A stretch of DNA of 64,000 nucleotides from contig NC_088936.1 of NCBI RefSeq assembly GCF_033473495.1, positions 434,001-498,000 of the forward strand, read 5' to 3'. This stretch comes from Cercospora beticola. Lineage: Eukaryota; Ascomycota; Dothideomycetes; Mycosphaerellales; Mycosphaerellaceae. Positions 1-64,000 of the stretch are shown in pieces; positions within the stretch are counted from its first letter, which is position 1; each line of letters opens with the position of its first letter. The position numbers were made by a program, and so were the translations under genes. The notes below the pieces were generated by a model. The model ran no database searches. It saw only the letters and a program-made list of their open reading frames with translations, and had not been told where the DNA came from.

Positions 1-347
1 CGCAATCGAATAGGGCTTTTGAGGTTGGATGGATCTGTTAGTGCTGACAATTATGTCGCAGTCGAGCATCGACGCTGCAAAATCGCAGCCATGAGGTCGT
101 TACGATTTATCTCTATGCTTAGCCTTTCATACCTTATCCCCGGCCCGATCGCGATAGATGATGGCTCATCGTGATGACTCAATGTTGTCATGGAGAGTTT
201 CGATCAAGGATATTCTCTTGATCATCTTGGCACCATCAAGCCAAGCCAATGGTATGCCGTGCGTCCTTTCATCGTTCTGAAATGTCTTACAAATCAACAA
301 TGCCAAACGACCAACGGCTAAACGACCCTCTCATCGCCCTTCCCTCC
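1..347. other. gene-free left edge
   Basis: No supported reading frame or RNA gene is seen. The stretch lies just downstream of the minus-strand decarboxylase stop, so it should hold its 3' UTR. Confidence 0.5.
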
Positions 348-2038
348 TCAAAAACCCAGCTCCCTGCCCACCTCCTCAATCCTCTTCACAAGTTTCTCCA
401 CCGTCTCCCTCCTCGTAAAACAATTCACCACAACCCTGAAAAATTTCCCCTCTTCCCCGGGAGCATAATCAACCATGAACTCTCCTCTCTTCATCAAAGT
501 TTTACAAATCTTTTCTGTTGTTCGGCTGTTCTTCCTCACTGCATCCTCGTTATCCTCACCACCTCCTCTTTGTCTGCCTTGTTTGTTGAAGTAGAAGCAC
601 ACCTGCAAACAAGGCGGCGGATTCCTCGAAACCAGTGCGAATTTCTTGTTCTCGGATAGTAAATTGGTGAAGTGTGCCGCGATCGCGAAGGCATGATCGA
701 TCGAGTTCTGGAAACCAAGAGTGCCTTGATATGTCCAAGCCAGGTAGAGTTTGAGGCTGTCTGCTCTGCGGCCGCATTGTGGTGTGAGGTCTGCGAGGTC
801 GAAGAATTGGTCTGTTTCTTCCTCCTCCCTATCGTTGTCGTGGGTGTTATTCGATTCGTCTTCCTCCTCGTCATTGTCGTGGAAAAGATACCCAGCAGGC
901 AGCGTCATCCCCTTCTGAAACTGCCTCAAATCCTTCCCTAGTAAGAAAGAACATGTGACGGGGATATTAAGCATTTTGTGCGCGCAAATAGTGATGGAGT
1001 CAGCCAACTCAATCCCCTTCAACTTCCCACTTTGTCGTTGAGTTTCGCTGAATACGACACTCCCGCCCCAGGATCCATCGACGTGTAGCCAGAGACCGTA
1101 CTTCTTGGCCACGCGGGAGATTTCGTCCACAAAATCAAAACTCCCCAAAACCGTCGTCCCCGCCGTAGCATTAACATAAAACGGCGTCTCCCCATCCTCA
1201 AAACTCCTCTCAATCGCCTTCTCAAGCTCCTCAACCCTCATCCTCCCTTCCTCATCAACAGCAACAGCCCTCACAGCATCCGATCCAAACCCAAACATCT
1301 GCGCAGCCTTCTCCACACTATAATGTCCATGTTCACTCGTAAAAATCACAAATTTATACCCTCCATTCCCTTTAACTTTCGTCTCCGGGTAGAGAAAATT
1401 CCTCGCGATGACCATACTCGAAGCATTCGCTGCTGAGCCGCCGGGTTGGGAGACACCGCCTGCGAAGGGGCCGGTGAGACCAAAGAGGGAGGCAAGGGCC
1501 TTTGCGGTGGTTTTTTCGATTAATGTGAGAGCTGGAGAGACGGCGTAGACGTGGGAGTTGGTGTTGAGGGCGCTGAGGAGGAGGTCGGAGGCGAGGCCGA
1601 TGGGGGTGTTGGTGGAGTAGAGTTTGTCGAGGAAGGATTGGTGCCAGGTGTTGACGCTGTTGGAGAGGATGGTTTGGGCTGTGGAGAGGAGGCCTGAGCG
1701 GCCAAGGCCTTGGGTGGGGAGAGTAGGCTGTAAGATGGCTTGGAGTTGGGAGGGGGAGTGTTGGGTTAGGAGGGCGGATTTGTTGGGTTGTTTCTTGTTC
1801 TGGATATCGGAGCCTTCGCTTGCATCGTCGTCTGCTTGTTGGATGAAGTTGACGACTAGTTTTTGGACGGCGGTGAGGAGCTGGCGGGCAAGTCAGTATG
1901 ACATGAAGTAGTGATGTCGCGCAAGGCTGAAGGACCCACATCCTCTGCTTCCTTTGCTCGGTCCAGAGGTTCATCGTCTGCGAACTGCTGCGAACCATTT
2001 CGGCCGTTTGCCACGCCGTTGCTGTGTCCATGCGTCAT
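348..2038 (-). CDS. group II PLP-dependent decarboxylase (GAD/CSAD-like)
   Basis: Two exons, 2038-1940 and 1880-348, joined across a 59-nt intron with a GTGGGT donor, CTGAC branch point and CAG acceptor, give 543 residues. The fold-type I decarboxylase signature is clear: HVDGSWGG, with the PLP-ring Asp near residue 301; AHKMLNIPVTCSFL, with the Schiff-base Lys near residue 335; and the later DLTPQCGRRADSLKL motif typical of the glutamate / cysteine-sulfinate decarboxylase branch. It should remove the alpha-carboxyl group from an amino acid, probably in the cytosol; the substrate cannot be read from sequence. An oddity is a strongly acidic, low-complexity insertion (about residues 365-395) just before the QCGRR motif, where family members usually have a short loop. 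The start is the first ATG in the exon-1 frame. Confidence 0.85.
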
Positions 2039-2313
2039 CGCGATATAGACCACAGGACGGTTGCAGTCAGATAGTGTGAATAGGAATGTCAGTGCAGGGT
2101 GAAACTAGCAGCGATGTCTGAGGTGAACGTAAGACGATTAGTGTGACACAAAGTGTGTTAATTATCCGCACTACTTTGTACAGATTTTTGCAGCCGAGAT
2201 GATGCAATGCGTGGTGAGCTAGGATCTGGGGAAGATCCGCTAGTCCGAGTGGCGCCGAGAATCCCTTGGATCGTTCGGCCGATGCTGAAGAAGATATCAC
2301 AGATATCGCCAAT

Positions 2314-4610
2314 CTACGAGCTTGCGGTTGCAGACTGCACACGTTGGGGACGCGTGCTGGACCCATTCATGGATCCACGAGAGCCATGGGAGCTTTTGCT
2401 GGACTTTGATCTTTTCTCCTTCTTCACCTTCTTGCTGCCATCTTCGGAAGCGGCTTCTTTCTTGGGCTCTTTCTCCTCCTTTTCGCTCTTCATCTTCTTT
2501 TGCGCATGGCGTTCCCGCGCCATTTGGAGAGGCGTCTTCCTCGGACCATCCTCCTTTCGAGCCTCAATCTCCGAAAATGCCTGGAATCCGTCGTTGCTTG
2601 CCTTGATCCTGCTCTGCCTGATCCATTCTTGTCGTTTTCGCTTGTAGATGTCCATTTTCCAGTTCTTCCACACGGCCCTGCCACATGCCGATTCGCGCAA
2701 TGCAGCCTCATTCTCAGCCAATTCCTCCGCGATCCGTTCGCGGATGAACGCAAGCCCATGCGTACCTTCCCAGATACAATCTACAACATGCGATGCAGAC
2801 TTGTCCAAAGCCATCTCGCCGATGTTAGACTGGAAGCGCGCAATCAGCTTTCTTCTCTGCACCATAGACGCATTCTTTGTGGTAAGTGCTTGTTGCAGAG
2901 TCCGGGTGACAATGTAATCTTTGGCCATCTTCAACATGACTTCCTTGTCAAGAGCCGTCAGTGAATCGAGGACGAGGGCGCTGAGCGATCCCGGAACAAT
3001 TAGCATGGCCTGTGCGAGAATGTTGAACTGCACTTTGTTGGTTTCCGAGGGACGCGGGAAGAATGTTGCTGCCATGTTGGACCCGGTACCCACTTGGCCA
3101 TTGGCCGATACTGCTGCATCCTCTTTGCGATTGTCGTCAACATGTAACATCTTCACAATGTCGAAGCCTGTCTCTCCCGAGTAAAACTGGTCTATTTGCA
3201 CAGCAATCGCTTGCGTGTCGATGTCTCGCACTGCGCAACGCTCGATCATGGTCTGAGGCATTGCCGTCCAGTGCTTCTGGAGGAGTCCGGGTATTTCGGG
3301 TAATAAAATCTCGTGTGCCTCGAGCAAGTCATCGTAGCCCAGCCGTTCCAGCAAACGACAGACAACGTGGGTCGCCACTTCGTTTCTGGCGTGTGTTGCA
3401 AGACGTTCCTTGAAGAAGGTCTTGTACATGCTTTTGAACAGCTTCGCAGGGGCATGTTGAATGATCTTCTCGACCAGGTGAGATCCAACAGGGTCGAAAA
3501 CAAGGCCAGAAAGGAATTTCGCACTGTCACATTCTTCCGTAAACACCTCATCTGGTAGCAAAGTCCGGATGATGGACTTTTCTTCCTTTCCACGCTGCTT
3601 TCCGTAGTGTGTAAGTTCCAGTGTGAGGAGAACTTGGAGCGTCGGGTTAGCGTTAGGATGCGTGGCCAGTCCCCGGAGCTTGTCAGTATCGAGCCCAGCC
3701 ACACTGTCGCTGATAAGCTTCTCCAGGGCCACAGAGAATGATTTCGGCACTGGTCGAGTCTTCCCTGTTGCTTCATTGCCGCCCTTCCCCGGCGCACCTT
3801 CCTTCCGCTTGCTGCGAAGCAAGCTCTTCATCGATTCGGTAGAGATCGGCTCTCCAGCAAGTACGAGCAGCAAAATGCGCAGAGCATGAGACGCATACTT
3901 TTCCGTTAGTAGGTAGCCGAAATTGCCCTCGAGTTCGGCCAGAGTGTGCAGGAAGAGATTTTCCATGGAAACGAAGACCTCGTCGGGGTTCTCAGATTTG
4001 AGCTCAGAGGGCTTGGCTTTGAGCTCCTCACTGACATGTGGCGCGGCGTAGGTGAAGAGAGATTCACAGCAGTGCGATGCGAAACGATGCGATAAGAGAT
4101 GTATGAAGCTGATATGAATTAGCGCGAGGGAACCAGATAACCCCAGACATTGGCCACTTACTTGCCACTGAACTTTTGAAAAAGTCCTTTCAGTTGTGAT
4201 GCATTTGACAGTTTGATCAAGCGTTCCAGTACTCGCGAGCATGACTGGCTCTGTGCTAGTTTGAGGGCCTTGTCGTCTGCTTCTCGGAAAACACTCTGCA
4301 GAAATGCCGCTCGCTCCTCGGAATTGGGGAAGTCGTCCTGTTCGAGCAGGTTGTCGGCATTCTTGAAAAATTCCTGTTCCTGTTCGTCGAGCACACCGAA
4401 GAAGGCCTTTTCTGCACCACCTGGATACGCACTCGACATGTCCTCGTCGTAGCCGTGCATAGTCAGGTTCTGTTCAGCAGAGTCCTCCATGGCCTCGGTT
4501 TCGTCATTTGGTTTTTGCCGCTTGGAGAGAGATTCTGTCTGCGGATCGTCATGCTCGTCGTCGTGCTTACGCTTCATGCGCCGGCCGCGCTTTTGAAGGG
4601 CCTTGGGCAT
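2314..4610 (-). CDS. NOP9: nucleolar protein Nop9 (Pumilio-repeat ribosome biogenesis factor)
   Basis: Exons 4610-4162 and 4108-2314 are joined by a 53-nt phase-2 intron (GTAAGT donor, CTAAT branch point, CAG acceptor), giving 747 residues, close to the usual size of fungal Nop9. The N-terminus is a basic nuclear/nucleolar tail (MPKALQKRGRRMKRK) followed by an acidic stretch. The body consists of helical PUF-like repeats, for example SCSRVLERLI, GSHLVEKII, VATHVVCRLLERLG and SASHVVDCIWEGT. The C-terminus is a Lys/Glu/Ser-rich tail. In yeast, Nop9 binds pre-18S rRNA near the future 3' end in the nucleolus and controls access of the Nob1 nuclease. It lies upstream of the decarboxylase on the same strand, with 275 bp between them. 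Confidence 0.9.
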
Positions 4611-6064
4611 GGCTGCGGTGCGGAGTTGCGTTGCAGTGGTTCAAAATTTCTGCAGATTGTGCGTTGTGGAACAGCGATCGAGGAAAAATCTTGTCCAAGC
4701 GAAGCACAGATGGCGGAGATGCAAGAGCGGTGGCAAGAGTTCGCGGATTGCCGAAGAGGAGGACAGAAGTGACAGGAGGGAGGCGAGAGATTGGAGCAGC
4801 GAACGAGAGTTGCGTGCAGGCCGATGCGTGCCCTTGTCGGCGACAGGTTTTAGCTCCATCGAGTGTGGATCGAGGACTGGAATCTCAGCACGCGTGCGAG
4901 ATGGCCGATGCGATCTGCTCCTGCCGAAAACTCTACTTTCGCTTCTCCCACCGCGGGTGACGTAATGCCACCTGCCGCAGATGGGACGGGGGCGCTGCAT
5001 CGGGAGAAGGCGCGATGGACTCCCGGCAGTGATATGCGCCAGTGTCCTCTCCTCCGCGAACAGCACCCATCGGGACAGCGACATTGGAAGTCGTCGCCGA
5101 GTTGTGCGGTCTGCGGTGAGTTGCTGCAGCACCCGAACCACTCGCCAACCAGCATGACCGCTGCACCGCTAGAATATCGAGCTCCGCCTGTCCTGCCCTG
5201 TCCTGCACCTGCATGGGCGATGGAAGAGCTGTCCGCGCAGACGCTGATGCTGGGCCCTGCAGCGACGGCCACTTCGGCTACAGCGCCCGCCCGCTGCGAA
5301 TGCATCCTGCGACACTTCTGGGAGAGTGTCTAATGAACGATCGAGGCGTCATCATCACGTCTGCGCGAGGCCGAAGATTGCAACCACGAGCTCTCTGCAA
5401 TATCGCACTGCCGGCGCAGAGAGAGGGCGATGATGCGGTGGCAGAAGAGCATCGACACCGCATCCTCGCTCGACATGCATGCGGCGTTGCACAAGATCCA
5501 CCACGATCTGTCCGGCACGTCGTACAGAGATCTCTGCACTCGCACGCGGGATCGCCCAACTCAATTGCTGCGCCCCGTCAACGGTTACCAACACCTCCAC
5601 GCTTTGTGCATCCTTCGACACCTATTTTCGACTCGGCGGAGCCCCCATACACTTTGCACATCTCAGCCTTGCTTGCTGCACCACACAACCAATCTCGCTG
5701 ACCTCTGCACCCGCCAAGTCCATACCATCTCCTCCCCGCAGCACCTTCCCGTGCTGCCATCTTGTAGCGGCCACTACATGACTTCTGTGGCACTCATGCT
5801 CAACACCTAGTCGCTGGCAGACCGCAGATCGCACGTTTCATCACTTCCTTCGCACAAGCTCCGCCGCATGTTTGCTTTGCGAAGCCTCGTGCGAAATGCC
5901 TTTGCAGTCCTCCGCCTTGACCCCACGGTCCCGTGTGTTGGCATGGCGTTGTGCGAACGACTTGTGATGATGTCGGTATCGTCAAGTATAAGATAGAACG
6001 GTGCATCTCGCGGCGTCTCGTTTCAGCTTGCCCACCAACCCACCAACGCACGCATGCAGCAAGG
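4611..6064. other. 1.45-kb gene-free interval
   Basis: Several overlapping open frames of 90-165 codons occur on both strands, as expected from GC-rich DNA. None has domain sequence, a consistent splice structure or homology that I recognise. The promoter of NOP9 (left) and of the membrane-protein gene at 6065 (right) must lie here. A single TGACGTAA, a CRE/bZIP-like palindrome, occurs near 4958. Confidence 0.4.
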
Positions 6065-6929
6065 ATGGCTATCAGAGCACCCTGGAAGGGTTTCGTCGGC
6101 CGCGTCGGTATGCCAATACTCTCTGCCCTTGTCGTCGCCAACACTCTGGCGATCCTCATCCTCTCCATCTTCAACGCAGCTGCTGTGGAACTCAATGGAG
6201 ACGGCCGAGACTTCGTCAAGGATCGGGCGTAAGTCAAACGGAGCGCGGTCCTTGCCCACACTCACGTCTCTGCAGTGTTCTTGTTCTATTCTGGTGCACA
6301 GTTCCGTTTGTGCTGAGCATCACCACGATCACGGAATTGTTCTGCCTATGGAGTGATCGGTTGGCACCAGTATGGGCGCTGATCTCATCGAGCGTCGCCA
6401 TATGCATCGGGGCGGCGCAAATGGGCCTCTGGCAGCCGTGTGTCAGCACCCTTCGCACGAGCTCGAAACCAGACTTCTGTCCAAGCATCTACAAGACAAA
6501 CGAGAACAACGAGCTGTTCTTCAGCTGGTATCACGCGAGCGCATCTGCACCTGCTGCAGCAATACCCACAATTTTTATCATGCACGTGGCCCCAAACAAC
6601 ATCGCTTCACACGTTGCGATCGCCGCTAACCTGCTCATAGCTACCTCATTCAGATCTCCCTCGCAGCCATCGTGGTCCATAAGCAACGTCGATATGCCTT
6701 TCGCAAATCAGACCTTGTCCGACCCTGGAAGAGAGAACACGACGATGTGTCGAAAATAACATATGCGAACAGTGCGCGCAGCTCGAGGACGGTGTCTGCA
6801 TCAGAGCAGGAAAGAATGCTGTACCCTCCTTCGCCACCGCAGTCGATGCGGTCTTCGTCGAGCTCAGAATTGCTATCTGCGGGAAGCTCACATGCCTTCT
6901 CAGGGTTCAGCGGGACATGGTACCGATAG
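6065..6929 (+). CDS. small four-helix membrane protein (MARVEL/tetraspan-like topology)
   Basis: Three exons, 6065-6228, 6276-6527 and 6641-6929, with phase-2 introns of 47 and 113 nt, give 234 residues. The second intron has a GCTAAC branch point and a CATAG acceptor. Skipping it would read hydrophilic noise, whereas splicing restores a fourth hydrophobic helix. Predicted membrane segments lie near residues 17-39, 56-80, 85-108 and 140-152, followed by a cytosolic, Ser-rich tail of about 80 residues. Family membership is not certain; the topology and short loops resemble the MARVEL-like membrane proteins common in Dothideomycetes. No catalytic motif is visible. It sits upstream of the CFEM cell-surface gene, on the same strand. 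Confidence 0.65.
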
Positions 6930-7433
6930 ATCAGCATTGTATTTCAGCGCAAGCGACCCGTTCCACCATCTTCGTTTATTCGATCAGCCTGAACCTCATG
7001 CGAAGTCCACTGGAATCCGTCAGCCGCCGTCAAATGTGCATACAACACTACAGAGAGCGACGACGCTGACTTACTGCCACCGTGGCTGTACTGCTGTTGA
7101 GGCGTGCCGCAGCTCAAGGCCGAAAGCGTCCTGCCCTGGGACTTTAGTCGAACTAACGCGCGGCAGCCCGCGTTCCTCCACAGCGCAAGCGGCCGAGATG
7201 TCCTATCCCTTGCTTCACAAAATGAGCGCAGCTCAATAGGAAAGAAATCAAGCACATGCCACGGGCCACGGCCATAACAGAACCGTGCTATCGGTACACC
7301 ATTCTGATAACAGAGAATCAATGGCCTTCTGGCATGTCTTTCTTGCGCGTGCGCTGCCAACGTTGCGCAACCGCCTACCGACCATCTACATTCGTTACCT
7401 TGGAGGAGTGCATTGCTGCACGATTGATTGACT
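6930..7433. other. gene-free interval
   Basis: About 500 bp between the four-helix membrane protein and the CFEM gene. No supported gene is seen; it presumably holds the CFEM promoter. Confidence 0.4.
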
Positions 7434-9920
7434 ATGGCCGGGTCCAAGTGGAAAGTCGCTGCTGCGGCGATCTTAGCATTTGCTCTTGCGGTTGAAGGGT
7501 GCAATAAGTGCGAGAAAGAACATGGTATGGGAGCAATCCTTCTCGACGCGTATCGGTGCTTCAGCGGTGCGAAAATTTGCTGACTTTCGTACAGCCGACC
7601 ACAATGTCATCACAGTCGTTGTTCACGCATCCTGCGGTATTCCATCGAAGACTACAACCTTGTACCCACCACCAACGCCTCCCTCTGTCACCGATGTTCC
7701 TCCTTGTGGAAGGGAATGTGTCACGCCGGGACAGTATGGTGGCTGTGCAGAGGGCGATGTGAAGTGTATTTGCAAGAACAAAAGCTACCTTGAGGGACTG
7801 AGTACTTGTGTCGCGAGGAAGTGTACTGGACGAGGCGATTGCCAGAGTAAGCGGGATTCGCCCATCAAAGCTTCGGGTGAAGCACGAACGACTGACGATG
7901 ATCCCAGGTGTTATCGACTTTGCGACCAAAGTCTGCGGCAGTGTGGGCGTTTTCGATCTACCGAAGCCTTCGTGTGCTCCTCCTCCACCTTCTTACACGG
8001 ACGTGCCTTCTTGCGCGCAGAGGTGTGTTGTTCAGGGTTCGTATGGAGGTTGCGCTGAAGGCGATGTGGCTTGCATCTGTCGCAACACGCCTTACCTGCA
8101 AGACTTGACGGGCTGCGTGTCAAGGGAATGTACTGGAACGAGCTGCCAAGGTGAGTCGTCCTGATCGAAGTACCGTTGATGCGGCGAGCTGATATACGGT
8201 CCTAGGTGTCGTCGATTTCGCAAAGAATGTCTGTGGCAGTGTTGGCGTTACCAGCCTGCCTATACCTTCTTGTGCCGCAACCACCACCGCGCGTCCACCT
8301 ACGGTCACGGATGTGCCCAACTGCGCCCAACGATGCGTCACCCAAGGACAGTACGGGGGCTGCGCAGAAGGTGATGTCGGCTGTATCTGTCGAAACACGG
8401 CTTACCTCAATGGCCTCACGGACTGCGTTAGCCAGAACTGCAACTCGACTGGATGCTCTGATGTCGTCAACTTCGCGAGCAGCGTTTGCGGAAGCGTTGG
8501 TGTTACCAGCTTGCCAATGCCGTCCTGCGCTGCAAGCACATCTTCAGCTCGCCCGCCTACGGTTACGGATGTTCCATCTTGTGCCCAGATCTGCGTTACA
8601 GCCGGCTCGTATGGCGGATGTGCCGAAGGCGATGTCAACTGCATTTGCAGGAACACTGCATACCTCGATGGACTGACGAACTGTGTCAGCCAAAACTGCA
8701 ATGCGACTGGCTGTGCTGAGGTGGCTTCGTTCGCTGGAAACCTCTGCAGCAGTGTTGGTGTGACGAGCTTGCCTATGCCATCTTCTTGTGGTATTCCGCC
8801 TGTCACCTATACGACGACTCAGCAGACGGTCGTGGTCACTACAGCTTCGGGCCAGACTGTGACAACGACGCAACAGACTGTTATCGTCACCACGGCTCCG
8901 GGACAGACGGTGACCCTGACTGCTCCTACAACCGTTGTTCCTCCGGCTGAGACTGTCACGGCAAGCACAGCAGTCACTGTCACTGTCATCTCGACAGCTC
9001 CAGCGAGTACGGTCAGCGTGACTGAGACCTACAGCGCTACCACGACCCAGCAGGGACCGACTGAGACGGCGACTACGATCTACGTCTCCACTGTTCAGAC
9101 CACGGTTGAGCGCACTGTCACTCTTCCGGCAAGCTCTTACACTACTACCATTGTTGAAAGTGGAACTACTTACACGCAAGTCACCACCGCACCAGGCAGC
9201 ACGATCGTTGAGACTACCGTAGCTTACGTCCCGACGACTGTCTACTCCATTGGCACTAATACTCAGACTGCGACTTTGCAGCGGACTGTGACCTCTACTG
9301 CTCCAGGCGGAACGGTCACGGCAACGCAACAGGTGACTTCCGTACGAGTCAGCACAGCTCCAGCCTCAACAATCGTTACCACACTCCGCTCAACAATCGT
9401 GTCCACGGCTCCAGCTCAAACAGTCGTCTCAACCTTCGTTTCGACCTACCGCTCAACGATAATCTCCACCGCACCAGCCCAAACAATCGTCTCCACCGCA
9501 CCAGGCCAAACCATCGTAACAACCCGCGTCTCAACAGCCCCCGCCCAAACCATCGTCTCAACCTTCGTCAGCACCTACCGCAGCACCATAATCTCCACCG
9601 CCTCCCCCATAACCACAACCTACAGCGTAACCCGCACAATCCCCGCTTCAACAGTCACAGTCACCAGCACCACAACTCCTCCAGCTGTGACTGTAACAGT
9701 CAGCACGAGTATCGTGCAAACTACGACGCAGAGGACGAGTGTGGTTCAGACTACGACTTATAGGACTACGGTTTCGCCGCCGGGTGCTCCGCCGGGGTAT
9801 GTTGGGCCTACGACTACGACTACTACTACTACGACGACGAGGAGGACGACTACGTCGACTGCGCAGAATCCACCGGGGTATACGCCGCCTGCGCCGCCAC
9901 CGCCGGGGTATACTCCGTGA
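7434..9920 (+). CDS. secreted four-CFEM-module protein with Thr/Ser-rich adhesin-like tail
   Basis: Four exons (7434-7524, 7595-7846, 7908-8150, 8206-9920) with introns of 70, 61 and 55 nt, all phase 1, give 766 residues. Residues 1-22 form a signal peptide (cleavage likely near AVEG-C). Four CFEM modules follow, near residues 60-110, 145-195, 230-285 and 305-360. Each has the eight-cysteine spacing, YGGCAEGDVxCIC with the Asp that binds haem iron in Csa2-type CFEM proteins, a closing VCGSVGV, and two additional cysteines. The remaining ~390 residues are Thr/Ser/Val-rich repeats (TVVVTTASGQTV, TIVSTFVSTYRSTIIST), likely heavily O-glycosylated, ending in Pro/Gly-rich GYTPP motifs. CFEM proteins act at the fungal surface in haem uptake, adhesion or virulence. 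No GPI signal is visible; a GTGAGT at the stop codon could be a donor to an unseen terminal exon. Confidence 0.85.
9360..9660 (+). repeat. internal coding repeats in CFEM tail
   Basis: Near-identical stretches encoding TAPAQTIVSTFVSTYRSTI occur twice, with partial copies around them. They are followed at 9811-9860 by an ACT/ACG trinucleotide run encoding poly-Thr. Codon choice in 9360-9660 shifts to C-ending codons compared with the flanks, suggesting recent expansion. Confidence 0.7.
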
Positions 9921-10861
9921 GTGGGTGAATAAGGAAATAGAAGGGGGAAAGTATTTCGAAGGGAGCTGTGTTCAGCTTGCATGAGGGGAGCCAGCTGAGG
10001 CTTCCATGGGAGAGGGATTTCCAGGGTTTGTATTCTTTCATCAAGCAGCTTAATCGAATTTGTTGATCTTTCCTTGAGCACAGTGTTTCTGCATCTCTAT
10101 CATCAGGGCGTTCTCGCTAAGATTGTCCCCCGCAGAAGTCCTCCAGGAAGGCCTGCCGTAGACATAGCAGTTTCGAACCGCGAACACGAACCTTTTGTCA
10201 TGCGGAAAATGAACCTCACGCTCGGCGGCTTTTCGAAGCACAATATGACCCGACAGCTACCGGCAGACGGGTCGCCCTGTTGAGGGCACCAGAAAGATCA
10301 AGGAGACCAGCAAGCAAGGAATATCCGTCTATCATCGGCATAATACAGTAAGCCATGGTGTTGCGGGACATCCTATTTGAGACGATGATTTTCAATGGAT
10401 ACAAAACGAACTCTAGTGTGCACCTGCAAATGCAAGTCTTGGGTGATATACATCGGCGCGCTTTCTTTCTAATGCCCTGTTCCAGACCTATGTTGCAACT
10501 TCGATGCCACATTCTTGGCATGCTCTGGTCCTGGGACCGCTGCTCTATTGCTACAATTGCGCTCTGCAGTTTGACACATATACAACCAGCCCTAAGGGCA
10601 TAAGCCTCGTAACCTAAGTTCATAAGCCTCGTATCCGTAGCTTCTAATTTCTACAGCAGACCCTACGAATGGCGTGCAAAACTCAGTTTTTGGGATGTCC
10701 GCCAACTATCTCAATGTGTTGACGTGCTAACAATTTCTAGACTATCGTAAGTATCACCTTCGAAGATCTGTTCTGTTCGAGCAAACCAATATTCACTCAA
10801 CTCATCGAACATACCAACATACATACCATACCCAACCCATCCTTACACCATCCAATACAAA
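9921..10861. other. gene-free interval
   Basis: No supported gene is seen in about 940 bp. It should contain the CFEM 3' UTR (or a missed last exon) and the promoter/5' UTR of the cysteine-rich protein. Confidence 0.4.
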
Positions 10862-11092
10862 ATGCGTCTCCCCACCCTCCTCCCAATCATGCTCTTCAGC
10901 CTCCACCTCGCCTTCGCTCTCCCCGACCTCAAAGGTCTAGAAGATCCTCTTGAAATACAAGAACTGAATGCAAGATCTCCACTTGCTCCAAAATTCGATC
11001 TCTGCGGTGATTGTTGCGCCACGACTTGCGGCAAAGAATATTGCTGTAGAGGACAGGCTTGTTGGACAGTTTGTACGAATTGTTGCAGTTAG
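10862..11092 (+). CDS. small secreted cysteine-rich protein (effector candidate)
   Basis: A single exon encodes 76 residues. The first ~19 residues (MRLPTLLPIMLFSLHLAFA) form a strong signal peptide, followed by a short acidic propeptide-like region (LPDLKGLEDPLEIQELNARS). The last 30 residues hold ten cysteines in the pattern C-x2-CC-x3-C-x4-CC-x4-C-x3-C-x2-CC, ending almost at the stop. Size, secretion signal and cysteine density match apoplastic effectors and small antimicrobial or hydrophobic fungal peptides; function is not known. The ATG has an A at -3 (acaaaATG). I do not recognise a named family. Confidence 0.7.
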   Translation: MRLPTLLPIMLFSLHLAFALPDLKGLEDPLEIQELNARSPLAPKFDLCGDCCATTCGKEYCCRGQACWTVCTNCCS

Positions 11093-11559
11093 AAAGGTTA
11101 GGTTGGCGAGTTTTCAGTTGGGGGGGTTGGGGGTTGGGGATCTTTGGGGATGGTGGGAGTGGCCTCATTGCCGTCGAACGAAGATCTCGTTGTGAGGAAT
11201 GGCTTTGATAGAGCTCATGTCTTGCGTTGCATAAGAAGCGATGTGTGTTACTGTTACGATGTCTACTGGTGGTACTTGCTACATCTACCTAACACATTGT
11301 TATGGATCGTTGATGTGAAGCATATTTAGTACGGACTGCCGCCAAGATTGCACATTCTGCCTCTGCTCCGAAAAAGTAATTCCAATCTTCCTTGCGCTCT
11401 TGTTTATTCCGGTTACCATCTATTTCTAGCTGCTACTCAAGCACTGTGGTAACTTTCCTTTATCCTCGCTTCGATCATTGGGTGGATCATAAACAAAGCT
11501 CCCGCGTTTGTTAGCATGTGCACTATGCTTTCATGGCCCCGCGCCCTTTTAGCTCATAA
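11093..11559. other. gene-free interval
   Basis: Downstream of the cysteine-rich protein I see no supported gene. A G-rich run (ttgggggggttgggggttgggg) occurs at about 11118-11139 in the likely 3' UTR. Confidence 0.4.
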
Positions 11560-11705
11560 TCTATGGTTGTACATACCTGCCTCTTCGTTCTCCTGTCTCG
11601 ATGTTGCATCTTTGATCTCAGCTCCTGCATTTGGAGACAACTGCACAAACTCTCCCAGCCTACTCGCCGTGCGATTTGGACTGCAGCGTGGTGCCTGAGC
11701 GGCAG
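11560..11705 (-). pseudogene. decayed ankyrin-repeat fragment
   Basis: Read on the minus strand with one frame change, this stretch gives VQIARRVGWESL followed by NAGAEIKDATSRQENEEAG. This parallels the intact last repeat of the neighbouring NLR (VQLALNVGNEKIVQLL, then DAGAKIEDRTLVFEDKDGN). It lies 145-290 bp beyond that gene's stop, so it looks like the remains of a longer or duplicated ankyrin tail. The call rests on visual alignment only. Confidence 0.4.
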
Positions 11706-11779
11706 GACGACGCAGAGGGTGTGAAAGTTTACGTTGCGGATGATGTTGAAAGGCTACTGGAAGTGATGCTAAAGCTTTG
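11614..11779 (+). other. possible C-terminal coding fragment on the plus strand
   Basis: An open stretch follows TCTCAG and ends LDCSVVPERQDDAEGVKVYV then ADDVERLLEVMLKL and a stop. It reads like a genuine charged helical C-terminus but has no start codon. It overlaps the ankyrin fragment on the other strand, so at most one is meaningful in the shared part. It could be the last exon of a small gene or a relic. Confidence 0.25.
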
Positions 11780-11849
11780 ACAAGATTGGCTTAGTGAGTC
11801 TGTTTATTTTGCATCAGGTAGCTTGATTGAACAATTGTCCTCCTCTTAA

Positions 11850-14800
11850 TCAGTGTGCCTTACTACCATGGAAGGGAGGTATACGTCGGCCAAGCATATA
11901 TAGCCGTCGCTTCCGTGATACTGCTCTTGCGCCTCTTAGCATCTGCGCTATCCTTTTGTTGCCTCGTGTTAATTCTGCTTGTATAGCACTTCCATATATA
12001 TTTCCGTCCTTGTCCTCGAAGACCAATGTTCGATCCTCGATCTTCGCTCCTGCATCCAGCAGAAGCTGCACTATCTTCTCATTGCCTACATTCAGTGCTA
12101 GTTGTACATCAGTTTGGTAGTCCCCGTTCCGATGCGAGAGATCTATCCAGCTTTTCGGCGCACGGTGGACTTGGGCTCCCGCAGCCAGTAGCAGCTTTAC
12201 CACACTCTCGTGCCCGTGAGCAATTGCCAGTCGCAAAGCATTGGTATTGTCGGTGTAACGTTGCTTTTGCAACGTGGCCACGCGCATTCGGCGGTCCATG
12301 AGAGTGTTAACATCTGCCCCCTCTTGTATCAACCTCCGCACCAAAATCCCCGATCCTGCACCTGATGCTGTGATGAGTGCTTCGTTCAATCGTCCCTTGA
12401 TTGGGTTCTCCAGTACCGCCCCTGCTGTCAGTAGCATGCCCGCCAATTCCACACTGTATTTGTATTCGTCGCTGGCCAAAACTACCTCAAGCGCGTTCAC
12501 GTTCTTGAAAACGCCCCATGAGGTCTCAAGCCTTCCTCGGTTGTTGACGTTGGCTCCTGCCTTTATGAGTACTTCTGCTGCTTCAACTAAGCCCAAATTA
12601 CAAGCAGCGATGAGCTCCTCCGAAAGTGGACCTGCTGTCTGATTGGCACCAGGACTTTTCTCCCTCTCTAAGAGCGTCTCTATCATCTTCTTGACTACCT
12701 CCCGATGACCGTTAAGGGATGCTGCTTCTAACGCCCTGTGTATCGGGTCAGCGCCAGCATCTAAGAGCATCCCTACTATCTCCACGTCACCTCGTTGGGA
12801 CGCCAGCATTAGCGGAGTCAGAGAAGGACTGCAAGCAGTATTGACGTTGACTCCAGACATAATTAGCATCTCCACTATCTCCCTGTAACCTGCTTCGGAC
12901 GCTGTCGATAGTAGTGTGCATTGAGCATCGCATGGCTCTTTCGCAGCGTGGAAAGTCGCTCCTACCTCGATCAGCATCTTCGCGACCTTCGCATGGCCAG
13001 AAGTTGCTGCTTCGTGCAGCGCAAGTTCCACTTTGAGGTTCGCTCCGGCCTTCAACAAGGCTTCCACGATCGTTTCGTGGCCTTTCGTCGAAGCTGCTAC
13101 CAATGCAGGGCTGAAAATCCCCGAATCGTCATTGACGTCCGCGCCTGCGTCTACTAGTGACTGCACCACAGACTGGAGTCCCAAATAACTAGCGTAGTAT
13201 AGAGCTGGCGCTTCGTCGATTGGTCCCATCATGAAAGGATCAAACCACGGGTCGTCGGGTCGGTGTATCAGCAACCAGTCGTGTTTCACGTCTTCTTGCA
13301 GAAGAACTGTTGCTTCGCGAGCGACTTTTTCTGTGCTTTTTGAAGACAAATGGACGTACCATGTCTTAGCTGCGTAGTGGAGTAACGGAAACGCTTTCAA
13401 ATCCCCTAAACTGTGTGATTTCTGTGCGTGCCGGCTATAGAATAGAAGATATGCCAGGCAGCTTTGAGCAATGATCCAGTGTTCCCGAGCGCTTGACAAT
13501 TGGAAACCTCGCGCACTGCCTTGCAAAATCCGAGTGGATTCAAGGTATTCTTTCACAGAGAAGTGGGCAAGCCTGACTGTTGTGTTTTTCAGGCAATCCT
13601 CTCTGATGGAAGGGAAAACGTTATCAGAAGTGGAATCATCTTCGTCCTGGGATCCATCTTCGTCCGTGGAATCATCGAAAATGTCCCATTTAGCCTTTGC
13701 GCGTTTCGCCTTTGGAAGCCTAGCCTTTCGAATTCTAGCCTTTCGAGCTCTAGCCGCCGCTCTATTAGCTCGCAGCAAACTTGAGAATGGTCCTATAGCC
13801 CACGAGCGTGTAGGCTTTGGACCCTCAGTTATGATCAATCCTGAAAGAATCTCTAGAGTGTCCATCAGACCTCCTCGGTTATCGATACCGACCGATGCCT
13901 CCTGGTCCAAATCAATAATCGTGGTTTCAACTAGCTGCTCGAGAGTGAGCGGCTCTTGCGCGTAGGCTATCCAGCGCAGGAGTATAAGTGCGTCGTCCCG
14001 CACGTTCTCCCCTATCGTTTCTAGTATCCGCTCATATGTCGCGTCCAGTGTTGCGGGCAGAGCAAACAATGCTTGTTGAATGGATCTCGGCTTTGTTGAC
14101 TTCAATTTCTTCACTTCTTGTAACTGGCAGAACGTCCAGCGGAACCTAGAGCGCGTCAGACTCACGGTTGAGAGGTCGGAGGGCTATATGCTTACATGCC
14201 GTCTGCCCGCTGCGTGAGTGTATCCTCGATTTGTGCTTTGGTCTGAGAATCGAGTCGAGAAAGTCGCAGGTCACGCAGTATTTCCGCTGATATGTATCTG
14301 CGAATATCGGCGTCCACAGCGTGTGTGTTGATGGGAAGTTGTGCAGCTTTTGATGCTTGCATTGACGAGCGAATTCCGGGCTCATCGCGACTTGCTGCTA
14401 GAATGCGCACATTGCTTGCTCTGTGCGACAGACGTACTAGGAATTCGAGCACCCCACGGCGATTGTCGTTGTCTTCAGGGCACTCGTCGACTCCATCGAC
14501 CAGTAAATACATTGTTTTGTAGGCTCTCAATGTCGAGAACATGATCTTTTCGAGGTCGTCAGCGCTTAGAGTAACCCTGTTATGCTTCTCGTACGCATTC
14601 TGCAGCATTGCTAGACCAGGCTCTCTCGAGCAGACCTGCGCGACGATTGACAGGAGCATAGTTCTAAGTGACTGCTTGCGGCTGTCAGAGAACGCGCAGT
14701 AGAAGACTGCGTAGCCTATGTCATCCCTGCTGTTGCAGTACACTCGAATGTCTTCGATTGCTGTCGAACATAGAATAGTCTTGCCGCAACCAGCCTTGCC

Positions 14801-15724
14801 ATGTAGCCATAGCAAGTTAGTGGTATGATGTTTCCACTCCTGATATATTGGTGATTGCAGCAACCAATCTCCTGTCTGTGCAGCTCGTTCATTTCGTGCG
14901 GTCTCATGATCTGTCCATGGATCCGGCGGGGCGAGCCACTCTGTGATTTTACGGAATTGATCCGCTTGACGCTGTTCTCGATCCTCCCGCTCGGGGAGGG
15001 CTGCTATCAGACGATCCCGCGCCCCGCGAAATCCCTCCCCGTAGTTTGCGCCTAGATAAACATTAAAGATTCCATAGAGCCCGTACGACAGATCTTCTTT
15101 GCGAGTCGTGTCTCTGCCCTCCATCCACCTTAGCTTCTCGCTTCGAGATATGCTCTTGCTCTTGTCAAAATCGTGCAAAACGTCCTCTGGCAGGCGTGTA
15201 GCAACTGCTATACCTGGTTCCAGTCCCGACCCGGCGGCGGATTGGATCGAATCATTCAGGGAGGCGCCCTTGTTCCCGATGACCTGCCAGTCGCCCGTCA
15301 GGAAGATGACGACGCGTGGGGCTAACAGCTCTTGCAATGTCCAGCCTCGCCGGAACCATTCGCTTCTCAAGTATCCGTGAGGCTCACCTGCCGATGGAAT
15401 GTCTGCGAGATAGGCCAGACATATCTCAGCATTGCGATACCACTTGAACATCAAATTGACGGACTCTGACAGTTCCGCGGCACTAGTCTTATCAATGCAA
15501 CAGGTATCAATCCAGATCCAATTGATGGACTTCAAGTTCTCTCGTGCATATTTCGCGAACGCCTGAATCTTTTTGTAGCCGATCTTCGATGTGGCGCGGT
15601 TCTGCTGAAGGTCCTGTAATGTCACTTCCTCTGCTCCCCACCGGTGTGAAGCGATGGCGTACGGCGGGACATTTTCGTCAAAGAATTCCTCGAACCTGAG
15701 CTCTTCGACATGCAGCAGTCTCAT
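11850..15724 (-). CDS. HET-NACHT-ankyrin NLR (HET-D/E-like incompatibility protein)
   Basis: Exons 15724-14196 and 14145-11850 are joined by a 50-nt phase-2 intron (GTAAGC donor, CTGAC branch point, TAG acceptor) that restores DGMFRWTFCQLQEV, a motif typical of this family. The protein has 1,274 residues. Residues 1-240 are a HET domain (YAIASHRWG, INWIWIDTCCIDK, EWFRRGWTLQELLAP). Residues 300-500 are a NACHT NTPase with Walker A HGKAGCGKT near 309-316 and Walker B YLLVDGVDEC near 407-414. The C-terminal part, from about residue 770, is a long ankyrin array (for example GHETIVEALLKAGANLKVE, GDVEIVGMLLDAGADPI). Such proteins trigger regulated cell death on non-self fusion or other cues. No frame break is seen. 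A basic, Ala/Lys/Arg-rich stretch and an acidic patch lie between NACHT and ankyrins. Start chosen at MRLLHVEELRFEEF, the usual N-terminus for HET-D/E types. Confidence 0.9.
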
Positions 15725-16504
15725 CTTGATGAACTCGTGCAAACATGCCCACCGAGAGTGCGATAGTCTGCGAGGATACGGAATGCTGCAACAGCTACGG
15801 CTCAAGTTCACATTGTGGCAGAGCAAAACCCCTCAGCTCAGCCTTGTTGATGCACTGCGCCACGTGTGCACCTATCAGCGCCTCTTCCGCAGTCGTCACG
15901 CCTCTCCAATGGAGTCGCCGCAATAATATTGTGGAATGGCAGGTTTGATTCCACAATCACTAGTAGCTTTCTGGAGTGTATTAGCAACAGGAGGACCCTC
16001 GAGGCCTAAGACCTCACTTGCAATGCAGTACCAAGCTTCAACAAGAAGCAGTTGTGAAGGAATAGGCTGGTGCCTCAGGCATCTAGAGAAGTTCGCGCAG
16101 CAGAACACACTTCTCACTCGTTTTGTATATTTGCACTCGAGGCAACATGTGTCACCGTAGAGCCACCTGTAGCCGAAGCAGTGGAGTTCGCGGGAAAAAA
16201 AAATGCGCCGCAGTATTCCAACTGGGTGATAGCTTTTCGCAGATGATGGGAGGTCATGTGGAGGTCGCCGCTTCGAGATACACTGTTTACCTTGTCGTCA
16301 GAAATTGGGCGATTTCTGAAGCGCCCGTGAGATTTGAGGTGAATCGTCGCGCTTCATTTCGCGCGCCAAGCAGGCAGCGCAAGCAAACTGCAGCAGCACC
16401 TGCCACTTGAAATATTCTAGCTCGCGTCTGACTATGCGTCTGATTTTCACTCTTTCTCGACAACAACAACCGCAAGGTGCATCCGGCACAGCGACTGACG
16501 CCCA
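15725..16504. other. divergent intergenic region
   Basis: 780 bp between the NLR (minus) and the BTB gene (plus) with no supported gene; it serves as promoter space for both. Confidence 0.4.
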
Positions 16505-17523
16505 ATGGCTACCCGCGAGAATGTCGAGGAGGTGAAGAGCTTTCTCTCCTTCCACTGCAGGGAAACAGACATTAAGGTCGCACTGCAACACTTCGGTGGC
16601 AATGTGGAAGACTGCGTGTCGTATCACGAACACCTCTTAGCCAGCTACCGCACGAGCGGGAACCTGCACATGTTGGGCAGTTTCCTCGGCGACAAGCCAG
16701 CAGAGCCAAACTTTGAAGATGAAGAGGAGGTTGGTAAGCGCGACTGCTTCATCAGGTATATGCGATCTGGGAGAGCGGAGACACTCGAGAATTTGAAGGC
16801 CATACTCTGACGAAGGAGCACAGTCCTGACGATGTCATCGTCTCCATCCATGTTGGGCCTCCAGAGGACGTTGATCCGTCGTCGCTCAAGATCTACAAGG
16901 TACACCAAGGCATTCTGTGCAGATCTTCGAAGTTTTTCCAGTCGAAAGCCAAAACGGAGTGGACAAAGGGCAACGCAGTTGTGAAGCTGTCTTACATGTG
17001 CGTGGAGCTCTTCGCAGTATACGTCGACTGGCTGTATAGCCGCAAGATCATGCCAAACGGCAAGAAGCTGTGGTATGGCGGAGTTCATGCGGACGCGGAC
17101 GACTGGGCCATCTTGGCAAGAGCTCTGGTTCTCGGATCGTCAGTGATGGACAAAGCCTTCCACGATTCCGTCCTGGACACGATGGTTGGCATCGCACAAG
17201 CAGAGGCCGCCTCCGAGATACTCAAAGGCGCCAAGCTCCACATTCCTGTACAGATTGTCTTCGGCTCCGTCCCAGACGACTCCGGAGCTCGGAGCCTCCT
17301 CGTTGATATTTTCAAGCGCCACGCGGGAATTCTGTCATCTTGTAACGACGAAGAGTTTCCCGCTGCATTTCTGCGGACTCTGGCGAGTGAGGTGATGGAG
17401 GGTACGGAAGGCCTTGAGGAGCGACTCTCACAGAACAAATGCTGGTATCATAAGCATGGCGAGGGCGAAATTTGCGGCTCCACTACGGCAGAGTTGCACG
17501 AAGTTGCAAGATTTCTCCCTTGA
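16505..17523 (+). CDS. BTB/POZ-domain protein
   Basis: Exons 16505-16733 and 16799-17523 with a 65-nt phase-1 intron (GTAAGC donor, AAG acceptor) give 317 residues. The N-terminal ~50 residues (ENVEEVKSFLSFHCRETDI, then ALQHFGGNVEDC) resemble a UBA-like three-helix module. A BTB fold follows from about residue 85: DDVIVSIHVGPPEDVDPSSL, then KIYKVHQGILCRSSKFFQSK and FAVYVDWLYSRKI. In many fungal BTB proteins the VHxxILCxxSxFF helix mediates dimerisation, often as a Cullin-3 adaptor; no other domain is visible, so a specific role cannot be assigned. The AAG acceptor is less usual than CAG/TAG, but it is the one that joins the two frames with a typical intron length. Confidence 0.7.
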
Positions 17524-17951
17524 GCGCCACGACTAGTTTGAGCGATTCGGAGCGATGGAGCTGCCGCTGCTTCCTGTCATCTCGAGAACCAGGAAGTCTC
17601 TGGACAACCCTACGGCGATCAGCAGTGTCAAATCTGAACGGGTGGAGACGTACCGAATCGTCTACAGAAAGTGATCCTGTCTCCACCAGGTCTCTCCGAC
17701 ACGATTTTGTACACGTCCAAGAGGAACTCTCTTCCTCCTGGAGCATTGTGCTGTCTAGCAATTGCACCGGGATGACTGTATGAGGTGTTGAATCGTTCTT
17801 CGTTCAGTAAATGGAAACAGTCAATGAGCGGCTGTTGGCTGTGGTTCTGCTCTGTAATATGGGTATCTCGAAATGCAATTGCAACTCCAATAGCTCCCTT
17901 ATTTCATGCGAACCTCACACGACGAGCACCGCGCCTCTCATCTCCAGCATC
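17524..17951. other. gene-free interval
   Basis: Tail-to-tail spacer between the BTB gene and VPS71. No supported gene is seen. Confidence 0.4.
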
Positions 17952-18815
17952 CTATGCATAGAACTTGAGGCACTTGTGCTCGTCGTGTGTATCCTTGCAG
18001 ATCACACTGCATGTCATGTTACCACATTTCATACACTTGACTCTTCCCCAGTACCCACACGTCTCGCAGAACTGGCGTGGAGGAGGTGCGCTTGCGGGCG
18101 GTGGAGCTGATCGTGCTTGGTTGTAGGTGAGAGGAGGAGCGTTCAGCAGCGCTTCCATCTCGGCTTGCGTCGGCATAGGATCGAGGGCATCGTCGTCTTC
18201 TTCATCGAGGTCCATCAGGTCGCTAGGCATGGGTGGTGCGAGTGTAGTCGGGACGGGTGGAGCGTTTGCATTCGGTGCAGGACTGCCACCCGTGCTGCTC
18301 TCCTCTCTCTGCAGATTCGAAGGCTTCCGTCTGGCAATCGGCGTCTTACTGGCCCGCTGCGAGTCTGGCTTTGGCCCTGGCAGGTTGTCCAAGTCTCTTC
18401 TGCCTTTCAGCGCGATTTCTGCCTCTTCATCGTCCAAGTAGTGCTGGAACGTCTTGCCGCTAGCTAGAATCTTCTTAGTAGCTGGCGTCTTGCCCACTCT
18501 GTAACCTCCTCCCTTTGCTACCTCTCCCTTGGGCGCAGGTATCTGCACATCCCTCGTGCCATCGCTATTGAGCTCCCGAATCTTTCTCTCCACCTGTCTC
18601 TGCTGCTTCGCGCTCAACGCCTCCTTCTGTGCCTCAGTCTGACCTCCAGCGCCTGCTCCTCTTGCTCTCTTCTTATTCGTCGTCCCCCAATTCTTCGACG
18701 GGTCTGCAACTGGACCTGCAACAGCTACCCACGCGAATCCCGGCGCTTGTTTTTGCTGTCCGATAGGCAGCTCCTCAATGTACGGCGTTCGAAACCGAAG
18801 TCCAGGAGTCGCCAT
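17952..18815 (-). CDS. VPS71: SWR1 complex subunit Vps71/Swc6-like (HIT zinc finger)
   Basis: A single exon of 287 residues. The only folded module is the C-terminal HIT-type zinc finger, about residues 248-284, with the C-x2-C ... C-x2-C ... C-x3-C ... H-x3-C layout (CETCGYWGRVKC, CMKCGNMTCS, CKDTHDEHKC). A HIT finger at the extreme C-terminus is the arrangement of yeast Vps71/Swc6 and animal ZNHIT1, which help the SWR1/SRCAP remodeller install H2A.Z. The rest is low complexity: a basic helix (KQQRQVERKIRELNSDGTRD) that matches the conserved upstream part of the family, an acidic patch DLDEEDDDALD, and Pro-rich linkers. The first ATG in frame is used. Confidence 0.8.
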   Translation of the reverse strand: MATPGLRFRTPYIEELPIGQQKQAPGFAWVAVAGPVADPSKNWGTTNKKRARGAGAGGQTEAQKEALSAKQQRQVERKIRELNSDGTRDVQIPAPKGEVAKGGGYRVGKTPATKKILASGKTFQHYLDDEEAEIALKGRRDLDNLPGPKPDSQRASKTPIARRKPSNLQREESSTGGSPAPNANAPPVPTTLAPPMPSDLMDLDEEDDDALDPMPTQAEMEALLNAPPLTYNQARSAPPPASAPPPRQFCETCGYWGRVKCMKCGNMTCSVICKDTHDEHKCLKFYA

Positions 18816-19431
18816 CCTCGAGTCGATCTCGTCCCATCAAAATGCCGAACTCCAAGCACCCTGCCGTAAAAGAAAAAGCCTCAATTCAACATAACAACGT
18901 CAGTCCGAAGAATCCGCGAAGAAGTTCGAAACGCTCGCACGCGACAGCGTCGTGTCGTGCATGTGAAAAAGAGGGTTCACTTACGTGCATCCGTGCGCAC
19001 GCTAACGTGTTTGGTCGGCTCATACGTCACGCGCGGAACCATTGACACGTCCAGTGCGTGCATCTGTACCGACTCCTTCCGAGGTCGAGCGTGCATTCTG
19101 CTCTTTGCCCCACCCTGCACGATGTCTCGCGCTCACGACACCCAGGGCCAGCCCCATCTGCGGTCGTGCGGAGGCCACGAGTAATGATAGCGGCAAGCCA
19201 AAGCGTAATCACTCACAAGCTAGGTCTTCACAAGCAGGGAGAAGAAAAAGCATTTGCCATTTCCCGTGAATACCGTCTTCACCCTCTTCATCTCCAGCTC
19301 CAATAGCAACTCTTCAGAGCGCTGCTTGTTGTTTGTCCAAGATCTACTTCTGTTTCCAGGTTCCGCCTGCTTGCTACTGGCTACTGCATATTGCTACCTT
19401 ACAGCTCCTCTCCGCTTCCAGACCTTCCACC
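18816..19431. other. divergent promoter region
   Basis: About 615 bp between VPS71 (minus) and the thioesterase gene (plus), without a supported gene. It contains several GCACGC/ACGTGT-type motifs between 18930 and 19030. Confidence 0.4.
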
Positions 19432-20329
19432 ATGAGTGCCGCTACTCTCAGCCATAATCCAACCCCAAAAGTCGACAACATGGACGGCATTGCTCCAATG
19501 AAGCGTCGCATGACACTGCCGACCGAGCCCAAACGCCAGGATCCGATTTACATCCCAGCTGAGAAGCCAGCTTCGGATCCAGCACATGGAGCAGCTTTCA
19601 TTCTTGTTCATGGACTGGGCGACAATGCCGAAGGGCTACAAGGTAGGAGAGCAGCATGCGTGGCATAACTCTGGATCAATTCTAACAGAAAATCGTCTAG
19701 CTGTTCCTCAGCAATTCCAATCCGCCCACAAACTTCCTTACATGCACTGGATCATTCCAAATGCCATGGAATCTCGCGAAGCGATGACAACAGCCTGGTA
19801 CACACCTTCCTCATTCTCCGCTTTCCCCCCAGATCGTCCAGAACTCGCACCCGAAGAAGACGCAGACGGGATGCTCGCGACAGTCAAGTACATCGAATCA
19901 CTCATCGATGCGTGCACGAAGAAGGGCATTCCACCAAACCGAATCGTATTAGGCGGTTTCTCCCAAGGCTGTGCAATGGCACTTTTGACAGACCTGACAA
20001 GTGAAAAGTACGCTGGGAAACTTGGTGGAATTGTCGGGCTGATGGGCTACCTTCCTCTTAGCGCGGGGAGAAAACTTGAGGATATGAGAGCTGTGGCAGG
20101 TCTACCGCCTGTACATGGTCAAGTCCCCATTCTACTGGCGAGAGGAAAGAAAGATCAGATGATCCCGGGGAGAATTTGGAAAGATACCCTGAAGAGGCTG
20201 GAAGAGCTAGGTGTGGAGAGTGATCTCGAAGTGCATGAGTATGAGGGCCTCGGCCACAGCTTGAGCGGGCCTGTGTTGAGGGATATTTGCACGTTCGTAG
20301 AAAGGTATGTGCCTGCTCTGGAGGACTGA
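19432..20329 (+). CDS. acyl-protein thioesterase 1
   Basis: Exons 19432-19642 and 19701-20329, with a 58-nt phase-1 intron (GTAGGA donor, TAG acceptor), give 279 residues. This is an alpha/beta-hydrolase of the carboxylesterase/phospholipase family: oxyanion region ILVHGLGD, nucleophile elbow GFSQG (Ser158), acid residue in ARGKKDQMI (Asp222) and catalytic His in EYEGLGHSLSG (His256). In yeast and animals this enzyme removes palmitate from cysteine-acylated proteins such as Ras and G-alpha subunits. The core is complete. An N-terminal extension of about 40 residues precedes it, with in-frame ATGs at codons 17, 23 and 27, so a shorter start is possible. An alternative upstream TAACAG acceptor would add 12 nt and four residues. 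Confidence 0.9.
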
Positions 20330-20878
20330 GATGAACAGTCTGGAAAAAGAAAGTTAGGTCGGCAAATGGGATTTTTGGTTAGCGTAGCGTTTTGCGCAAA
20401 GGAATAGTTCAGGGCATTGAATCAATCGTCTTTCCTCGGATCACATTATGTTATGAGTGGACACAAACGGTCTTCATAGGCTCAAACTGCTGTAACGGGA
20501 CTTGCTAATACCGAAGTGTGAGACCTGCTATCGATTGGGAGCAAAGCATTGTTGAAGCAATTCGAGGCATTGTCGATACCGCGTTGCTGCACAGGCCAGA
20601 AGCTCTTCCCTGTGGATGCGGGGCTTGGACTTTCCATCTTCGCGAATCAGTCTGTCACTCCTGCTTCCACGAACAACAACGCGACCTTGTCCGCAGGGCA
20701 GACGCGACAATATTGCCTACCGGCAGCGAAGCGCTGTCAATTGGAGAAGCAGCCAATAATTCCGACGCAGTTCCGCGTCTCACGCCAGCTCGCGAAACGA
20801 GTCACCTTGCAAGCGCGAACATGAGCCATGTACAACACAGGTATCGAACGAGCAAGTTTTCTCTAATCTATACAATGA
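20330..20878. other. tail-to-tail intergenic spacer
   Basis: 550 bp between the converging thioesterase and acyltransferase genes. No supported gene is seen. Confidence 0.4.
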
Positions 20879-22342
20879 TTATGCTACACCTCGTCCTATA
20901 GGCTGCATTGAATCTACCGTGGCCATGGGTAACAAAGGCTCCTGTGCCGGTACTGCCCGATCGGTTTGGAGCCGCAGTTTGACAGCCAGTTTCCTGCTGA
21001 GACGAACAGCCGGCTTGTCTATCCATTCTGTGGCATAATACGCGTAGAACAGGTAAATTGCAAGCGACAGGCTCAGACATAGCAGAGGCCGCGTGCTCAA
21101 CTCAAAAGGTCCAATATCTGGCACTGCAAGCGAGCCATCCCAAAACGTGTCTTTGAGATGCTCACTGACTGGCCCACCGAAGAGAGCATTGATGCGAACA
21201 CCGAAGACATCCCCCAGTGGCAGATGCACGAGATACAGCATGAAGCTAACTTCTCCGAGGAACAGGATTGGCTTTCTGGATAGCAGCCATCGAAGCCATG
21301 AAATTCGGAGAGCGCCGTATACGAACGGCAGGCCGCCGAAGCTGTGCCAGTACCGGTAGTAATTCTCCTGATTATATCCCCTGGGTATGAAGGTCGACAG
21401 CCACTTCCAACCTGGAGTCTGATAAGTCGTGAAGGGATTGCCATCATGCGCTGGCTCGCTGAGCAGATACCACCCGGCAAAGAAGAGGATATGCAGGACG
21501 ACGGTCCGAATGTGCTCTGATGGAAGAGCCCGGAAGAACCTGCCATCCAAATCCCAAATATCAACAATCGCTATTGCCATGCCGAACAAGAAGCATGCCA
21601 TGCTCCATTTGAAAGACAAGCTCAACATGATTCCTCCTATTACGATCATGGTCGCGGCAATAACTGCTGCTCGTATTGGACCTGCACCTCTCAGACCAAA
21701 TAACGAAAGCAGCCCCAACAAGCCGAAAATGAGAATGCTGCCCTTCAATTCGATAGGGATCGTCCAGATGGCCATATCATAGGTATACCAGCTGAAGACG
21801 CTGTTGCTATGCACCTGGAAAGGCTGGAAGAAGTTTGCGCTTTTCACAACGAATTGCACTAGCTCTGCGCCAATGCCTCCTTCATGCGGCTTCAGAATGG
21901 GCGTAGGTACGAAGACAGGTCCTGGTATATGGATCATCAGAGCTACCATGAATGCGATCACCAGAGGTGGCAGGTACAGCCTGATTGGTCGTCGGACGAC
22001 AGCACTGAGCAGCGACCATCGCCATGTCCGAATATCGTTGGAACTTGTAGAAGGAGACCACGACTTCAACTTTCGCAAATGGCTCACTGACAGGACATAG
22101 CCGGAAAGGATGAAGAAGATGACCACTGCTGCACCACCTCCATTGAAGAAGATTCGAATGAATGGAAGCGAGACAAAGTAGTAATGCTGTCCAGATTGGC
22201 CGAATCCGAAGTCGTGTAACCCCCAGGTGAAGTTCGAAAGATTGTGTTGAATGAAGACGATCGTTGCAGCTAGACCGCGGAGGCCGTCGAGATGTCGTGT
22301 TGTTGTGGTTTTGGACGATTCGGCGGGTCCATGGGATATCAT
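20879..22342 (-). CDS. membrane acyltransferase, family 3 (OafA/YrhL-like)
   Basis: A single exon of 487 residues from ATG 22342 (the first ATG in frame). The N-terminal signature HLDGLRGLAATIVFIQHNL contains the catalytic-type Arg and His of acyltransferase-3 proteins. IFFILSGYVLS is the conserved FFxLSGF-like second motif. About ten hydrophobic segments follow, for example VVIFFILSGYVLS, SILIFGLLGLLSLFG, TVVLHILFFAGWYLL and PILFLGEVSFMLYLVHLPLG. Such enzymes move acyl groups, often acetyl, to sugars or small molecules at a membrane; the acceptor is not predictable. The last 40 residues are a polar cytosolic tail. Confidence 0.85.
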   Translation of the reverse strand: MISHGPAESSKTTTTRHLDGLRGLAATIVFIQHNLSNFTWGLHDFGFGQSGQHYYFVSLPFIRIFFNGGGAAVVIFFILSGYVLSVSHLRKLKSWSPSTSSNDIRTWRWSLLSAVVRRPIRLYLPPLVIAFMVALMIHIPGPVFVPTPILKPHEGGIGAELVQFVVKSANFFQPFQVHSNSVFSWYTYDMAIWTIPIELKGSILIFGLLGLLSLFGLRGAGPIRAAVIAATMIVIGGIMLSLSFKWSMACFLFGMAIAIVDIWDLDGRFFRALPSEHIRTVVLHILFFAGWYLLSEPAHDGNPFTTYQTPGWKWLSTFIPRGYNQENYYRYWHSFGGLPFVYGALRISWLRWLLSRKPILFLGEVSFMLYLVHLPLGDVFGVRINALFGGPVSEHLKDTFWDGSLAVPDIGPFELSTRPLLCLSLSLAIYLFYAYYATEWIDKPAVRLSRKLAVKLRLQTDRAVPAQEPLLPMATVDSMQPIGRGVA

Positions 22343-23121
22343 CGTCGTGTTGTTGATCGTCGCAGAGGCATAATTTGGCAACCGGAGGATACCGTCGAGG
22401 CTGTGCTGATCACTTTCGTTGTCTGTACAGCTGGACGATCAAGTATCCTTTCTCATTTCTGCTCTTTCAACGCTGCAACGACGGTATCGATCGAATCGTT
22501 GTCAATATGTCGGCTCGTGCTCGTTGCGAGAGCTGGCGTTCTTCTACAATCGTTCCTGGTCAAACAATCCAGAGATTCAACTCCTCTTGATGAGGTAGAA
22601 ATTAGTAGGTACATGCATGAAGAACCAGACAAGAAGATGGGCGTTCGTACAAGCTCGCCCAGAGAACATACCATTGTGGACGTGGTTGTGGTTCTCGGAC
22701 CCACAAACGTCCTTCCCCTCCCAATCCAGCCAGCCTCGTTCCTTCACCAAACCCGTTCTGGCGTTCACCTCCAACGACTCCGCAACGCAACGTCCGCCTG
22801 CTGAAATTGCGCCAAACGCGGAGCGCTCCATGGACAGCAGAGCCGCTGATGCTGCCCTGCATGCGTGCAGAAGGCTGGCTCCGTCGTAAAAGAGAAGGTT
22901 TGATCCCCGCCTATCATTTGCGGAGAAATGGTACGTTCTGGCCACGCCCGTCGGTAGCTTCAGAGCAACGCACGCGGCGGAACATGCCATTGAGACGATC
23001 AGCCACACCGAGCACGATGATCCAGGCAAATTAACTCTTGTTTGTGTTCTCTTTCCTTCTTGACTTGACTACATCGGAGGATGGCATTGTTGTTTGCCTT
23101 TGACAACACCAGCTCACGGAT
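22343..23121. other. divergent intergenic region
   Basis: 780 bp between the acyltransferase (minus) and the type II membrane protein (plus). Open frames here are overlapping and unconvincing. It holds two promoters. Confidence 0.4.
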
Positions 23122-24834
23122 ATGGATCCGAGGGATTTCAAGGACGCGACGGCGCTGCTGCCACCACGCGTGCGGACGCGAAGGTTCTGGGTGATTACGA
23201 TTTCCACGCTGATCTTCCTGAGCATCATTTACGCGCCTTACATCTTCGGCAGCAGAGGTGCAGATACGATCCATTTCGAGGCGTTCAAGGCGACTCTGGG
23301 AGGAACGGACAGCCCACCACTTGCAGGACCTGCGGGAGCTGTGCAGCCTGGGAATCCAGTTCCTGCGCAACAAGTCGCGGGCGGCATTTTGTTGCCTACA
23401 CAGAACAATGCGCCGCCGGTTCACGACATCGATGAAGGGCCGGGAGTGGACATGTACGGGCGGCGGACACCACATTATCGCAAGATCTACTCGATGACCT
23501 CGCCAGAGAAGAAGTATTGGCTTGTCTGGTTGGGAGGTGAGGCAGGATACAATCCCAATTTGCTACCGCATCCCACGGAGCCTGATCGATGGGTCGTGCT
23601 GGCGCAACACGAGAGATCGGACGAGATGACGGCGGAGCATCAGGAGTTGGTCTGCACTGCTGGCTTCTTCATGGACAAACTGGTCTGCTCTGAGGCACCG
23701 ACCGTGATGCAGGTGACCGAGTCGATTGTCGGCAACTGCACAGAAGGAAATGCGTGGATCAATTTGGTAGTAGGACCGCGAGACGCTCGCATGTTCTATG
23801 GCCCAGATGCACCATACGTGATGTACGGATCTCAGTCTGCCCATGCTTGTCTAGGAATCTGGATGCATGACGGGAGAATGTTGCTGCCACCTTTCCAGGC
23901 AGCAGGCCAACAAGCAGATATCGCATACTTCAAGGAAGCAACAGAACTGCAGAGACCTGAGCCCTGGCACGTGTTCGAGAAGAACTTCTTCGTCTTCTGG
24001 GACGACAAAGGAGGCGTCTACGTTCACAACGACCTCTGGCCCAGACGATCCTACGCAGCTCTTGGTCCTGTGGGAAACGTCGGCGAGGACCTCGCTCCCC
24101 AAACCGTAGAAGCCGATGCGCGCTGCATGAATGCTTTCATGCCCCCGGTCGAACACTACGAATACGCCTCAGAAGGGATCCATCAAGCGACCAACTCCCT
24201 CTCCATCACCATGTGCGCCCGCGCAGATCCCACGTGCACTCCGACCGACAGCAACACCTTCATCATGACGATCTTCCATTGGAAAGCCTGGCGCGAATTC
24301 CACGGAATCTACGAACCTTACATCATGCTCTTTAAACGCACCTCCCCCTTCCCCATCCACGCCATCGGCCAAAGACCTTACTGGGTCTACGGTCGCGGTC
24401 CTTTCACCGCAGATTCCGGCAGTCCGAAATATCGTGGCCACGAAGACCAGATTCCAAAGGGGCACACGGAGCAAATATTCTTCACGAGTATGAGCTGGAA
24501 GAACAAGGGACAGACGTATCATGGATATGTTGATGATCCGCTGTTTTTGTCGTTTGGTATTGAGGATGGGAAGGCCGGCGTGATTGATGTACATGCTGGG
24601 GATCTATTACAGGATTTGGCGGAGTGTAGTAAGGCGCCAGCAGACGGGAAGCGACCGCAAGAGCAAGCACCGCAAGCACAGCAGGGACAACAGGCACCTG
24701 CTGCTCCTCCGCCTGCGCAAGCACAAGCACCGCCAGCAGCTCCGCCAGCACAAGGACTGCCCGCACAAGCACCACCTGCTGCTGCTCCTGTACCTCCGGC
24801 GGCGGCAGTACCAGCTCCTGCGCCGGTGCGATGA
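23122..24834 (+). CDS. type II membrane protein of unknown function, Golgi/ER-type
   Basis: A single exon of 570 residues. A short basic cytosolic tail (RVRTRR) precedes one membrane anchor (about residues 22-42). A Pro-rich stem follows, then a lumenal domain of about 370 residues with conserved-looking Trp/Tyr/Cys-rich blocks: KKYWLVWLGGEAGYNP, CTAGFFMDKLVCSEA, FEKNFFVFWDDKGG, HWKAWREFHGIYEPYIMLF and GQRPYWVYGRG. The last ~65 residues are Ala/Pro/Gln repeats. The layout is that of Golgi glycan-modifying enzymes and the blocks recall five-bladed propeller proteins, but I do not recognise a family and assign no reaction. An ATG in tatATGG context starts the frame. Confidence 0.75.
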   Translation: MDPRDFKDATALLPPRVRTRRFWVITISTLIFLSIIYAPYIFGSRGADTIHFEAFKATLGGTDSPPLAGPAGAVQPGNPVPAQQVAGGILLPTQNNAPPVHDIDEGPGVDMYGRRTPHYRKIYSMTSPEKKYWLVWLGGEAGYNPNLLPHPTEPDRWVVLAQHERSDEMTAEHQELVCTAGFFMDKLVCSEAPTVMQVTESIVGNCTEGNAWINLVVGPRDARMFYGPDAPYVMYGSQSAHACLGIWMHDGRMLLPPFQAAGQQADIAYFKEATELQRPEPWHVFEKNFFVFWDDKGGVYVHNDLWPRRSYAALGPVGNVGEDLAPQTVEADARCMNAFMPPVEHYEYASEGIHQATNSLSITMCARADPTCTPTDSNTFIMTIFHWKAWREFHGIYEPYIMLFKRTSPFPIHAIGQRPYWVYGRGPFTADSGSPKYRGHEDQIPKGHTEQIFFTSMSWKNKGQTYHGYVDDPLFLSFGIEDGKAGVIDVHAGDLLQDLAECSKAPADGKRPQEQAPQAQQGQQAPAAPPPAQAQAPPAAPPAQGLPAQAPPAAAPVPPAAAVPAPAPVR

Positions 24835-25517
24835 GGAGTGGAAGGCGGACTGCTTGCGCGCCATGTTGATAATATACCCATTTTGTTATTTGACTGCTAC
24901 TTGCTCAGTCACACCAGTTTCAAAGCTTGCACCAGACGAGCCTCATGAGAAGACGATACCAAAGTTAATGAAATTCACATCTTCAGTTCCTTTTCTGCTC
25001 ACCATGTCCTACCGCAAGCTGCAGCTGACAGTGAAAGGTGCCGCAGTTACAGTGCACCAAACACTGGACGACTCCTCACGCATGGACGACCCTTCGGACT
25101 CGACTCCTACGCATGATTTGAGAGCCGACGATCGCATTTGCATTTGCATGTGCTTCGAGCCAAAATCAGGTACGAGCCAGTGGTCTCAAACCTTGTCTTC
25201 CAATAGGTCGGTTCGCCAAACTCTCTGAGCAGTGGTTGGTGCTGAGATCTTGTGGACATTGTGGATATTGGAGTAGGATTTTGGTGCCTCGGTCGAGAGC
25301 TGTTGTCTGTTGTACCGAACTTCACAATCAGCTATACCCATGCTTGCGCCTTGGATGCACGAGGGCGGTCTTGAGATGGTATTGATTCAGCTGGAAAGGT
25401 GTCCTTCGAAGCGCGCACGGAAGTACATCGAGACGTCTGCTGCTTGGCTTACGAGTTCAAAGCAAATAGTGCTATACATTAAACGTTGATCCTGATCTTG
25501 CACGCGAAGCCGCTCCA
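24835..25517. other. tail-to-tail intergenic spacer
   Basis: 680 bp between two converging genes, with no supported gene. Confidence 0.4.
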
Positions 25518-26551
25518 TCAAGTCTCCGAAGCAAATGCTGCTGCTGCCGCAGAAACATCGTCTACCTTGCTCTCCAGAAGTGTTGTCGATGCACGCTCCT
25601 ATAATCACGATTAGTCCCTCTGTACAACGACATTCGAATGACGATTCTTACCAAAATCACCACAAACGCTCTGCGCTTCCGACCAGCTTCATCCTCGCCA
25701 GCCAAATGCTTCGTGTTCAGCGTCTTCCATTCTTGCTCAACAGCGTCGCGGAGATCATTGGCGTCAGAAGGCAAACCAAGCTCTTCAAGAGCCTTCTGCG
25801 TCTTCGAATCCACATACGGATACCTTGCATCCCACCCCTCGAGCCATTGCACCCGACGAAGAAAAATCTCAATCCCAGTCGCACCAAAGCCCTTAATCTC
25901 TTTCTTCAACTCCTCCACAGCCTCATCAACATCACCCTTATGCTCCTTAAGCACTCTTCCCAACTGCGTCCCTTGCTCGTCCCCTTCTGCCGCGGTGAAC
26001 TTCTCCAACACCGTATTCGCCAACTCATACAACTGCGCAGCCGTTTTATCTTTATGCTGTGTTCTCGCATCATAGAATGCCTGCGTGACTTTCTCTTCTC
26101 CAGCGTTCTTGATTGCCAAGGCACTATTGAACGAGTATGGCGAATTGAGGATTGTTCGAATCGATCGGAGGCCTAGACGATGGGAGATAGGTCGAGAGAG
26201 GATCATGGCACATGTGAGCTCTTCGAAGGGATTGAGGACTGATGAAGAGTAGGTTTTGATGTCTTTTCCTCTGGATTCAATGTCTTCCGTTTCGTCTGGT
26301 GGACGGCATTGGGCTTCGGCATCGTGGGATAGTAGGTAATTGAGTAATTGCGAATGGGATGGCTTTGGTTTTGGCGTGCCTCGAGCAGAGCGTCGGGAGG
26401 CCTTTACAGGTTGTTCAGATTCTGTGTTAGCTTTGCGTTTCTTGGACAAAGTGTTTTGCTGTTCGGGATCTTTCTCCTGCTTGGTTGCGGAATCTTTGTG
26501 GCCGCTGGCCTCTTTCTGATTACTCGCTCCGCTTTTCTTCTTTGGTGGCAT
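25518..26551 (-). CDS. conserved basic protein, possibly DNA-glycosylase-like
   Basis: Exon 1 (26551-25652) and exon 2 (25598-25518) are joined in phase 0 by a 53-nt intron with a GTAAGA donor, GACTAATC branch point and ATAG acceptor, giving 326 residues ending SAAAAAFASET. The first ~65 residues are Lys/Arg/Ser-rich with nuclear-localisation-like clusters (SKKRKAN, SRRSARGTPKPKP). A helical domain of about 220 residues follows (NPFEELTCAMILSRPISHRL, then SIRTILNSPYSFNSA, then KGFGATGIEIFLRRVQWLEG). The arrangement, with a GFGATGIEIF helix-hairpin-like element, recalls the HhH-GPD DNA glycosylase superfamily, but no catalytic Lys/Asp pair can be fixed by eye. Unspliced reading would replace the last 27 codons by an unrelated basic tail. 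Confidence 0.6.
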
Positions 26552-27555
26552 TGTTGATATAGTCGAATTAGTAGATCTCAACAAGGTCAATCGTTGCTAC
26601 AACATCAACCAGACGACTAATGGCAGCTCCTCATGACGACTATAATGATGATGTCAGTTCTTCTTCGATCTGGACGGCATCTGGCCGCATCATCATAGCA
26701 GCAGCGGGATGGACTTGGCGATAAACATCATTGTCAGGCCGAGCTCAGAGGCATTCGACCATTGTCGCAATCAAAGGCCGTCACATCGACCTGCGGCGTG
26801 TTTCCTCACCCCGTGCAATTCTTGTCAAAGAGAGCAGCGTGCTTGCTGCACGAGCAAGCAAGAGCTCCAATGCGCGACCATCGGGCCGACCTTCTGGCCG
26901 AGCCGCGCACACGGCAGTCGTAAGGAAGCAACAATGTTGATAGATTTCAATGGTGGGAACGCGAGGACAGTGGGTGAAAAAGTGATGAGAAATTTGTTTT
27001 GCTTGCATAGCATTTGGGGTCTTCAATTGCTCAAGGAGACGCGTTCCGTGGAAGCGCGTTCCGTGGAAGCACGTTCAGGTGTCGCTATATTAGATAGTCA
27101 CAGACAAGTTCCATTGCTGACTGGGACCTAAGCAACAACGTCTGAGCTGCTTTTCATCGACCGTCAGGCCGCCTGCTAGGTCGACTGAGTGCGCCGGCGA
27201 TTCGAAAGACATGGGCTCGATGACAGGAAAGAGCGAAGCGCCGCCGAACACGTCTTCGTAGAGCTCGAAGCGAGTGCCCGTACCAGCCCTCAGGAGTATC
27301 GCGTTGATGCTCCAATGACCGCATCGCATGGCGATGTCCGCAATTGTCCTGACAGGCTAAATGCACCCGACAAGCTGAAACCAGCTTGCTGAATCCGGAC
27401 GTGGGCTCGTTAGCCAGCACGTTGCTGGCAGCTTTACTCTATGAAGAGCCGAGCCCGGACTATGCGCTCGCCCATGAACAGGTACGCCGGATTGCCATCT
27501 TGTGGCGGAAGCACCTGCCATCCCATGCTCTCCAGATAGCCTCAGTCAAGCGCTC
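26552..27555. other. gene-free interval
   Basis: About 1 kb without a supported gene. It contains the promoter of the minus-strand gene ending at 26551 and a short tandem repeat at 27041-27076. Confidence 0.4.
27041..27076. repeat. 15-bp tandem repeat
   Basis: GCGTTCCGTGGAAGC occurs twice head to tail, followed by a partial third copy (ACGTTCAGG). Confidence 0.7.
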
Positions 27556-27798
27556 CTAGAGCACCTCAACGACCTGACTGCAGAGCGGAAAGATGTTGGT
27601 GACTGGCACAATTGGGATCTGTGCACCATTGCTCAAGTCCTCGGCGACATAGCAGATGCAGCGCGGTAGAGTGATATACGCCAGGTGGAAAGTTCCTGGA
27701 CTCTGTACACACTTCCGTGCTGCTCTTGACGAAGGAGGAGCAGTGACAAGAGTCTGGTGGAGGTTGTTGTTCGTGTTGGTGTTGGGTCTGGAGGCCAT
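27556..27798 (-). CDS. hypothetical small protein (80 aa)
   Basis: An isolated frame with a Kozak-like start (TCACCATGG) codes for 80 residues beginning MASRPNTNTNNNLHQTLV and ending FPLCSQVVEVL. No domain, signal peptide or membrane segment is evident, and two other long frames overlap it. It is listed because the start context is good and the interval is otherwise empty. Confidence 0.2.
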   Translation of the reverse strand: MASRPNTNTNNNLHQTLVTAPPSSRAARKCVQSPGTFHLAYITLPRCICYVAEDLSNGAQIPIVPVTNIFPLCSQVVEVL

Positions 27799-28179
27799 GG
27801 TGAGTGAGCCGTGGGCGCTTGCGCTCTGTGGACCATTGCTGCTTTGCTGGCCGCGGAACTTCCAAAGAAACTCATGCCCCGTAACGAGTACGCGATCTGC
27901 GCGTGACAAGCGTGCTAGCGATGCGCAGATGGTGAAGTACTCGTCAAGCGGAGCATCTTTCTTCTTCGCCACTACCGCGCACAAAGCTGTATGCCTTGGC
28001 AAGAGGAGCCGTGCAACCATGGAGATAGCACACAACCCGCCAGGTAATGTCGGCTTTCGAGTGATTTGAAGTCATCTTGTCGAAGATGCTGTGACATTGA
28101 GGTCGAATCTTACTCATCACCTTTGCCGGAAGGCTTGGGTGATACTGTTGGCCTGTGACGTGCTGAGACTCCGATGACT
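27799..28179. other. gene-free interval
   Basis: No supported gene. This is 3' of the peptidyl-tRNA hydrolase-like gene. Confidence 0.35.
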
Positions 28180-28815
28180 TCAATCGTCACCTCCCCTCCC
28201 ACCTCTGCGTGCGCTCTTCTTCTTGCTCTGATATTCCTTCATCTTGCGCCGCGCTCCAGCCTCAGACTTCTGAAGCTCTTCGACCCGCTTCATCTGTTCA
28301 GGACTGGTCTCGCCAGGTACCATCTGACGGCCTGCCTGCACGATCAGATCATGCAATTTGCGGAAGCATGCATTGACATTGTCGTTCTGCTTTCGCGAAT
28401 CGTCGGCTTGAATGACAAGGTGGTCGGATTTGGCAGCGTGGTAGCGACTGTTGGCAATTGGTGCATGCATCACTTTCGGCACTCGCTGCAACAGTGAGGG
28501 TAAAGGTATGCGCAGTGTCGCCTTGGACGAGACTCTATCGCTGCATCAGTCATGTGTCTGGCTCACCTCATTCGTGTGAACTGCTCACTTGTTGACATTC
28601 TGCCCGCCTGGACCAGAAGATCGTGAGAAGCTCACTTCACAAATGTCTCTAGGAATCGTGTCCGGGTCAAGTTTGGAGAGCCATTGGCGAGCTGCTTGGA
28701 GCTCTGCTTCATCGACATCGCCGCCTCTTTTGACAGCGTGTTGTCTGATGCCCCATGCCGGCGCAGGAGTGGCAGCTTTGGCAGCACGGAACGTCGTGCG
28801 TAACAGCAATGCCAT
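28180..28815 (-). CDS. mitochondrial GGQ peptidyl-tRNA hydrolase (ICT1/Pth4-like)
   Basis: Exons 28815-28589 and 28540-28180, joined by a 48-nt phase-2 intron, give 195 residues. The N-terminus (MALLLRTTFRAAKAATPAPAW) is a mitochondrial presequence-like basic amphipathic stretch. The class I release-factor catalytic motif is intact (SRSSGPGGQNVN), and the intron falls just after it. Downstream come SSKATLRIPLPSLLQRVP, RYHAAKSDHLVIQADDSRKQ and NDNVNACFRKLHDLI, all characteristic of ICT1/YaeJ proteins. The C-terminal basic tail (RRKMKEYQSKKKSARRGGRG) is the helix that enters the empty mRNA channel of stalled ribosomes in the bacterial homologue. It should free nascent chains from stalled mitoribosomes. 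Confidence 0.9.
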
Positions 28816-29513
28816 GAAGTACAGCTCGTGCAGCAGTTCAAGCTGTGTGTCGCAGGCGCACTTTTGGCGCGGGATAATGCTGCCGAAAGTGAGCTAGCTC
28901 CTGCCTGATCGAGTCAAGCTCCCGCGCAATGCTTGGCACAAAGCGAAGGGCAAGCACGACTGCGTGGCGCGAGTTTTCTGCGGCAAGTACATGTGCGCGC
29001 ATGTCGTGAAAGGTCTTGCCATCATCATCCTCCAGACATCACCATCGCCATCCACGCCATACCATAACAGCGCACTCTTCTCCTCGCGCGCGTCGTGCAT
29101 CATCCGGCTCGTCGTCTCCACACTGTGCTCGCCTGGAAAGCCTCTCTCGCGCAATACGCCGGGCCGCGACAACCGCCACATCGCAGGCGCTCTTCCTCGC
29201 TGAACACTACCACCGCCCTCCAGCACCATCACCATCCAGGTAAATACTGCTCAGATCTTGGCCCGCCAACGCCTCGCTGCTCGTGCTGCGCTGTACGCGG
29301 CAAACCACTGGCGCGCTCGTGGTCGTTTGCTGTTGAACGTCTCTGTGTCTGCCCTGCACACCACCACCACCACCACCACTTCCAGCCCCAGAGCCCAGCG
29401 CTGTGAACTCCAGTCATCGTCGCCCAGACCACCGCTCCTCGTCGTTCGTCCCTAACTCTGCCATGCTCTCAGACCGTCTCTCGCGCTGCGCTTAGGATGC
29501 GCCTTTGATCCCG
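28816..29513. other. divergent promoter and leader region
   Basis: 700 bp between the GGQ hydrolase (minus) and the NAB3-like gene (plus). It holds a (CAC)7 microsatellite at 29359-29379. A GTAAAT-type donor near 29239 and TTAG near 29494 could delimit a leader intron of the NAB3-like gene, but this is not firm. Confidence 0.4.
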
Positions 29514-32123
29514 ATGACCACCAACGACACTGGATCTTCAGCACCACCAGAACCACCCGAAGAGGCCTGGCTACGCAGTGAGCCCGCTCTGCTTTCTCCC
29601 GCTTCTCCGAAGCCATTACATTTCCCTCAGCCCACGTCCATCCCTGTTCTGGATAAAATGATGGATGTCGGTTTCAATCAAGCTGAGCCGCACATGAACA
29701 ATGCGGCCATGCACGACACCGAGCTTCGACCAGGAGCTTGGCGCGACCCAGACGACCAAAACGTCACCATCCCCTCTCCGTACTCGACCGGCGGAAATGG
29801 CGATGACTTGAATCGAGACGAGAGCAGCGCGCAACAGAACGGCAATGATGCCTCAAATAGTACCGAGACAGCTACGAATGGAGCTGATGCTCAAACCACC
29901 AATTCCAACGGTTTTTCACACAACGCCGACTCTAGTGATCACAACGACAACAAGCCTCATATCACATCCACTCAGGATGCACCTGCCGATCCCAGCGCCA
30001 GTGCAGCTGAATTCGCACAGAATGCCAATGCCTTGCAAGCGAGTGAGGTGAAGACCGAGCCGTCGCAGTCCACGCCAATCCCTGGCGGAGTCAACGTTCA
30101 GGCCTTGCTGGACCAGCTTTCGAGTTCCATTGCTGCACCCGCAGCCAATTCCACGCCTACAAACAATGGCCCGGATGCGGCCTCCGCCCTCTCTCCATCC
30201 CAGTCTCAAGCAGACCCTGCTGCGTCCTTGGCCGGTCTCGCCTCACCTAGTGGTCTTCCACCTCGACCTCCTCCACAAGATCAGCCGCTGATCAATGCAG
30301 CCTACGTTCATTCGCAACATATCCGCGACTATCATCCACATGCCGCGAATCCAGCAGTACAAGCGCACAATCGCGCCAACAGCACCGGAAACGCTGCGGA
30401 TGCACAGAGTCACAATTTCGTCCCACCTGTGGGAGCGGCTTCGAATCAAGCGACATCTGGTCAGAACGAACAATACCAAAATCAGCAATCCCCAGTCTCT
30501 GCGACCAACACTGGGTCAACTCCATTTGCCCAGCAGCAGCCGCAGCAACAGCCTCAGTTCACGCCGACACGAGAGCAACCTCGCGAGCATAGTCCGCTTG
30601 CAGGCACAGAGGACATCCCGTGGACGCCCGAGACTCAACGCAAATATGACTACTTCATGAATGAGGAGCGTCGCTACGTAAACGAAGCACGATGGGACCA
30701 GTTCCCTCCAGGTTCGCGTCTCTTCGTCGGTGAGTGCCTTTGCTAATTTCATCATTTGCCATCAAGCTAACAGCCCCGCCAGGGAACCTTTCTAGCGAAA
30801 AGGTCACGAAACGCGACATCTTCCACGTCTTCCATCATTTCGGAGAGATTGCACAGATATCGATCAAGCAGGCGTACGGATTCGTCCAATTTCTGAGGGT
30901 CGAGGATTGCATGCGCGCACTGAGCGCCGAGCAAGGGCGACAGATCCGTGACAAACGCATACGTGAGTTTGGCAGTGAATATGCAGACATAGCGGCTGAA
31001 ACTGACCAAACAAGACCTTGAGATTAGCAAACCTCAGAAGCCGCCGCGCGACAAGCAACAGAACCAGAATCAAGGTCGCCGCTCACGCTCCCCGTACGAC
31101 AATCGACGGAACGATCGCAATTCGAATGGCAGGGGTCGTGGGAGAGACGGCGGAAGAAACTACAACCGATCGCCTTCGCCTCGCGACTATGGGAGGAGGC
31201 GCGATGACAGATACCGGACGAGATCCAGATCTCCCGGCTATGGACGAGACGACAGATATCGAGATCACGGTTCACGTCGATCGCCCGATTACGACGACCT
31301 GCCACTCCCTCGGAGACAACCTCGAGACGTGCCCGAGGTGCAAATCATCGCCCTTGAAGGGTTGGAGCGCGACTTCTTGTCGTGGGTCGAGAAAGCTTTC
31401 TCCTCTCGCGGTGTGCGGGTTGATGTGCTTACAATATCTGCTCGACTGAACGAGGATGCGGTCATTAGGCGGCAGATTGTGGAAGGCGTACTTGCTATCA
31501 GCAAGTTGAGACGCGTCAACCAGGATACTGGCAGAATTGGCCTAACAATATTCAAGCGCGCGGGAGGAAACAGAGATGTTCAGTTCGAGGAGTACGACAA
31601 TCTGGATCCTCCCATATGCGCCGAGCTGGTCATGAGAGAGAGGAACAGCCTTGCGCAACCTCCGAGCACACCATCATATGCTGCCCCTCCTGCTCAATAC
31701 GCGCCGTCAGGACAAGCTCCTTCAGCATATCCATACCAACAGCAGCCGCCACCGGCGCAATACGGTGCGCCTCCTCCATCGGCATATCCTCACAGCTACG
31801 GACAACCGCCGGCGCCATATAATGCCGCACCGCCTCACGCTCCGCCCCCAGGATACCCGCCAGGATATCCACCCAAAGCAGACGCAAGCAACCTGCAAAA
31901 TCTGCTATCCACTCTGAGCACGGCTTCGCCTCAGGTACCTGGTGCTCATCCGTATGCACAACCCGGCTTCCCGCCTCCACAGCAGCAACAGTATCAGGGA
32001 CAGTATCCTCCAGGACCTCCACAGGCTTCAGCGGCTGCTCAGCAACCACCTTCAGGATTGCCTCCTGCACCGCCGAACATGGCAGACATCCTCGCCCGAC
32101 TCGGCACGTACAACAGATCTTAG
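29514..32123 (+). CDS. NAB3: Nab3-like RRM protein
   Basis: Three exons (29514-30729, 30783-30962, 31015-32123) with phase-1 introns of 53 and 52 nt give 834 residues. Residues 1-~380 are acidic, Ser/Asn/Gln-rich and disordered. A single RRM lies near residues 401-470: RNP2 RLFVGNL, spliced across intron 1, and RNP1-like KQAYGFVQF; it ends RIHLEISKPQK. This matches Nab3, the UCUU-binding subunit of the Nrd1-Nab3-Sen1 termination complex. An Arg/Ser/Asp-Tyr-rich RS-like region follows, then a conserved domain (EVQIIALEGLERDFLSWVEK to NRDVQFEEYDNLDPPICAEL) resembling an anticodon-binding fold. The tail is Pro/Gln/Tyr-rich and ends MADILARLGTYNRS, comparable to the C-terminal assembly helix of yeast Nab3. 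The start is the first ATG; a near-cognate TTG lies nine bases upstream. Confidence 0.85.
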
Positions 32124-32594
32124 TAAGCTTTGCTTGACTCGTGATGCTGCGTCATGATATATGATAGCTTTCAACGAGCGCTCAGTATTGTGGAGAGAAA
32201 GTGCGTTGCATCCTAGGCGCTTTCTCGCGCGCAAAGTCCTTGGAGGGCGACGGAATTCAGCGTTACTAGATACCACATTCCGGCTGCCTGAAAATATAGG
32301 TTCATGTACAGAAGTCACAACTCATAACGCATCCAATCATTCCCTAGTTATTGTCTCAGTAACAGTAAGTATGTATGTCTGAAATGTCGGAAAGATATGG
32401 CTCGGCGTTAGAGCTCTCCGCTAGCTCGGCACGCCAGGCCTCGGCTAGACTCGATTGCGCCTTCTTCACTTCAGCTACCTTGTGAGCAATGCTGACTGAT
32501 CATGGTCGCAATCGCTTTCCGGTGTCAACGTCAAGCTTCCAAGTATATATGCACCTCTGACTGCACAAGACATGCCCAAGAATTCAAGACGTAG
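32124..32594. other. gene-free interval
   Basis: Between two plus-strand genes; 3' UTR of the NAB3-like gene and promoter of the metallo-beta-lactamase gene. Nothing else is seen. Confidence 0.4.
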
Positions 32595-33656
32595 ATGACC
32601 TCGCTTCTTCTGCATCACTCCCCCGCAGCAAGACTTCCACTTCGGATCTCATTCGGCAATCATTTCCGTTGCTGCTACTCGCCACTTCTTGTTATTTCGA
32701 ACAAGACAAGAACAGACCGGACTTCCAAACTTTCCAGCCTCAAGAACAATCAACCCAGAAGAGATTTCTCAAACAACAAGATCGAAATGACCGAACAACT
32801 TCCCGACATCCCGAACATCGAACGTCTCTCCCCCCGCGTCATAAGAATCCTAGGCGGAAACCCCTCGAAATTCACCCTCCAAGGCACAAACACCCATCTC
32901 ATCGGCACAGGAAAACGTCGCATCCTCATCGACACAGCAGAAGGTCTACCAATCTGGAAAGAAAGTCTCGCAAAAGTTTTACATGACGAAGGAGATGTGG
33001 AAATCGAAAGTGTGATTTTGACGCATTGGCATCCGGATCATGTTGGTGGAGTCAACGACGTTAAAGAACTCTTGGGAGCGGAAGGGAAGAATTTGAAGAT
33101 CTGGAAAAACAATCCCGATGCAGGACAATCAGGCTTCGAAGATGGGAAAATTTTCAAAGTCGAAGGAGCGAAATTGAGAGCTTTACATACTCCGGGACAT
33201 ACGACGGATCATATGTGTTTCATCCTCGAAGAAGAAAAAGCCCTCTTCACAGGCGACAACGTCCTCGGACACGGGACTGCAGTTTTCGAAGACCTCACCG
33301 CATACATGAATTCGCTGAATATTATGTTAGAAGCGGATGGGTTTGAGGGACGGGCATATCCGAGTCATGGGGTTGTGATTGAGGATGGGAAGGGGAAAAT
33401 TAAAGAGTATATTCAGCATCGGAAGCAGAGGGAAGTAGAGGCTTTGGAGGTTTTGGGGAGGAAGAGTCCGAGTGGGGATGAGTGGTGGGGGAGTATGGAG
33501 ATTGTGAAGGTGATTTATGCGAAGTATCCGGAGCATCTTTGGGGGCCGGCGGAGGGCGGGTTGAAGCAGGTTTTGAGGAAGTTGGAGAGGGATGGGAAGG
33601 TTAGGAGTAGGGAGAGAGATGGGAAGTGGGCGCTTGTGGAGAAGGCGGCGTTGTAG
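32595..33656 (+). CDS. metallo-beta-lactamase fold hydrolase (LACTB2-like)
   Basis: A single exon of 353 residues. The zinc-binding signatures are complete: THWHPDHVGG (HxHxDH), LHTPGHTTDH, FTGDNVLGHG and YPSHG. The lead-in FTLQGTNTHLIGTG and the C-terminal winged-helix-like region (SMEIVKVIYAKYPEHLWGPA to LERDGKVRS) are those of LACTB2, a mitochondrial single-strand endoribonuclease in animals. Related fungal enzymes act as polyketide-synthase thioesterases, but no polyketide synthase is present here. The first ~60 residues (LLLHHSPAARLPLRISFGNHF...) look like a mitochondrial presequence; a second in-frame ATG at 32787 (MTEQLPDIPNIERLS) would give a cytosolic 289-residue form. The stop lies 31 bp from the stop of the converging RBA50 gene. 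Confidence 0.85.
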   Translation: MTSLLLHHSPAARLPLRISFGNHFRCCYSPLLVISNKTRTDRTSKLSSLKNNQPRRDFSNNKIEMTEQLPDIPNIERLSPRVIRILGGNPSKFTLQGTNTHLIGTGKRRILIDTAEGLPIWKESLAKVLHDEGDVEIESVILTHWHPDHVGGVNDVKELLGAEGKNLKIWKNNPDAGQSGFEDGKIFKVEGAKLRALHTPGHTTDHMCFILEEEKALFTGDNVLGHGTAVFEDLTAYMNSLNIMLEADGFEGRAYPSHGVVIEDGKGKIKEYIQHRKQREVEALEVLGRKSPSGDEWWGSMEIVKVIYAKYPEHLWGPAEGGLKQVLRKLERDGKVRSRERDGKWALVEKAAL

Positions 33657-33687
33657 ATGCGGTTCGTGTTGAAGTGGGGTTGGGGTT

Positions 33688-35016
33688 CTATTTTGCATCC
33701 CATCTGCGACCTCCGCCTTTTCGCCAGAGCCATACTGCTTCTGTCGCGTAGGCCTTTGCGCTCATGTGCTTTCCGCCATCGACTCCTCTTCCTTCGCTTT
33801 CATCTACGAGAATCTGGATAACTTGTAGCCGTTCCACCTCTCGCCACAGACCTCGTGCTAGTTCACCGAAGGTATCTTCTGGACCTTCAACGACATCACC
33901 AGCCAGTACATGCTCGGGCTCACCAGGGTCACCGAATTCGCCTTTGCTGAGCTTGTAGAGTATGCGTCCCAGTGTCTGAAATGAGATACATCTTTGCGCC
34001 GGATAGCTAGATCGCGCAAGATGTGCCAGTTCTGCGATCGTGTAGCCCGCTGCTTCAGGCGCATCGCCATGATGATGAAGGCCAAGTGTGACTGGGATCT
34101 CTTTCGCTTTGCTTGGTGGTATGATGTCGCCTCTGAAGGAGAACCGCACGTCACCTGCGTTCAGTGCGTCTGCGCTGGGATCATACGTGTTCTTGGCGGA
34201 AGACGTTTGCATCCATTCCAGCTTATCTGGATCTGAGGGCAGAGATGGAAAGTACTTCTGATACAGGTCTTCCAGAAATGTGTCTGACGATGGGTCGAGG
34301 GCAGGAGGTTGATCTGGTCGTGGAAAGTGGACGCTGTCATGTGGCAAAACTTCCTCTTCTTGAGGTTTCACATCTTCTTGACCATTTGCGTCTTCGAATT
34401 CTGGCTCCTCTGCAAAGGCAACTGATTTTGCAGGCTTCTCGCGAGGTTTCACGTCAGGCACTCCAATCTCCACGGCATCTGGCGCCGGCAGAGGCGCTTC
34501 GCTCGGTCGTTCTCGAATTTCGCCAGGTAGAAGTGAAAGGTCTGTCTCCTCACTCCCACTCGCCACATCACCTCTCATGAGAAGCCTCTGTAATAGCGCT
34601 GGACTGAACTGGTTCATTAGCTCTCTGCGTTCCTCCTCGATCTCTTCAGCAGACATTGCTGCCAATTTGTCATTGTTCTCGCGATCTATCCGCTCTTTCT
34701 CTCCCTCTTCCCATGACTTCGGCTTGCCACTCGACGCATCTTTATCGGTGCGGCTGATACTCGAGGACTGCTGCTTAGACTCTGCAGCCGGAGTTGACGA
34801 CTTTTGCTGTTTGAAGCGGCTCACCACGTTGCGCTTTTGGTGCCCAGGAAAGCCGCTTTTACTCTTCAAGGCAGGGGCGCTTGGTGGCTTGGGCGCGGCA
34901 GGAGCGCGCTCCAAGACATCTCCCACAAATGCGCCGGGCAATATGTTGGGCTTCTGCGCCGTGTCATTCTCGCTGTCTGAGCCGAGATCGATATGGACCT
35001 TTTCGCCTCGGAACAT
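33688..35016 (-). CDS. RBA50: RNA polymerase II-associated protein Rba50/RPAP1
   Basis: A single exon of 442 residues starting at MFRGEKVHIDLGSDSEND (first ATG in frame). Two family domains are recognisable. The RPAP1_N-type segment lies near residues 105-160 (DRENNDKLAAMSAEEIEEER, then LMNQFSPALLQRLLMRG). The RPAP1_C-type segment lies near 305-375 (VRFSFRGDIIPPSKAKEIPV, then GLHHHGDAPEAAGYTIAELA, then PAQRCISFQTLGRILYKL). Rba50/RPAP1 helps assemble RNA polymerase II and brings it into the nucleus. The linker is acidic and Pro-rich. The gene converges on the metallo-beta-lactamase gene. Confidence 0.92.
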   Translation of the reverse strand: MFRGEKVHIDLGSDSENDTAQKPNILPGAFVGDVLERAPAAPKPPSAPALKSKSGFPGHQKRNVVSRFKQQKSSTPAAESKQQSSSISRTDKDASSGKPKSWEEGEKERIDRENNDKLAAMSAEEIEEERRELMNQFSPALLQRLLMRGDVASGSEETDLSLLPGEIRERPSEAPLPAPDAVEIGVPDVKPREKPAKSVAFAEEPEFEDANGQEDVKPQEEEVLPHDSVHFPRPDQPPALDPSSDTFLEDLYQKYFPSLPSDPDKLEWMQTSSAKNTYDPSADALNAGDVRFSFRGDIIPPSKAKEIPVTLGLHHHGDAPEAAGYTIAELAHLARSSYPAQRCISFQTLGRILYKLSKGEFGDPGEPEHVLAGDVVEGPEDTFGELARGLWREVERLQVIQILVDESEGRGVDGGKHMSAKAYATEAVWLWRKGGGRRWDAK

Positions 35017-36216
35017 GATGTTTGTGGGTGTGGTGCCTGAAAATCGTTCCAAGAGAAGCGCGGCTAACTAGTGGACCTTATCGATTAAGCTTCTAGCGCA
35101 GATCGGCAGCCGCGCCGCGCCTGCCCTGGGATTGGATCGCGCTAGTGGGTAGTGGAGCTTCTATTTGCGAAACTCAAAGAACGACACGAGCACATGGCAC
35201 ATGTGACGAGTGTAAAGACCGCACAATATATGACTGTGGTGGTCACAGGAGCTGGTTCGCATTCACAGCAGATCTCATGACACGGAATGAATGTTCCAGA
35301 GTGCTGCCGTGGTCATGCTTTCATGCCAACGATGGAACTTGAGCCAATCCCGCCAGCGCATCGCAAACTTGCGGCCAGCAAGCGGAACCCCCTTCGCCAG
35401 CGCCCAGCCCGACGGCAGTGGCCATGGAGGGCGCAGAGGAGTTGATACCAGATGCACAAGAGCATGAGACGAATGGGTAAGTTGATATGAAGACTTCACA
35501 ATGAATGCAGCCGACAAAGAGCGGCATAGAGCAATGCCGAGTCTGGATATGTCGGTGTCCAGCTAGCTTTGTCGGGAGGAGGGCGATGGCACAAGGCCGC
35601 GACAAGATTGCTGGCTCGCTGGCCGCGCTCTGACACAGTTGTTTCCGACGACCGGCTGCTGCCCCGCGGATTCTGTCAAGTTGCTCCAAGTCGCTCTGCC
35701 TGCCCGTCCAAAGTCGTCAAAGTGTGCTCCGTGCTGCGTGCTGCGCCGGCTTTCCCTTATGTTTTCCAGCACTCTCGACACGCCCCTTCTCGACTCTTTT
35801 TCCAACCCATCCTGCACTTCTGCGTGTATGCAACTGGCTGCCATACGGTTTTTCATCAATTCAACCACCGATCGCCATCGAACTGCGCCCATCTCGACCT
35901 GCATCCGGACCGCGGCAACGAGACGCAACGCATCAGCTATACCACCGCCTCCCATTACCAGTCCGCCCGCCGTGATCCTGCAAAAGGTGTTGTCGTCGTC
36001 GCTGGTCCAAACTGCGACGTTCGCTAGCCCCACGCTTATTGGCCGCTTCGACTTATGGAGATGAGGCCCTGAACGAGCACCCTCGAGCACCCTTTGAGCC
36101 GCGCCAGATCCAGACGCGCGCACTGCGCATGTGCACCCTGCACATCTGCCTAGTGTGCTAATCGTGTTTCTATACCATCTTCTTGGCGTGTATTGTCGAT
36201 TTGGCCATTCTGCGCC
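35017..36216. other. divergent promoter region, 1.2 kb
   Basis: Lies between RBA50 (minus) and HPC2 (plus). Overlapping open frames in all phases near 35560-36060 show no family resemblance. No RNA gene is recognised. Confidence 0.4.
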
Positions 36217-38313
36217 ATGAACTCGGAACACATGGCCGATGACGACGCTGCAAGCGAGACGTCGTCTCTGTCGTCAGTGCAGTCCCCGCAAACCAGCTCG
36301 CTCGACGAAATTCGCGTCACAACCCGCGCTCCTGCTGCTGCCGCCTCCGCATTTGCTGAAGGTGTTGTTGCATCTTCCACTTCGGCAACTCCCGCACCTG
36401 CGCATGCTATACCAACACCCACGCCCGCCGACACAACTGCTAAGCCCAAGAGAGCACGCAAGCCTCGGGAACCCAAAGTCGAAGGCAAAGATGAGAAACC
36501 AAAGGAGAAGAAGCCTCGCAAGCCGCGAGAACCCAAGGTCAAGGCCGAAGATGGCTCTGCGCCTGCACCTCGCAAGCGCCAGAAGAAAGAGCCTGCTGCC
36601 ATTGCCCCTGATGCATCTGCCTCTGGACCTCGTCAGTCCACACTCACCGAAATGGTCACGCAGTACCAACAGCCTGCTGCCTCCACAAGTGCACCTCCGC
36701 CGCAACCACAGCACATTCTGGCGTCGCAACCTCTGCAACGACCGAATCAGCCCGACATCTTGATACGCGACAGTCTTCCACCTGCATCAAAACCGCCGAC
36801 ACCGCGCCCGTACTCGAGTGGTCAGAACTTTGATCCGATCAGAGGTTCCATCCTCGGTGCAGCACCGCCGCAACCGCCGACGAAGCAGTCAAGTGGTGAA
36901 CAATCTGCACCTCCATCAGCCGACACCTTTGCACGCCCCTCCGGACCTCCGCCTGCGCCGACCAGGCACACGAATGGTGAACCATCAGCACACCTGTCAC
37001 CCAATTACAATCGTGCCTCAGCTTCACCGTCCATCAACAGCCTCATTGACCCTCCCAGCAAACCCTCACTCCCATTGTCGCACACCTCACAAACACCGAC
37101 GTACGCACAACAGCCGCCTAGCTTTGTTAGTTCTGCACACCATTCACCTACGCCACCAGTGGCTGCACCCGCGGCTCTACCTCAAAAGGCATCTTTACCA
37201 CTAACCTCTCCGGCACCTCCACCTCAACAACAACAACCTCAAGCGCAACCGATGCCGCAAACGGACGGCGCGATGGACATTGATGGACCTGTGTGCGAAG
37301 CGCCAATGAAGACGCAACCTTCGAAATCGTCGTCATCGGCGCCGACGCCTCAAGTCCAGGCCAAGGAGAAGAAGGCCGCTTCACCCAAGGCTGCTGGCAC
37401 TGGACTTTTGGCTAGCAACAATCTCTTTGGCGGACCTGGAGCTAAACAAGAGTCAGAGATCCGCGGACCAAACATCGAGATTCGGATCTCGCTGAATCGA
37501 GATGGTGGTAACACGGTCAACATCGCACAGGAGATCTTCAAGAAGTACGGTCAAGACGCAATCAATCCTCGAGCTGCAGCACATCGAGCAAAGCTATTGC
37601 AAGTCGCAGCTGCACAGAACAAGCTCGAGGGAGGCTCTGCAGACGACATGTCTGTTGATTTGATGTCAGATATGGATGGAGACAGCAACATTGAGATGGG
37701 CGGCATGGATGACGAGGGCAAGTCTGCCACTGGAGCTGATGACGCCAAGCCACGCAAGAGGCGGAGGAAGGTCGAGGAGTACGACAAAGATGACGACTTC
37801 ATCGATGATACGGAGCTCGCTTGGCAGGAGAAGGCCGCTGTGGCGAAGGATGGTTTCTTCGTGTACTCCGGCAAGCTTGTACCTGAGGGCACAACTGCGA
37901 ATGTTGAGTCTGCAGCACCATCTGGCCGAGGCCGTGGCGGTGGACGAGGACGTGGTCGCGGTAGAGGCGGTACCACTGCTGCTTCGAGTGCTACTACAAC
38001 TGCTACCGAGAAAGTGCGGGATCCCAACGCACCGACGCGAGGTCGTGGCAGCAGAGGTGGCAAGATTCCTGGCGCGCCTAGGAAGCCAAGGATCACGAAG
38101 GCTGAGAAGGAGAAGCTCGAAGCGGAGAAGGCACAGAGAGAGCGCATGATGAATGCGCCAGCTGGGACTTCGGCCACGCCCATGTCTACGACCAACTCGG
38201 CGACTCCGGCTTCCCTGGTTCAGCAGCAGCCGCCTCCGCAGCAGCCTGCTTTGGCGTCACAACATCACGTTTACTCCAATGGTACGACGGGCCAGCAAGG
38301 TGTACAGGTATAG
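36217..38313 (+). CDS. HPC2: HIR complex subunit Hpc2 (ubinuclein family)
   Basis: A single exon of 698 residues from ATG 36217; a near-cognate TTG lies eight codons upstream. The diagnostic element is the HUN/Hpc2-related domain near residues 525-565 (KVEEYDKDDDFIDDTELAWQ, then KDGFFVYSGKLV), which in Hpc2 and UBN1 contacts the Hir/HIRA-H3.3-Asf1 machinery. A short conserved block (GPNIEIRISLNRDGGNTVN) precedes it. The N-terminal half is Lys/Pro-rich (KPREPK repeats, AT-hook-like) and Pro/Gln-rich. The C-terminal part holds an RGRGGGRGRGRGRGG box and a Lys/Glu helix. The role is nucleosome assembly outside S phase and histone-gene repression. Confidence 0.88.
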   Translation: MNSEHMADDDAASETSSLSSVQSPQTSSLDEIRVTTRAPAAAASAFAEGVVASSTSATPAPAHAIPTPTPADTTAKPKRARKPREPKVEGKDEKPKEKKPRKPREPKVKAEDGSAPAPRKRQKKEPAAIAPDASASGPRQSTLTEMVTQYQQPAASTSAPPPQPQHILASQPLQRPNQPDILIRDSLPPASKPPTPRPYSSGQNFDPIRGSILGAAPPQPPTKQSSGEQSAPPSADTFARPSGPPPAPTRHTNGEPSAHLSPNYNRASASPSINSLIDPPSKPSLPLSHTSQTPTYAQQPPSFVSSAHHSPTPPVAAPAALPQKASLPLTSPAPPPQQQQPQAQPMPQTDGAMDIDGPVCEAPMKTQPSKSSSSAPTPQVQAKEKKAASPKAAGTGLLASNNLFGGPGAKQESEIRGPNIEIRISLNRDGGNTVNIAQEIFKKYGQDAINPRAAAHRAKLLQVAAAQNKLEGGSADDMSVDLMSDMDGDSNIEMGGMDDEGKSATGADDAKPRKRRRKVEEYDKDDDFIDDTELAWQEKAAVAKDGFFVYSGKLVPEGTTANVESAAPSGRGRGGGRGRGRGRGGTTAASSATTTATEKVRDPNAPTRGRGSRGGKIPGAPRKPRITKAEKEKLEAEKAQRERMMNAPAGTSATPMSTTNSATPASLVQQQPPPQQPALASQHHVYSNGTTGQQGVQV

Positions 38314-39058
38314 GACTACCAGTCGCAGTAAAGTCAGAGCACGGATATCGATCTGCGCTACGACAGCCCGATCATCTTGTCGAAGAACTGCGCTGGCTCA
38401 GGCTCAGGCATAGGCACCCAACACCGCTGTGCTACTTCGACCTCTTTTGCTTTTTCTTTCTGGCGTCATGATACCACCACCAATTACTGGCCCTTTCACC
38501 CGCTTCTGAGGTGGTTATGCGAGTTTGGCTGTCTTTATGCGGACGAACAAGGGCAGGCGGACAGGCGCTTTCACGACACGTTTCATTTTCTCTGTTATTG
38601 CCTCAGCGAGAAAGCGAGAAGAGAATGGCGATGGACAGCTTCTCTGGTCTGCAGTTTCATAGACCCCCTACGGAATTTAGGGATTGCTCATGGTGTATGT
38701 ATACTAAGTCTACTGCTACTACTGTTTGTTGCTACTACTGATGGGCTTACTACTGCTGCTGTTGCCGCTGCTGCTATCGCAGCTATGATTGTGGCTTGGG
38801 ACATTACTGTAGCGTTGATAGCATAGCTTATTGCACCAAGAATTCAATGTGTGATCAAACACGACACGATTTCTTTTCTTTGAATTTTACGAATCTCACC
38901 ATAATTTTGCTGACTCGATGGGTCTTTAGAGTCTGCTGTCGTTCGAAACATGGACGCAAACCAGTGGGCAACATCATGCTCTGGATCTGGCTGCCTTCAA
39001 CATATCTCGCAAGCAAAGATCACAAACTTGATATATGAATCAGTCTTACCAACTCGTC
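38314..39058. other. HPC2 downstream region
   Basis: No supported gene. A degenerate CTG/CTA trinucleotide-rich tract occupies about 38710-38777. Confidence 0.4.
38710..38777. repeat. CTG/CTA-rich low-complexity tract
   Basis: Interrupted TACTGC and GCTGCT repeats, probably in the HPC2 3' UTR. Confidence 0.6.
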
Positions 39059-39217
39059 ACCGATCATCCTTGGCCGAGTGGTATTGCTTGATAAGTCGTC
39101 TCCGGAGTGAAGGCGCATAGTCCAAAGGTGACGAAGCTTAGCTCTGCTTGACGATCTTGGATCGTTGCTTGAGCTACAATCATCTAACTACGAGGTCAAG
39201 AGCGAGCGATTGTTTTT
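39059..39217 (+). ncRNA. array unit 1
   Basis: The most diverged copy. The 5' strand is ACCGATCATCC and the closing strand is weaker here. The D-arm-like stem is GGC/GCT with one extra loop base; hairpin 2 is CGTCT/AGGCG. The variable part has ACGATC/GATCGT (39151-39165) nested inside AGCTC/GAGCT (39140-39175). It ends in TTTTT with a second T6 run just after. Confidence 0.65.
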
Positions 39218-39417
39218 GCTTTTTTGCCTCTCTTTCGGTACTTTTACAGATAATACTGAGTGTAACATTGTAGAAGAGATGGTGGCTTCATGGTTGATTA
39301 CGAAATTGCACGATACTGTAGCTAGGGGCTTCTCCGTTGCCGGACTCAGGATTATCGTTTTCTTATCCCTGTAGCAACTCTTGAGAGTACATGTATTGCG
39401 TCAAAAAGGAGCGTTGT

Positions 39418-39569
39418 AATGATCGTTCCTTGGTCTAGCGGTATATCTACAAGTCGTCTTCTCGGTAAGATGCTTAGGGTGGACGAGTGAGATTCGGGGG
39501 TCCAACGACACGATGTCGTTGCCTCGTCGAAGCATCCCTTGCATCCGCGCGAGCAAGGCCGATTGTTTT
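39418..39569 (+). ncRNA. array unit 2
   Basis: 5' strand AATGATCGTTCC; D-arm-like stem GGT/ATC, a compensated variant of GGC/GCC; hairpin 2 CGTCT/AGATG. The variable hairpin is the perfect 7-bp CAACGAC/GTCGTTG at 39503-39521. Ends CCGATTGTTTT. The upstream box starts 37 nt before, at 39381. Confidence 0.75.
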
Positions 39570-39689
39570 GCACGCCTTTTGCTACTTTGGAGGCTTCTCC
39601 GGTCATTCGATCAAGTGTGATCTTTCGACACTTTCGTGTTTCATGCAACGCATGTGAGAGTTCTTGAATGCTCGAAAGCAGACGTCTGA

Positions 39690-39845
39690 AACTATTGTTC
39701 TTGGTCTAGTGGTATGCTTATAAGTCGTCTTCTCAATAAGATGCTTGGGCTGGAAAGCGTTCGAGGGACCGTCTAGTCAGACCAGCGTTGCGTCTGCTGG
39801 CCTTCTTCTTCTACTCATAATGCGAGACGAAGGGCGATTGTCTTT
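39690..39845 (+). ncRNA. array unit 3
   Basis: 5' strand AACTATTGTTC pairs with GGGCGATTG mainly through G-U pairs. D-arm-like stem GGT/GCT; hairpin 2 CGTCT/AGATG. Variable hairpin CCAGC/GCTGG at 39782-39800. The terminal run is interrupted (TTGTCTTT), so termination may be weaker. Confidence 0.7.
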
Positions 39846-40020
39846 ACATTTTGGTCTCTGCTCTGGTATTGCTTTTGTTATATTGGAGAATGTGGTCCCA
39901 TGCATCGAAAAGGAGCGGTCTAGAAGGGTGAGTTCGGCAAGAGATGTGATTGTGATTTGGCTTGATGTGTATCATGGATATCCTTTTGCTAGGAACGCAT
40001 TCGTTCTCCCTGTCCCAGAT

Positions 40021-40035
40021 GTGAGGGTACTTGAA
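40021..40035 (+). promoter_or_regulatory. upstream box of RNA array (unit 4 copy)
   Basis: GTGAGGGTACTTGAA starts 37 nt before unit 4. Near-identical copies start 37 nt before units 2, 5 and 6 (39381, 40370, 40673) and 36-37 nt before unit 3 (39654). Spacer sequence between box and unit is otherwise variable. The position matches the -30 region where TFIIIB sits on Pol III genes; the role is inferred. Confidence 0.55.
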
Positions 40036-40057
40036 TGCGTTGAGAAAGGAGGCTTTC

Positions 40058-40218
40058 AACGATCGCCCTTGGTCGAGTGGTATGCTTGTAAGTCGTCCGA
40101 TATTTGGGATGCTTGTGCTGAACACGACTGGATACAGCTGCTCAACGAGACTGAAACTTTCATTATGAACAAGCCTGTTGTTTCAGTTATTATGTCTAAG
40201 ACCAAGGTCGATTGTTTT
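40058..40218 (+). ncRNA. array unit 4
   Basis: 5' strand AACGATCGCCC against GGTCGATTGTT. D-arm-like stem GGT/GCT. Hairpin 2 is CGTCC/GGATG, where a C-G pair replaces the T-A of other units. Variable hairpin CTGAAAC/GTTTCAG, 40151-40186. Upstream box exactly 37 nt before, at 40021. Confidence 0.8.
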
Positions 40219-40406
40219 GCTCTTCTGTCATCTTTTTAGAGTGGTCAAAGAAAGGCCATATTTCAGCGAAGAGGAGAGCTTCGTAAATAATTCGAGGCAG
40301 TCTGCGAGGCGTACTCTAGGCATGGCCAACAATCCTTTTTGATACTTTTTTGTCGTTCCACCCATGCTGGTGAGAGTACTTGAAGGCGTTGAGATTGAGC
40401 AACTAT

Positions 40407-40566
40407 AACGATCGTCCTTGGCCTAGTGGTATGCCTTCAAGTCGTCTTCCTAATAGACGCTTGTGCTGAAGGGATTTCGAGCGGACTTTACGACGACCTT
40501 ATATGATAAGCAGGTCGTTGTGCGCAAATTCCAGCTCCTGTCCGCGAAGCCTGGAGCGATTGTTTT
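40407..40566 (+). ncRNA. array unit 5
   Basis: 5' strand AACGATCGTCC against GGAGCGATTGTT. D-arm-like stem GGC/GCC with perfect A-box match TGGCCTAGTGG. Hairpin 2 is the fully paired CGTCT/AGACG with a bulged T. Variable hairpin ACGACCT/AGGTCGT, 40493-40518. Upstream box at 40370. Confidence 0.8.
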
Positions 40567-40709
40567 GCCCCTTTTCACTACCTTTGTCCAACGAAACCGC
40601 GTATAGCCCATGAAAGTGCGAAGGATAGAATGCACTCCTTCCCTTTTTCGTGACGTTCTCTCGCCCGCGGTCGTGAGGGTACTTGAACAATAATGCCGGA
40701 ATGGATAGC

Positions 40710-40857
40710 AACGATCACCCTTGGCCTAGCGGTATGCCTATAAGTCGTCTTGCGGAGATGCTTGTGCTGGATGATTCGATACCGCAGCCTGACGACTTGA
40801 CCTAGTCGGCCTGCGGTGGTGTTGAATTCAAATCGCAAGCTAAGGACAGACTGTTTT
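40710..40857 (+). ncRNA. array unit 6
   Basis: 5' strand AACGATCACCC; the closing strand GACAGACTGTT is the least complementary of the set. D-arm-like stem GGC/GCC; hairpin 2 CGTCT/AGATG. The longest variable hairpin: CCGCAG/CTGCGG enclosing CGACT/AGTCG, 40782-40816. Upstream box at 40673. Confidence 0.75.
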
Positions 40858-41022
40858 GCCTCCTTATCGTCCTCCTTAAGAGGCCTTTACCTACTCTTGT
40901 CCTATTTCTTTTTAGTGCTTGATCTTTGGCTGACTCCAATACCACGATCTTGATATGTCTCGATCTCCTCTCCGCCCGTGTAAGCCTTTGAGCTTTATCA
41001 GCCTCCTGGAGTCAGAGTCGCT

Positions 41023-41180
41023 AACGATAGTCCTTGGTCAAGCGGTGAGCTTGTAAGTCGTCTTTGGCATCCAGACGCTTGTGCTAAGGCTAGGAGACAG
41101 AGTTGCTGTGACTAAGATTGGCAGTCTTCAAAGGTGCGAATGTTGTCTGTGCAATTAGTGAGATTGAGGGCGATTGTTTT
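41023..41180 (+). ncRNA. array unit 7
   Basis: 5' strand AACGATAGTCC against GGGCGATTGTT. D-arm-like stem GGT/GCT in TGGTCAAGCGG; hairpin 2 CGTCT/AGACG. The variable region closes by ACTA(AG)ATTG / CAATTAGT, 41111-41159. Ends TTTT followed by CCTCCTTTT. Confidence 0.75.
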
Positions 41181-41351
41181 GCCCTCCTTTTGCGCTTTTT
41201 GCAGCAGCGATTACTATTGCCTCACCATTTATCCAATGCCTTCTCTTGCTTGGTCTCTCCAAAACCTTGGATTAGGATCACAGTGACCTTTTACTATCAC
41301 GTGCCCGGAATCGTAGTCACCTTCATATAATTTCGCAACTTCTTCATCATC

Positions 41352-41505
41352 AACGATCGTCCTTGGCCGAGCGGTACGCCCATAAGTCGTCTTCTTAAGA
41401 TGCTAATGCGAAAGGTGGCAAAGTCTGGTAGTTGCTCAACGATGTGCTGTCGTTTAGTCGCCGCTATTTCGTGACCTATGCGCCAGGTTCAAGGGCAATT
41501 GTTTT
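41352..41505 (+). ncRNA. array unit 8
   Basis: 5' strand AACGATCGTCC against GGGCAATTGTT. D-arm-like stem GGC/GCC; hairpin 2 CGTCT/AGATG. Variable hairpin AACGA/TCGTT at 41438-41454. It has the best B-box-like sequence of the array, GGTTCAAGGGC, just before the closing strand. A TATAAT lies about 27 nt upstream. Confidence 0.75.
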
Positions 41506-41668
41506 GCCTCCGCCTTCGTCCTTTTGCAGCGCCGTCAATTTTGCCCTGCCATTCGGCTTAGTCTCACTTAGCTGCTCCCGACACTCAAAGCACGACTTCG
41601 CGCCCTTCGATTCGTGGCCGCCACCGACTGATTATGACCTTCATTAGCGTTCGAGATTTATTGTCCGC

Positions 41669-41818
41669 AACGATCGTCCTTGGTCAAGTGGTATGCTCGT
41701 AAGTCGTTCTCTGACGATAATGCCGGCAATCGAGGTGGCGTTCAAATGGCAATCAACGATATGGCATCGTTACAGCCTTCTTTGCTGCACTTTCTGCTAG
41801 GTCAAGAGCGATTGTTTT
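41669..41818 (+). ncRNA. array unit 9
   Basis: 5' strand AACGATCGTCC against GAGCGATTGTT. D-arm-like stem GGT/GCT; hairpin 2 is partly degenerate (CGTT/AATG). Variable hairpin AACGAT/ATCGTT at 41755-41771. Ends TTTTG then TTTC. Confidence 0.75.
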
Positions 41819-41998
41819 GTTTCTGTTGCCTCCATTCTGCTCTTCTGGATGGCGATGAAACGCACGATTGATAGGGCCCCTCTCTCTCTTCTCTGACAAC
41901 CTTTTGCAGTCCAGACCTGTTCTTACAACCAGTACTCGTTCCCGCTCGGGCGAGGCACGCCTGCAACATTGATATCCTTGTGTCCAGCTTTGGCCTGC

Positions 41999-42149
41999 AA
42001 CGTCGTCCTTGGTCTAGTGGTAGATCCCTAAGTCGTCTCTGCGGGGCCGCTGGCTTGGTGAACACACGAACGGTACTTTCACGGGCGACATGTGGCGGCC
42101 GTGATATACGATTCGATCATCTCACGCTCAGGCGAGGTCGATTGTTTTT
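41999..42149 (+). ncRNA. array unit 10
   Basis: 5' strand AACG-TCGTCC, one base shorter, against GGTCGATTGTT. D-arm-like stem GGT/ATC as in unit 2; hairpin 2 shortened (AAG..C/GGCTT). Variable hairpin CACGG/CCGTG at 42080-42103. Ends TTTTT. Only about 200 bp separate it from the uS2m stop. Confidence 0.75.
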
Positions 42150-42355
42150 GCCTCCTCAATACCATTCCGATATGGAGGCCTGAGTCCGACAAGTGACTTA
42201 TTCCCTTTTGCCTCAAAGCATACCTTTTCCTACTGAACCGAGAGAATGGGAAACGGGCTGACATCACAATATCCATATCTATACATTTCCTCTCGCCCAC
42301 TCTTTTGATCTTGTCTGGATAATGGTATATCTACACCTCCCGTCCTGTGCCCTGT
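42150..42355. other. spacer between RNA array and MRP4
   Basis: No eleventh unit could be recognised here; it holds the MRP4 3' UTR. Confidence 0.4.
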
Positions 42356-44207
42356 CTACTTGTCCTCCTTCTTCGCACTGTCCACGGCGTTGTCGACTTC
42401 CTTCTGACTCTCCGCATCCACATCCTGCACTTCTGGATTGCCCTGTTCATTTGCAACCTTCACCTCAGGCGCTTGCTCTCCAAGCTCTTTCTCTACCTCT
42501 CCAACCTGCTCGATGGTATCATTCGGCGTTTCGGTAGCAGCTTCCGCTTGCGAGTAGACAGGGTCGTCAGTGCCGGTCCCAGGCTCAGCTTTGATGCCGA
42601 ATTGTGCTGCGTCTTCGGCGGAAGTATCTGCTTCGGCGGCAGGAGCGTAGGTCTCATTTACGAGGGACTGGTCAACAGCGGAGAGATCGGGCGCTTCGGC
42701 GTCGTTGAACTGGGCGTACATGTCGAGTTCTTCATCTGAGATGGACTCGGCGAGATCTTCGGGTTGCTGGGTTTCGAGGGTGTCCATCCCGCTCATTTGT
42801 TCTGCTGATGGTATACCTGAGGCGGAGGTTGGGATTTTGCTTCCGGATGCATCGGCTGCAGAGGCCGCAGCACTCTCGTTCTCGAAGAGGATCTTCTCGG
42901 CTTGGTCCAACAGACTCTGATCGCGCTCGTGTTGTCTCACATCGGTGCCTTCGAAGTCGTCTGGGAACAGAGGCTCGTCTTGTGAGTCGAGAGCCTGCTC
43001 AGCTGCAGCGAAATGTCCCGCGTCTGCTCTTGACTGAATCTTCATTCTCTGTGCGTTTCCTACAGCCCTGACACCGCCTCTCTGGTTCCGTCTCTCGCCT
43101 TCTGGCGGTTGTAGGCCATGAACAGCAGGGTATACGACGAAGCCACCGGGACGCTTTGATGTCGGTCGAGCGTCCCTTAGACGTCGCTCCTGTCCTTCTT
43201 GGCCCGCTCGTCCCAACACACCACAGATGAACTGCACGGCTCGTAACGAATCGTCGTTGGCTGGAATGGGGTATGTGACCCATGTCGGGTTTGCGTCGGT
43301 ATCGATAATGCCCATGGTGGGAATGTTATTAAGGCCACATTCGTGCAGCAAAACGTAGTTCTCCAGTGGATTCAGACACACGACCAGATCAGGTTTGATG
43401 GCGGCTTTCGAAAACAATTGGTCCTGGAAGCCATACTGTTCCGTCACATCTTCATCCAACTCGTTCTTCACTCTCTTCTCGCATCGCCCTAGGATCTGTT
43501 GTCCGTTGGTGATGGTTCCGGGAATCCATTTTGTGAACAAGTGGCAGCCCTTTGACAGCTCGGCAGCCTTTACAACGGCACGCGCTTGTCCTTGCCGTGT
43601 TCCCACGAACAGGATCAGACCACCTCGTTCTGCCACACCTGATACAACCTTGCACGCCCTTCGCAAATGTGATGCAGTCGCGTCGGGAGAGATGATGTGA
43701 ATGGGGTCGTGCTCGCCTCGAATTCCGAAAATGTAGCGTGCATTGCTGGGGTTCCATAGACTCGTCGCATGTCCGATATGTGTTTGCGCAGCGATCAGCG
43801 CCTCGAGTGTGATGTCTCGCGGTGACGGCGGTTTCGTGAGGAGTTCGTGGGGCTTGTAGTGCGGTGCAATGGTCGACCCGACGCCAGATGTGTACTTTTT
43901 GTTGTGCTGGAAAAAGGCGTAGTCGAGGGCGACAGGGTGATTCGGGTCGTTCAACGGGACAGAGCGGTCGACGACGGTATTGGGGCCGATGGTTTCTTTA
44001 GCCGTCGCGGCGAATTGTGGGATCCCTACTCGTTCGCCAGCTTCTGCGTTGGGCGATACTGTCGATTCGAGCGAGGAGAGGCGATTCGACGATGTGTGTA
44101 TGCGCCGGGGGAGGGCGATGCGGCCTGCGCTCCATCAGCATCCATACCGCATAATGATACAAATTGTTCAACTCACCATGCCGCAGTCGCAGCGCTCGTA
44201 CAATCAT
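42356..44207 (-). CDS. MRP4: mitochondrial ribosomal protein uS2m (Mrp4)
   Basis: Exon 1 (44207-44177) and exon 2 (44124-42356), joined by a 52-nt phase-1 intron, give 599 residues. The short first exon plus the start of exon 2 supply an Arg-rich presequence (MIVRALRLRHGRIALPRRIH). The S2 fold follows: AAQTHIGHATSLWNP, GGLILFVGTRQGQARAVVKA, HLFTKWIPGTITNG, KPDLVVCLNPLENYVLLHEC and IIDTDANPTWVTYPIPANDD. It binds the small-subunit rRNA of the mitoribosome. After about residue 320 comes an unusually long, acidic, low-complexity C-terminal extension (about 270 residues) with no predicted fold. The gene is head to head with the next gene. Confidence 0.92.
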
Positions 44208-44365
44208 CGCGCTGTTGTGTTCTGTTTCTGATGCAGTCTCCAGCGATGGACTGGGCTTTGGGAGAACAGCCACCACTCCCACCTCCGCTGTCTCCGCAAT
44301 CCGCGCCCAGCTTCACCCATTGACCGCGACAGCTTCAAGACCACCACCCGACACATCCTCTGGTA
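44208..44365. promoter_or_regulatory. bidirectional promoter
   Basis: Only 158 bp separate the ATG codons of MRP4 (minus) and the helical-protein gene (plus), so both must be driven from this interval unless leaders overlap. Confidence 0.5.
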
Positions 44366-47329
44366 ATGCCATGCAGGCCCTCACTGAGGCCTGCTCCCAT
44401 TGAACAGTGTCTCTGGCTTACCGACGAGGTCATTACCGAAGCATGGCACCGCTTCCTACGCGTTTCCAGTGCGCACCGCACAGCGGACCGCCGCTATGGG
44501 AGCAACGTACCTGGTCCACTCGAGGCTCATCGAAGACTGTCCAAGCGGAGAATCGGAATGAGTGCTGCTGGTGCTGGTGTAGCAGCGGGCGGAGCTGATT
44601 TTGGCGCTCTTTTTGGCTTTGGAGGCTATGGAGGGAGGCAGTTTGACCCAGCAAGAGATCTGAAATGGAAGCCACCCGGCGCAGAGAAGGCCAAGAAAGA
44701 TGAGCATTGGATGTTTCCGAAAAGTGTGAAAAGGAAAGAAGACATTTTCGGACAGTTTCTGGCCGTTGAAGAGAATGTTGATGCTGTGGATGTGAGCAGA
44801 GTTGCTTTTGACGAGCTGTTGAAGGAAGCACAGTCAGACATCGTGGAAGTGAAGGACCTGAGCCGAGTGATGGACTTTCTGCAGAGCACGGGCGATGAAC
44901 CCGAAGCCAACAACATTCTACGACTTTGCGAATGGATGCTCGACAAAGAAGTGAGCAAGGAAGCCAAAGTAGCGATTGCCCACCTTATCGCAGACAAGGT
45001 CCGACTGCGAACTCTTCGCGATGAATACCTGCCGGACATTCTTACATCTCTGATGAGCTCCGCGAAGAGAGATTCGCCGTCCATCACTCGCATACTCGAT
45101 GCCATGAAACATGAGACATTGCAGAACATATCCGGCACTGTGGCCAGAAGCCTGTGCGAGAAATCAGACCTATACGCCGGACCTTCGAAGAACCTCATGA
45201 ATTGGCTATACTGTCTGCGTCGCTCTTCATCGTTCCGATGCGCGAATATTGTCGACTCTTGGCGCAATGTCCATGAAGTGCTGGCTTACTACTTTCCGGA
45301 TCCTGCCCTGCTGGCTGGTCACCTTTGCATCTTCAACGCTCGAGCTGGAAATCTATGCGAGATGCTGCTTCGGCATTGGATCCCTAGATTGCCGTCACAG
45401 ACATCTGGAAATCGTACAGATTTCCGAGGTAGCAAACACTACCACTTCAGTCATCAAGAACCGGATCTCGATGCCATAAGGGAAGAATATCTCCACTTCC
45501 GTTCGGCGAAAGCAAAGACCAGAGCTGGGAGGGCTCGCCAGTGGTCGGCTGAGATCGCGCTTCTTCATGCATTGCAGAGCAATGGCATTGCCTACGCCAG
45601 TCTCGCCATCTCCATGTTTACCATCTTGATGCGTGACTGCGGTGCACCAACACTGTTCTATCGTTTCCGTGAGCTGCAGAGACATCCAACACTCGGAGTG
45701 CCAACGGGACTCTCAGCTCCACTCGTGCGACATTTTTTCCGGAGCAAGAGCAAAGCGGGTTTGGCCTTTGCCTTGCGAGTGTTCAAAGCTTCGCCGCGAT
45801 TGTCTCTGCACGACTTTCCGGACCTGCTTCTGCGCTGTGCAGCAGCGGACAAATTCAGCGCGTCCACCTTCTGGCACATCCTGCACCGAGAGACTCATGG
45901 CGATGCTCTTGCTCGCGAGCAGCGTGCCGAGCTCATCGAAGTTGCTGCTCTCAAAATAGCCACATCTCCTGCTGTCGCCCCTCGCGCTGCATATCGCAGG
46001 GTCTGGGAGATCTACAAATATCTCAGGCATCGTGATATGCCGATCACTCCGGTCATGGCGAAGGCCTTCGTTGTTGCGGGCATTATGCGCTCACTGGAGG
46101 AATATCAGCGACCACCAACAGCACGAGTGAAATATATTCTGCACGTAGTAGAGCGCATCGAGGGCGCTCAAGTCGCGGAGAAGCTCGACCAAGCCGTGTG
46201 GGCACTGTGGAAAGGGAAAGTGTTATCGGTGTTCAAGGAAAGATGGCGAATGATGGTGGCAAAAGCTCGAGAAGGCGTCCAGAGCGCTATTGGGGACACT
46301 GGCAAGAAGCACAGTGTGAAGTACAAACAAGGCCTTTGGATCAAGCCCCAAAACAGGGCTAGAGTTATGCAAACGCTCCGGAAAAAGAGGGTTATGGCCA
46401 CTCATGGGAAGTGGCAGGACATGAGAATGAGCTCGCTGAACACTGTTGCTCCGACAACACCGTTCACGCCGCTCGAGGGTGTCGACATTGATATGCCGAA
46501 GGTTGCGGAGATCCAATCTCCGGCACCTTCATACAGTAAGACGTCTGTGGTGGATTCAGGCCCTCGCACAGATGTACCGCTTTCTGCATGCGAGTCAAAG
46601 GGAGCTGTCCCGCCAACAATCGCATTCTCGCCACTCGAGGCTATCGAGATCAATATGCCGGAGATCGCAGACCCGATATCCCCGTCCTCCGCATGCAGCA
46701 AGACATCTGCGAAGGCATATAGCCCTGCCCCGACAGCAGAACCGCCTGCCACACTCGAGTCGACGGGAAATGGCATCAAAATGCTACCAGCTATTCCTCT
46801 CCAGATATCCAAAAACGCTCTAGGGTATGGCGCATCGCAGCCAACGAAAGAGTACCCTGAAAGCAACTACTCCACAAAATCAGGACCACACGATTCACCT
46901 TCGACTTCACCGCTCCAGGCAGTGCCCACTGGTTCACCTTCAACCACCGCTTCACCTCTCCCAACCATCGACTTGGTCGCCCTAAAGCGTGAAGCCCTCC
47001 AACACGGCAACGTAGCCCACTGCCCCAGCACGAACAAATATTTCGTTCTAGCTGCACCTCTCAGATCTGACTCTCGAAGTGGAGAAGCGGAGGAAGATGG
47101 AGAACTCATCGAGCTCGAAATCGCGGCGGCACTCGTCAAAAAGCAGTACGAAGCCGCCAAAGTGGAGGGAAGACTTCCGACAGAAGAAGAACATTTTTTC
47201 AAGCAAAATGTCAGGAGAGCTACGAGGTTGACAAAACCAGAGAAAGGCCGAAGGAGAAATCTACGGAGATGGGAGAGAAGAAAGCAAGAGAGGGAGGCCG
47301 TCACTGCACAGGAGCATACTGCTGCGTGA
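44366..47329 (+). CDS. large helical protein, possibly mitochondrial, function unknown
   Basis: A single exon of 987 residues. The N-terminus is Arg-rich with few acids (FLRVSSAHRTADRRYGS...). A Gly-rich turn (GFGGYGGRQFDP) and then about 550 residues of alpha-helical pairs follow, for example AIAHLIADKVRLRTLRDEYL, FRELQRHPTLGVPTGLSAP and FPDLLLRCAAADKFSAST. These resemble PPR/TPR-type solenoids of organellar RNA-processing factors, but no repeat is regular enough to name. The C-terminal third is Ser/Pro-rich, with a duplicated segment (PFTPLEGVDIDMPKVAEIQS and AFSPLEAIEINMPEIADPIS). It ends with a conserved-looking basic helix (RRATRLTKPEKGRRRNLRRW). Head-to-head pairing with a mitoribosomal gene supports a mitochondrial role by inference. 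An internal ATG (MSAAGAGV) is an alternative start. Confidence 0.7.
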   Translation: MPCRPSLRPAPIEQCLWLTDEVITEAWHRFLRVSSAHRTADRRYGSNVPGPLEAHRRLSKRRIGMSAAGAGVAAGGADFGALFGFGGYGGRQFDPARDLKWKPPGAEKAKKDEHWMFPKSVKRKEDIFGQFLAVEENVDAVDVSRVAFDELLKEAQSDIVEVKDLSRVMDFLQSTGDEPEANNILRLCEWMLDKEVSKEAKVAIAHLIADKVRLRTLRDEYLPDILTSLMSSAKRDSPSITRILDAMKHETLQNISGTVARSLCEKSDLYAGPSKNLMNWLYCLRRSSSFRCANIVDSWRNVHEVLAYYFPDPALLAGHLCIFNARAGNLCEMLLRHWIPRLPSQTSGNRTDFRGSKHYHFSHQEPDLDAIREEYLHFRSAKAKTRAGRARQWSAEIALLHALQSNGIAYASLAISMFTILMRDCGAPTLFYRFRELQRHPTLGVPTGLSAPLVRHFFRSKSKAGLAFALRVFKASPRLSLHDFPDLLLRCAAADKFSASTFWHILHRETHGDALAREQRAELIEVAALKIATSPAVAPRAAYRRVWEIYKYLRHRDMPITPVMAKAFVVAGIMRSLEEYQRPPTARVKYILHVVERIEGAQVAEKLDQAVWALWKGKVLSVFKERWRMMVAKAREGVQSAIGDTGKKHSVKYKQGLWIKPQNRARVMQTLRKKRVMATHGKWQDMRMSSLNTVAPTTPFTPLEGVDIDMPKVAEIQSPAPSYSKTSVVDSGPRTDVPLSACESKGAVPPTIAFSPLEAIEINMPEIADPISPSSACSKTSAKAYSPAPTAEPPATLESTGNGIKMLPAIPLQISKNALGYGASQPTKEYPESNYSTKSGPHDSPSTSPLQAVPTGSPSTTASPLPTIDLVALKREALQHGNVAHCPSTNKYFVLAAPLRSDSRSGEAEEDGELIELEIAAALVKKQYEAAKVEGRLPTEEEHFFKQNVRRATRLTKPEKGRRRNLRRWERRKQEREAVTAQEHTAA

Positions 47330-47750
47330 TTCATGTAGAATCAGTTGATCGGAGAACATTGACTGGAGATGCTCATGTGCAGAATCGTGGATGAATGAAC
47401 GAATCAATTTGTGGCACCTGGAAAATCTCACTCTCAATCCGGTATGGAAAGAAAGCGACTATTACGAGACAACAAGTATAATGATACCACTACCATACAG
47501 AACCTATCTCACAACAAACTAGTAACACATGCATTACAATTCCACAGAACAAAAGCCCCAAGATATCGCTGACAATAACAAAGCTCCCTCAGAGATACCA
47601 AACACATATTATTGCCTCCGACACAAAGAGAAAGCCAACACATTCTCCATCTCTGCATCAAACATGCATCGGCAGCGGACCTGCACAGAATCAGTAAGCA
47701 ACTCTGCTCTGCGGGAAACTTCAACGGTACTCACGACACAGGCAGGTCTC
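47330..47750. other. tail-to-tail intergenic spacer
   Basis: 420 bp of AT-richer sequence between converging genes. No supported gene is seen. Confidence 0.4.
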
Positions 47751-50700
47751 TTACACACCGGAATACAGCGAATCCGCAAGCCACTCGTCTCTCGGTTCAT
47801 TCCTCCTCGGTCGACCTCGCGTACTGATGCTCCGGAACAACTCACTGCCACGATGGAAGAAGTGACGCAGTTTCTCCCCAAAGCGCTTGAAGTGGAATTC
47901 GGCTTTGCCCATGCCGGCCGCGTCGTACTGCAAGTGCATGGCAGCACTCTCGGATCGGGCTTCGTTAATCGAACCGGCGCTGTACTCGGTGTTACCTTGA
48001 AGGTCCAGAGATTGTGTTGTGCGAGGAGGATGCAGTTCGATGCGAGGAGTCTTGCTTTTGCCTTTGAACTGTGTGAGGCGCTTGCGGAAAGATGCCGTAC
48101 GGTGACGCTCTGAGCTGTTATCCGAGAAGAACGAGCGCACCTCATCCAATGCGGCGATGGCGGGTGGAGTCAGACTGCTGGTCGGGTACCGGTCACCAGG
48201 TTTGTGGGAAAGTACTGAAGCCTGGCGAGGAACAGGTGACCCTGGCAAACTCTTGCCCACGATATCATCAAGGTTTGCGTTGCGTCCAGAGGTGATGCCA
48301 AACTTCTTCGAGATGGAACCGATGATTGACCTCTTCGACTTGTGTCTGAGATGAGCAGTGCTGACCCCAGTCAATTGCTCAGTGGTCACCGAAAAGCGAG
48401 ATCCTGCGGGGGAAGCAGTGATGGACCCGATGTCAATGCCTTTGCTGCCCGTGGGAGATCTCGAGCTGCTCGGCAGATCAAGAGATCTGGTCTTGCGCTC
48501 CCGCAGAACATCGCTGGCGAAGGAAGTGCAAGTATGCGCCGGAGAAGGTACCGAAAGGTCGATTTCGATCTTATTGCCCGACCAGGGGTAGTTCTTGTCA
48601 ACGTTCCACGGACGACTGTTCGGCTGTGACAAGATGGCAGAGCGTCTGTTCCCAAGTCGAGCAAGTGGGTTTATGCCCTTGGGAAGCAACTCCTGGACCT
48701 CTTGCTCAGTGGTGGGCGCTCTGGTGCGAAGAAGAGCAGACACTGGACGCGACACGTCTTTGCCGAGATCAACAGGCACAGAGACGGACCCGCTCAAGTA
48801 TGACGATTTGCCATCCATCGAATTGATCCCAGAGAACTCGTCGGCAGAAGCCGAGCCCGGTAGTGGTGGGAGATCTTTGTTGAGCAACGCGTGAAGAGCG
48901 GATGGCGCGGCAGAGTCGTGTGTGCCATTGACCACGATTTCCTCGGCGCGCTCTGCGAGTGTGCGGAAACCAGCAGAAGTGCGGTTGGTGAGGACGGTAT
49001 CTGGCCTGCCAAACTCATTGGATGTCCTGCCTGCTGGTGGGGTGTTGTCGGACGATAGCAAAGAGTCCAATCGCAAATTTGACAGATTGCGCAGCCCAGG
49101 AATGAGCTCAGAGATTCGCTCGGAGAGACCTGCCACGGATGGTATGGAGAGTCGACTGGCCTGATGTGCAACGTGGAGGAAGTCCTCTGGAGACAAAGGA
49201 CGATTGCCGCTCATCGGATCTTCGTCCTCAACCTGGGTGTTCTCTTGTACCTTCACGACCGGCACAAGCGCCCTACTGTTATCCACGAAATCCTCCGTCC
49301 CAGACTCATCTTCGTCATCACTGGTGTCGACTTCTTCGAAGAAGCTGAAGTCCTCAGGCTTGTTGAAAAAGCTGGCATAACGATCGCGAAGAGGTTCCGT
49401 GCTCATCGGACGTTGTGGAGATGGGCAATGGATGCCTGTGAAATCGCGTCGACGAATGACGTCCATTGACTTGACTGGGCGCACTTCCAGAGCATCATTC
49501 AGCTTCTCGAAGAGATCTGTACGACTGAAGTTCAGTGATGGAAGATCTCTGGTGTCCGCAAGAGGCCGATTGTGCTTCTGAACAGTACGCCGAGATTTTG
49601 CCTTGTCACCAGAGTCTTGCAAGCGCCTCTCCTGCATAGCTTTGACAGCAGCGATGCGAGCTGGCAGTGCGAACTCGGCATGATTGGTTGCACGCCTCCG
49701 TTCCGGACTGCTCAAGTCTTCAATCGATTCTTCCTTCAGCCCTGGGAGCTGACGCAAGTGAGCACTGCCGAAACGAGCATGTGTGGAGTGATTGAAGTTG
49801 GACGTAATGTCCGCAGCACTGTCCCGTGAGGTCTTTTGCAACTGATGCAGGTCATCACGTGGAGCCGGCTTGCGAATGATCGACTTGTGCTGGTTGGAAG
49901 ATATGTCGGATCTGGCTGGCTCCGCCTTCTTGATGTTGAGAGGTGCAATCTCATCAGCAAATGTGACGGAATTGCGACGACTCGGCCTAAGCCCTGCTTG
50001 CTTTGTAAAATGCGGCTGGAAGTTTGGCGACTCCTCTTTCGGCTTGTCAGGAGTCGAACGAGGTGACACTTCGATGATCTGTGGCTTGCCGACAGTGACC
50101 GTTGTACCAGGAAGAGAGAATCGTACGGCAACATCGGTGACCATGTCAGATGCGGACTGCAGTGTGGTGTCGCCGACAGTGCTCAGGTCACCGGGCAGTG
50201 AGAAACGGTTGCTGTATGTATTCGTGCCGTCAGTAGAATGCGGGCTAGGCCGATGGAGCTGGACGGACTTCGAATAAGTCTTGGGCGTCCGGGGAGTTGG
50301 AGGAATGAAGTCGGCTTCAGCGACGCGAGAATCGATTGTGGTAAATTCATGGAAGCCTGTTGGGGGTTGCTCTTGCTCCGTCTCGTTGCCGGCCACGTGC
50401 AAGGTCTCGTCGATGCCACGCGGATCTTCTTGCACGGGGCTGACAGCAGAGCAGCGTTTCACTTCCTCTCCTGGCTTCAATGGGCTCACTGGCGTCAAGT
50501 CTAGAAAGACGCTCTGCCGTGCTGATTCTATGCCTGGTGTCTTCTTGCCATCTTCCATCTGCTCCGTGCGAGTTGCTTCTTTGGCTGCCGCAGCTTGGTG
50601 CTGCAGTGTAACAGTATCGGCGTCGAGCGCAAATGGGTCTCTGGACTGAGACTCATCAGATGAATGGGTCGTGTCGACAGGTGCCTGGAAGCGCATGGCA

Positions 50701-52712
50701 TAGTCCGCAGCGCTGGGCAAAGACGCCTCCATGGATGCCTCCGTGATGGGCTCATGAATCAGATCTTGTCGGCGTCTCGCACTGATTGCACTTTGGCGGG
50801 ATGAACGGCGAGAATGGCCATAATGCGCTGACTCTTGCTTTATGGGGTCCGATCCTGTCGAAGGCTCATCACCTCGCTCAACAAGCTGCTTGATGACATT
50901 GGCGGTCGACTCATCGGGCTGTGCTTGTTCAAGTGTATTGTCAGCGGTCGAAATGCAAGACAGCTCAGCTCGAATCATGTCTCTTGTGATGCGAGTGGTG
51001 GCCTCCGTAGCGTCAAGTTCAGCAACCTTCACAGGCGATGCTGGGAGCTCGACAGGTGCTTCGAATTCCTCAATAATGGTAAACCGGGGAGTCTCATTGG
51101 CGGCCATCTCGTGCAGCTCAAGATCGGACACTTCACCCTCCTGCTCATTCTCCACGTCCAGCTCATGACGATAGAGTTGCATTGGATGTACCAGCTGCAT
51201 GGCTTTGTCGTGCTCGTTTTGCTGTGCAGCCTCCAATGCGGCTTTCGACTCGAGCATGGCCTTCACGCGCTGGACAAAACCAGAAGGAGGTATCGAGGCG
51301 TGCGGAACCTCAGCTTGTTTGTCGTCGCGACCATCTACGTACTCAAAGTACTTGTGACCAGGCAGCATCGGCTCACTGGAGTCCGGTAGATCAAGCAACT
51401 CAGGCTCGATGAAGGCGGGATCAACCACCACGCGCACAGTCGTTGCATCTCTGGGCGTCGGAGGACTTGAAGAGTCCTGAGCTGAGCTCGCAGAAGCGGG
51501 ATCAGAGGAAGGAGGACCACCATCAGTCATCGGCGTGTCAGTACGATGCGGCAGATTACGTGCCATTCGAGCTGCGTTGTGAAACATGTGATGTGCCATG
51601 GGTCCGACATTGGCAGGAGGTGGTGGTCCACGGGCCCTCGCTGGTGGAGGTGGTTGGCCATATGGTGGATAGGCATAACCAGGCGGATACTGGGGCCCGT
51701 AGTGAGCACGCGGTGGCATCTGAGGGCCCATAGATTGCAGCGGGTATTGCTGCGAATACGGTTGTGGCATTGGTGGTGGCATGGCCATCGGAGGAGGCGG
51801 TCGCATCGGACCCTGCTGATACCCATACTGTGGATGCGCATATGATGGGCCCGGCGAACTGTTTGCAGTACGAGGAGGACCGCGCATGCTCGTCTGCGAG
51901 TTGCTGTAGTCCATCATGTATGGAGCATTGTACCCATTGTAGGCGGTCATTGGCGGAGGCTGAGGACCGTGTGCTCGTCGCGACATTTGTGGTCCACCCA
52001 TGTGAGGGCCAGCATAAGAGTCACTCAGTGCTGGCGAAGGAGAACGAAAGCCCGGCCGCTTCAGTCTGGTCGGGTAGACAAAAGGCGACCGGTTCTCCGG
52101 CATTGGAGGCACAGGGCCTGGCGGCATGGCATTCATGTGTCTTGGTTCGTGTCCTTGGCTCTTCAAACTGGCCGCTGAGCGAAGCCTGGGCAGCTGGCCA
52201 GTAGGCACGGTCGAACCCATGGAATAGGATCTGCTGTCTCGCGGGTCGAGATCTTGCAATGGCTGCTGCATTGAGATCGCGGGCTTGCCAGTGTGAAGTG
52301 GCGGCATCGACGGAGGCATGCTCTGCATGCTCGTGAGCGATCCTCGACGCTGGGTCATGGAAGCATTGTCCCACTGCGAGCTGACGCGTGAAGTCTGGGA
52401 TGGAGCGTAGCTGTGATTCGATGAGAGACTGGTGATATGAGGATGACCAGAAGCCGACTGCTTCGATGTGTTGGATGGCCGTCCGCGGTGCCGGGCAGAC
52501 GGCATGCCAGGGAGACGCGAGGTGTTGAATGAAAGTGCACCAATATCGCCCGTATCTGTTGAAGTCTTTAACATGCTCAGAACTCCTGCATTGGACCATG
52601 GCTCGGTCGTGCTCGTCGGTGGGGAGCGATGCTGCGAGCGAGACTGGCCAGAGACGTTGCTGGCTCGCGAGTTGCGTCCGCTCAGCGTGGACACGGTGTC
52701 GGTGAAAGGCAT
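47751..52712 (-). CDS. giant intrinsically disordered protein (1,653 aa)
   Basis: One uninterrupted exon of 4.96 kb. Almost all of it is low complexity. Residues 1-230 are Ser/Thr/Gln-rich, and 230-390 are Pro/Tyr/Met-rich (PYGQPPPPARARGPPPPAN). The middle has acidic stretches and scattered Ser-Pro sites. Short segments look conserved: MLPGHKYFEYVDGRDDKQAE, PPSGFVQRVKAMLESKAALE, FVDNSRALVPVVKVQ and RSIIGSISKKFGITSGRNAN. The last 60 residues hold an amphipathic basic helix (HFKRFGEKLRHFFHRGSELF). This composition suits a scaffold or regulatory phosphoprotein; I recognise no family and no catalytic domain. The ATG start follows the frame directly. Confidence 0.75.
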   Translation of the reverse strand: MPFTDTVSTLSGRNSRASNVSGQSRSQHRSPPTSTTEPWSNAGVLSMLKTSTDTGDIGALSFNTSRLPGMPSARHRGRPSNTSKQSASGHPHITSLSSNHSYAPSQTSRVSSQWDNASMTQRRGSLTSMQSMPPSMPPLHTGKPAISMQQPLQDLDPRDSRSYSMGSTVPTGQLPRLRSAASLKSQGHEPRHMNAMPPGPVPPMPENRSPFVYPTRLKRPGFRSPSPALSDSYAGPHMGGPQMSRRAHGPQPPPMTAYNGYNAPYMMDYSNSQTSMRGPPRTANSSPGPSYAHPQYGYQQGPMRPPPPMAMPPPMPQPYSQQYPLQSMGPQMPPRAHYGPQYPPGYAYPPYGQPPPPARARGPPPPANVGPMAHHMFHNAARMARNLPHRTDTPMTDGGPPSSDPASASSAQDSSSPPTPRDATTVRVVVDPAFIEPELLDLPDSSEPMLPGHKYFEYVDGRDDKQAEVPHASIPPSGFVQRVKAMLESKAALEAAQQNEHDKAMQLVHPMQLYRHELDVENEQEGEVSDLELHEMAANETPRFTIIEEFEAPVELPASPVKVAELDATEATTRITRDMIRAELSCISTADNTLEQAQPDESTANVIKQLVERGDEPSTGSDPIKQESAHYGHSRRSSRQSAISARRRQDLIHEPITEASMEASLPSAADYAMRFQAPVDTTHSSDESQSRDPFALDADTVTLQHQAAAAKEATRTEQMEDGKKTPGIESARQSVFLDLTPVSPLKPGEEVKRCSAVSPVQEDPRGIDETLHVAGNETEQEQPPTGFHEFTTIDSRVAEADFIPPTPRTPKTYSKSVQLHRPSPHSTDGTNTYSNRFSLPGDLSTVGDTTLQSASDMVTDVAVRFSLPGTTVTVGKPQIIEVSPRSTPDKPKEESPNFQPHFTKQAGLRPSRRNSVTFADEIAPLNIKKAEPARSDISSNQHKSIIRKPAPRDDLHQLQKTSRDSAADITSNFNHSTHARFGSAHLRQLPGLKEESIEDLSSPERRRATNHAEFALPARIAAVKAMQERRLQDSGDKAKSRRTVQKHNRPLADTRDLPSLNFSRTDLFEKLNDALEVRPVKSMDVIRRRDFTGIHCPSPQRPMSTEPLRDRYASFFNKPEDFSFFEEVDTSDDEDESGTEDFVDNSRALVPVVKVQENTQVEDEDPMSGNRPLSPEDFLHVAHQASRLSIPSVAGLSERISELIPGLRNLSNLRLDSLLSSDNTPPAGRTSNEFGRPDTVLTNRTSAGFRTLAERAEEIVVNGTHDSAAPSALHALLNKDLPPLPGSASADEFSGINSMDGKSSYLSGSVSVPVDLGKDVSRPVSALLRTRAPTTEQEVQELLPKGINPLARLGNRRSAILSQPNSRPWNVDKNYPWSGNKIEIDLSVPSPAHTCTSFASDVLRERKTRSLDLPSSSRSPTGSKGIDIGSITASPAGSRFSVTTEQLTGVSTAHLRHKSKRSIIGSISKKFGITSGRNANLDDIVGKSLPGSPVPRQASVLSHKPGDRYPTSSLTPPAIAALDEVRSFFSDNSSERHRTASFRKRLTQFKGKSKTPRIELHPPRTTQSLDLQGNTEYSAGSINEARSESAAMHLQYDAAGMGKAEFHFKRFGEKLRHFFHRGSELFRSISTRGRPRRNEPRDEWLADSLYSGV

Positions 52713-53372
52713 TGTGCCGCCTTTGCTGTAGCCTGTGGCGGAAACGAACGACGAAGAGGCGCTCTATCCAACTTTCCCAAGAAGACCAGCGAGCTGGCGA
52801 GTAATGCGTGTTGGCGGAAGATGGAGACGAGGCGAGGCTGCAGTGGTGCAAGAAGTAGTCAACAAATGCAGTGAAAATGGGAAAGACGAGCCAGTCTGCA
52901 GCGTACTGGCCGCGGCATCTCATCGTTCTTGCAGACTGTTCCTGATCAGTTGGAAGACATTGGATGTGTTCGGCGAAGGAAGAGCGAGGCGTTGTGTCGC
53001 GTAGGAGATGCCGAACGCAGTCACGACTGCTTCATGAAGGAGGAGCGTATCACTTCATCGAACCTTCCTGTGTAGTGGCCGTGAGCCGGAGTTAGCAACG
53101 TTGAACTGAATTGAGCTCTGGTCAAACAGCAAAGATGGATACGGCACCAAGTTGAATTGTGATACTGTACCATACAACGTGCATACGAGACCTACCACCC
53201 ACAAGTGCCCTCTAAGCAAGCTGTCTTTGATGCTCTCGACTCTGGATATCATGTAGCCTCCCGTGCGCCATCGTCTTGCGCCTCACTATGCTCCACTATC
53301 CATGCTCACTGATCTTCATTACACTGTATGTATCTCTGGCACTTCAACCGAAATTTTCTCGATGCTGGCTCT
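52713..53372. other. gene-free interval
   Basis: 660 bp between two minus-strand genes: promoter of the giant disordered protein gene and 3' UTR of the SEC14 gene. Nothing further is seen. Confidence 0.4.
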
Positions 53373-54557
53373 TTACTGTGGAGCTGGAGCGCCAGTGTGA
53401 GCCTCAGTTCCTGGAACGCGGTCCCCGGCTGGGGCTGGTGCAGCGGTAGTGCCTGCAGGAGGAGCAGCAGCTGGAGCGCCTTCGCCGGTATGCGTCTCGG
53501 TCGCAGGGATCGTGTTGTCGGCGGGCTTGGTCTCTGTCTTCTGCGTCTCCCACTTCGCTGGCTTGGCAAATTGTGCATCGTGCCCTTTATGCATGTCAGC
53601 AATTCATCACCTCAATGAATGTTTCACATTATACTCACATGGACCGGCGTCGCTCAGCTGGCATCCACCAGGGCATTCGCAAGTGCCGCCAAACTCTTTG
53701 GGCAGATTCTCGGCCGGCACCTGTGCCAACAACTCCTTCTGGTAACCTCCACCGAGCACGTGGATCTTCGCAACGGTGACTGGGTCCAAGAAGCGCTTGA
53801 CCACGCCGAAGACACTGCTGAAGCCCCAAGGTGTGTTGATGAGGTACAGCTTTCCGAGTCGCTCAGGGTAGTAGTCTTGGCTGATAGCCGAAGCACGCTG
53901 GACGTATCCGTAAACCTGGTTCATCTTCATCAAACCCACGCCCTTGAAGTCCATAATGGTGCAGCAGGTCTCGAGCAGCTGGCCAGCTTTGCGCGAGCAA
54001 GCGGGCAGACGGGGATCGGCAACCTTCTCGTACTCAACAACGAGGTTCTCCAACATGCGCTCGTCGGTGGTGATTTTCCGCATGGCCTCGAGGTCAATAT
54101 TTCCGTACTTCTCAATGTAAACTGGTCGGCCATCCTTGTCGGTCTTGTGGTAGTATTGTGGGTAGTAGGGCAGCAGTTGCTCCTTCTCCTTGTACTCAAA
54201 TGTCCTCACAAGGTTGTCCACACCACCTCCAAAGGTCTTGCGCCACTCCTCGCTCTTGACAAACCTGTATGTGGTCAGTCAGCTGTATCCCAATGCCAGC
54301 CCTCTCTCTCGTGCTTACATCTCCTTGGTCTGTTGGACATCAAACTTTCTTGCTCTCAAGAATCGCAGGAGGGTCAAAGTATCGAGTCTCTCGGTATACC
54401 CCTCCGACTCCAGCATCATTCGCAGCTGCTCAACCTGGGCATCTTGCTCTTTCGTGGTGTGGCCTGGGTGGCCAGGCTTGTTCTCAGGTGCGGTCGTTGG
54501 GAAGTCGTAGTGATCGTACTGGGGGTTCGGCTCGAAGTGTGGGTTCTCTGCAGCCAT
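53373..54557 (-). CDS. SEC14: Sec14-family phosphatidylinositol/phosphatidylcholine transfer protein
   Basis: Exons 54557-54319, 54264-53639 and 53584-53373, with 54-nt introns (phases 2 and 1), give 358 residues. The CRAL-TRIO N-terminal helices contain LDTLTLLRFLRARKFDVQQT, with intron 1 a few codons later. The lipid-binding domain includes GRPVYIEKYGNIDLEAM, TIMDFKGVGLMKMNQVYGYV, YYPERLGKLYLINTPWGFSS and ENLPKEFGGTCECPGGC, the last being the classic Sec14 gate-to-end motif. It shuttles lipids at the trans-Golgi to sustain secretion. The last exon adds an Ala/Pro/Thr-rich tail with a doubled TETHTGEGAPA / TEAHTGAPAPQ element, not part of the core. Confidence 0.93.
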
Positions 54558-55266
54558 CTTATCGACTTTGGAGCGTCGCTAACGCCTATTTCTCTTTGGC
54601 TTCCTTGGTTGGGGGGAACGTGGACGTGGTCGAGCGGGAAAGTCGTCAGATCGAGGCCGAGATTTGACGATGTCGTGGTCAAAAGAGGGAGAGCGTTGGA
54701 ACAGTGGGAAGTAGGTGAAACCAGGTTGATAGTCCCCTATGACTATGTCGAAAGTCGCAGGTCGGATTTGTTTACGGGGTATGAGGCGGTGGAGGGGAGG
54801 AGTTCACGAGAAATCCACAGTGGCTGAGGCAGGCAAAGGCAGGGTCGTTTCGGGCGCATGGCCGGCCGGATGACGTTCAAAACTGCCGACAACGTGGCGT
54901 TTACCGCCCACCGCGTCGTGCATGTGCCAGAAGCATTGGACAACACCTGAGCAAGTGACGAGGAATACAATTACGGTGAGCAAAATGGTCCCGATTCATG
55001 CGACGCGTCGTAGCAGGAGGTACGCGTCTCCTAGGGCACGACCCATTAAAGTCATCCTACTTTCGCACCCTGCATGTTCTATGTCTTGCCAAGCATTCGT
55101 TACATTGGCATCCACCAGCGGTCTAAGGAGATACAGCTGACTGTCTATTGAAGGTCGTGTCTGCCACCGGCAGTGCCCATTCTGTACATTCTGAGCCTCC
55201 GCGATGCTGCATTGCCCCTCCAATTCCACTGCCTTCCTCAACAACATCCAACGAACTCTTCAGCCA
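54558..55266. other. gene-free interval
   Basis: SEC14 promoter and 3' region of the 2EXR gene. No supported gene is seen. Confidence 0.4.
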
Positions 55267-57171
55267 TCAAGTACCGCCTCCCAGCACGATCTTCGGATCC
55301 ACCGCACCCTCCGCGATTAGCTGCTGCAGAGTCCTCATGACGGGCTTGGGTGGGAACCGATAGTCTCGCTCATGTCCACTCTTGCAGCCCATCTGGAAAC
55401 CCTCCGCGCTCTTGATTTCGTCGACCAACTGCTCCAAGACACTTCCAGCGACCTCATATGGGTCCTCCGACCAACTTCTATGACGTTCCGTTGCAACACC
55501 TTCATGGTCTTCGAGGACTTCCTGCACAAAATCGATTTCGGGGATTTCCTTGGACTCGAATGTGAGCTGACACTCGGCAGGGATGCGTTCGAGAATGTTT
55601 TTCAGCATGAGCTTCTTGTGGGGGTTGACGTCCTGCAGGCGCGCCGACTCGACAAAGCAGATACGAAGATGCTTGAGAGTCGTCAACTTTTGCAGCTGCT
55701 GCCAATGCACGCGATCGATCCAGGCATTGTTTTGTTCGCCATCAGCGCGGAAGTCCACGACCAGGGTCACTGATGCCAAGAGGGGTAACTTGCTGTTGGG
55801 AAGGAGTTGCGTGTCGATACATGGATAAGTCGAGACCTCAATTGCAGCAGCCACACAGACTGTGTTCTCGCGATAGAGTATACTCTTGGCTTCTTTGTAG
55901 ATGTCCTTGGATACTTGAAGAATCTCGAGCTCGCTTCCGGACTCAACGAGGCGTTCCCTTGAGGGTTTGCATCCGCTAGGGGTTTCCAGACGTGAAAGAA
56001 GGATGAAACCAGTTGGTGCGAGCAATTCGACGTAGACTCGATTACGGAGCTCGGCAGGTAGATCCATGAAGCGAAAGTAAGTCTCTTCTTCACCGGTCAA
56101 GTCTTCGTATATGAGCAGATCTGTGTTCTGCCCATCTGCCGTATCGTCGCACTCGTCCATGCACTCTTCGCCGTCATAGTGGTCTGCTTCTGCAGCTTCC
56201 ATGGAGTCCAACTCGCCGCGGCGAAACTGATCATCGATGTTGCGAAAAGCTCTGAGTACGCTGTTTGTGAGTTCAGTGATGTTGTACAGTGTCGACCAGC
56301 TCAGCGTGTCCCTTATGGTTTCGTCCAGGTCAGAAGGAGATGTGCGAGCATACATCTTGCCAATGATGATTTTCGCCAGCACGTAAGCGCCTTGCTCGTA
56401 ATGTATGAAACCGTCATCCAGCAGCTTCCATTTGAGGGTGTCGCCGTAATGCTGGATGCGTGGGTGAGAGCGAGGAATCTTGTAGTCCATGGCGCGGAAA
56501 TTCTTGATCCTCTCGTCAATGTCTTCCTCATCATCTGTTGCATCCGCTGCGTCTGCTGCGCCTGTTGCATCTGGTTCCGTGTCGGCACTTGGGGTGGGTG
56601 AAGGAGCATCTGGTGCATCCCTGTCGACAAGTCCGCCGAAGACCGACTCAATAAATGCAAGGACTTCTGGATCTGCGTTGCGAAGACTCCGCTCCAACAC
56701 CCAAGCTTGTGTGCTGCTCTTGAGATGTCCCTTCAGCGCTATGTCTGCCGCAGCGTCCTTCGCAGCGAAAGGCGAGGCTTTCGACTTCCCAAAGCGCCGA
56801 AGAGCTCTGATGAGGAGGCCTTGTGCCGCATCATCCTGCACTTCACCGCGTGGTGCGGCGACTGGAAACTGAACCGTTTTGCCCCAAACTCTGTTCTTGC
56901 CAAATCCGACTACCGGTCCTGACGTGATCGACGTGGAAGCACTCGAGGTGGCGGGCGGCGGGTTGGCGGTGGGTTGTGCGGAGACCGGAAACTGGATTGA
57001 TTTGCCGAGAACGCTGCTCTTGCCAAACGCCGCGGGCTGAGACGATGTGGTTGGCGTGGAAGGACTGGATGTCACGCGCGAGGAAGTGGCCGCCGAGAAG
57101 CTAGTGAAAGGAGATGTCTCGCCTGGAGCGGACAGCAGCGCTGGTGGTGCGCCCGTGAACTCGAACCGCAT
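55267..57171 (-). CDS. 2EXR-domain protein
   Basis: A single exon of 634 residues from the first ATG (MRFEFTGAPPALL). The N-terminal 110 residues are Ser/Thr/Pro-rich and contain an internal duplication: FGKSSVLGKSIQFPV (49-63) and FGKNRVWGKTVQFPV (90-104). An acidic stretch ends near 220. A helical middle region follows. Near residues 366-390 comes the 2EXR/F-box-like signature YFRFMDLPAELRNRVYVELL, followed by a beta-rich C-terminal region (LEILQVSKDIYKEAKSILY, then ENTVCVAA). Such proteins are numerous in filamentous ascomycetes; their partners are unknown. The frame is open upstream of the ATG but offers only near-cognate starts. Confidence 0.7.
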   Translation of the reverse strand: MRFEFTGAPPALLSAPGETSPFTSFSAATSSRVTSSPSTPTTSSQPAAFGKSSVLGKSIQFPVSAQPTANPPPATSSASTSITSGPVVGFGKNRVWGKTVQFPVAAPRGEVQDDAAQGLLIRALRRFGKSKASPFAAKDAAADIALKGHLKSSTQAWVLERSLRNADPEVLAFIESVFGGLVDRDAPDAPSPTPSADTEPDATGAADAADATDDEEDIDERIKNFRAMDYKIPRSHPRIQHYGDTLKWKLLDDGFIHYEQGAYVLAKIIIGKMYARTSPSDLDETIRDTLSWSTLYNITELTNSVLRAFRNIDDQFRRGELDSMEAAEADHYDGEECMDECDDTADGQNTDLLIYEDLTGEEETYFRFMDLPAELRNRVYVELLAPTGFILLSRLETPSGCKPSRERLVESGSELEILQVSKDIYKEAKSILYRENTVCVAAAIEVSTYPCIDTQLLPNSKLPLLASVTLVVDFRADGEQNNAWIDRVHWQQLQKLTTLKHLRICFVESARLQDVNPHKKLMLKNILERIPAECQLTFESKEIPEIDFVQEVLEDHEGVATERHRSWSEDPYEVAGSVLEQLVDEIKSAEGFQMGCKSGHERDYRFPPKPVMRTLQQLIAEGAVDPKIVLGGGT

Positions 57172-57508
57172 CTTGGATGTGATGCAGTGCGATGACTGGG
57201 AAAGTAGCAACAGACAAGAACGACGCTGCTGATATGTCCTCCGCGCAGGTGGCTGTTCACCCGCTAAGCCTAAAAGGGACTCACAGAAGTGAATGTCTTC
57301 GAGTCGGCGTTGATGGTCGCGGAAAGCACTCGCGCTTTCGTTCAGATCGGCGACAGCCGTAGTCTGTTTAGGAAAGAAGACTGGCCAAGGCGCAGTACCG
57401 AGTGGGTGACCAAAGCAGCGCAGCGGAAGTAAATCATGCTCAGGACATTTCAATACCGAAGCTTTGCTACTGATGTCGGCCAAAACTTACAACTGAGGTC
57501 AAAGCATA

Positions 57509-58465
57509 TCATGTCTCAGCCGACTCGCCGTTGCCCAGCTTCCCAGCCGCTGAGGCTTCTTTTGGAATGACCTTTAGAGAAAAGTCGACATGCTTGACGC
57601 CCTGATGAATGCTCGAAGAGCTGATGATGTCGATGTCGTCGCAGACGTAGTCCGCCACATTCTCCTCAGTCAGTCCTCCAGAGACTTCCACCAGAGCGCG
57701 CGCATTGACGCCTCTGCCCCATTTGTCCTTGAGGTTCTTTGATGCCACGCGTACACCTTCCGGCGTGAAATTGTCAAGCATGACCACATCCGCGCCCGCC
57801 TCAATCGCCGTATTTGCTTCCTCTTCAGATTGGCATTCGACCTCTACTTTAACAGCAAAGCCACCCGCCGCCTTCGCAGCCGCCACTGCTGTCGGTATTG
57901 AGCCTCCGCATGCCCAGATGTGGTTGTCCTTCAGCATAGTCATGGTGCTGAGATCGTGTCTGTGCTGGTCGCATCCTCCCACTAGCATGCCATATTTCTC
58001 CACCAATCTGAAGCCCGGCGTGGTCTTGCGCGTGCCCGCCAGGATGTTCTTGTATCCAGCTTTCCGAAGAAGTTGCAGCAGCGAGTGTGACTTTGATGCC
58101 ACGCCTGAGCATCTTGAGAGCAAGTTCAATGCTACACGCTCGCCCAGCAAGACGCAACGTACTGGACCTCTGACAGTTGCGACATGCTGTTTCTTCTCCT
58201 TGCCTACCTCATCGCCCTCTTTCACAAACCACTCTACTGTGCAGTCGAGCTGCTTGAACACCTCGTCGAAGAATGGCACACCGGCCACGATGCCCGGGCT
58301 CTTCGCAAGCAGACGAGCTTCTGCTGGGCCATCGCCAACCACGAAGCCGCCATAATCGAAGCTCGGCGTATCTTCCTCAAGCCAGAGGGCAATGGACTTT
58401 CTCCATGACGGCGGCAGCAGGTGAGCGGGGTTGCCGTGAATCGGTGCGCCTTCCGTGATGGGCAT
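57509..58465 (-). CDS. BNA6: nicotinate-nucleotide pyrophosphorylase (quinolinate phosphoribosyltransferase)
   Basis: A single exon of 318 residues, within the usual length range. Converts quinolinate and PRPP to nicotinate mononucleotide, CO2 and pyrophosphate in de novo NAD synthesis. Family blocks are intact: [36 protein letters not shown] (substrate-binding Arg/Lys), [41 protein letters not shown] and [11 protein letters not shown]. The ATG at 58465 begins [18 protein letters not shown], typical of fungal orthologues. It sits 3' to 5' with the 2EXR gene, 337 bp apart. Confidence 0.95.
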
Positions 58466-58996
58466 GTTGGATGACTGTGAAGCCGAGTTGCTTTGCAGGC
58501 TCTGGGAGGAGAACTGGGAAACGAATGGAGCTTGAAATAATTCCTCTCACCTACTGTCTGGCTTTCATGTGAAAGCACGACTCATAAACTCTGTTGTGGC
58601 CGCCGATGTCGTCGTTCGGAAGAAGCACTCGGGCCGTGAGTTTGGTAGCCTGAGACATGAAACGTGAAGTAAGAGTGGTACCCTGTAGAGCAAAAGTCGC
58701 GGCTTCATTCACCAACCTCTTTCCACGAACGCTGTGGCACTTCTTCTTACGACTTTCGCGTGCAGCGAGCAAAGCACATGCATTGTCGTCGATAAAGATC
58801 TGCGAGTAGGGAAGTCAGCTTTGGCTGTGATGTAGAGCACGGAGAACATCGGCCTCGCAGGCGAATGCTATCTGCAGATGAGCTAGGAGGTACTGTAGTT
58901 CTGCTGCAGGATTCACTGACAAGCCGGTTTTCTAACTAATTTGAAGGGTGAAGACACTGACTGACAGATTCACAATTGTATACCGCCCAGGCCAGC
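58466..58996. other. divergent promoter region
   Basis: 530 bp between BNA6 (minus) and the HET gene (plus). No supported gene is seen. A CTGACTGACAG near 58959 could be the end of a leader intron. Confidence 0.4.
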
Positions 58997-60898
58997 ATGT
59001 CTGGCAGGCCGGATGACTCTCCTTCAACCGCCACAAGCTACCACTACTACCCGCTCGACGCTACGATCAATGAAGTGCGCCTACTGAAACTCTCAAGACC
59101 ATCTCCCGCTGCCACTTGGAGCGACATCTCTCTTTCGCTTGTGACAGTACCTCTGCACGATGCTCCAGCCTTCTCCGCAATCAGCTATGTCTGGGGCGAT
59201 CAAACCCGCGTCCAGCACAAATTGCTCGATGGGATGAGCGTGCTTCTTCTAGAGACGGCAGTAGAGGCTGTGCAACATATGTTCACTGCATCCTTCCTTG
59301 AATCGGAGGATCTAACATGCTTCATCTGGATTGATGCTGTGTGCATCAATCTCAGCGACAGACAGGAGAGAGCACAGCAGGTCCTGCTCATGTCTGATAT
59401 CTACTCGACGGCAGTACAAGTGCTGGCTTTCCTCGGACTATCGTTTAATGGCCACCAAGAGATCATGACAGGAATTGCGGCTGCAGCAGAGGCGCTTCGA
59501 CAAGCAGCAGGCTCGCGCGCACAACTTGACAAGCTGCTTGACTACGACACAGCTTTGCCAGTGACAGATTATTTGCGCGACCTACCTAGAGCTTCGCTCG
59601 CCGAATTCTATTCTAGCCCCTGGTTCAGAAGACTGTGGATCCTTCAAGAAGCTGCGCTAGCGAAGACAGCACTTGCTTTCTATGGCAAACAAAATATCCC
59701 GCTGACGGATGCCATAATGGTGGCGCGTGCGCTGGTCAAAGTAGAGAGACACAGTGGTAGCTTCGAGATCAACAGAGACGCCCTTTCACGAGGCATTAGC
59801 CGATGCAAGACGCTCTACAACCTTCGAGTGTGGCATGCTTGCAAACTGAACCTTGCGCACGAAGGTGGATGCCGGAAAGGTCTTTGCTATGATGGACTGC
59901 CAATGACATACCTGCTCGAGGTCACGCACAGCCACGCAAATTCCGAAATGCGAGACAAAGTCTATGCGGTCCTTGGACTTGCACACACGTCTGTGAGTCA
60001 GGAACTCCAGCCCAACTATGATTTGCCGCTTCAAAGTGTCTACATACAAGCTACGAGGACAGCCTTCTCGCAAGACAAGTCTTACGAAATCATGCGATGG
60101 GCGAGAACCTGTGGTAACAGACCTGATAGCTGGTATCGCGACAATAATTGGCCGACTTGGTCGCCGCTTTGGCAAGATGCTTATGACCGATTGAAGAACC
60201 CGTCTGGACTGCCTTGGTGGACATTTCGAGCTTCGAGAAATGGCGCGCCCAAATTTCTCGAAACAGACCTCACTGATCCGATACTCCGCTGTCAAGGCGT
60301 CTTCCTGGATGTCGTAGATCAAGTGTCTGAGCTCTTACTAAACGGGACGGCCGAGGAGGACGGCGACCTCGCCATCAAAAAGCTTGCAATTGCTATACAG
60401 TATGCGTTGCCACGCGCAAGGACAGCATTGGGCGTTCACTCAGGACAAACGCCTCTCATGGCTCTCGCGGCAACTCTTGCTGCGGGAGCACTGCAAACCA
60501 GCAACGAAAGCCGTCTTCTGGTCGAGGCAGAAGATGATCTAGCCGGCACAGCAAATCGACTTGCCGAGATGACCAGCGTCAGCTTGACTCGGAACGCCGA
60601 AGGCACTGGCGCTGGTCAGAGCGTGAAATATTTGTACCACTTCAAGTTTCACAGTTGTTTTCGCAAGATCTTCTTCACTAGAGCAGGCTATATGGGGCTT
60701 GGGTCGCAGCATCTACAGATCGGTGACTTGCTCTTCTTGCCGCTCGGCAATAGTGTCCCATGGATACTAAGAGAGGAGGGCGATCATTACCTCTTCATAG
60801 GCGTTTGCTACGTGCATGGCATAATGCAAGGCGAATTGGCCGACGAAATGAGTCAACAGAATTCCAAACATCAACCTCAGTGGGTCAATATACATTGA
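58997..60898 (+). CDS. HET-domain protein (heterokaryon-incompatibility type)
   Basis: A single exon of 633 residues from ATG 58997. The N-terminal half carries the three HET blocks: APAFSAISYVWGD; LTCFIWIDAVCINLSDRQER; and SPWFRRLWILQEAALAK. The central part reads SEMRDKVYAVLGLAH, also usual in this family. The C-terminal half lacks a NACHT or repeat domain. It ends in a conserved FFTRAGYMGLGSQHLQIGDL block typical of stand-alone HET proteins. No frame damage is seen. The family triggers cell death in non-self recognition; many members have unknown roles. The stop lies 26 bp from the stop of the converging phosphatase gene. Confidence 0.9.
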   Translation: MSGRPDDSPSTATSYHYYPLDATINEVRLLKLSRPSPAATWSDISLSLVTVPLHDAPAFSAISYVWGDQTRVQHKLLDGMSVLLLETAVEAVQHMFTASFLESEDLTCFIWIDAVCINLSDRQERAQQVLLMSDIYSTAVQVLAFLGLSFNGHQEIMTGIAAAAEALRQAAGSRAQLDKLLDYDTALPVTDYLRDLPRASLAEFYSSPWFRRLWILQEAALAKTALAFYGKQNIPLTDAIMVARALVKVERHSGSFEINRDALSRGISRCKTLYNLRVWHACKLNLAHEGGCRKGLCYDGLPMTYLLEVTHSHANSEMRDKVYAVLGLAHTSVSQELQPNYDLPLQSVYIQATRTAFSQDKSYEIMRWARTCGNRPDSWYRDNNWPTWSPLWQDAYDRLKNPSGLPWWTFRASRNGAPKFLETDLTDPILRCQGVFLDVVDQVSELLLNGTAEEDGDLAIKKLAIAIQYALPRARTALGVHSGQTPLMALAATLAAGALQTSNESRLLVEAEDDLAGTANRLAEMTSVSLTRNAEGTGAGQSVKYLYHFKFHSCFRKIFFTRAGYMGLGSQHLQIGDLLFLPLGNSVPWILREEGDHYLFIGVCYVHGIMQGELADEMSQQNSKHQPQWVNIH

Positions 60899-60924
60899 AC
60901 GGTGGCGCTCGCAGTCCGTTCATG

Positions 60925-61761
60925 CTATCTCAAAACTTGCAGCTTCGCTTCCATTTCGAACGGCCGATACAAGGTTTTCTTCTGCCACCAACTCAGCTTT
61001 TCCGAATCGTTGCAGTACTGATTACTTTGCACCAAGACGGCGCCGACTAGGAATTTCGCATTCCAATGCGTATGGCCAAAGATCCAGTCTGTGACCTGCT
61101 CAGTCCCTTTCCAGCTCGCCATTTGCTCGAGAGCATTACTGTAGAAGCATTGACTGACATCACTGTTCGTATGAGCAGGATGCGAAGTCTTCTCGAAGGC
61201 CGGTGCGTAATGCGTGACAACGATGACTCTCCGGTTTCTCGATTCCTCTGACATTTCGGCGAGGGTGGTCTGGAGCCATTCCACATCGTATTCATGTTCA
61301 GCATTGTGATCTCGAACTCTCCAGTCCTTGATACAATTGAAGTCGTTGGTCAGTCTGGTGTAGTCTGGGGCGATATAGGAGTGGAGTGTGCAGCCCAAGA
61401 TCGTTGTGCTCGAGCTGGGAATGTCGAATCTTGTCCGATTGAGAAAATGTAGCTTGCCGCCCATGACCTCGTCTTCGACAAGATTCTGTGCTATGGCAAG
61501 ACCTTCTTCGCGGCTGCTACCATAAAACTCGTGGTTGCCAGCGATGAGCAAGACTTTGTCAAATTGAGAGCATTGTTTGGCAAGAAAAGCTCGATACAGT
61601 GCTTCATCGCAGAAACGTCCAACGTCGCCTGCGAAAAGGAGAATCGGCGCGGCTTTGGTGATCTCAAAGTCGTACTTCACGCGTTCGAGGTGGAGGTCTG
61701 ACATGAATTGCACGGTCGGCGCCGCATCTTGCGAGTGCGGTTTGCGGCTTCGCGCGAGCAT
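60925..61761 (-). CDS. calcineurin-like metallophosphoesterase
   Basis: A single exon of 278 residues. All five metal-binding motifs are present in order: SDLHLE (residues 21-26), FAGDVGRF, IAGNHEFYG, VVTHYAP and FGHTHWN. The family hydrolyses phosphodiesters or phosphomonoesters at a binuclear metal site. The lack of signal peptide or membrane segment points to a cytosolic enzyme; the substrate is not deducible. Comparable fungal proteins are annotated as Ser/Thr phosphatase-like. Confidence 0.9.
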   Translation of the reverse strand: MLARSRKPHSQDAAPTVQFMSDLHLERVKYDFEITKAAPILLFAGDVGRFCDEALYRAFLAKQCSQFDKVLLIAGNHEFYGSSREEGLAIAQNLVEDEVMGGKLHFLNRTRFDIPSSSTTILGCTLHSYIAPDYTRLTNDFNCIKDWRVRDHNAEHEYDVEWLQTTLAEMSEESRNRRVIVVTHYAPAFEKTSHPAHTNSDVSQCFYSNALEQMASWKGTEQVTDWIFGHTHWNAKFLVGAVLVQSNQYCNDSEKLSWWQKKTLYRPFEMEAKLQVLR

Positions 61762-63195
61762 TGTGTTTTGTGCCCAGGGCTACAGGTACTGCTTCGAGAC
61801 GCTTCTTAATTATAGCGGCCTATATGTGTCAGAATGCAAGACACGCTTCAGCTGAAGTTGTGAGGTTGGGATAACATAATTCTAGATCAGCCACAGCCAC
61901 AAGCGCGAAGCACAAGACCCTGTTTCTCGCATTCATCGGGGCTTGGGGCTGAGCTGGTATACATGCTAGCAGTTCTGCCCAGGCCGGTCCGTAGACACAA
62001 GTTCGAAGACAACTTTGTGCTTATCATGCGTTTGATGTTGTTGGAAAGACGCGGTGGACGCGTTCAGCTTCCAAGAGCGAGGGCTTGGCGTAAGTGATTG
62101 CGCTAAACCGCGTCGGGCCGCAGCTTCCAAGTGAAGCTCAGAGCGACACTCCTGATCCCACAGCCCCTCATCCCGTCAAGCCTATGTCCTGCGTGCGCAG
62201 AACGGCATATCCAGGCCTCCAGCGTCCGAGAAGAATTTCATCCGATCTTGCTTCGCGAAGCGGCCATCTACCGGAGCCCTCTCGTTGCCATGTCTGCGAT
62301 TTTTCCGATCTGCATGTAAATGCGAGAGAGACTTTCCAGAATGGCTGTGCTGGCAAGAGATGTCTGCAGATCTCAAGATGAGGTGGGCAAGAGATGGATA
62401 CGAGATGGCATAGCATCGAGCATGATGCGTGGAAGCCTTCGGGCATGGCCACGAGTTCGGCCTCCACAGGCAAGAAAGTGGATTGGGTTCATCTAGTGCA
62501 ACGATGGGCATCTCTGACAGATTGCTTCAAAAGATTGTACTCGAGGTTGATATCTGACAGCACCCAGGCGTCCAGCCGTGCGGAGAGGAGTGCGCAGTGG
62601 AAGCGCAGAGTCGGCTCACGGTGAGAATTGCAAATTCCATGCACTTCCCTGCCGCGCTCCACCGAGGCTCAGCCATGTTATGGGACACCACAGTCTTTTC
62701 TCTCAAAAATTTTCAACTTCAGTTGTAGCAACGCGGGCGCCTGCGAGGGCTCAGAGCTCGCGAAGCGTGCAGAGTCTCATGCAAAGGCTCTTGCCAAGAC
62801 CTTCACTTAAGGACCATCTTCGCCCACCACAGGCGCACCACAATAATCACCCCCAGCCTCTCCGACAATCTCAAGAATGCCATTACTGGCGCGTCGTCAC
62901 TCTCAATACCCTCCAACATCCTCTATTGCGCGAGAGCTGGCGGGCACGACAATTACTTCGCACAATAGGATCCTCACTTGCACAAGCACAATACGGCTAT
63001 TGTCACATGAAACTTCACATTGTCCTTAAGTTAATCAATAGTGAAGGTTCTTCCTATTGTGAATGAGAACCATAAGAGGGCCAACTTTCTCTTCCATTTC
63101 TTCTCTTCTTTGCTAACATTGACGATCACGTACTGCCCCTTCACACCACTTTTGAGACCTTGCTTCCACTTTCTCACACCCATACCAGCCATCCA
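61762..63195. other. 1.4-kb gene-free interval
   Basis: No supported gene on either strand. It contains the promoter of the phosphatase gene (left end) and of the right-edge gene (right end). Confidence 0.4.
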
Positions 63196-64000
63196 ATGGA
63201 GCCCTCCACCAACATCGTCTCCAGCACCACGGCAGAGCAGGCCTCGCCAGCGGAGGTGGTCCGCGACCCCTTCACCATCTACATACAGAGCTACCTGACT
63301 CGCCAAGGTCTCGACGAGACCTTCATTCACGAAAATATCTCCTCCCAGGTCATTCTGGACAGCTTCCGCGACATCCAGGATACCGACGTCCCGCCAGCGC
63401 CATCTGGCCCTCGCAACGCCATGCAGAGACAGTCAGACCATGTGTGTACTGGCCACCTGCAGAGATATCTCATTGACAATGGCTTCAAGCCGAATTTCGC
63501 GCGCCAGGTCACCGGCGTTCACATATACAACAGCGTGATCTCGGCGATGCCAGAAGACCTTCTCCCAAAAACACCTTCCGTCAAAGGCACCAAGAAGCCA
63601 GACACTCCAAACGCTCCGTCGAAAGCTTCACGGAAGGACAGTGTTCTCGCCGAAAAATCCACCTCCGAGAGCGACGACGACAGCGAGGACGACATGCCGC
63701 TCAGCCGCAGGCGCGCAAACCGCAACAAATACATCAACGAGGTCCGTTCTGGCCGCATCAGCAAGCACGTCAAGCCAAAGAAACTCGACTTTTCCAAGAA
63801 ATACCACAAGATCCAGACCGCCTGCCTCGCCGACATCGAGCTTTCCGAAGACAGCACCTTCAACTCCCACATCTCATCCAAGGCCTACGACCAGTTTCTC
63901 GCCACTTCCGCCGCCTTTCTCGCAACTCGCTTCGCCGCTGTCAGCGTCACACTTGCTCATGCAGGCCAGAGCGAGAAGGCAGAAGCTTTTGGTCAGTTCG
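63196..64000 (+). CDS. partial gene, protein of unknown function (right edge)
   Basis: ATG at 63196 (ccaATGG context) opens a frame that runs without a stop to the window edge, giving 268 residues so far. The N-terminal segment PFTIYIQSYLTRQGLDETFI then ENISSQVILDSF suggests a short helical dimerisation module. A second helical pair follows (HLQRYLIDNGFKPNFARQVT). A Lys/Ser/Asp-rich linker has SRKDSVLAEKSTSESDDDSE. A basic segment (SRRRANRNKYINEVRSGRIS) could be a nuclear signal. I do not recognise the family. Confidence 0.7.
   Translation, partial: MEPSTNIVSSTTAEQASPAEVVRDPFTIYIQSYLTRQGLDETFIHENISSQVILDSFRDIQDTDVPPAPSGPRNAMQRQSDHVCTGHLQRYLIDNGFKPNFARQVTGVHIYNSVISAMPEDLLPKTPSVKGTKKPDTPNAPSKASRKDSVLAEKSTSESDDDSEDDMPLSRRRANRNKYINEVRSGRISKHVKPKKLDFSKKYHKIQTACLADIELSEDSTFNSHISSKAYDQFLATSAAFLATRFAAVSVTLAHAGQSEKAEAFGQF

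Follow-up and report, generated by a model that had tools for sequence, protein, structure and literature searches.

The window analyzed here, a 64-kb stretch of the Cercospora beticola genome, contains an array of ten repeated units at positions 39058 to 42148, all on the forward strand. The units are 149 to 162 nt long, including the T-run, and have a core-to-core spacing of 271 to 368 bp, in agreement with the initial annotation, which had also reported a lack of protein genes in this region. Among the open reading frames (ORFs) of at least 150 aa listed for the array, none is a convincing protein gene; one mechanical ORF of 164 aa overlaps units 3 and 4. The units, and the features of unit 4 discussed below, are as follows.

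39058..39216, +, unit 1, from the predicted RNA +1 through T4
39418..39569, +, unit 2
39689..39844, +, unit 3 (degenerate terminator TCTTT; left out of the 111-unit counts)
40057..40218, +, unit 4
40406..40566, +, unit 5
40709..40857, +, unit 6
41022..41180, +, unit 7
41351..41505, +, unit 8
41668..41818, +, unit 9
41998..42148, +, unit 10
40028..40035, +, unit 4, TATA-like stretch at -29 to -22 (from the family-wide A/T fraction)
40058..40074, +, unit 4, 5' strand of the terminal stem (pairing and covariation)
40070..40080, +, unit 4, A-box TGGTCGAGTGG at +14, overlapping the terminal stem
40090..40114, +, unit 4, hairpin 2, AAG-U-CG ... YG-CU with a bulged U (covariation)
40125..40190, +, unit 4, hypervariable domain, approximate limits (inter-copy identity near the shuffled level)
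40200..40216, +, unit 4, 3' strand of the terminal stem (pairing and covariation)
40215..40218, +, unit 4, T4 terminator

The block CTTGGYCNAGYGGT is exact in all ten units, and AAGTCGT is invariant across their alignment. The start sequence AACGATCGYCC, proposed previously for every unit, is exact (by eye) in only four of them (units 4, 5, 8, and 9). The 3' ends read GATTG-TTTT, and the final Ts of the pairing segment double as the T-run, in contrast to the earlier description of a 3' end followed by TTTT; units 3 (GATTGTCTTT), 6 (GACTGTTTT), and 8 (CAATTGTTTT) have deviant 3' ends.

Genome-wide copies and candidate Pol III signals

These ten units are a single cluster within a far larger family, with approximately 110 copies in the one C. 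beticola genome searched (36.07 Mb). We inspected 140 model matches with E values of up to 1 and retained 115 units, of which 111 have a usable 3' end; the median length to the T-run is 153 nt. The copies form 24 locus-and-strand groups on 8 of the 10 contigs, and units are present in 23 of the genome stretches examined, i.e., beyond the window. Most copies sit in regular same-strand arrays. Six retained units had E values of >0.005 (0.009, 0.009, 0.0095, 0.3, 0.59, and 0.77), five of which were kept for their position in or near the array register; L024:5398 is not clearly in register. The four units removed for a poor 3' end were window unit 3, L024:5398, L028:4005, and L030:5036. The 25 matches left out comprised short or partial matches and two weak matches in the window; the partial matches probably include some genuine units whose start lies outside the model coverage (L032:5979 [E = 1.4e-6], L019:3790, L019:7210, L024:4699, and L015:5328). 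A window match at 9144 to 9210 on the reverse strand (15.9 bits) was discarded; it lies inside long mechanical ORFs between tandem repeats and has no TTTT after it in the stretch read.

A two-part sequence pattern matched the genome 36 times (the model did not confirm one of them, at C2:2905963), and a second pattern gave 37 matches at 36 distinct places; read backwards, neither gave any match. Both patterns were derived from previously identified units, and their counts include the window's own units; 36 to 37 forward matches against none backwards exclude chance for the family. One strict pattern each yielded no match in the IMG/VR and GTDB genomes, which are viral and prokaryotic and therefore uninformative about other fungi.

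Judging from their sequences, the units look like RNA polymerase III (Pol III) genes, each unit apparently being a gene of its own. Across the 111 units, the A/T fraction is 0.78 at -29 to -22 compared with 0.47 at -52 to -35, which marks a TATA-like stretch at a fixed distance from the start. An exact A-box lies within the first 45 nt of 55 units (2.0 expected), at +14 or +22 in 47 of these 55; the other 56 carry it with one mismatch (46 units; 27.7 of 111 in shuffles) or two (10 units). An internal TTTT occurs in 11 of the 111 units compared with 43.6 expected, a count as low as this being reached in none of 1,000 shuffles, whereas internal AAAA is near expectation (23 versus 28.2). A second TTTT lies downstream of the terminator in 80 units. 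The B-box, the usual companion in A-box genes, is weak at most inside the units: GWTCRANNC is exact in 4 of 111 (2.7 expected) and present with at most one mismatch in 53 (37.8 expected), RGTTCRANNCC is present with at most one mismatch in 12 (3.7 expected), and the 100 nt downstream of the units contain two exact B-boxes, the same number as in one shuffle.

Terminal stem, hairpin 2, and the variable domain

The 5' and 3' ends of the array units pair with each other, as previously proposed, and the helix covaries across the family; however, it is not the approximately 11-bp helix first described but a longer stem of approximately 16 bp containing the CTTGG block. Its 5' positions 6 to 17 are paired in 64 to 97% of the 111 units. 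For positions 10 to 17, which were unused in fitting the register, the observed pairing was reached in 0 of 500 family-wide shuffles and 0 to 1 of 500 within-array shuffles; positions 18 to 20 are weakly supported. The unit-finding model contains no terminal-stem pairs. When inner-stem strands were swapped between units, the native combinations (-16.4 kcal/mol) were more stable than all swaps (-12.2 kcal/mol) and within-array swaps (-14.8 kcal/mol), with 0 of 2,000 in each case. The copies are related, so all these shuffle counts are inexact as probabilities; the stem-A test was run without the sequence-only anchors of the final hairpin-2 test, and of the five covariation measures computed on the model-fitted alignment, one was not above shuffles (255 of 500). 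Whole units fold with a mean z score of -3.06 (94 units).

The second hairpin of the initial annotation is borne out. Hairpin 2 has a near-invariant UAAGUCG core with a bulged U (base UAAG-U-CG/YG-CU), and this core and the RNA start are the most conserved parts of the units. With anchors set by sequence only, pairs 3 to 6 covary in the 100 anchored of 111 units (0 of 1,000 family-wide shuffles; 0 to 6 of 1,000 within arrays) and, outside the model training set, in 82 anchored of 90 units (0 of 1,000; 0 to 23 of 1,000 within arrays); pair 7 is weak. The hairpin tests covered 94 and 100 of the 111 units. The unit-finding model holds pairs 1 to 5, so paired hairpins are favoured in the sample; pair 6 lies outside the model.

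The same tests bear on the tRNA-mimicking plan previously read into the units. The supposed UU linker and the GG of the D-arm belong to the covarying terminal stem, and the GG finds a far better pairing partner in the 3' end than within a D-arm; of the 111 minimum free energy (MFE) folds, 100 contain the extended terminal helix and 6 a D-arm. As we read them, the changes cited as D-arm covariation are mostly G-C to G-U wobble changes, with one two-sided change (unit 2). We rejected the D-arm plan on the MFE folds and the terminal-stem covariation; the D-arm appearance is that of the Pol III A-box, an element that tRNA genes share.

Between hairpin 2 and the 3' stem strand lies a domain of approximately 60 nt in which inter-copy identity is near random, close to the shuffled level, and structure is weak (mean fold z score, -0.81; 94 units). 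Among all pairs of the 111 units, identity in the conserved 5' part peaks at 0.86, in a pair with 0.58 in the middle part, and middle-part identity does not exceed 0.71 in any pair.

Candidate functions and relationship to known RNAs

We consider it likely that the array is a cluster from a multigene family of structured Pol III noncoding RNAs (ncRNAs) of approximately 155 nt, each with a terminal stem of approximately 16 bp, a bulged-U hairpin, and a variable domain of approximately 60 nt. Pol III would be recruited by TBP/TFIIIB, bound to the TATA-like stretch near -29, together with TFIIIC on the internal A-box, and would start at or near CAACGATCG and stop at the T-run. The transcript would fold into the terminal stem and hairpin that covariation supports, and the domain that differs in every copy would complete the molecule. 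The conserved stem and hairpin could then serve as a common handle for one RNA-binding protein, with the 3' Us available for La, and the gene-specific domain could give each RNA a partner of its own. That the RNAs of the family are interchangeable adaptors or guides built on a single scaffold is a tentative proposal that we regard as rather doubtful, and a lineage-specific adaptor or guide system, with the scaffold recognized by one protein and the target picked by the variable domain, in the fungus or its plant host, is unlikely. The adaptor idea would fall if the variable domain is free of constraint, as it may be.

An alternative agrees on the identity of the family and differs at the function step: the variable domain would be mere spacer, and the RNAs would act as bulk decoys or scaffolds for one protein, with the dose set by copy number. 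This is plausible, if short of an even chance, given the near-random identity and weak structure of the domain; the approximately 110 different copies without visible homogenization and the avoidance of internal TTTT over the transcript tell against it without being decisive. The units could instead be precursors of milRNA-like small RNAs, i.e., Pol III transcripts with hairpins cut by Dicer to release a locus-specific small RNA from the variable domain. As outlined in PMC3547838, fungal milRNAs can depend on Pol III, and milR-1 of Neurospora has TATA-like elements and no predicted A- or B-box; the C. beticola genome contains four Piwi-domain (Argonaute) matches, and the variable domains differ between copies. 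These domains, however, fold only slightly better than shuffles, and conservation peaks at the RNA start and the hairpin-2 core, an unexpected need for a Dicer substrate, which makes this origin improbable. Transposable elements, either a tRNA-derived SINE or a MITE with stem-like terminal inverted repeats, would account in outline for the inverted ends, A-box, and dispersed copies but are very improbable: no recent copies were seen among the 111 units, the whole array used as a genome query matches only itself among the matches listed, the stem covaries inside the ends, the TATA-like stretch lies at a fixed distance outside them, and most copies are regularly arrayed. tRNA-like RNAs or degenerate tRNAs with a D-arm and an anticodon-like arm are scarcely credible, despite an A-box equal to the D-arm sequence and the paired ends, given the folds above and the absence of tRNA genes found by ARAGORN (bacterial-code setting) in the window, L010, and 22 further loci; the initial annotation was right that these are not tRNAs.

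The sequence data are best explained by a family of Pol III ncRNAs, so far undescribed, that share a scaffold and each carry a gene-specific domain. The earlier statement that no described family has this plan agrees with Rfam 15, which gave no match at the gathering cutoff in the window or in 8 plus 15 further loci; at E values of up to 10, three weak matches lie within the array or slightly past its edge, and none of them reproduces the arrangement of the units. We found no recognizable description of the family in the literature at the level of titles and abstract openings, a scope outside which bioRxiv and most subscription journals fall. No motif heading of PMC5640933 suggests the plan of the family, and PMC9757828, in the portion available, includes neither Cercospora nor Zymoseptoria. 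What would be new is the RNA family, transcription by Pol III being ordinary in itself: a plant-pathogenic fungus appears to carry approximately 110 genes of one structured RNA family without an Rfam 15 match. If true, this would give the fungi a large family of Pol III RNAs encoded by many genes and would pose a clear test, namely, whether selection acts on a hypervariable domain carried by a fixed scaffold.

Like tRNA genes, the units have an A-box and a T-run terminator, but they differ in having no recognizable cloverleaf, a B-box that is weak at most, a long terminal stem, and a length of approximately 155 nt. RUF6 of Plasmodium and snaR of hominids are likewise Pol III ncRNA families, the latter in a tandem array; compared by description only, they belong to other organisms, and both have fewer copies. 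Y RNAs and nematode stem-bulge RNAs share the Pol III type, a terminal stem formed by both ends, a bulge, a 3' U-run, and a variable interior. The Cercospora family differs in having far more genes and no Rfam match, and its genome has no TROVE/Ro60 (PF05731) match at an E value of 0.001, a search in which the control matched 1 of 14 named genomes and introns could hide a weak match; the major vault protein (PF01505) had no match in the genome, but none in the control genomes either. The Pol III milRNA loci of Neurospora, as outlined in PMC3547838, are also fungal, with a TATA-like element at milR-1, but they are single loci, one of them tRNA linked, whereas the Cercospora units all belong to one family and share a covarying scaffold. 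Class I RNAs of dictyostelid amoebae, in the outline given by PMC7919456, also have many intergenic, often clustered, and mostly dissimilar genes known from one lineage. As in the Cercospora family, their ends are joined by a stem that shows compensatory changes, a short motif is conserved, the rest of the molecule varies, and a promoter element occupies a fixed upstream position. Compared by description only, those RNAs are approximately 60 nt long, with a 6-bp stem, an adjoining, mostly unpaired 11-nt motif, and a DUSE element (PMC7919456), whereas the Cercospora family has approximately 155 nt, a stem of approximately 16 bp, its motif in a second hairpin, and a TATA-like stretch, A-box, and T-run.

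Genome-wide extent of the repeat family

The ten same-strand units claimed in the initial annotation were found at 39058-42148 of the window (C2:434001-498000), which belongs to a genome of 36.07 Mb in 10 contigs. The protein encoded ~2 kb past the array shares 88% identity with a Cercospora kikuchii protein and 84% with a C. berteroae protein, which places the genome in Cercospora at genus level. The window-derived pattern also matched contig C5, where 12 further units form two arrays on opposite strands, within the fetched stretch L010.

Features of the window and of L010
Window 36193-38313, + strand: HPC2/ubinuclein-domain gene, one flank of the ten-unit array
Window 40090-40096: example of the hairpin-2 core
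Window 42356-43954, - strand: ribosomal S2 gene, other flank of the ten-unit array
C5:111000-120900, both strands: L010, with seven-unit and five-unit arrays ~3.6 kb apart

Further genome patterns yielded 22, 20, 37, 36, and 27 matches (one place was entered twice in two of these five lists), versus 0, 1, 0, 0, and 1 for the same patterns reversed. The matches at C2:2905963 and C7:2469309 look like chance, and a model scan of the stretches around them (L033 and L034) gave no match. A 5'-half model built from 22 units (the training set) was run on 24 fetched 9,901-base stretches, L010, and the window, leading to 140 matches at E values of ≤1 in 311,525 bases; a second scan of 24 of these 26 sources gave 114 matches at E ≤0.005. 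Of the 140 matches, 115 were accepted as units, including 111 with a usable 3' end. The latter fall into 24 locus-and-strand groups (4 singletons; at most 11 units per group) from 23 of the 26 sources and are distributed over contigs C1 to C7 and C9. Neighbor spacing is <450 bp in 70 of 87 cases (median, 290). The real family size may exceed this count, because the genome was searchable by pattern only and some partial matches were omitted. From a reading of the coordinates, many arrays on C1 to C6 and C9 lie within ~700 kb of a contig end. The stretch L022 (C4:1132000-1141900), with one pattern match and a weak, partial model match (E 0.16), perhaps carries a lone or decayed copy.

Terminal stem and hairpin 2

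Pairing between the CTTGG block and the 3' end already emerged from RNAalifold on the ten window units. Covariation was examined across the 111 units with the register fixed on 5' positions 6 to 9 alone; the unit-finding model contains no pairs in this stem. Positions 10 to 17 are paired in 64 to 87% of the units, through many pair types, a level reached by 0/500 family-wide and 0 to 1/500 within-array shuffles, although such counts from related sequences are not exact probabilities. Positions 18 to 20 are weak, and position 2 is at shuffle level. The swap test (native, -16.4 kcal/mol; within-array swaps, -14.8; all swaps, -12.2; 0/2000) is consistent with the covariation result. The D-arm of the initial annotation fared poorly, appearing in just 6 of 111 minimum free energy (MFE) folds versus 100 for the extended terminal stem.

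Conservation among 114 aligned 5' halves is highest in the initial AACGATCG, in a TGG block, and in the UAAGUCG core plus its partner G. Hairpin 2 retains UAAG-U-CG facing YG-CU, and its pairs 3 to 6 covary when sequence-only anchors are used (pair 7 is weak), as they do in 82 anchored units of the 90 outside the training set. The unit-finding model contains pairs 1 to 5, so that unit choice is biased toward paired hairpins; pair 6 is unbiased. In a structure-leaning alignment, four of five covariation measures were consistent with hairpin covariation. An additional stem beneath the UAAGU core is supported as well (swap test, 0/2000; within arrays, 2/2000; arms chosen by energy). AAGUCGU of this core also occurs as a conserved small-subunit rRNA stretch near the decoding site, a likeness that may be chance.

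Candidate transcription signals and function

Pol III genes are known to combine an A-box, a TATA-like stretch, and a T-run with TTTT avoidance, and the promoter-like and terminator-like signals predicted here are of this pattern. Counted from the C of CAACG, the A/T fraction is 0.78 at -29 to -22 versus 0.47 at -52 to -35, unchanged in units outside the training set, and purines make up 82% at -33/-32. YTTTTGH starts within -85 to -40 in 28/111 units versus 5.2. Window units 2, 4, 5, and 6 share an upstream TGAGRGTAC block, located at, or directly ahead of, the place of the TATA-like stretch in other units. An exact A-box (TRGYNNARNNG) occurs in 55/111 units (shuffles, 2.0) and lies at +14 or +22 in 47 of these; the B-box signal is weak at most. 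By eye, the A-box of L010 lies at ~+14 in plus-strand units and ~+22 in most minus-strand units; therefore, subfamilies appear to differ in promoter layout. Internal TTTT occurs in 11/111 units versus 43.6 expected (0/1000 mononucleotide shuffles were that low), and internal AAAA is close to expectation (23 versus 28.2). A second TTTT follows downstream in 80/111 units.

Sequence establishes a family with a covarying stem and hairpin and with promoter-like and terminator-like signals. Its units would be transcribed by Pol III, La would bind their 3' Us, one common protein may recognize the scaffold, and the variable domain may have a gene-specific role. The main alternative is that this domain is idle and the RNAs work in bulk. 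The domain is ~60 nt long, with hairpin 2 on one side and the 3' strand on the other. Its mean identity is 0.558 within groups, 0.545 between groups, and 0.538 for shuffled partners; nearest neighbors average 0.656, a raw value without a matched control. In 94 units, its folding is slightly more stable than that of shuffles, with a mean z of -0.81.

Comparison with known RNAs

The Rfam comparison suggested in the initial annotation was made with Rfam 15 on the window and L010 to L032, and no family reached its cut-off; ARAGORN found no tRNA, and a Ro60 search gave no match. Four Piwi-domain matches (G000:C2:1935909, C2:188670, C6:1088989, and C7:1390561) make it probable that the fungus has RNA interference. 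We recognized no description of the present family in the literature searched. The nearest published plan found is that of dictyostelid Class I RNA, which, as described in PMC7919456, is unlike the units in size, stem, motif, and promoter.
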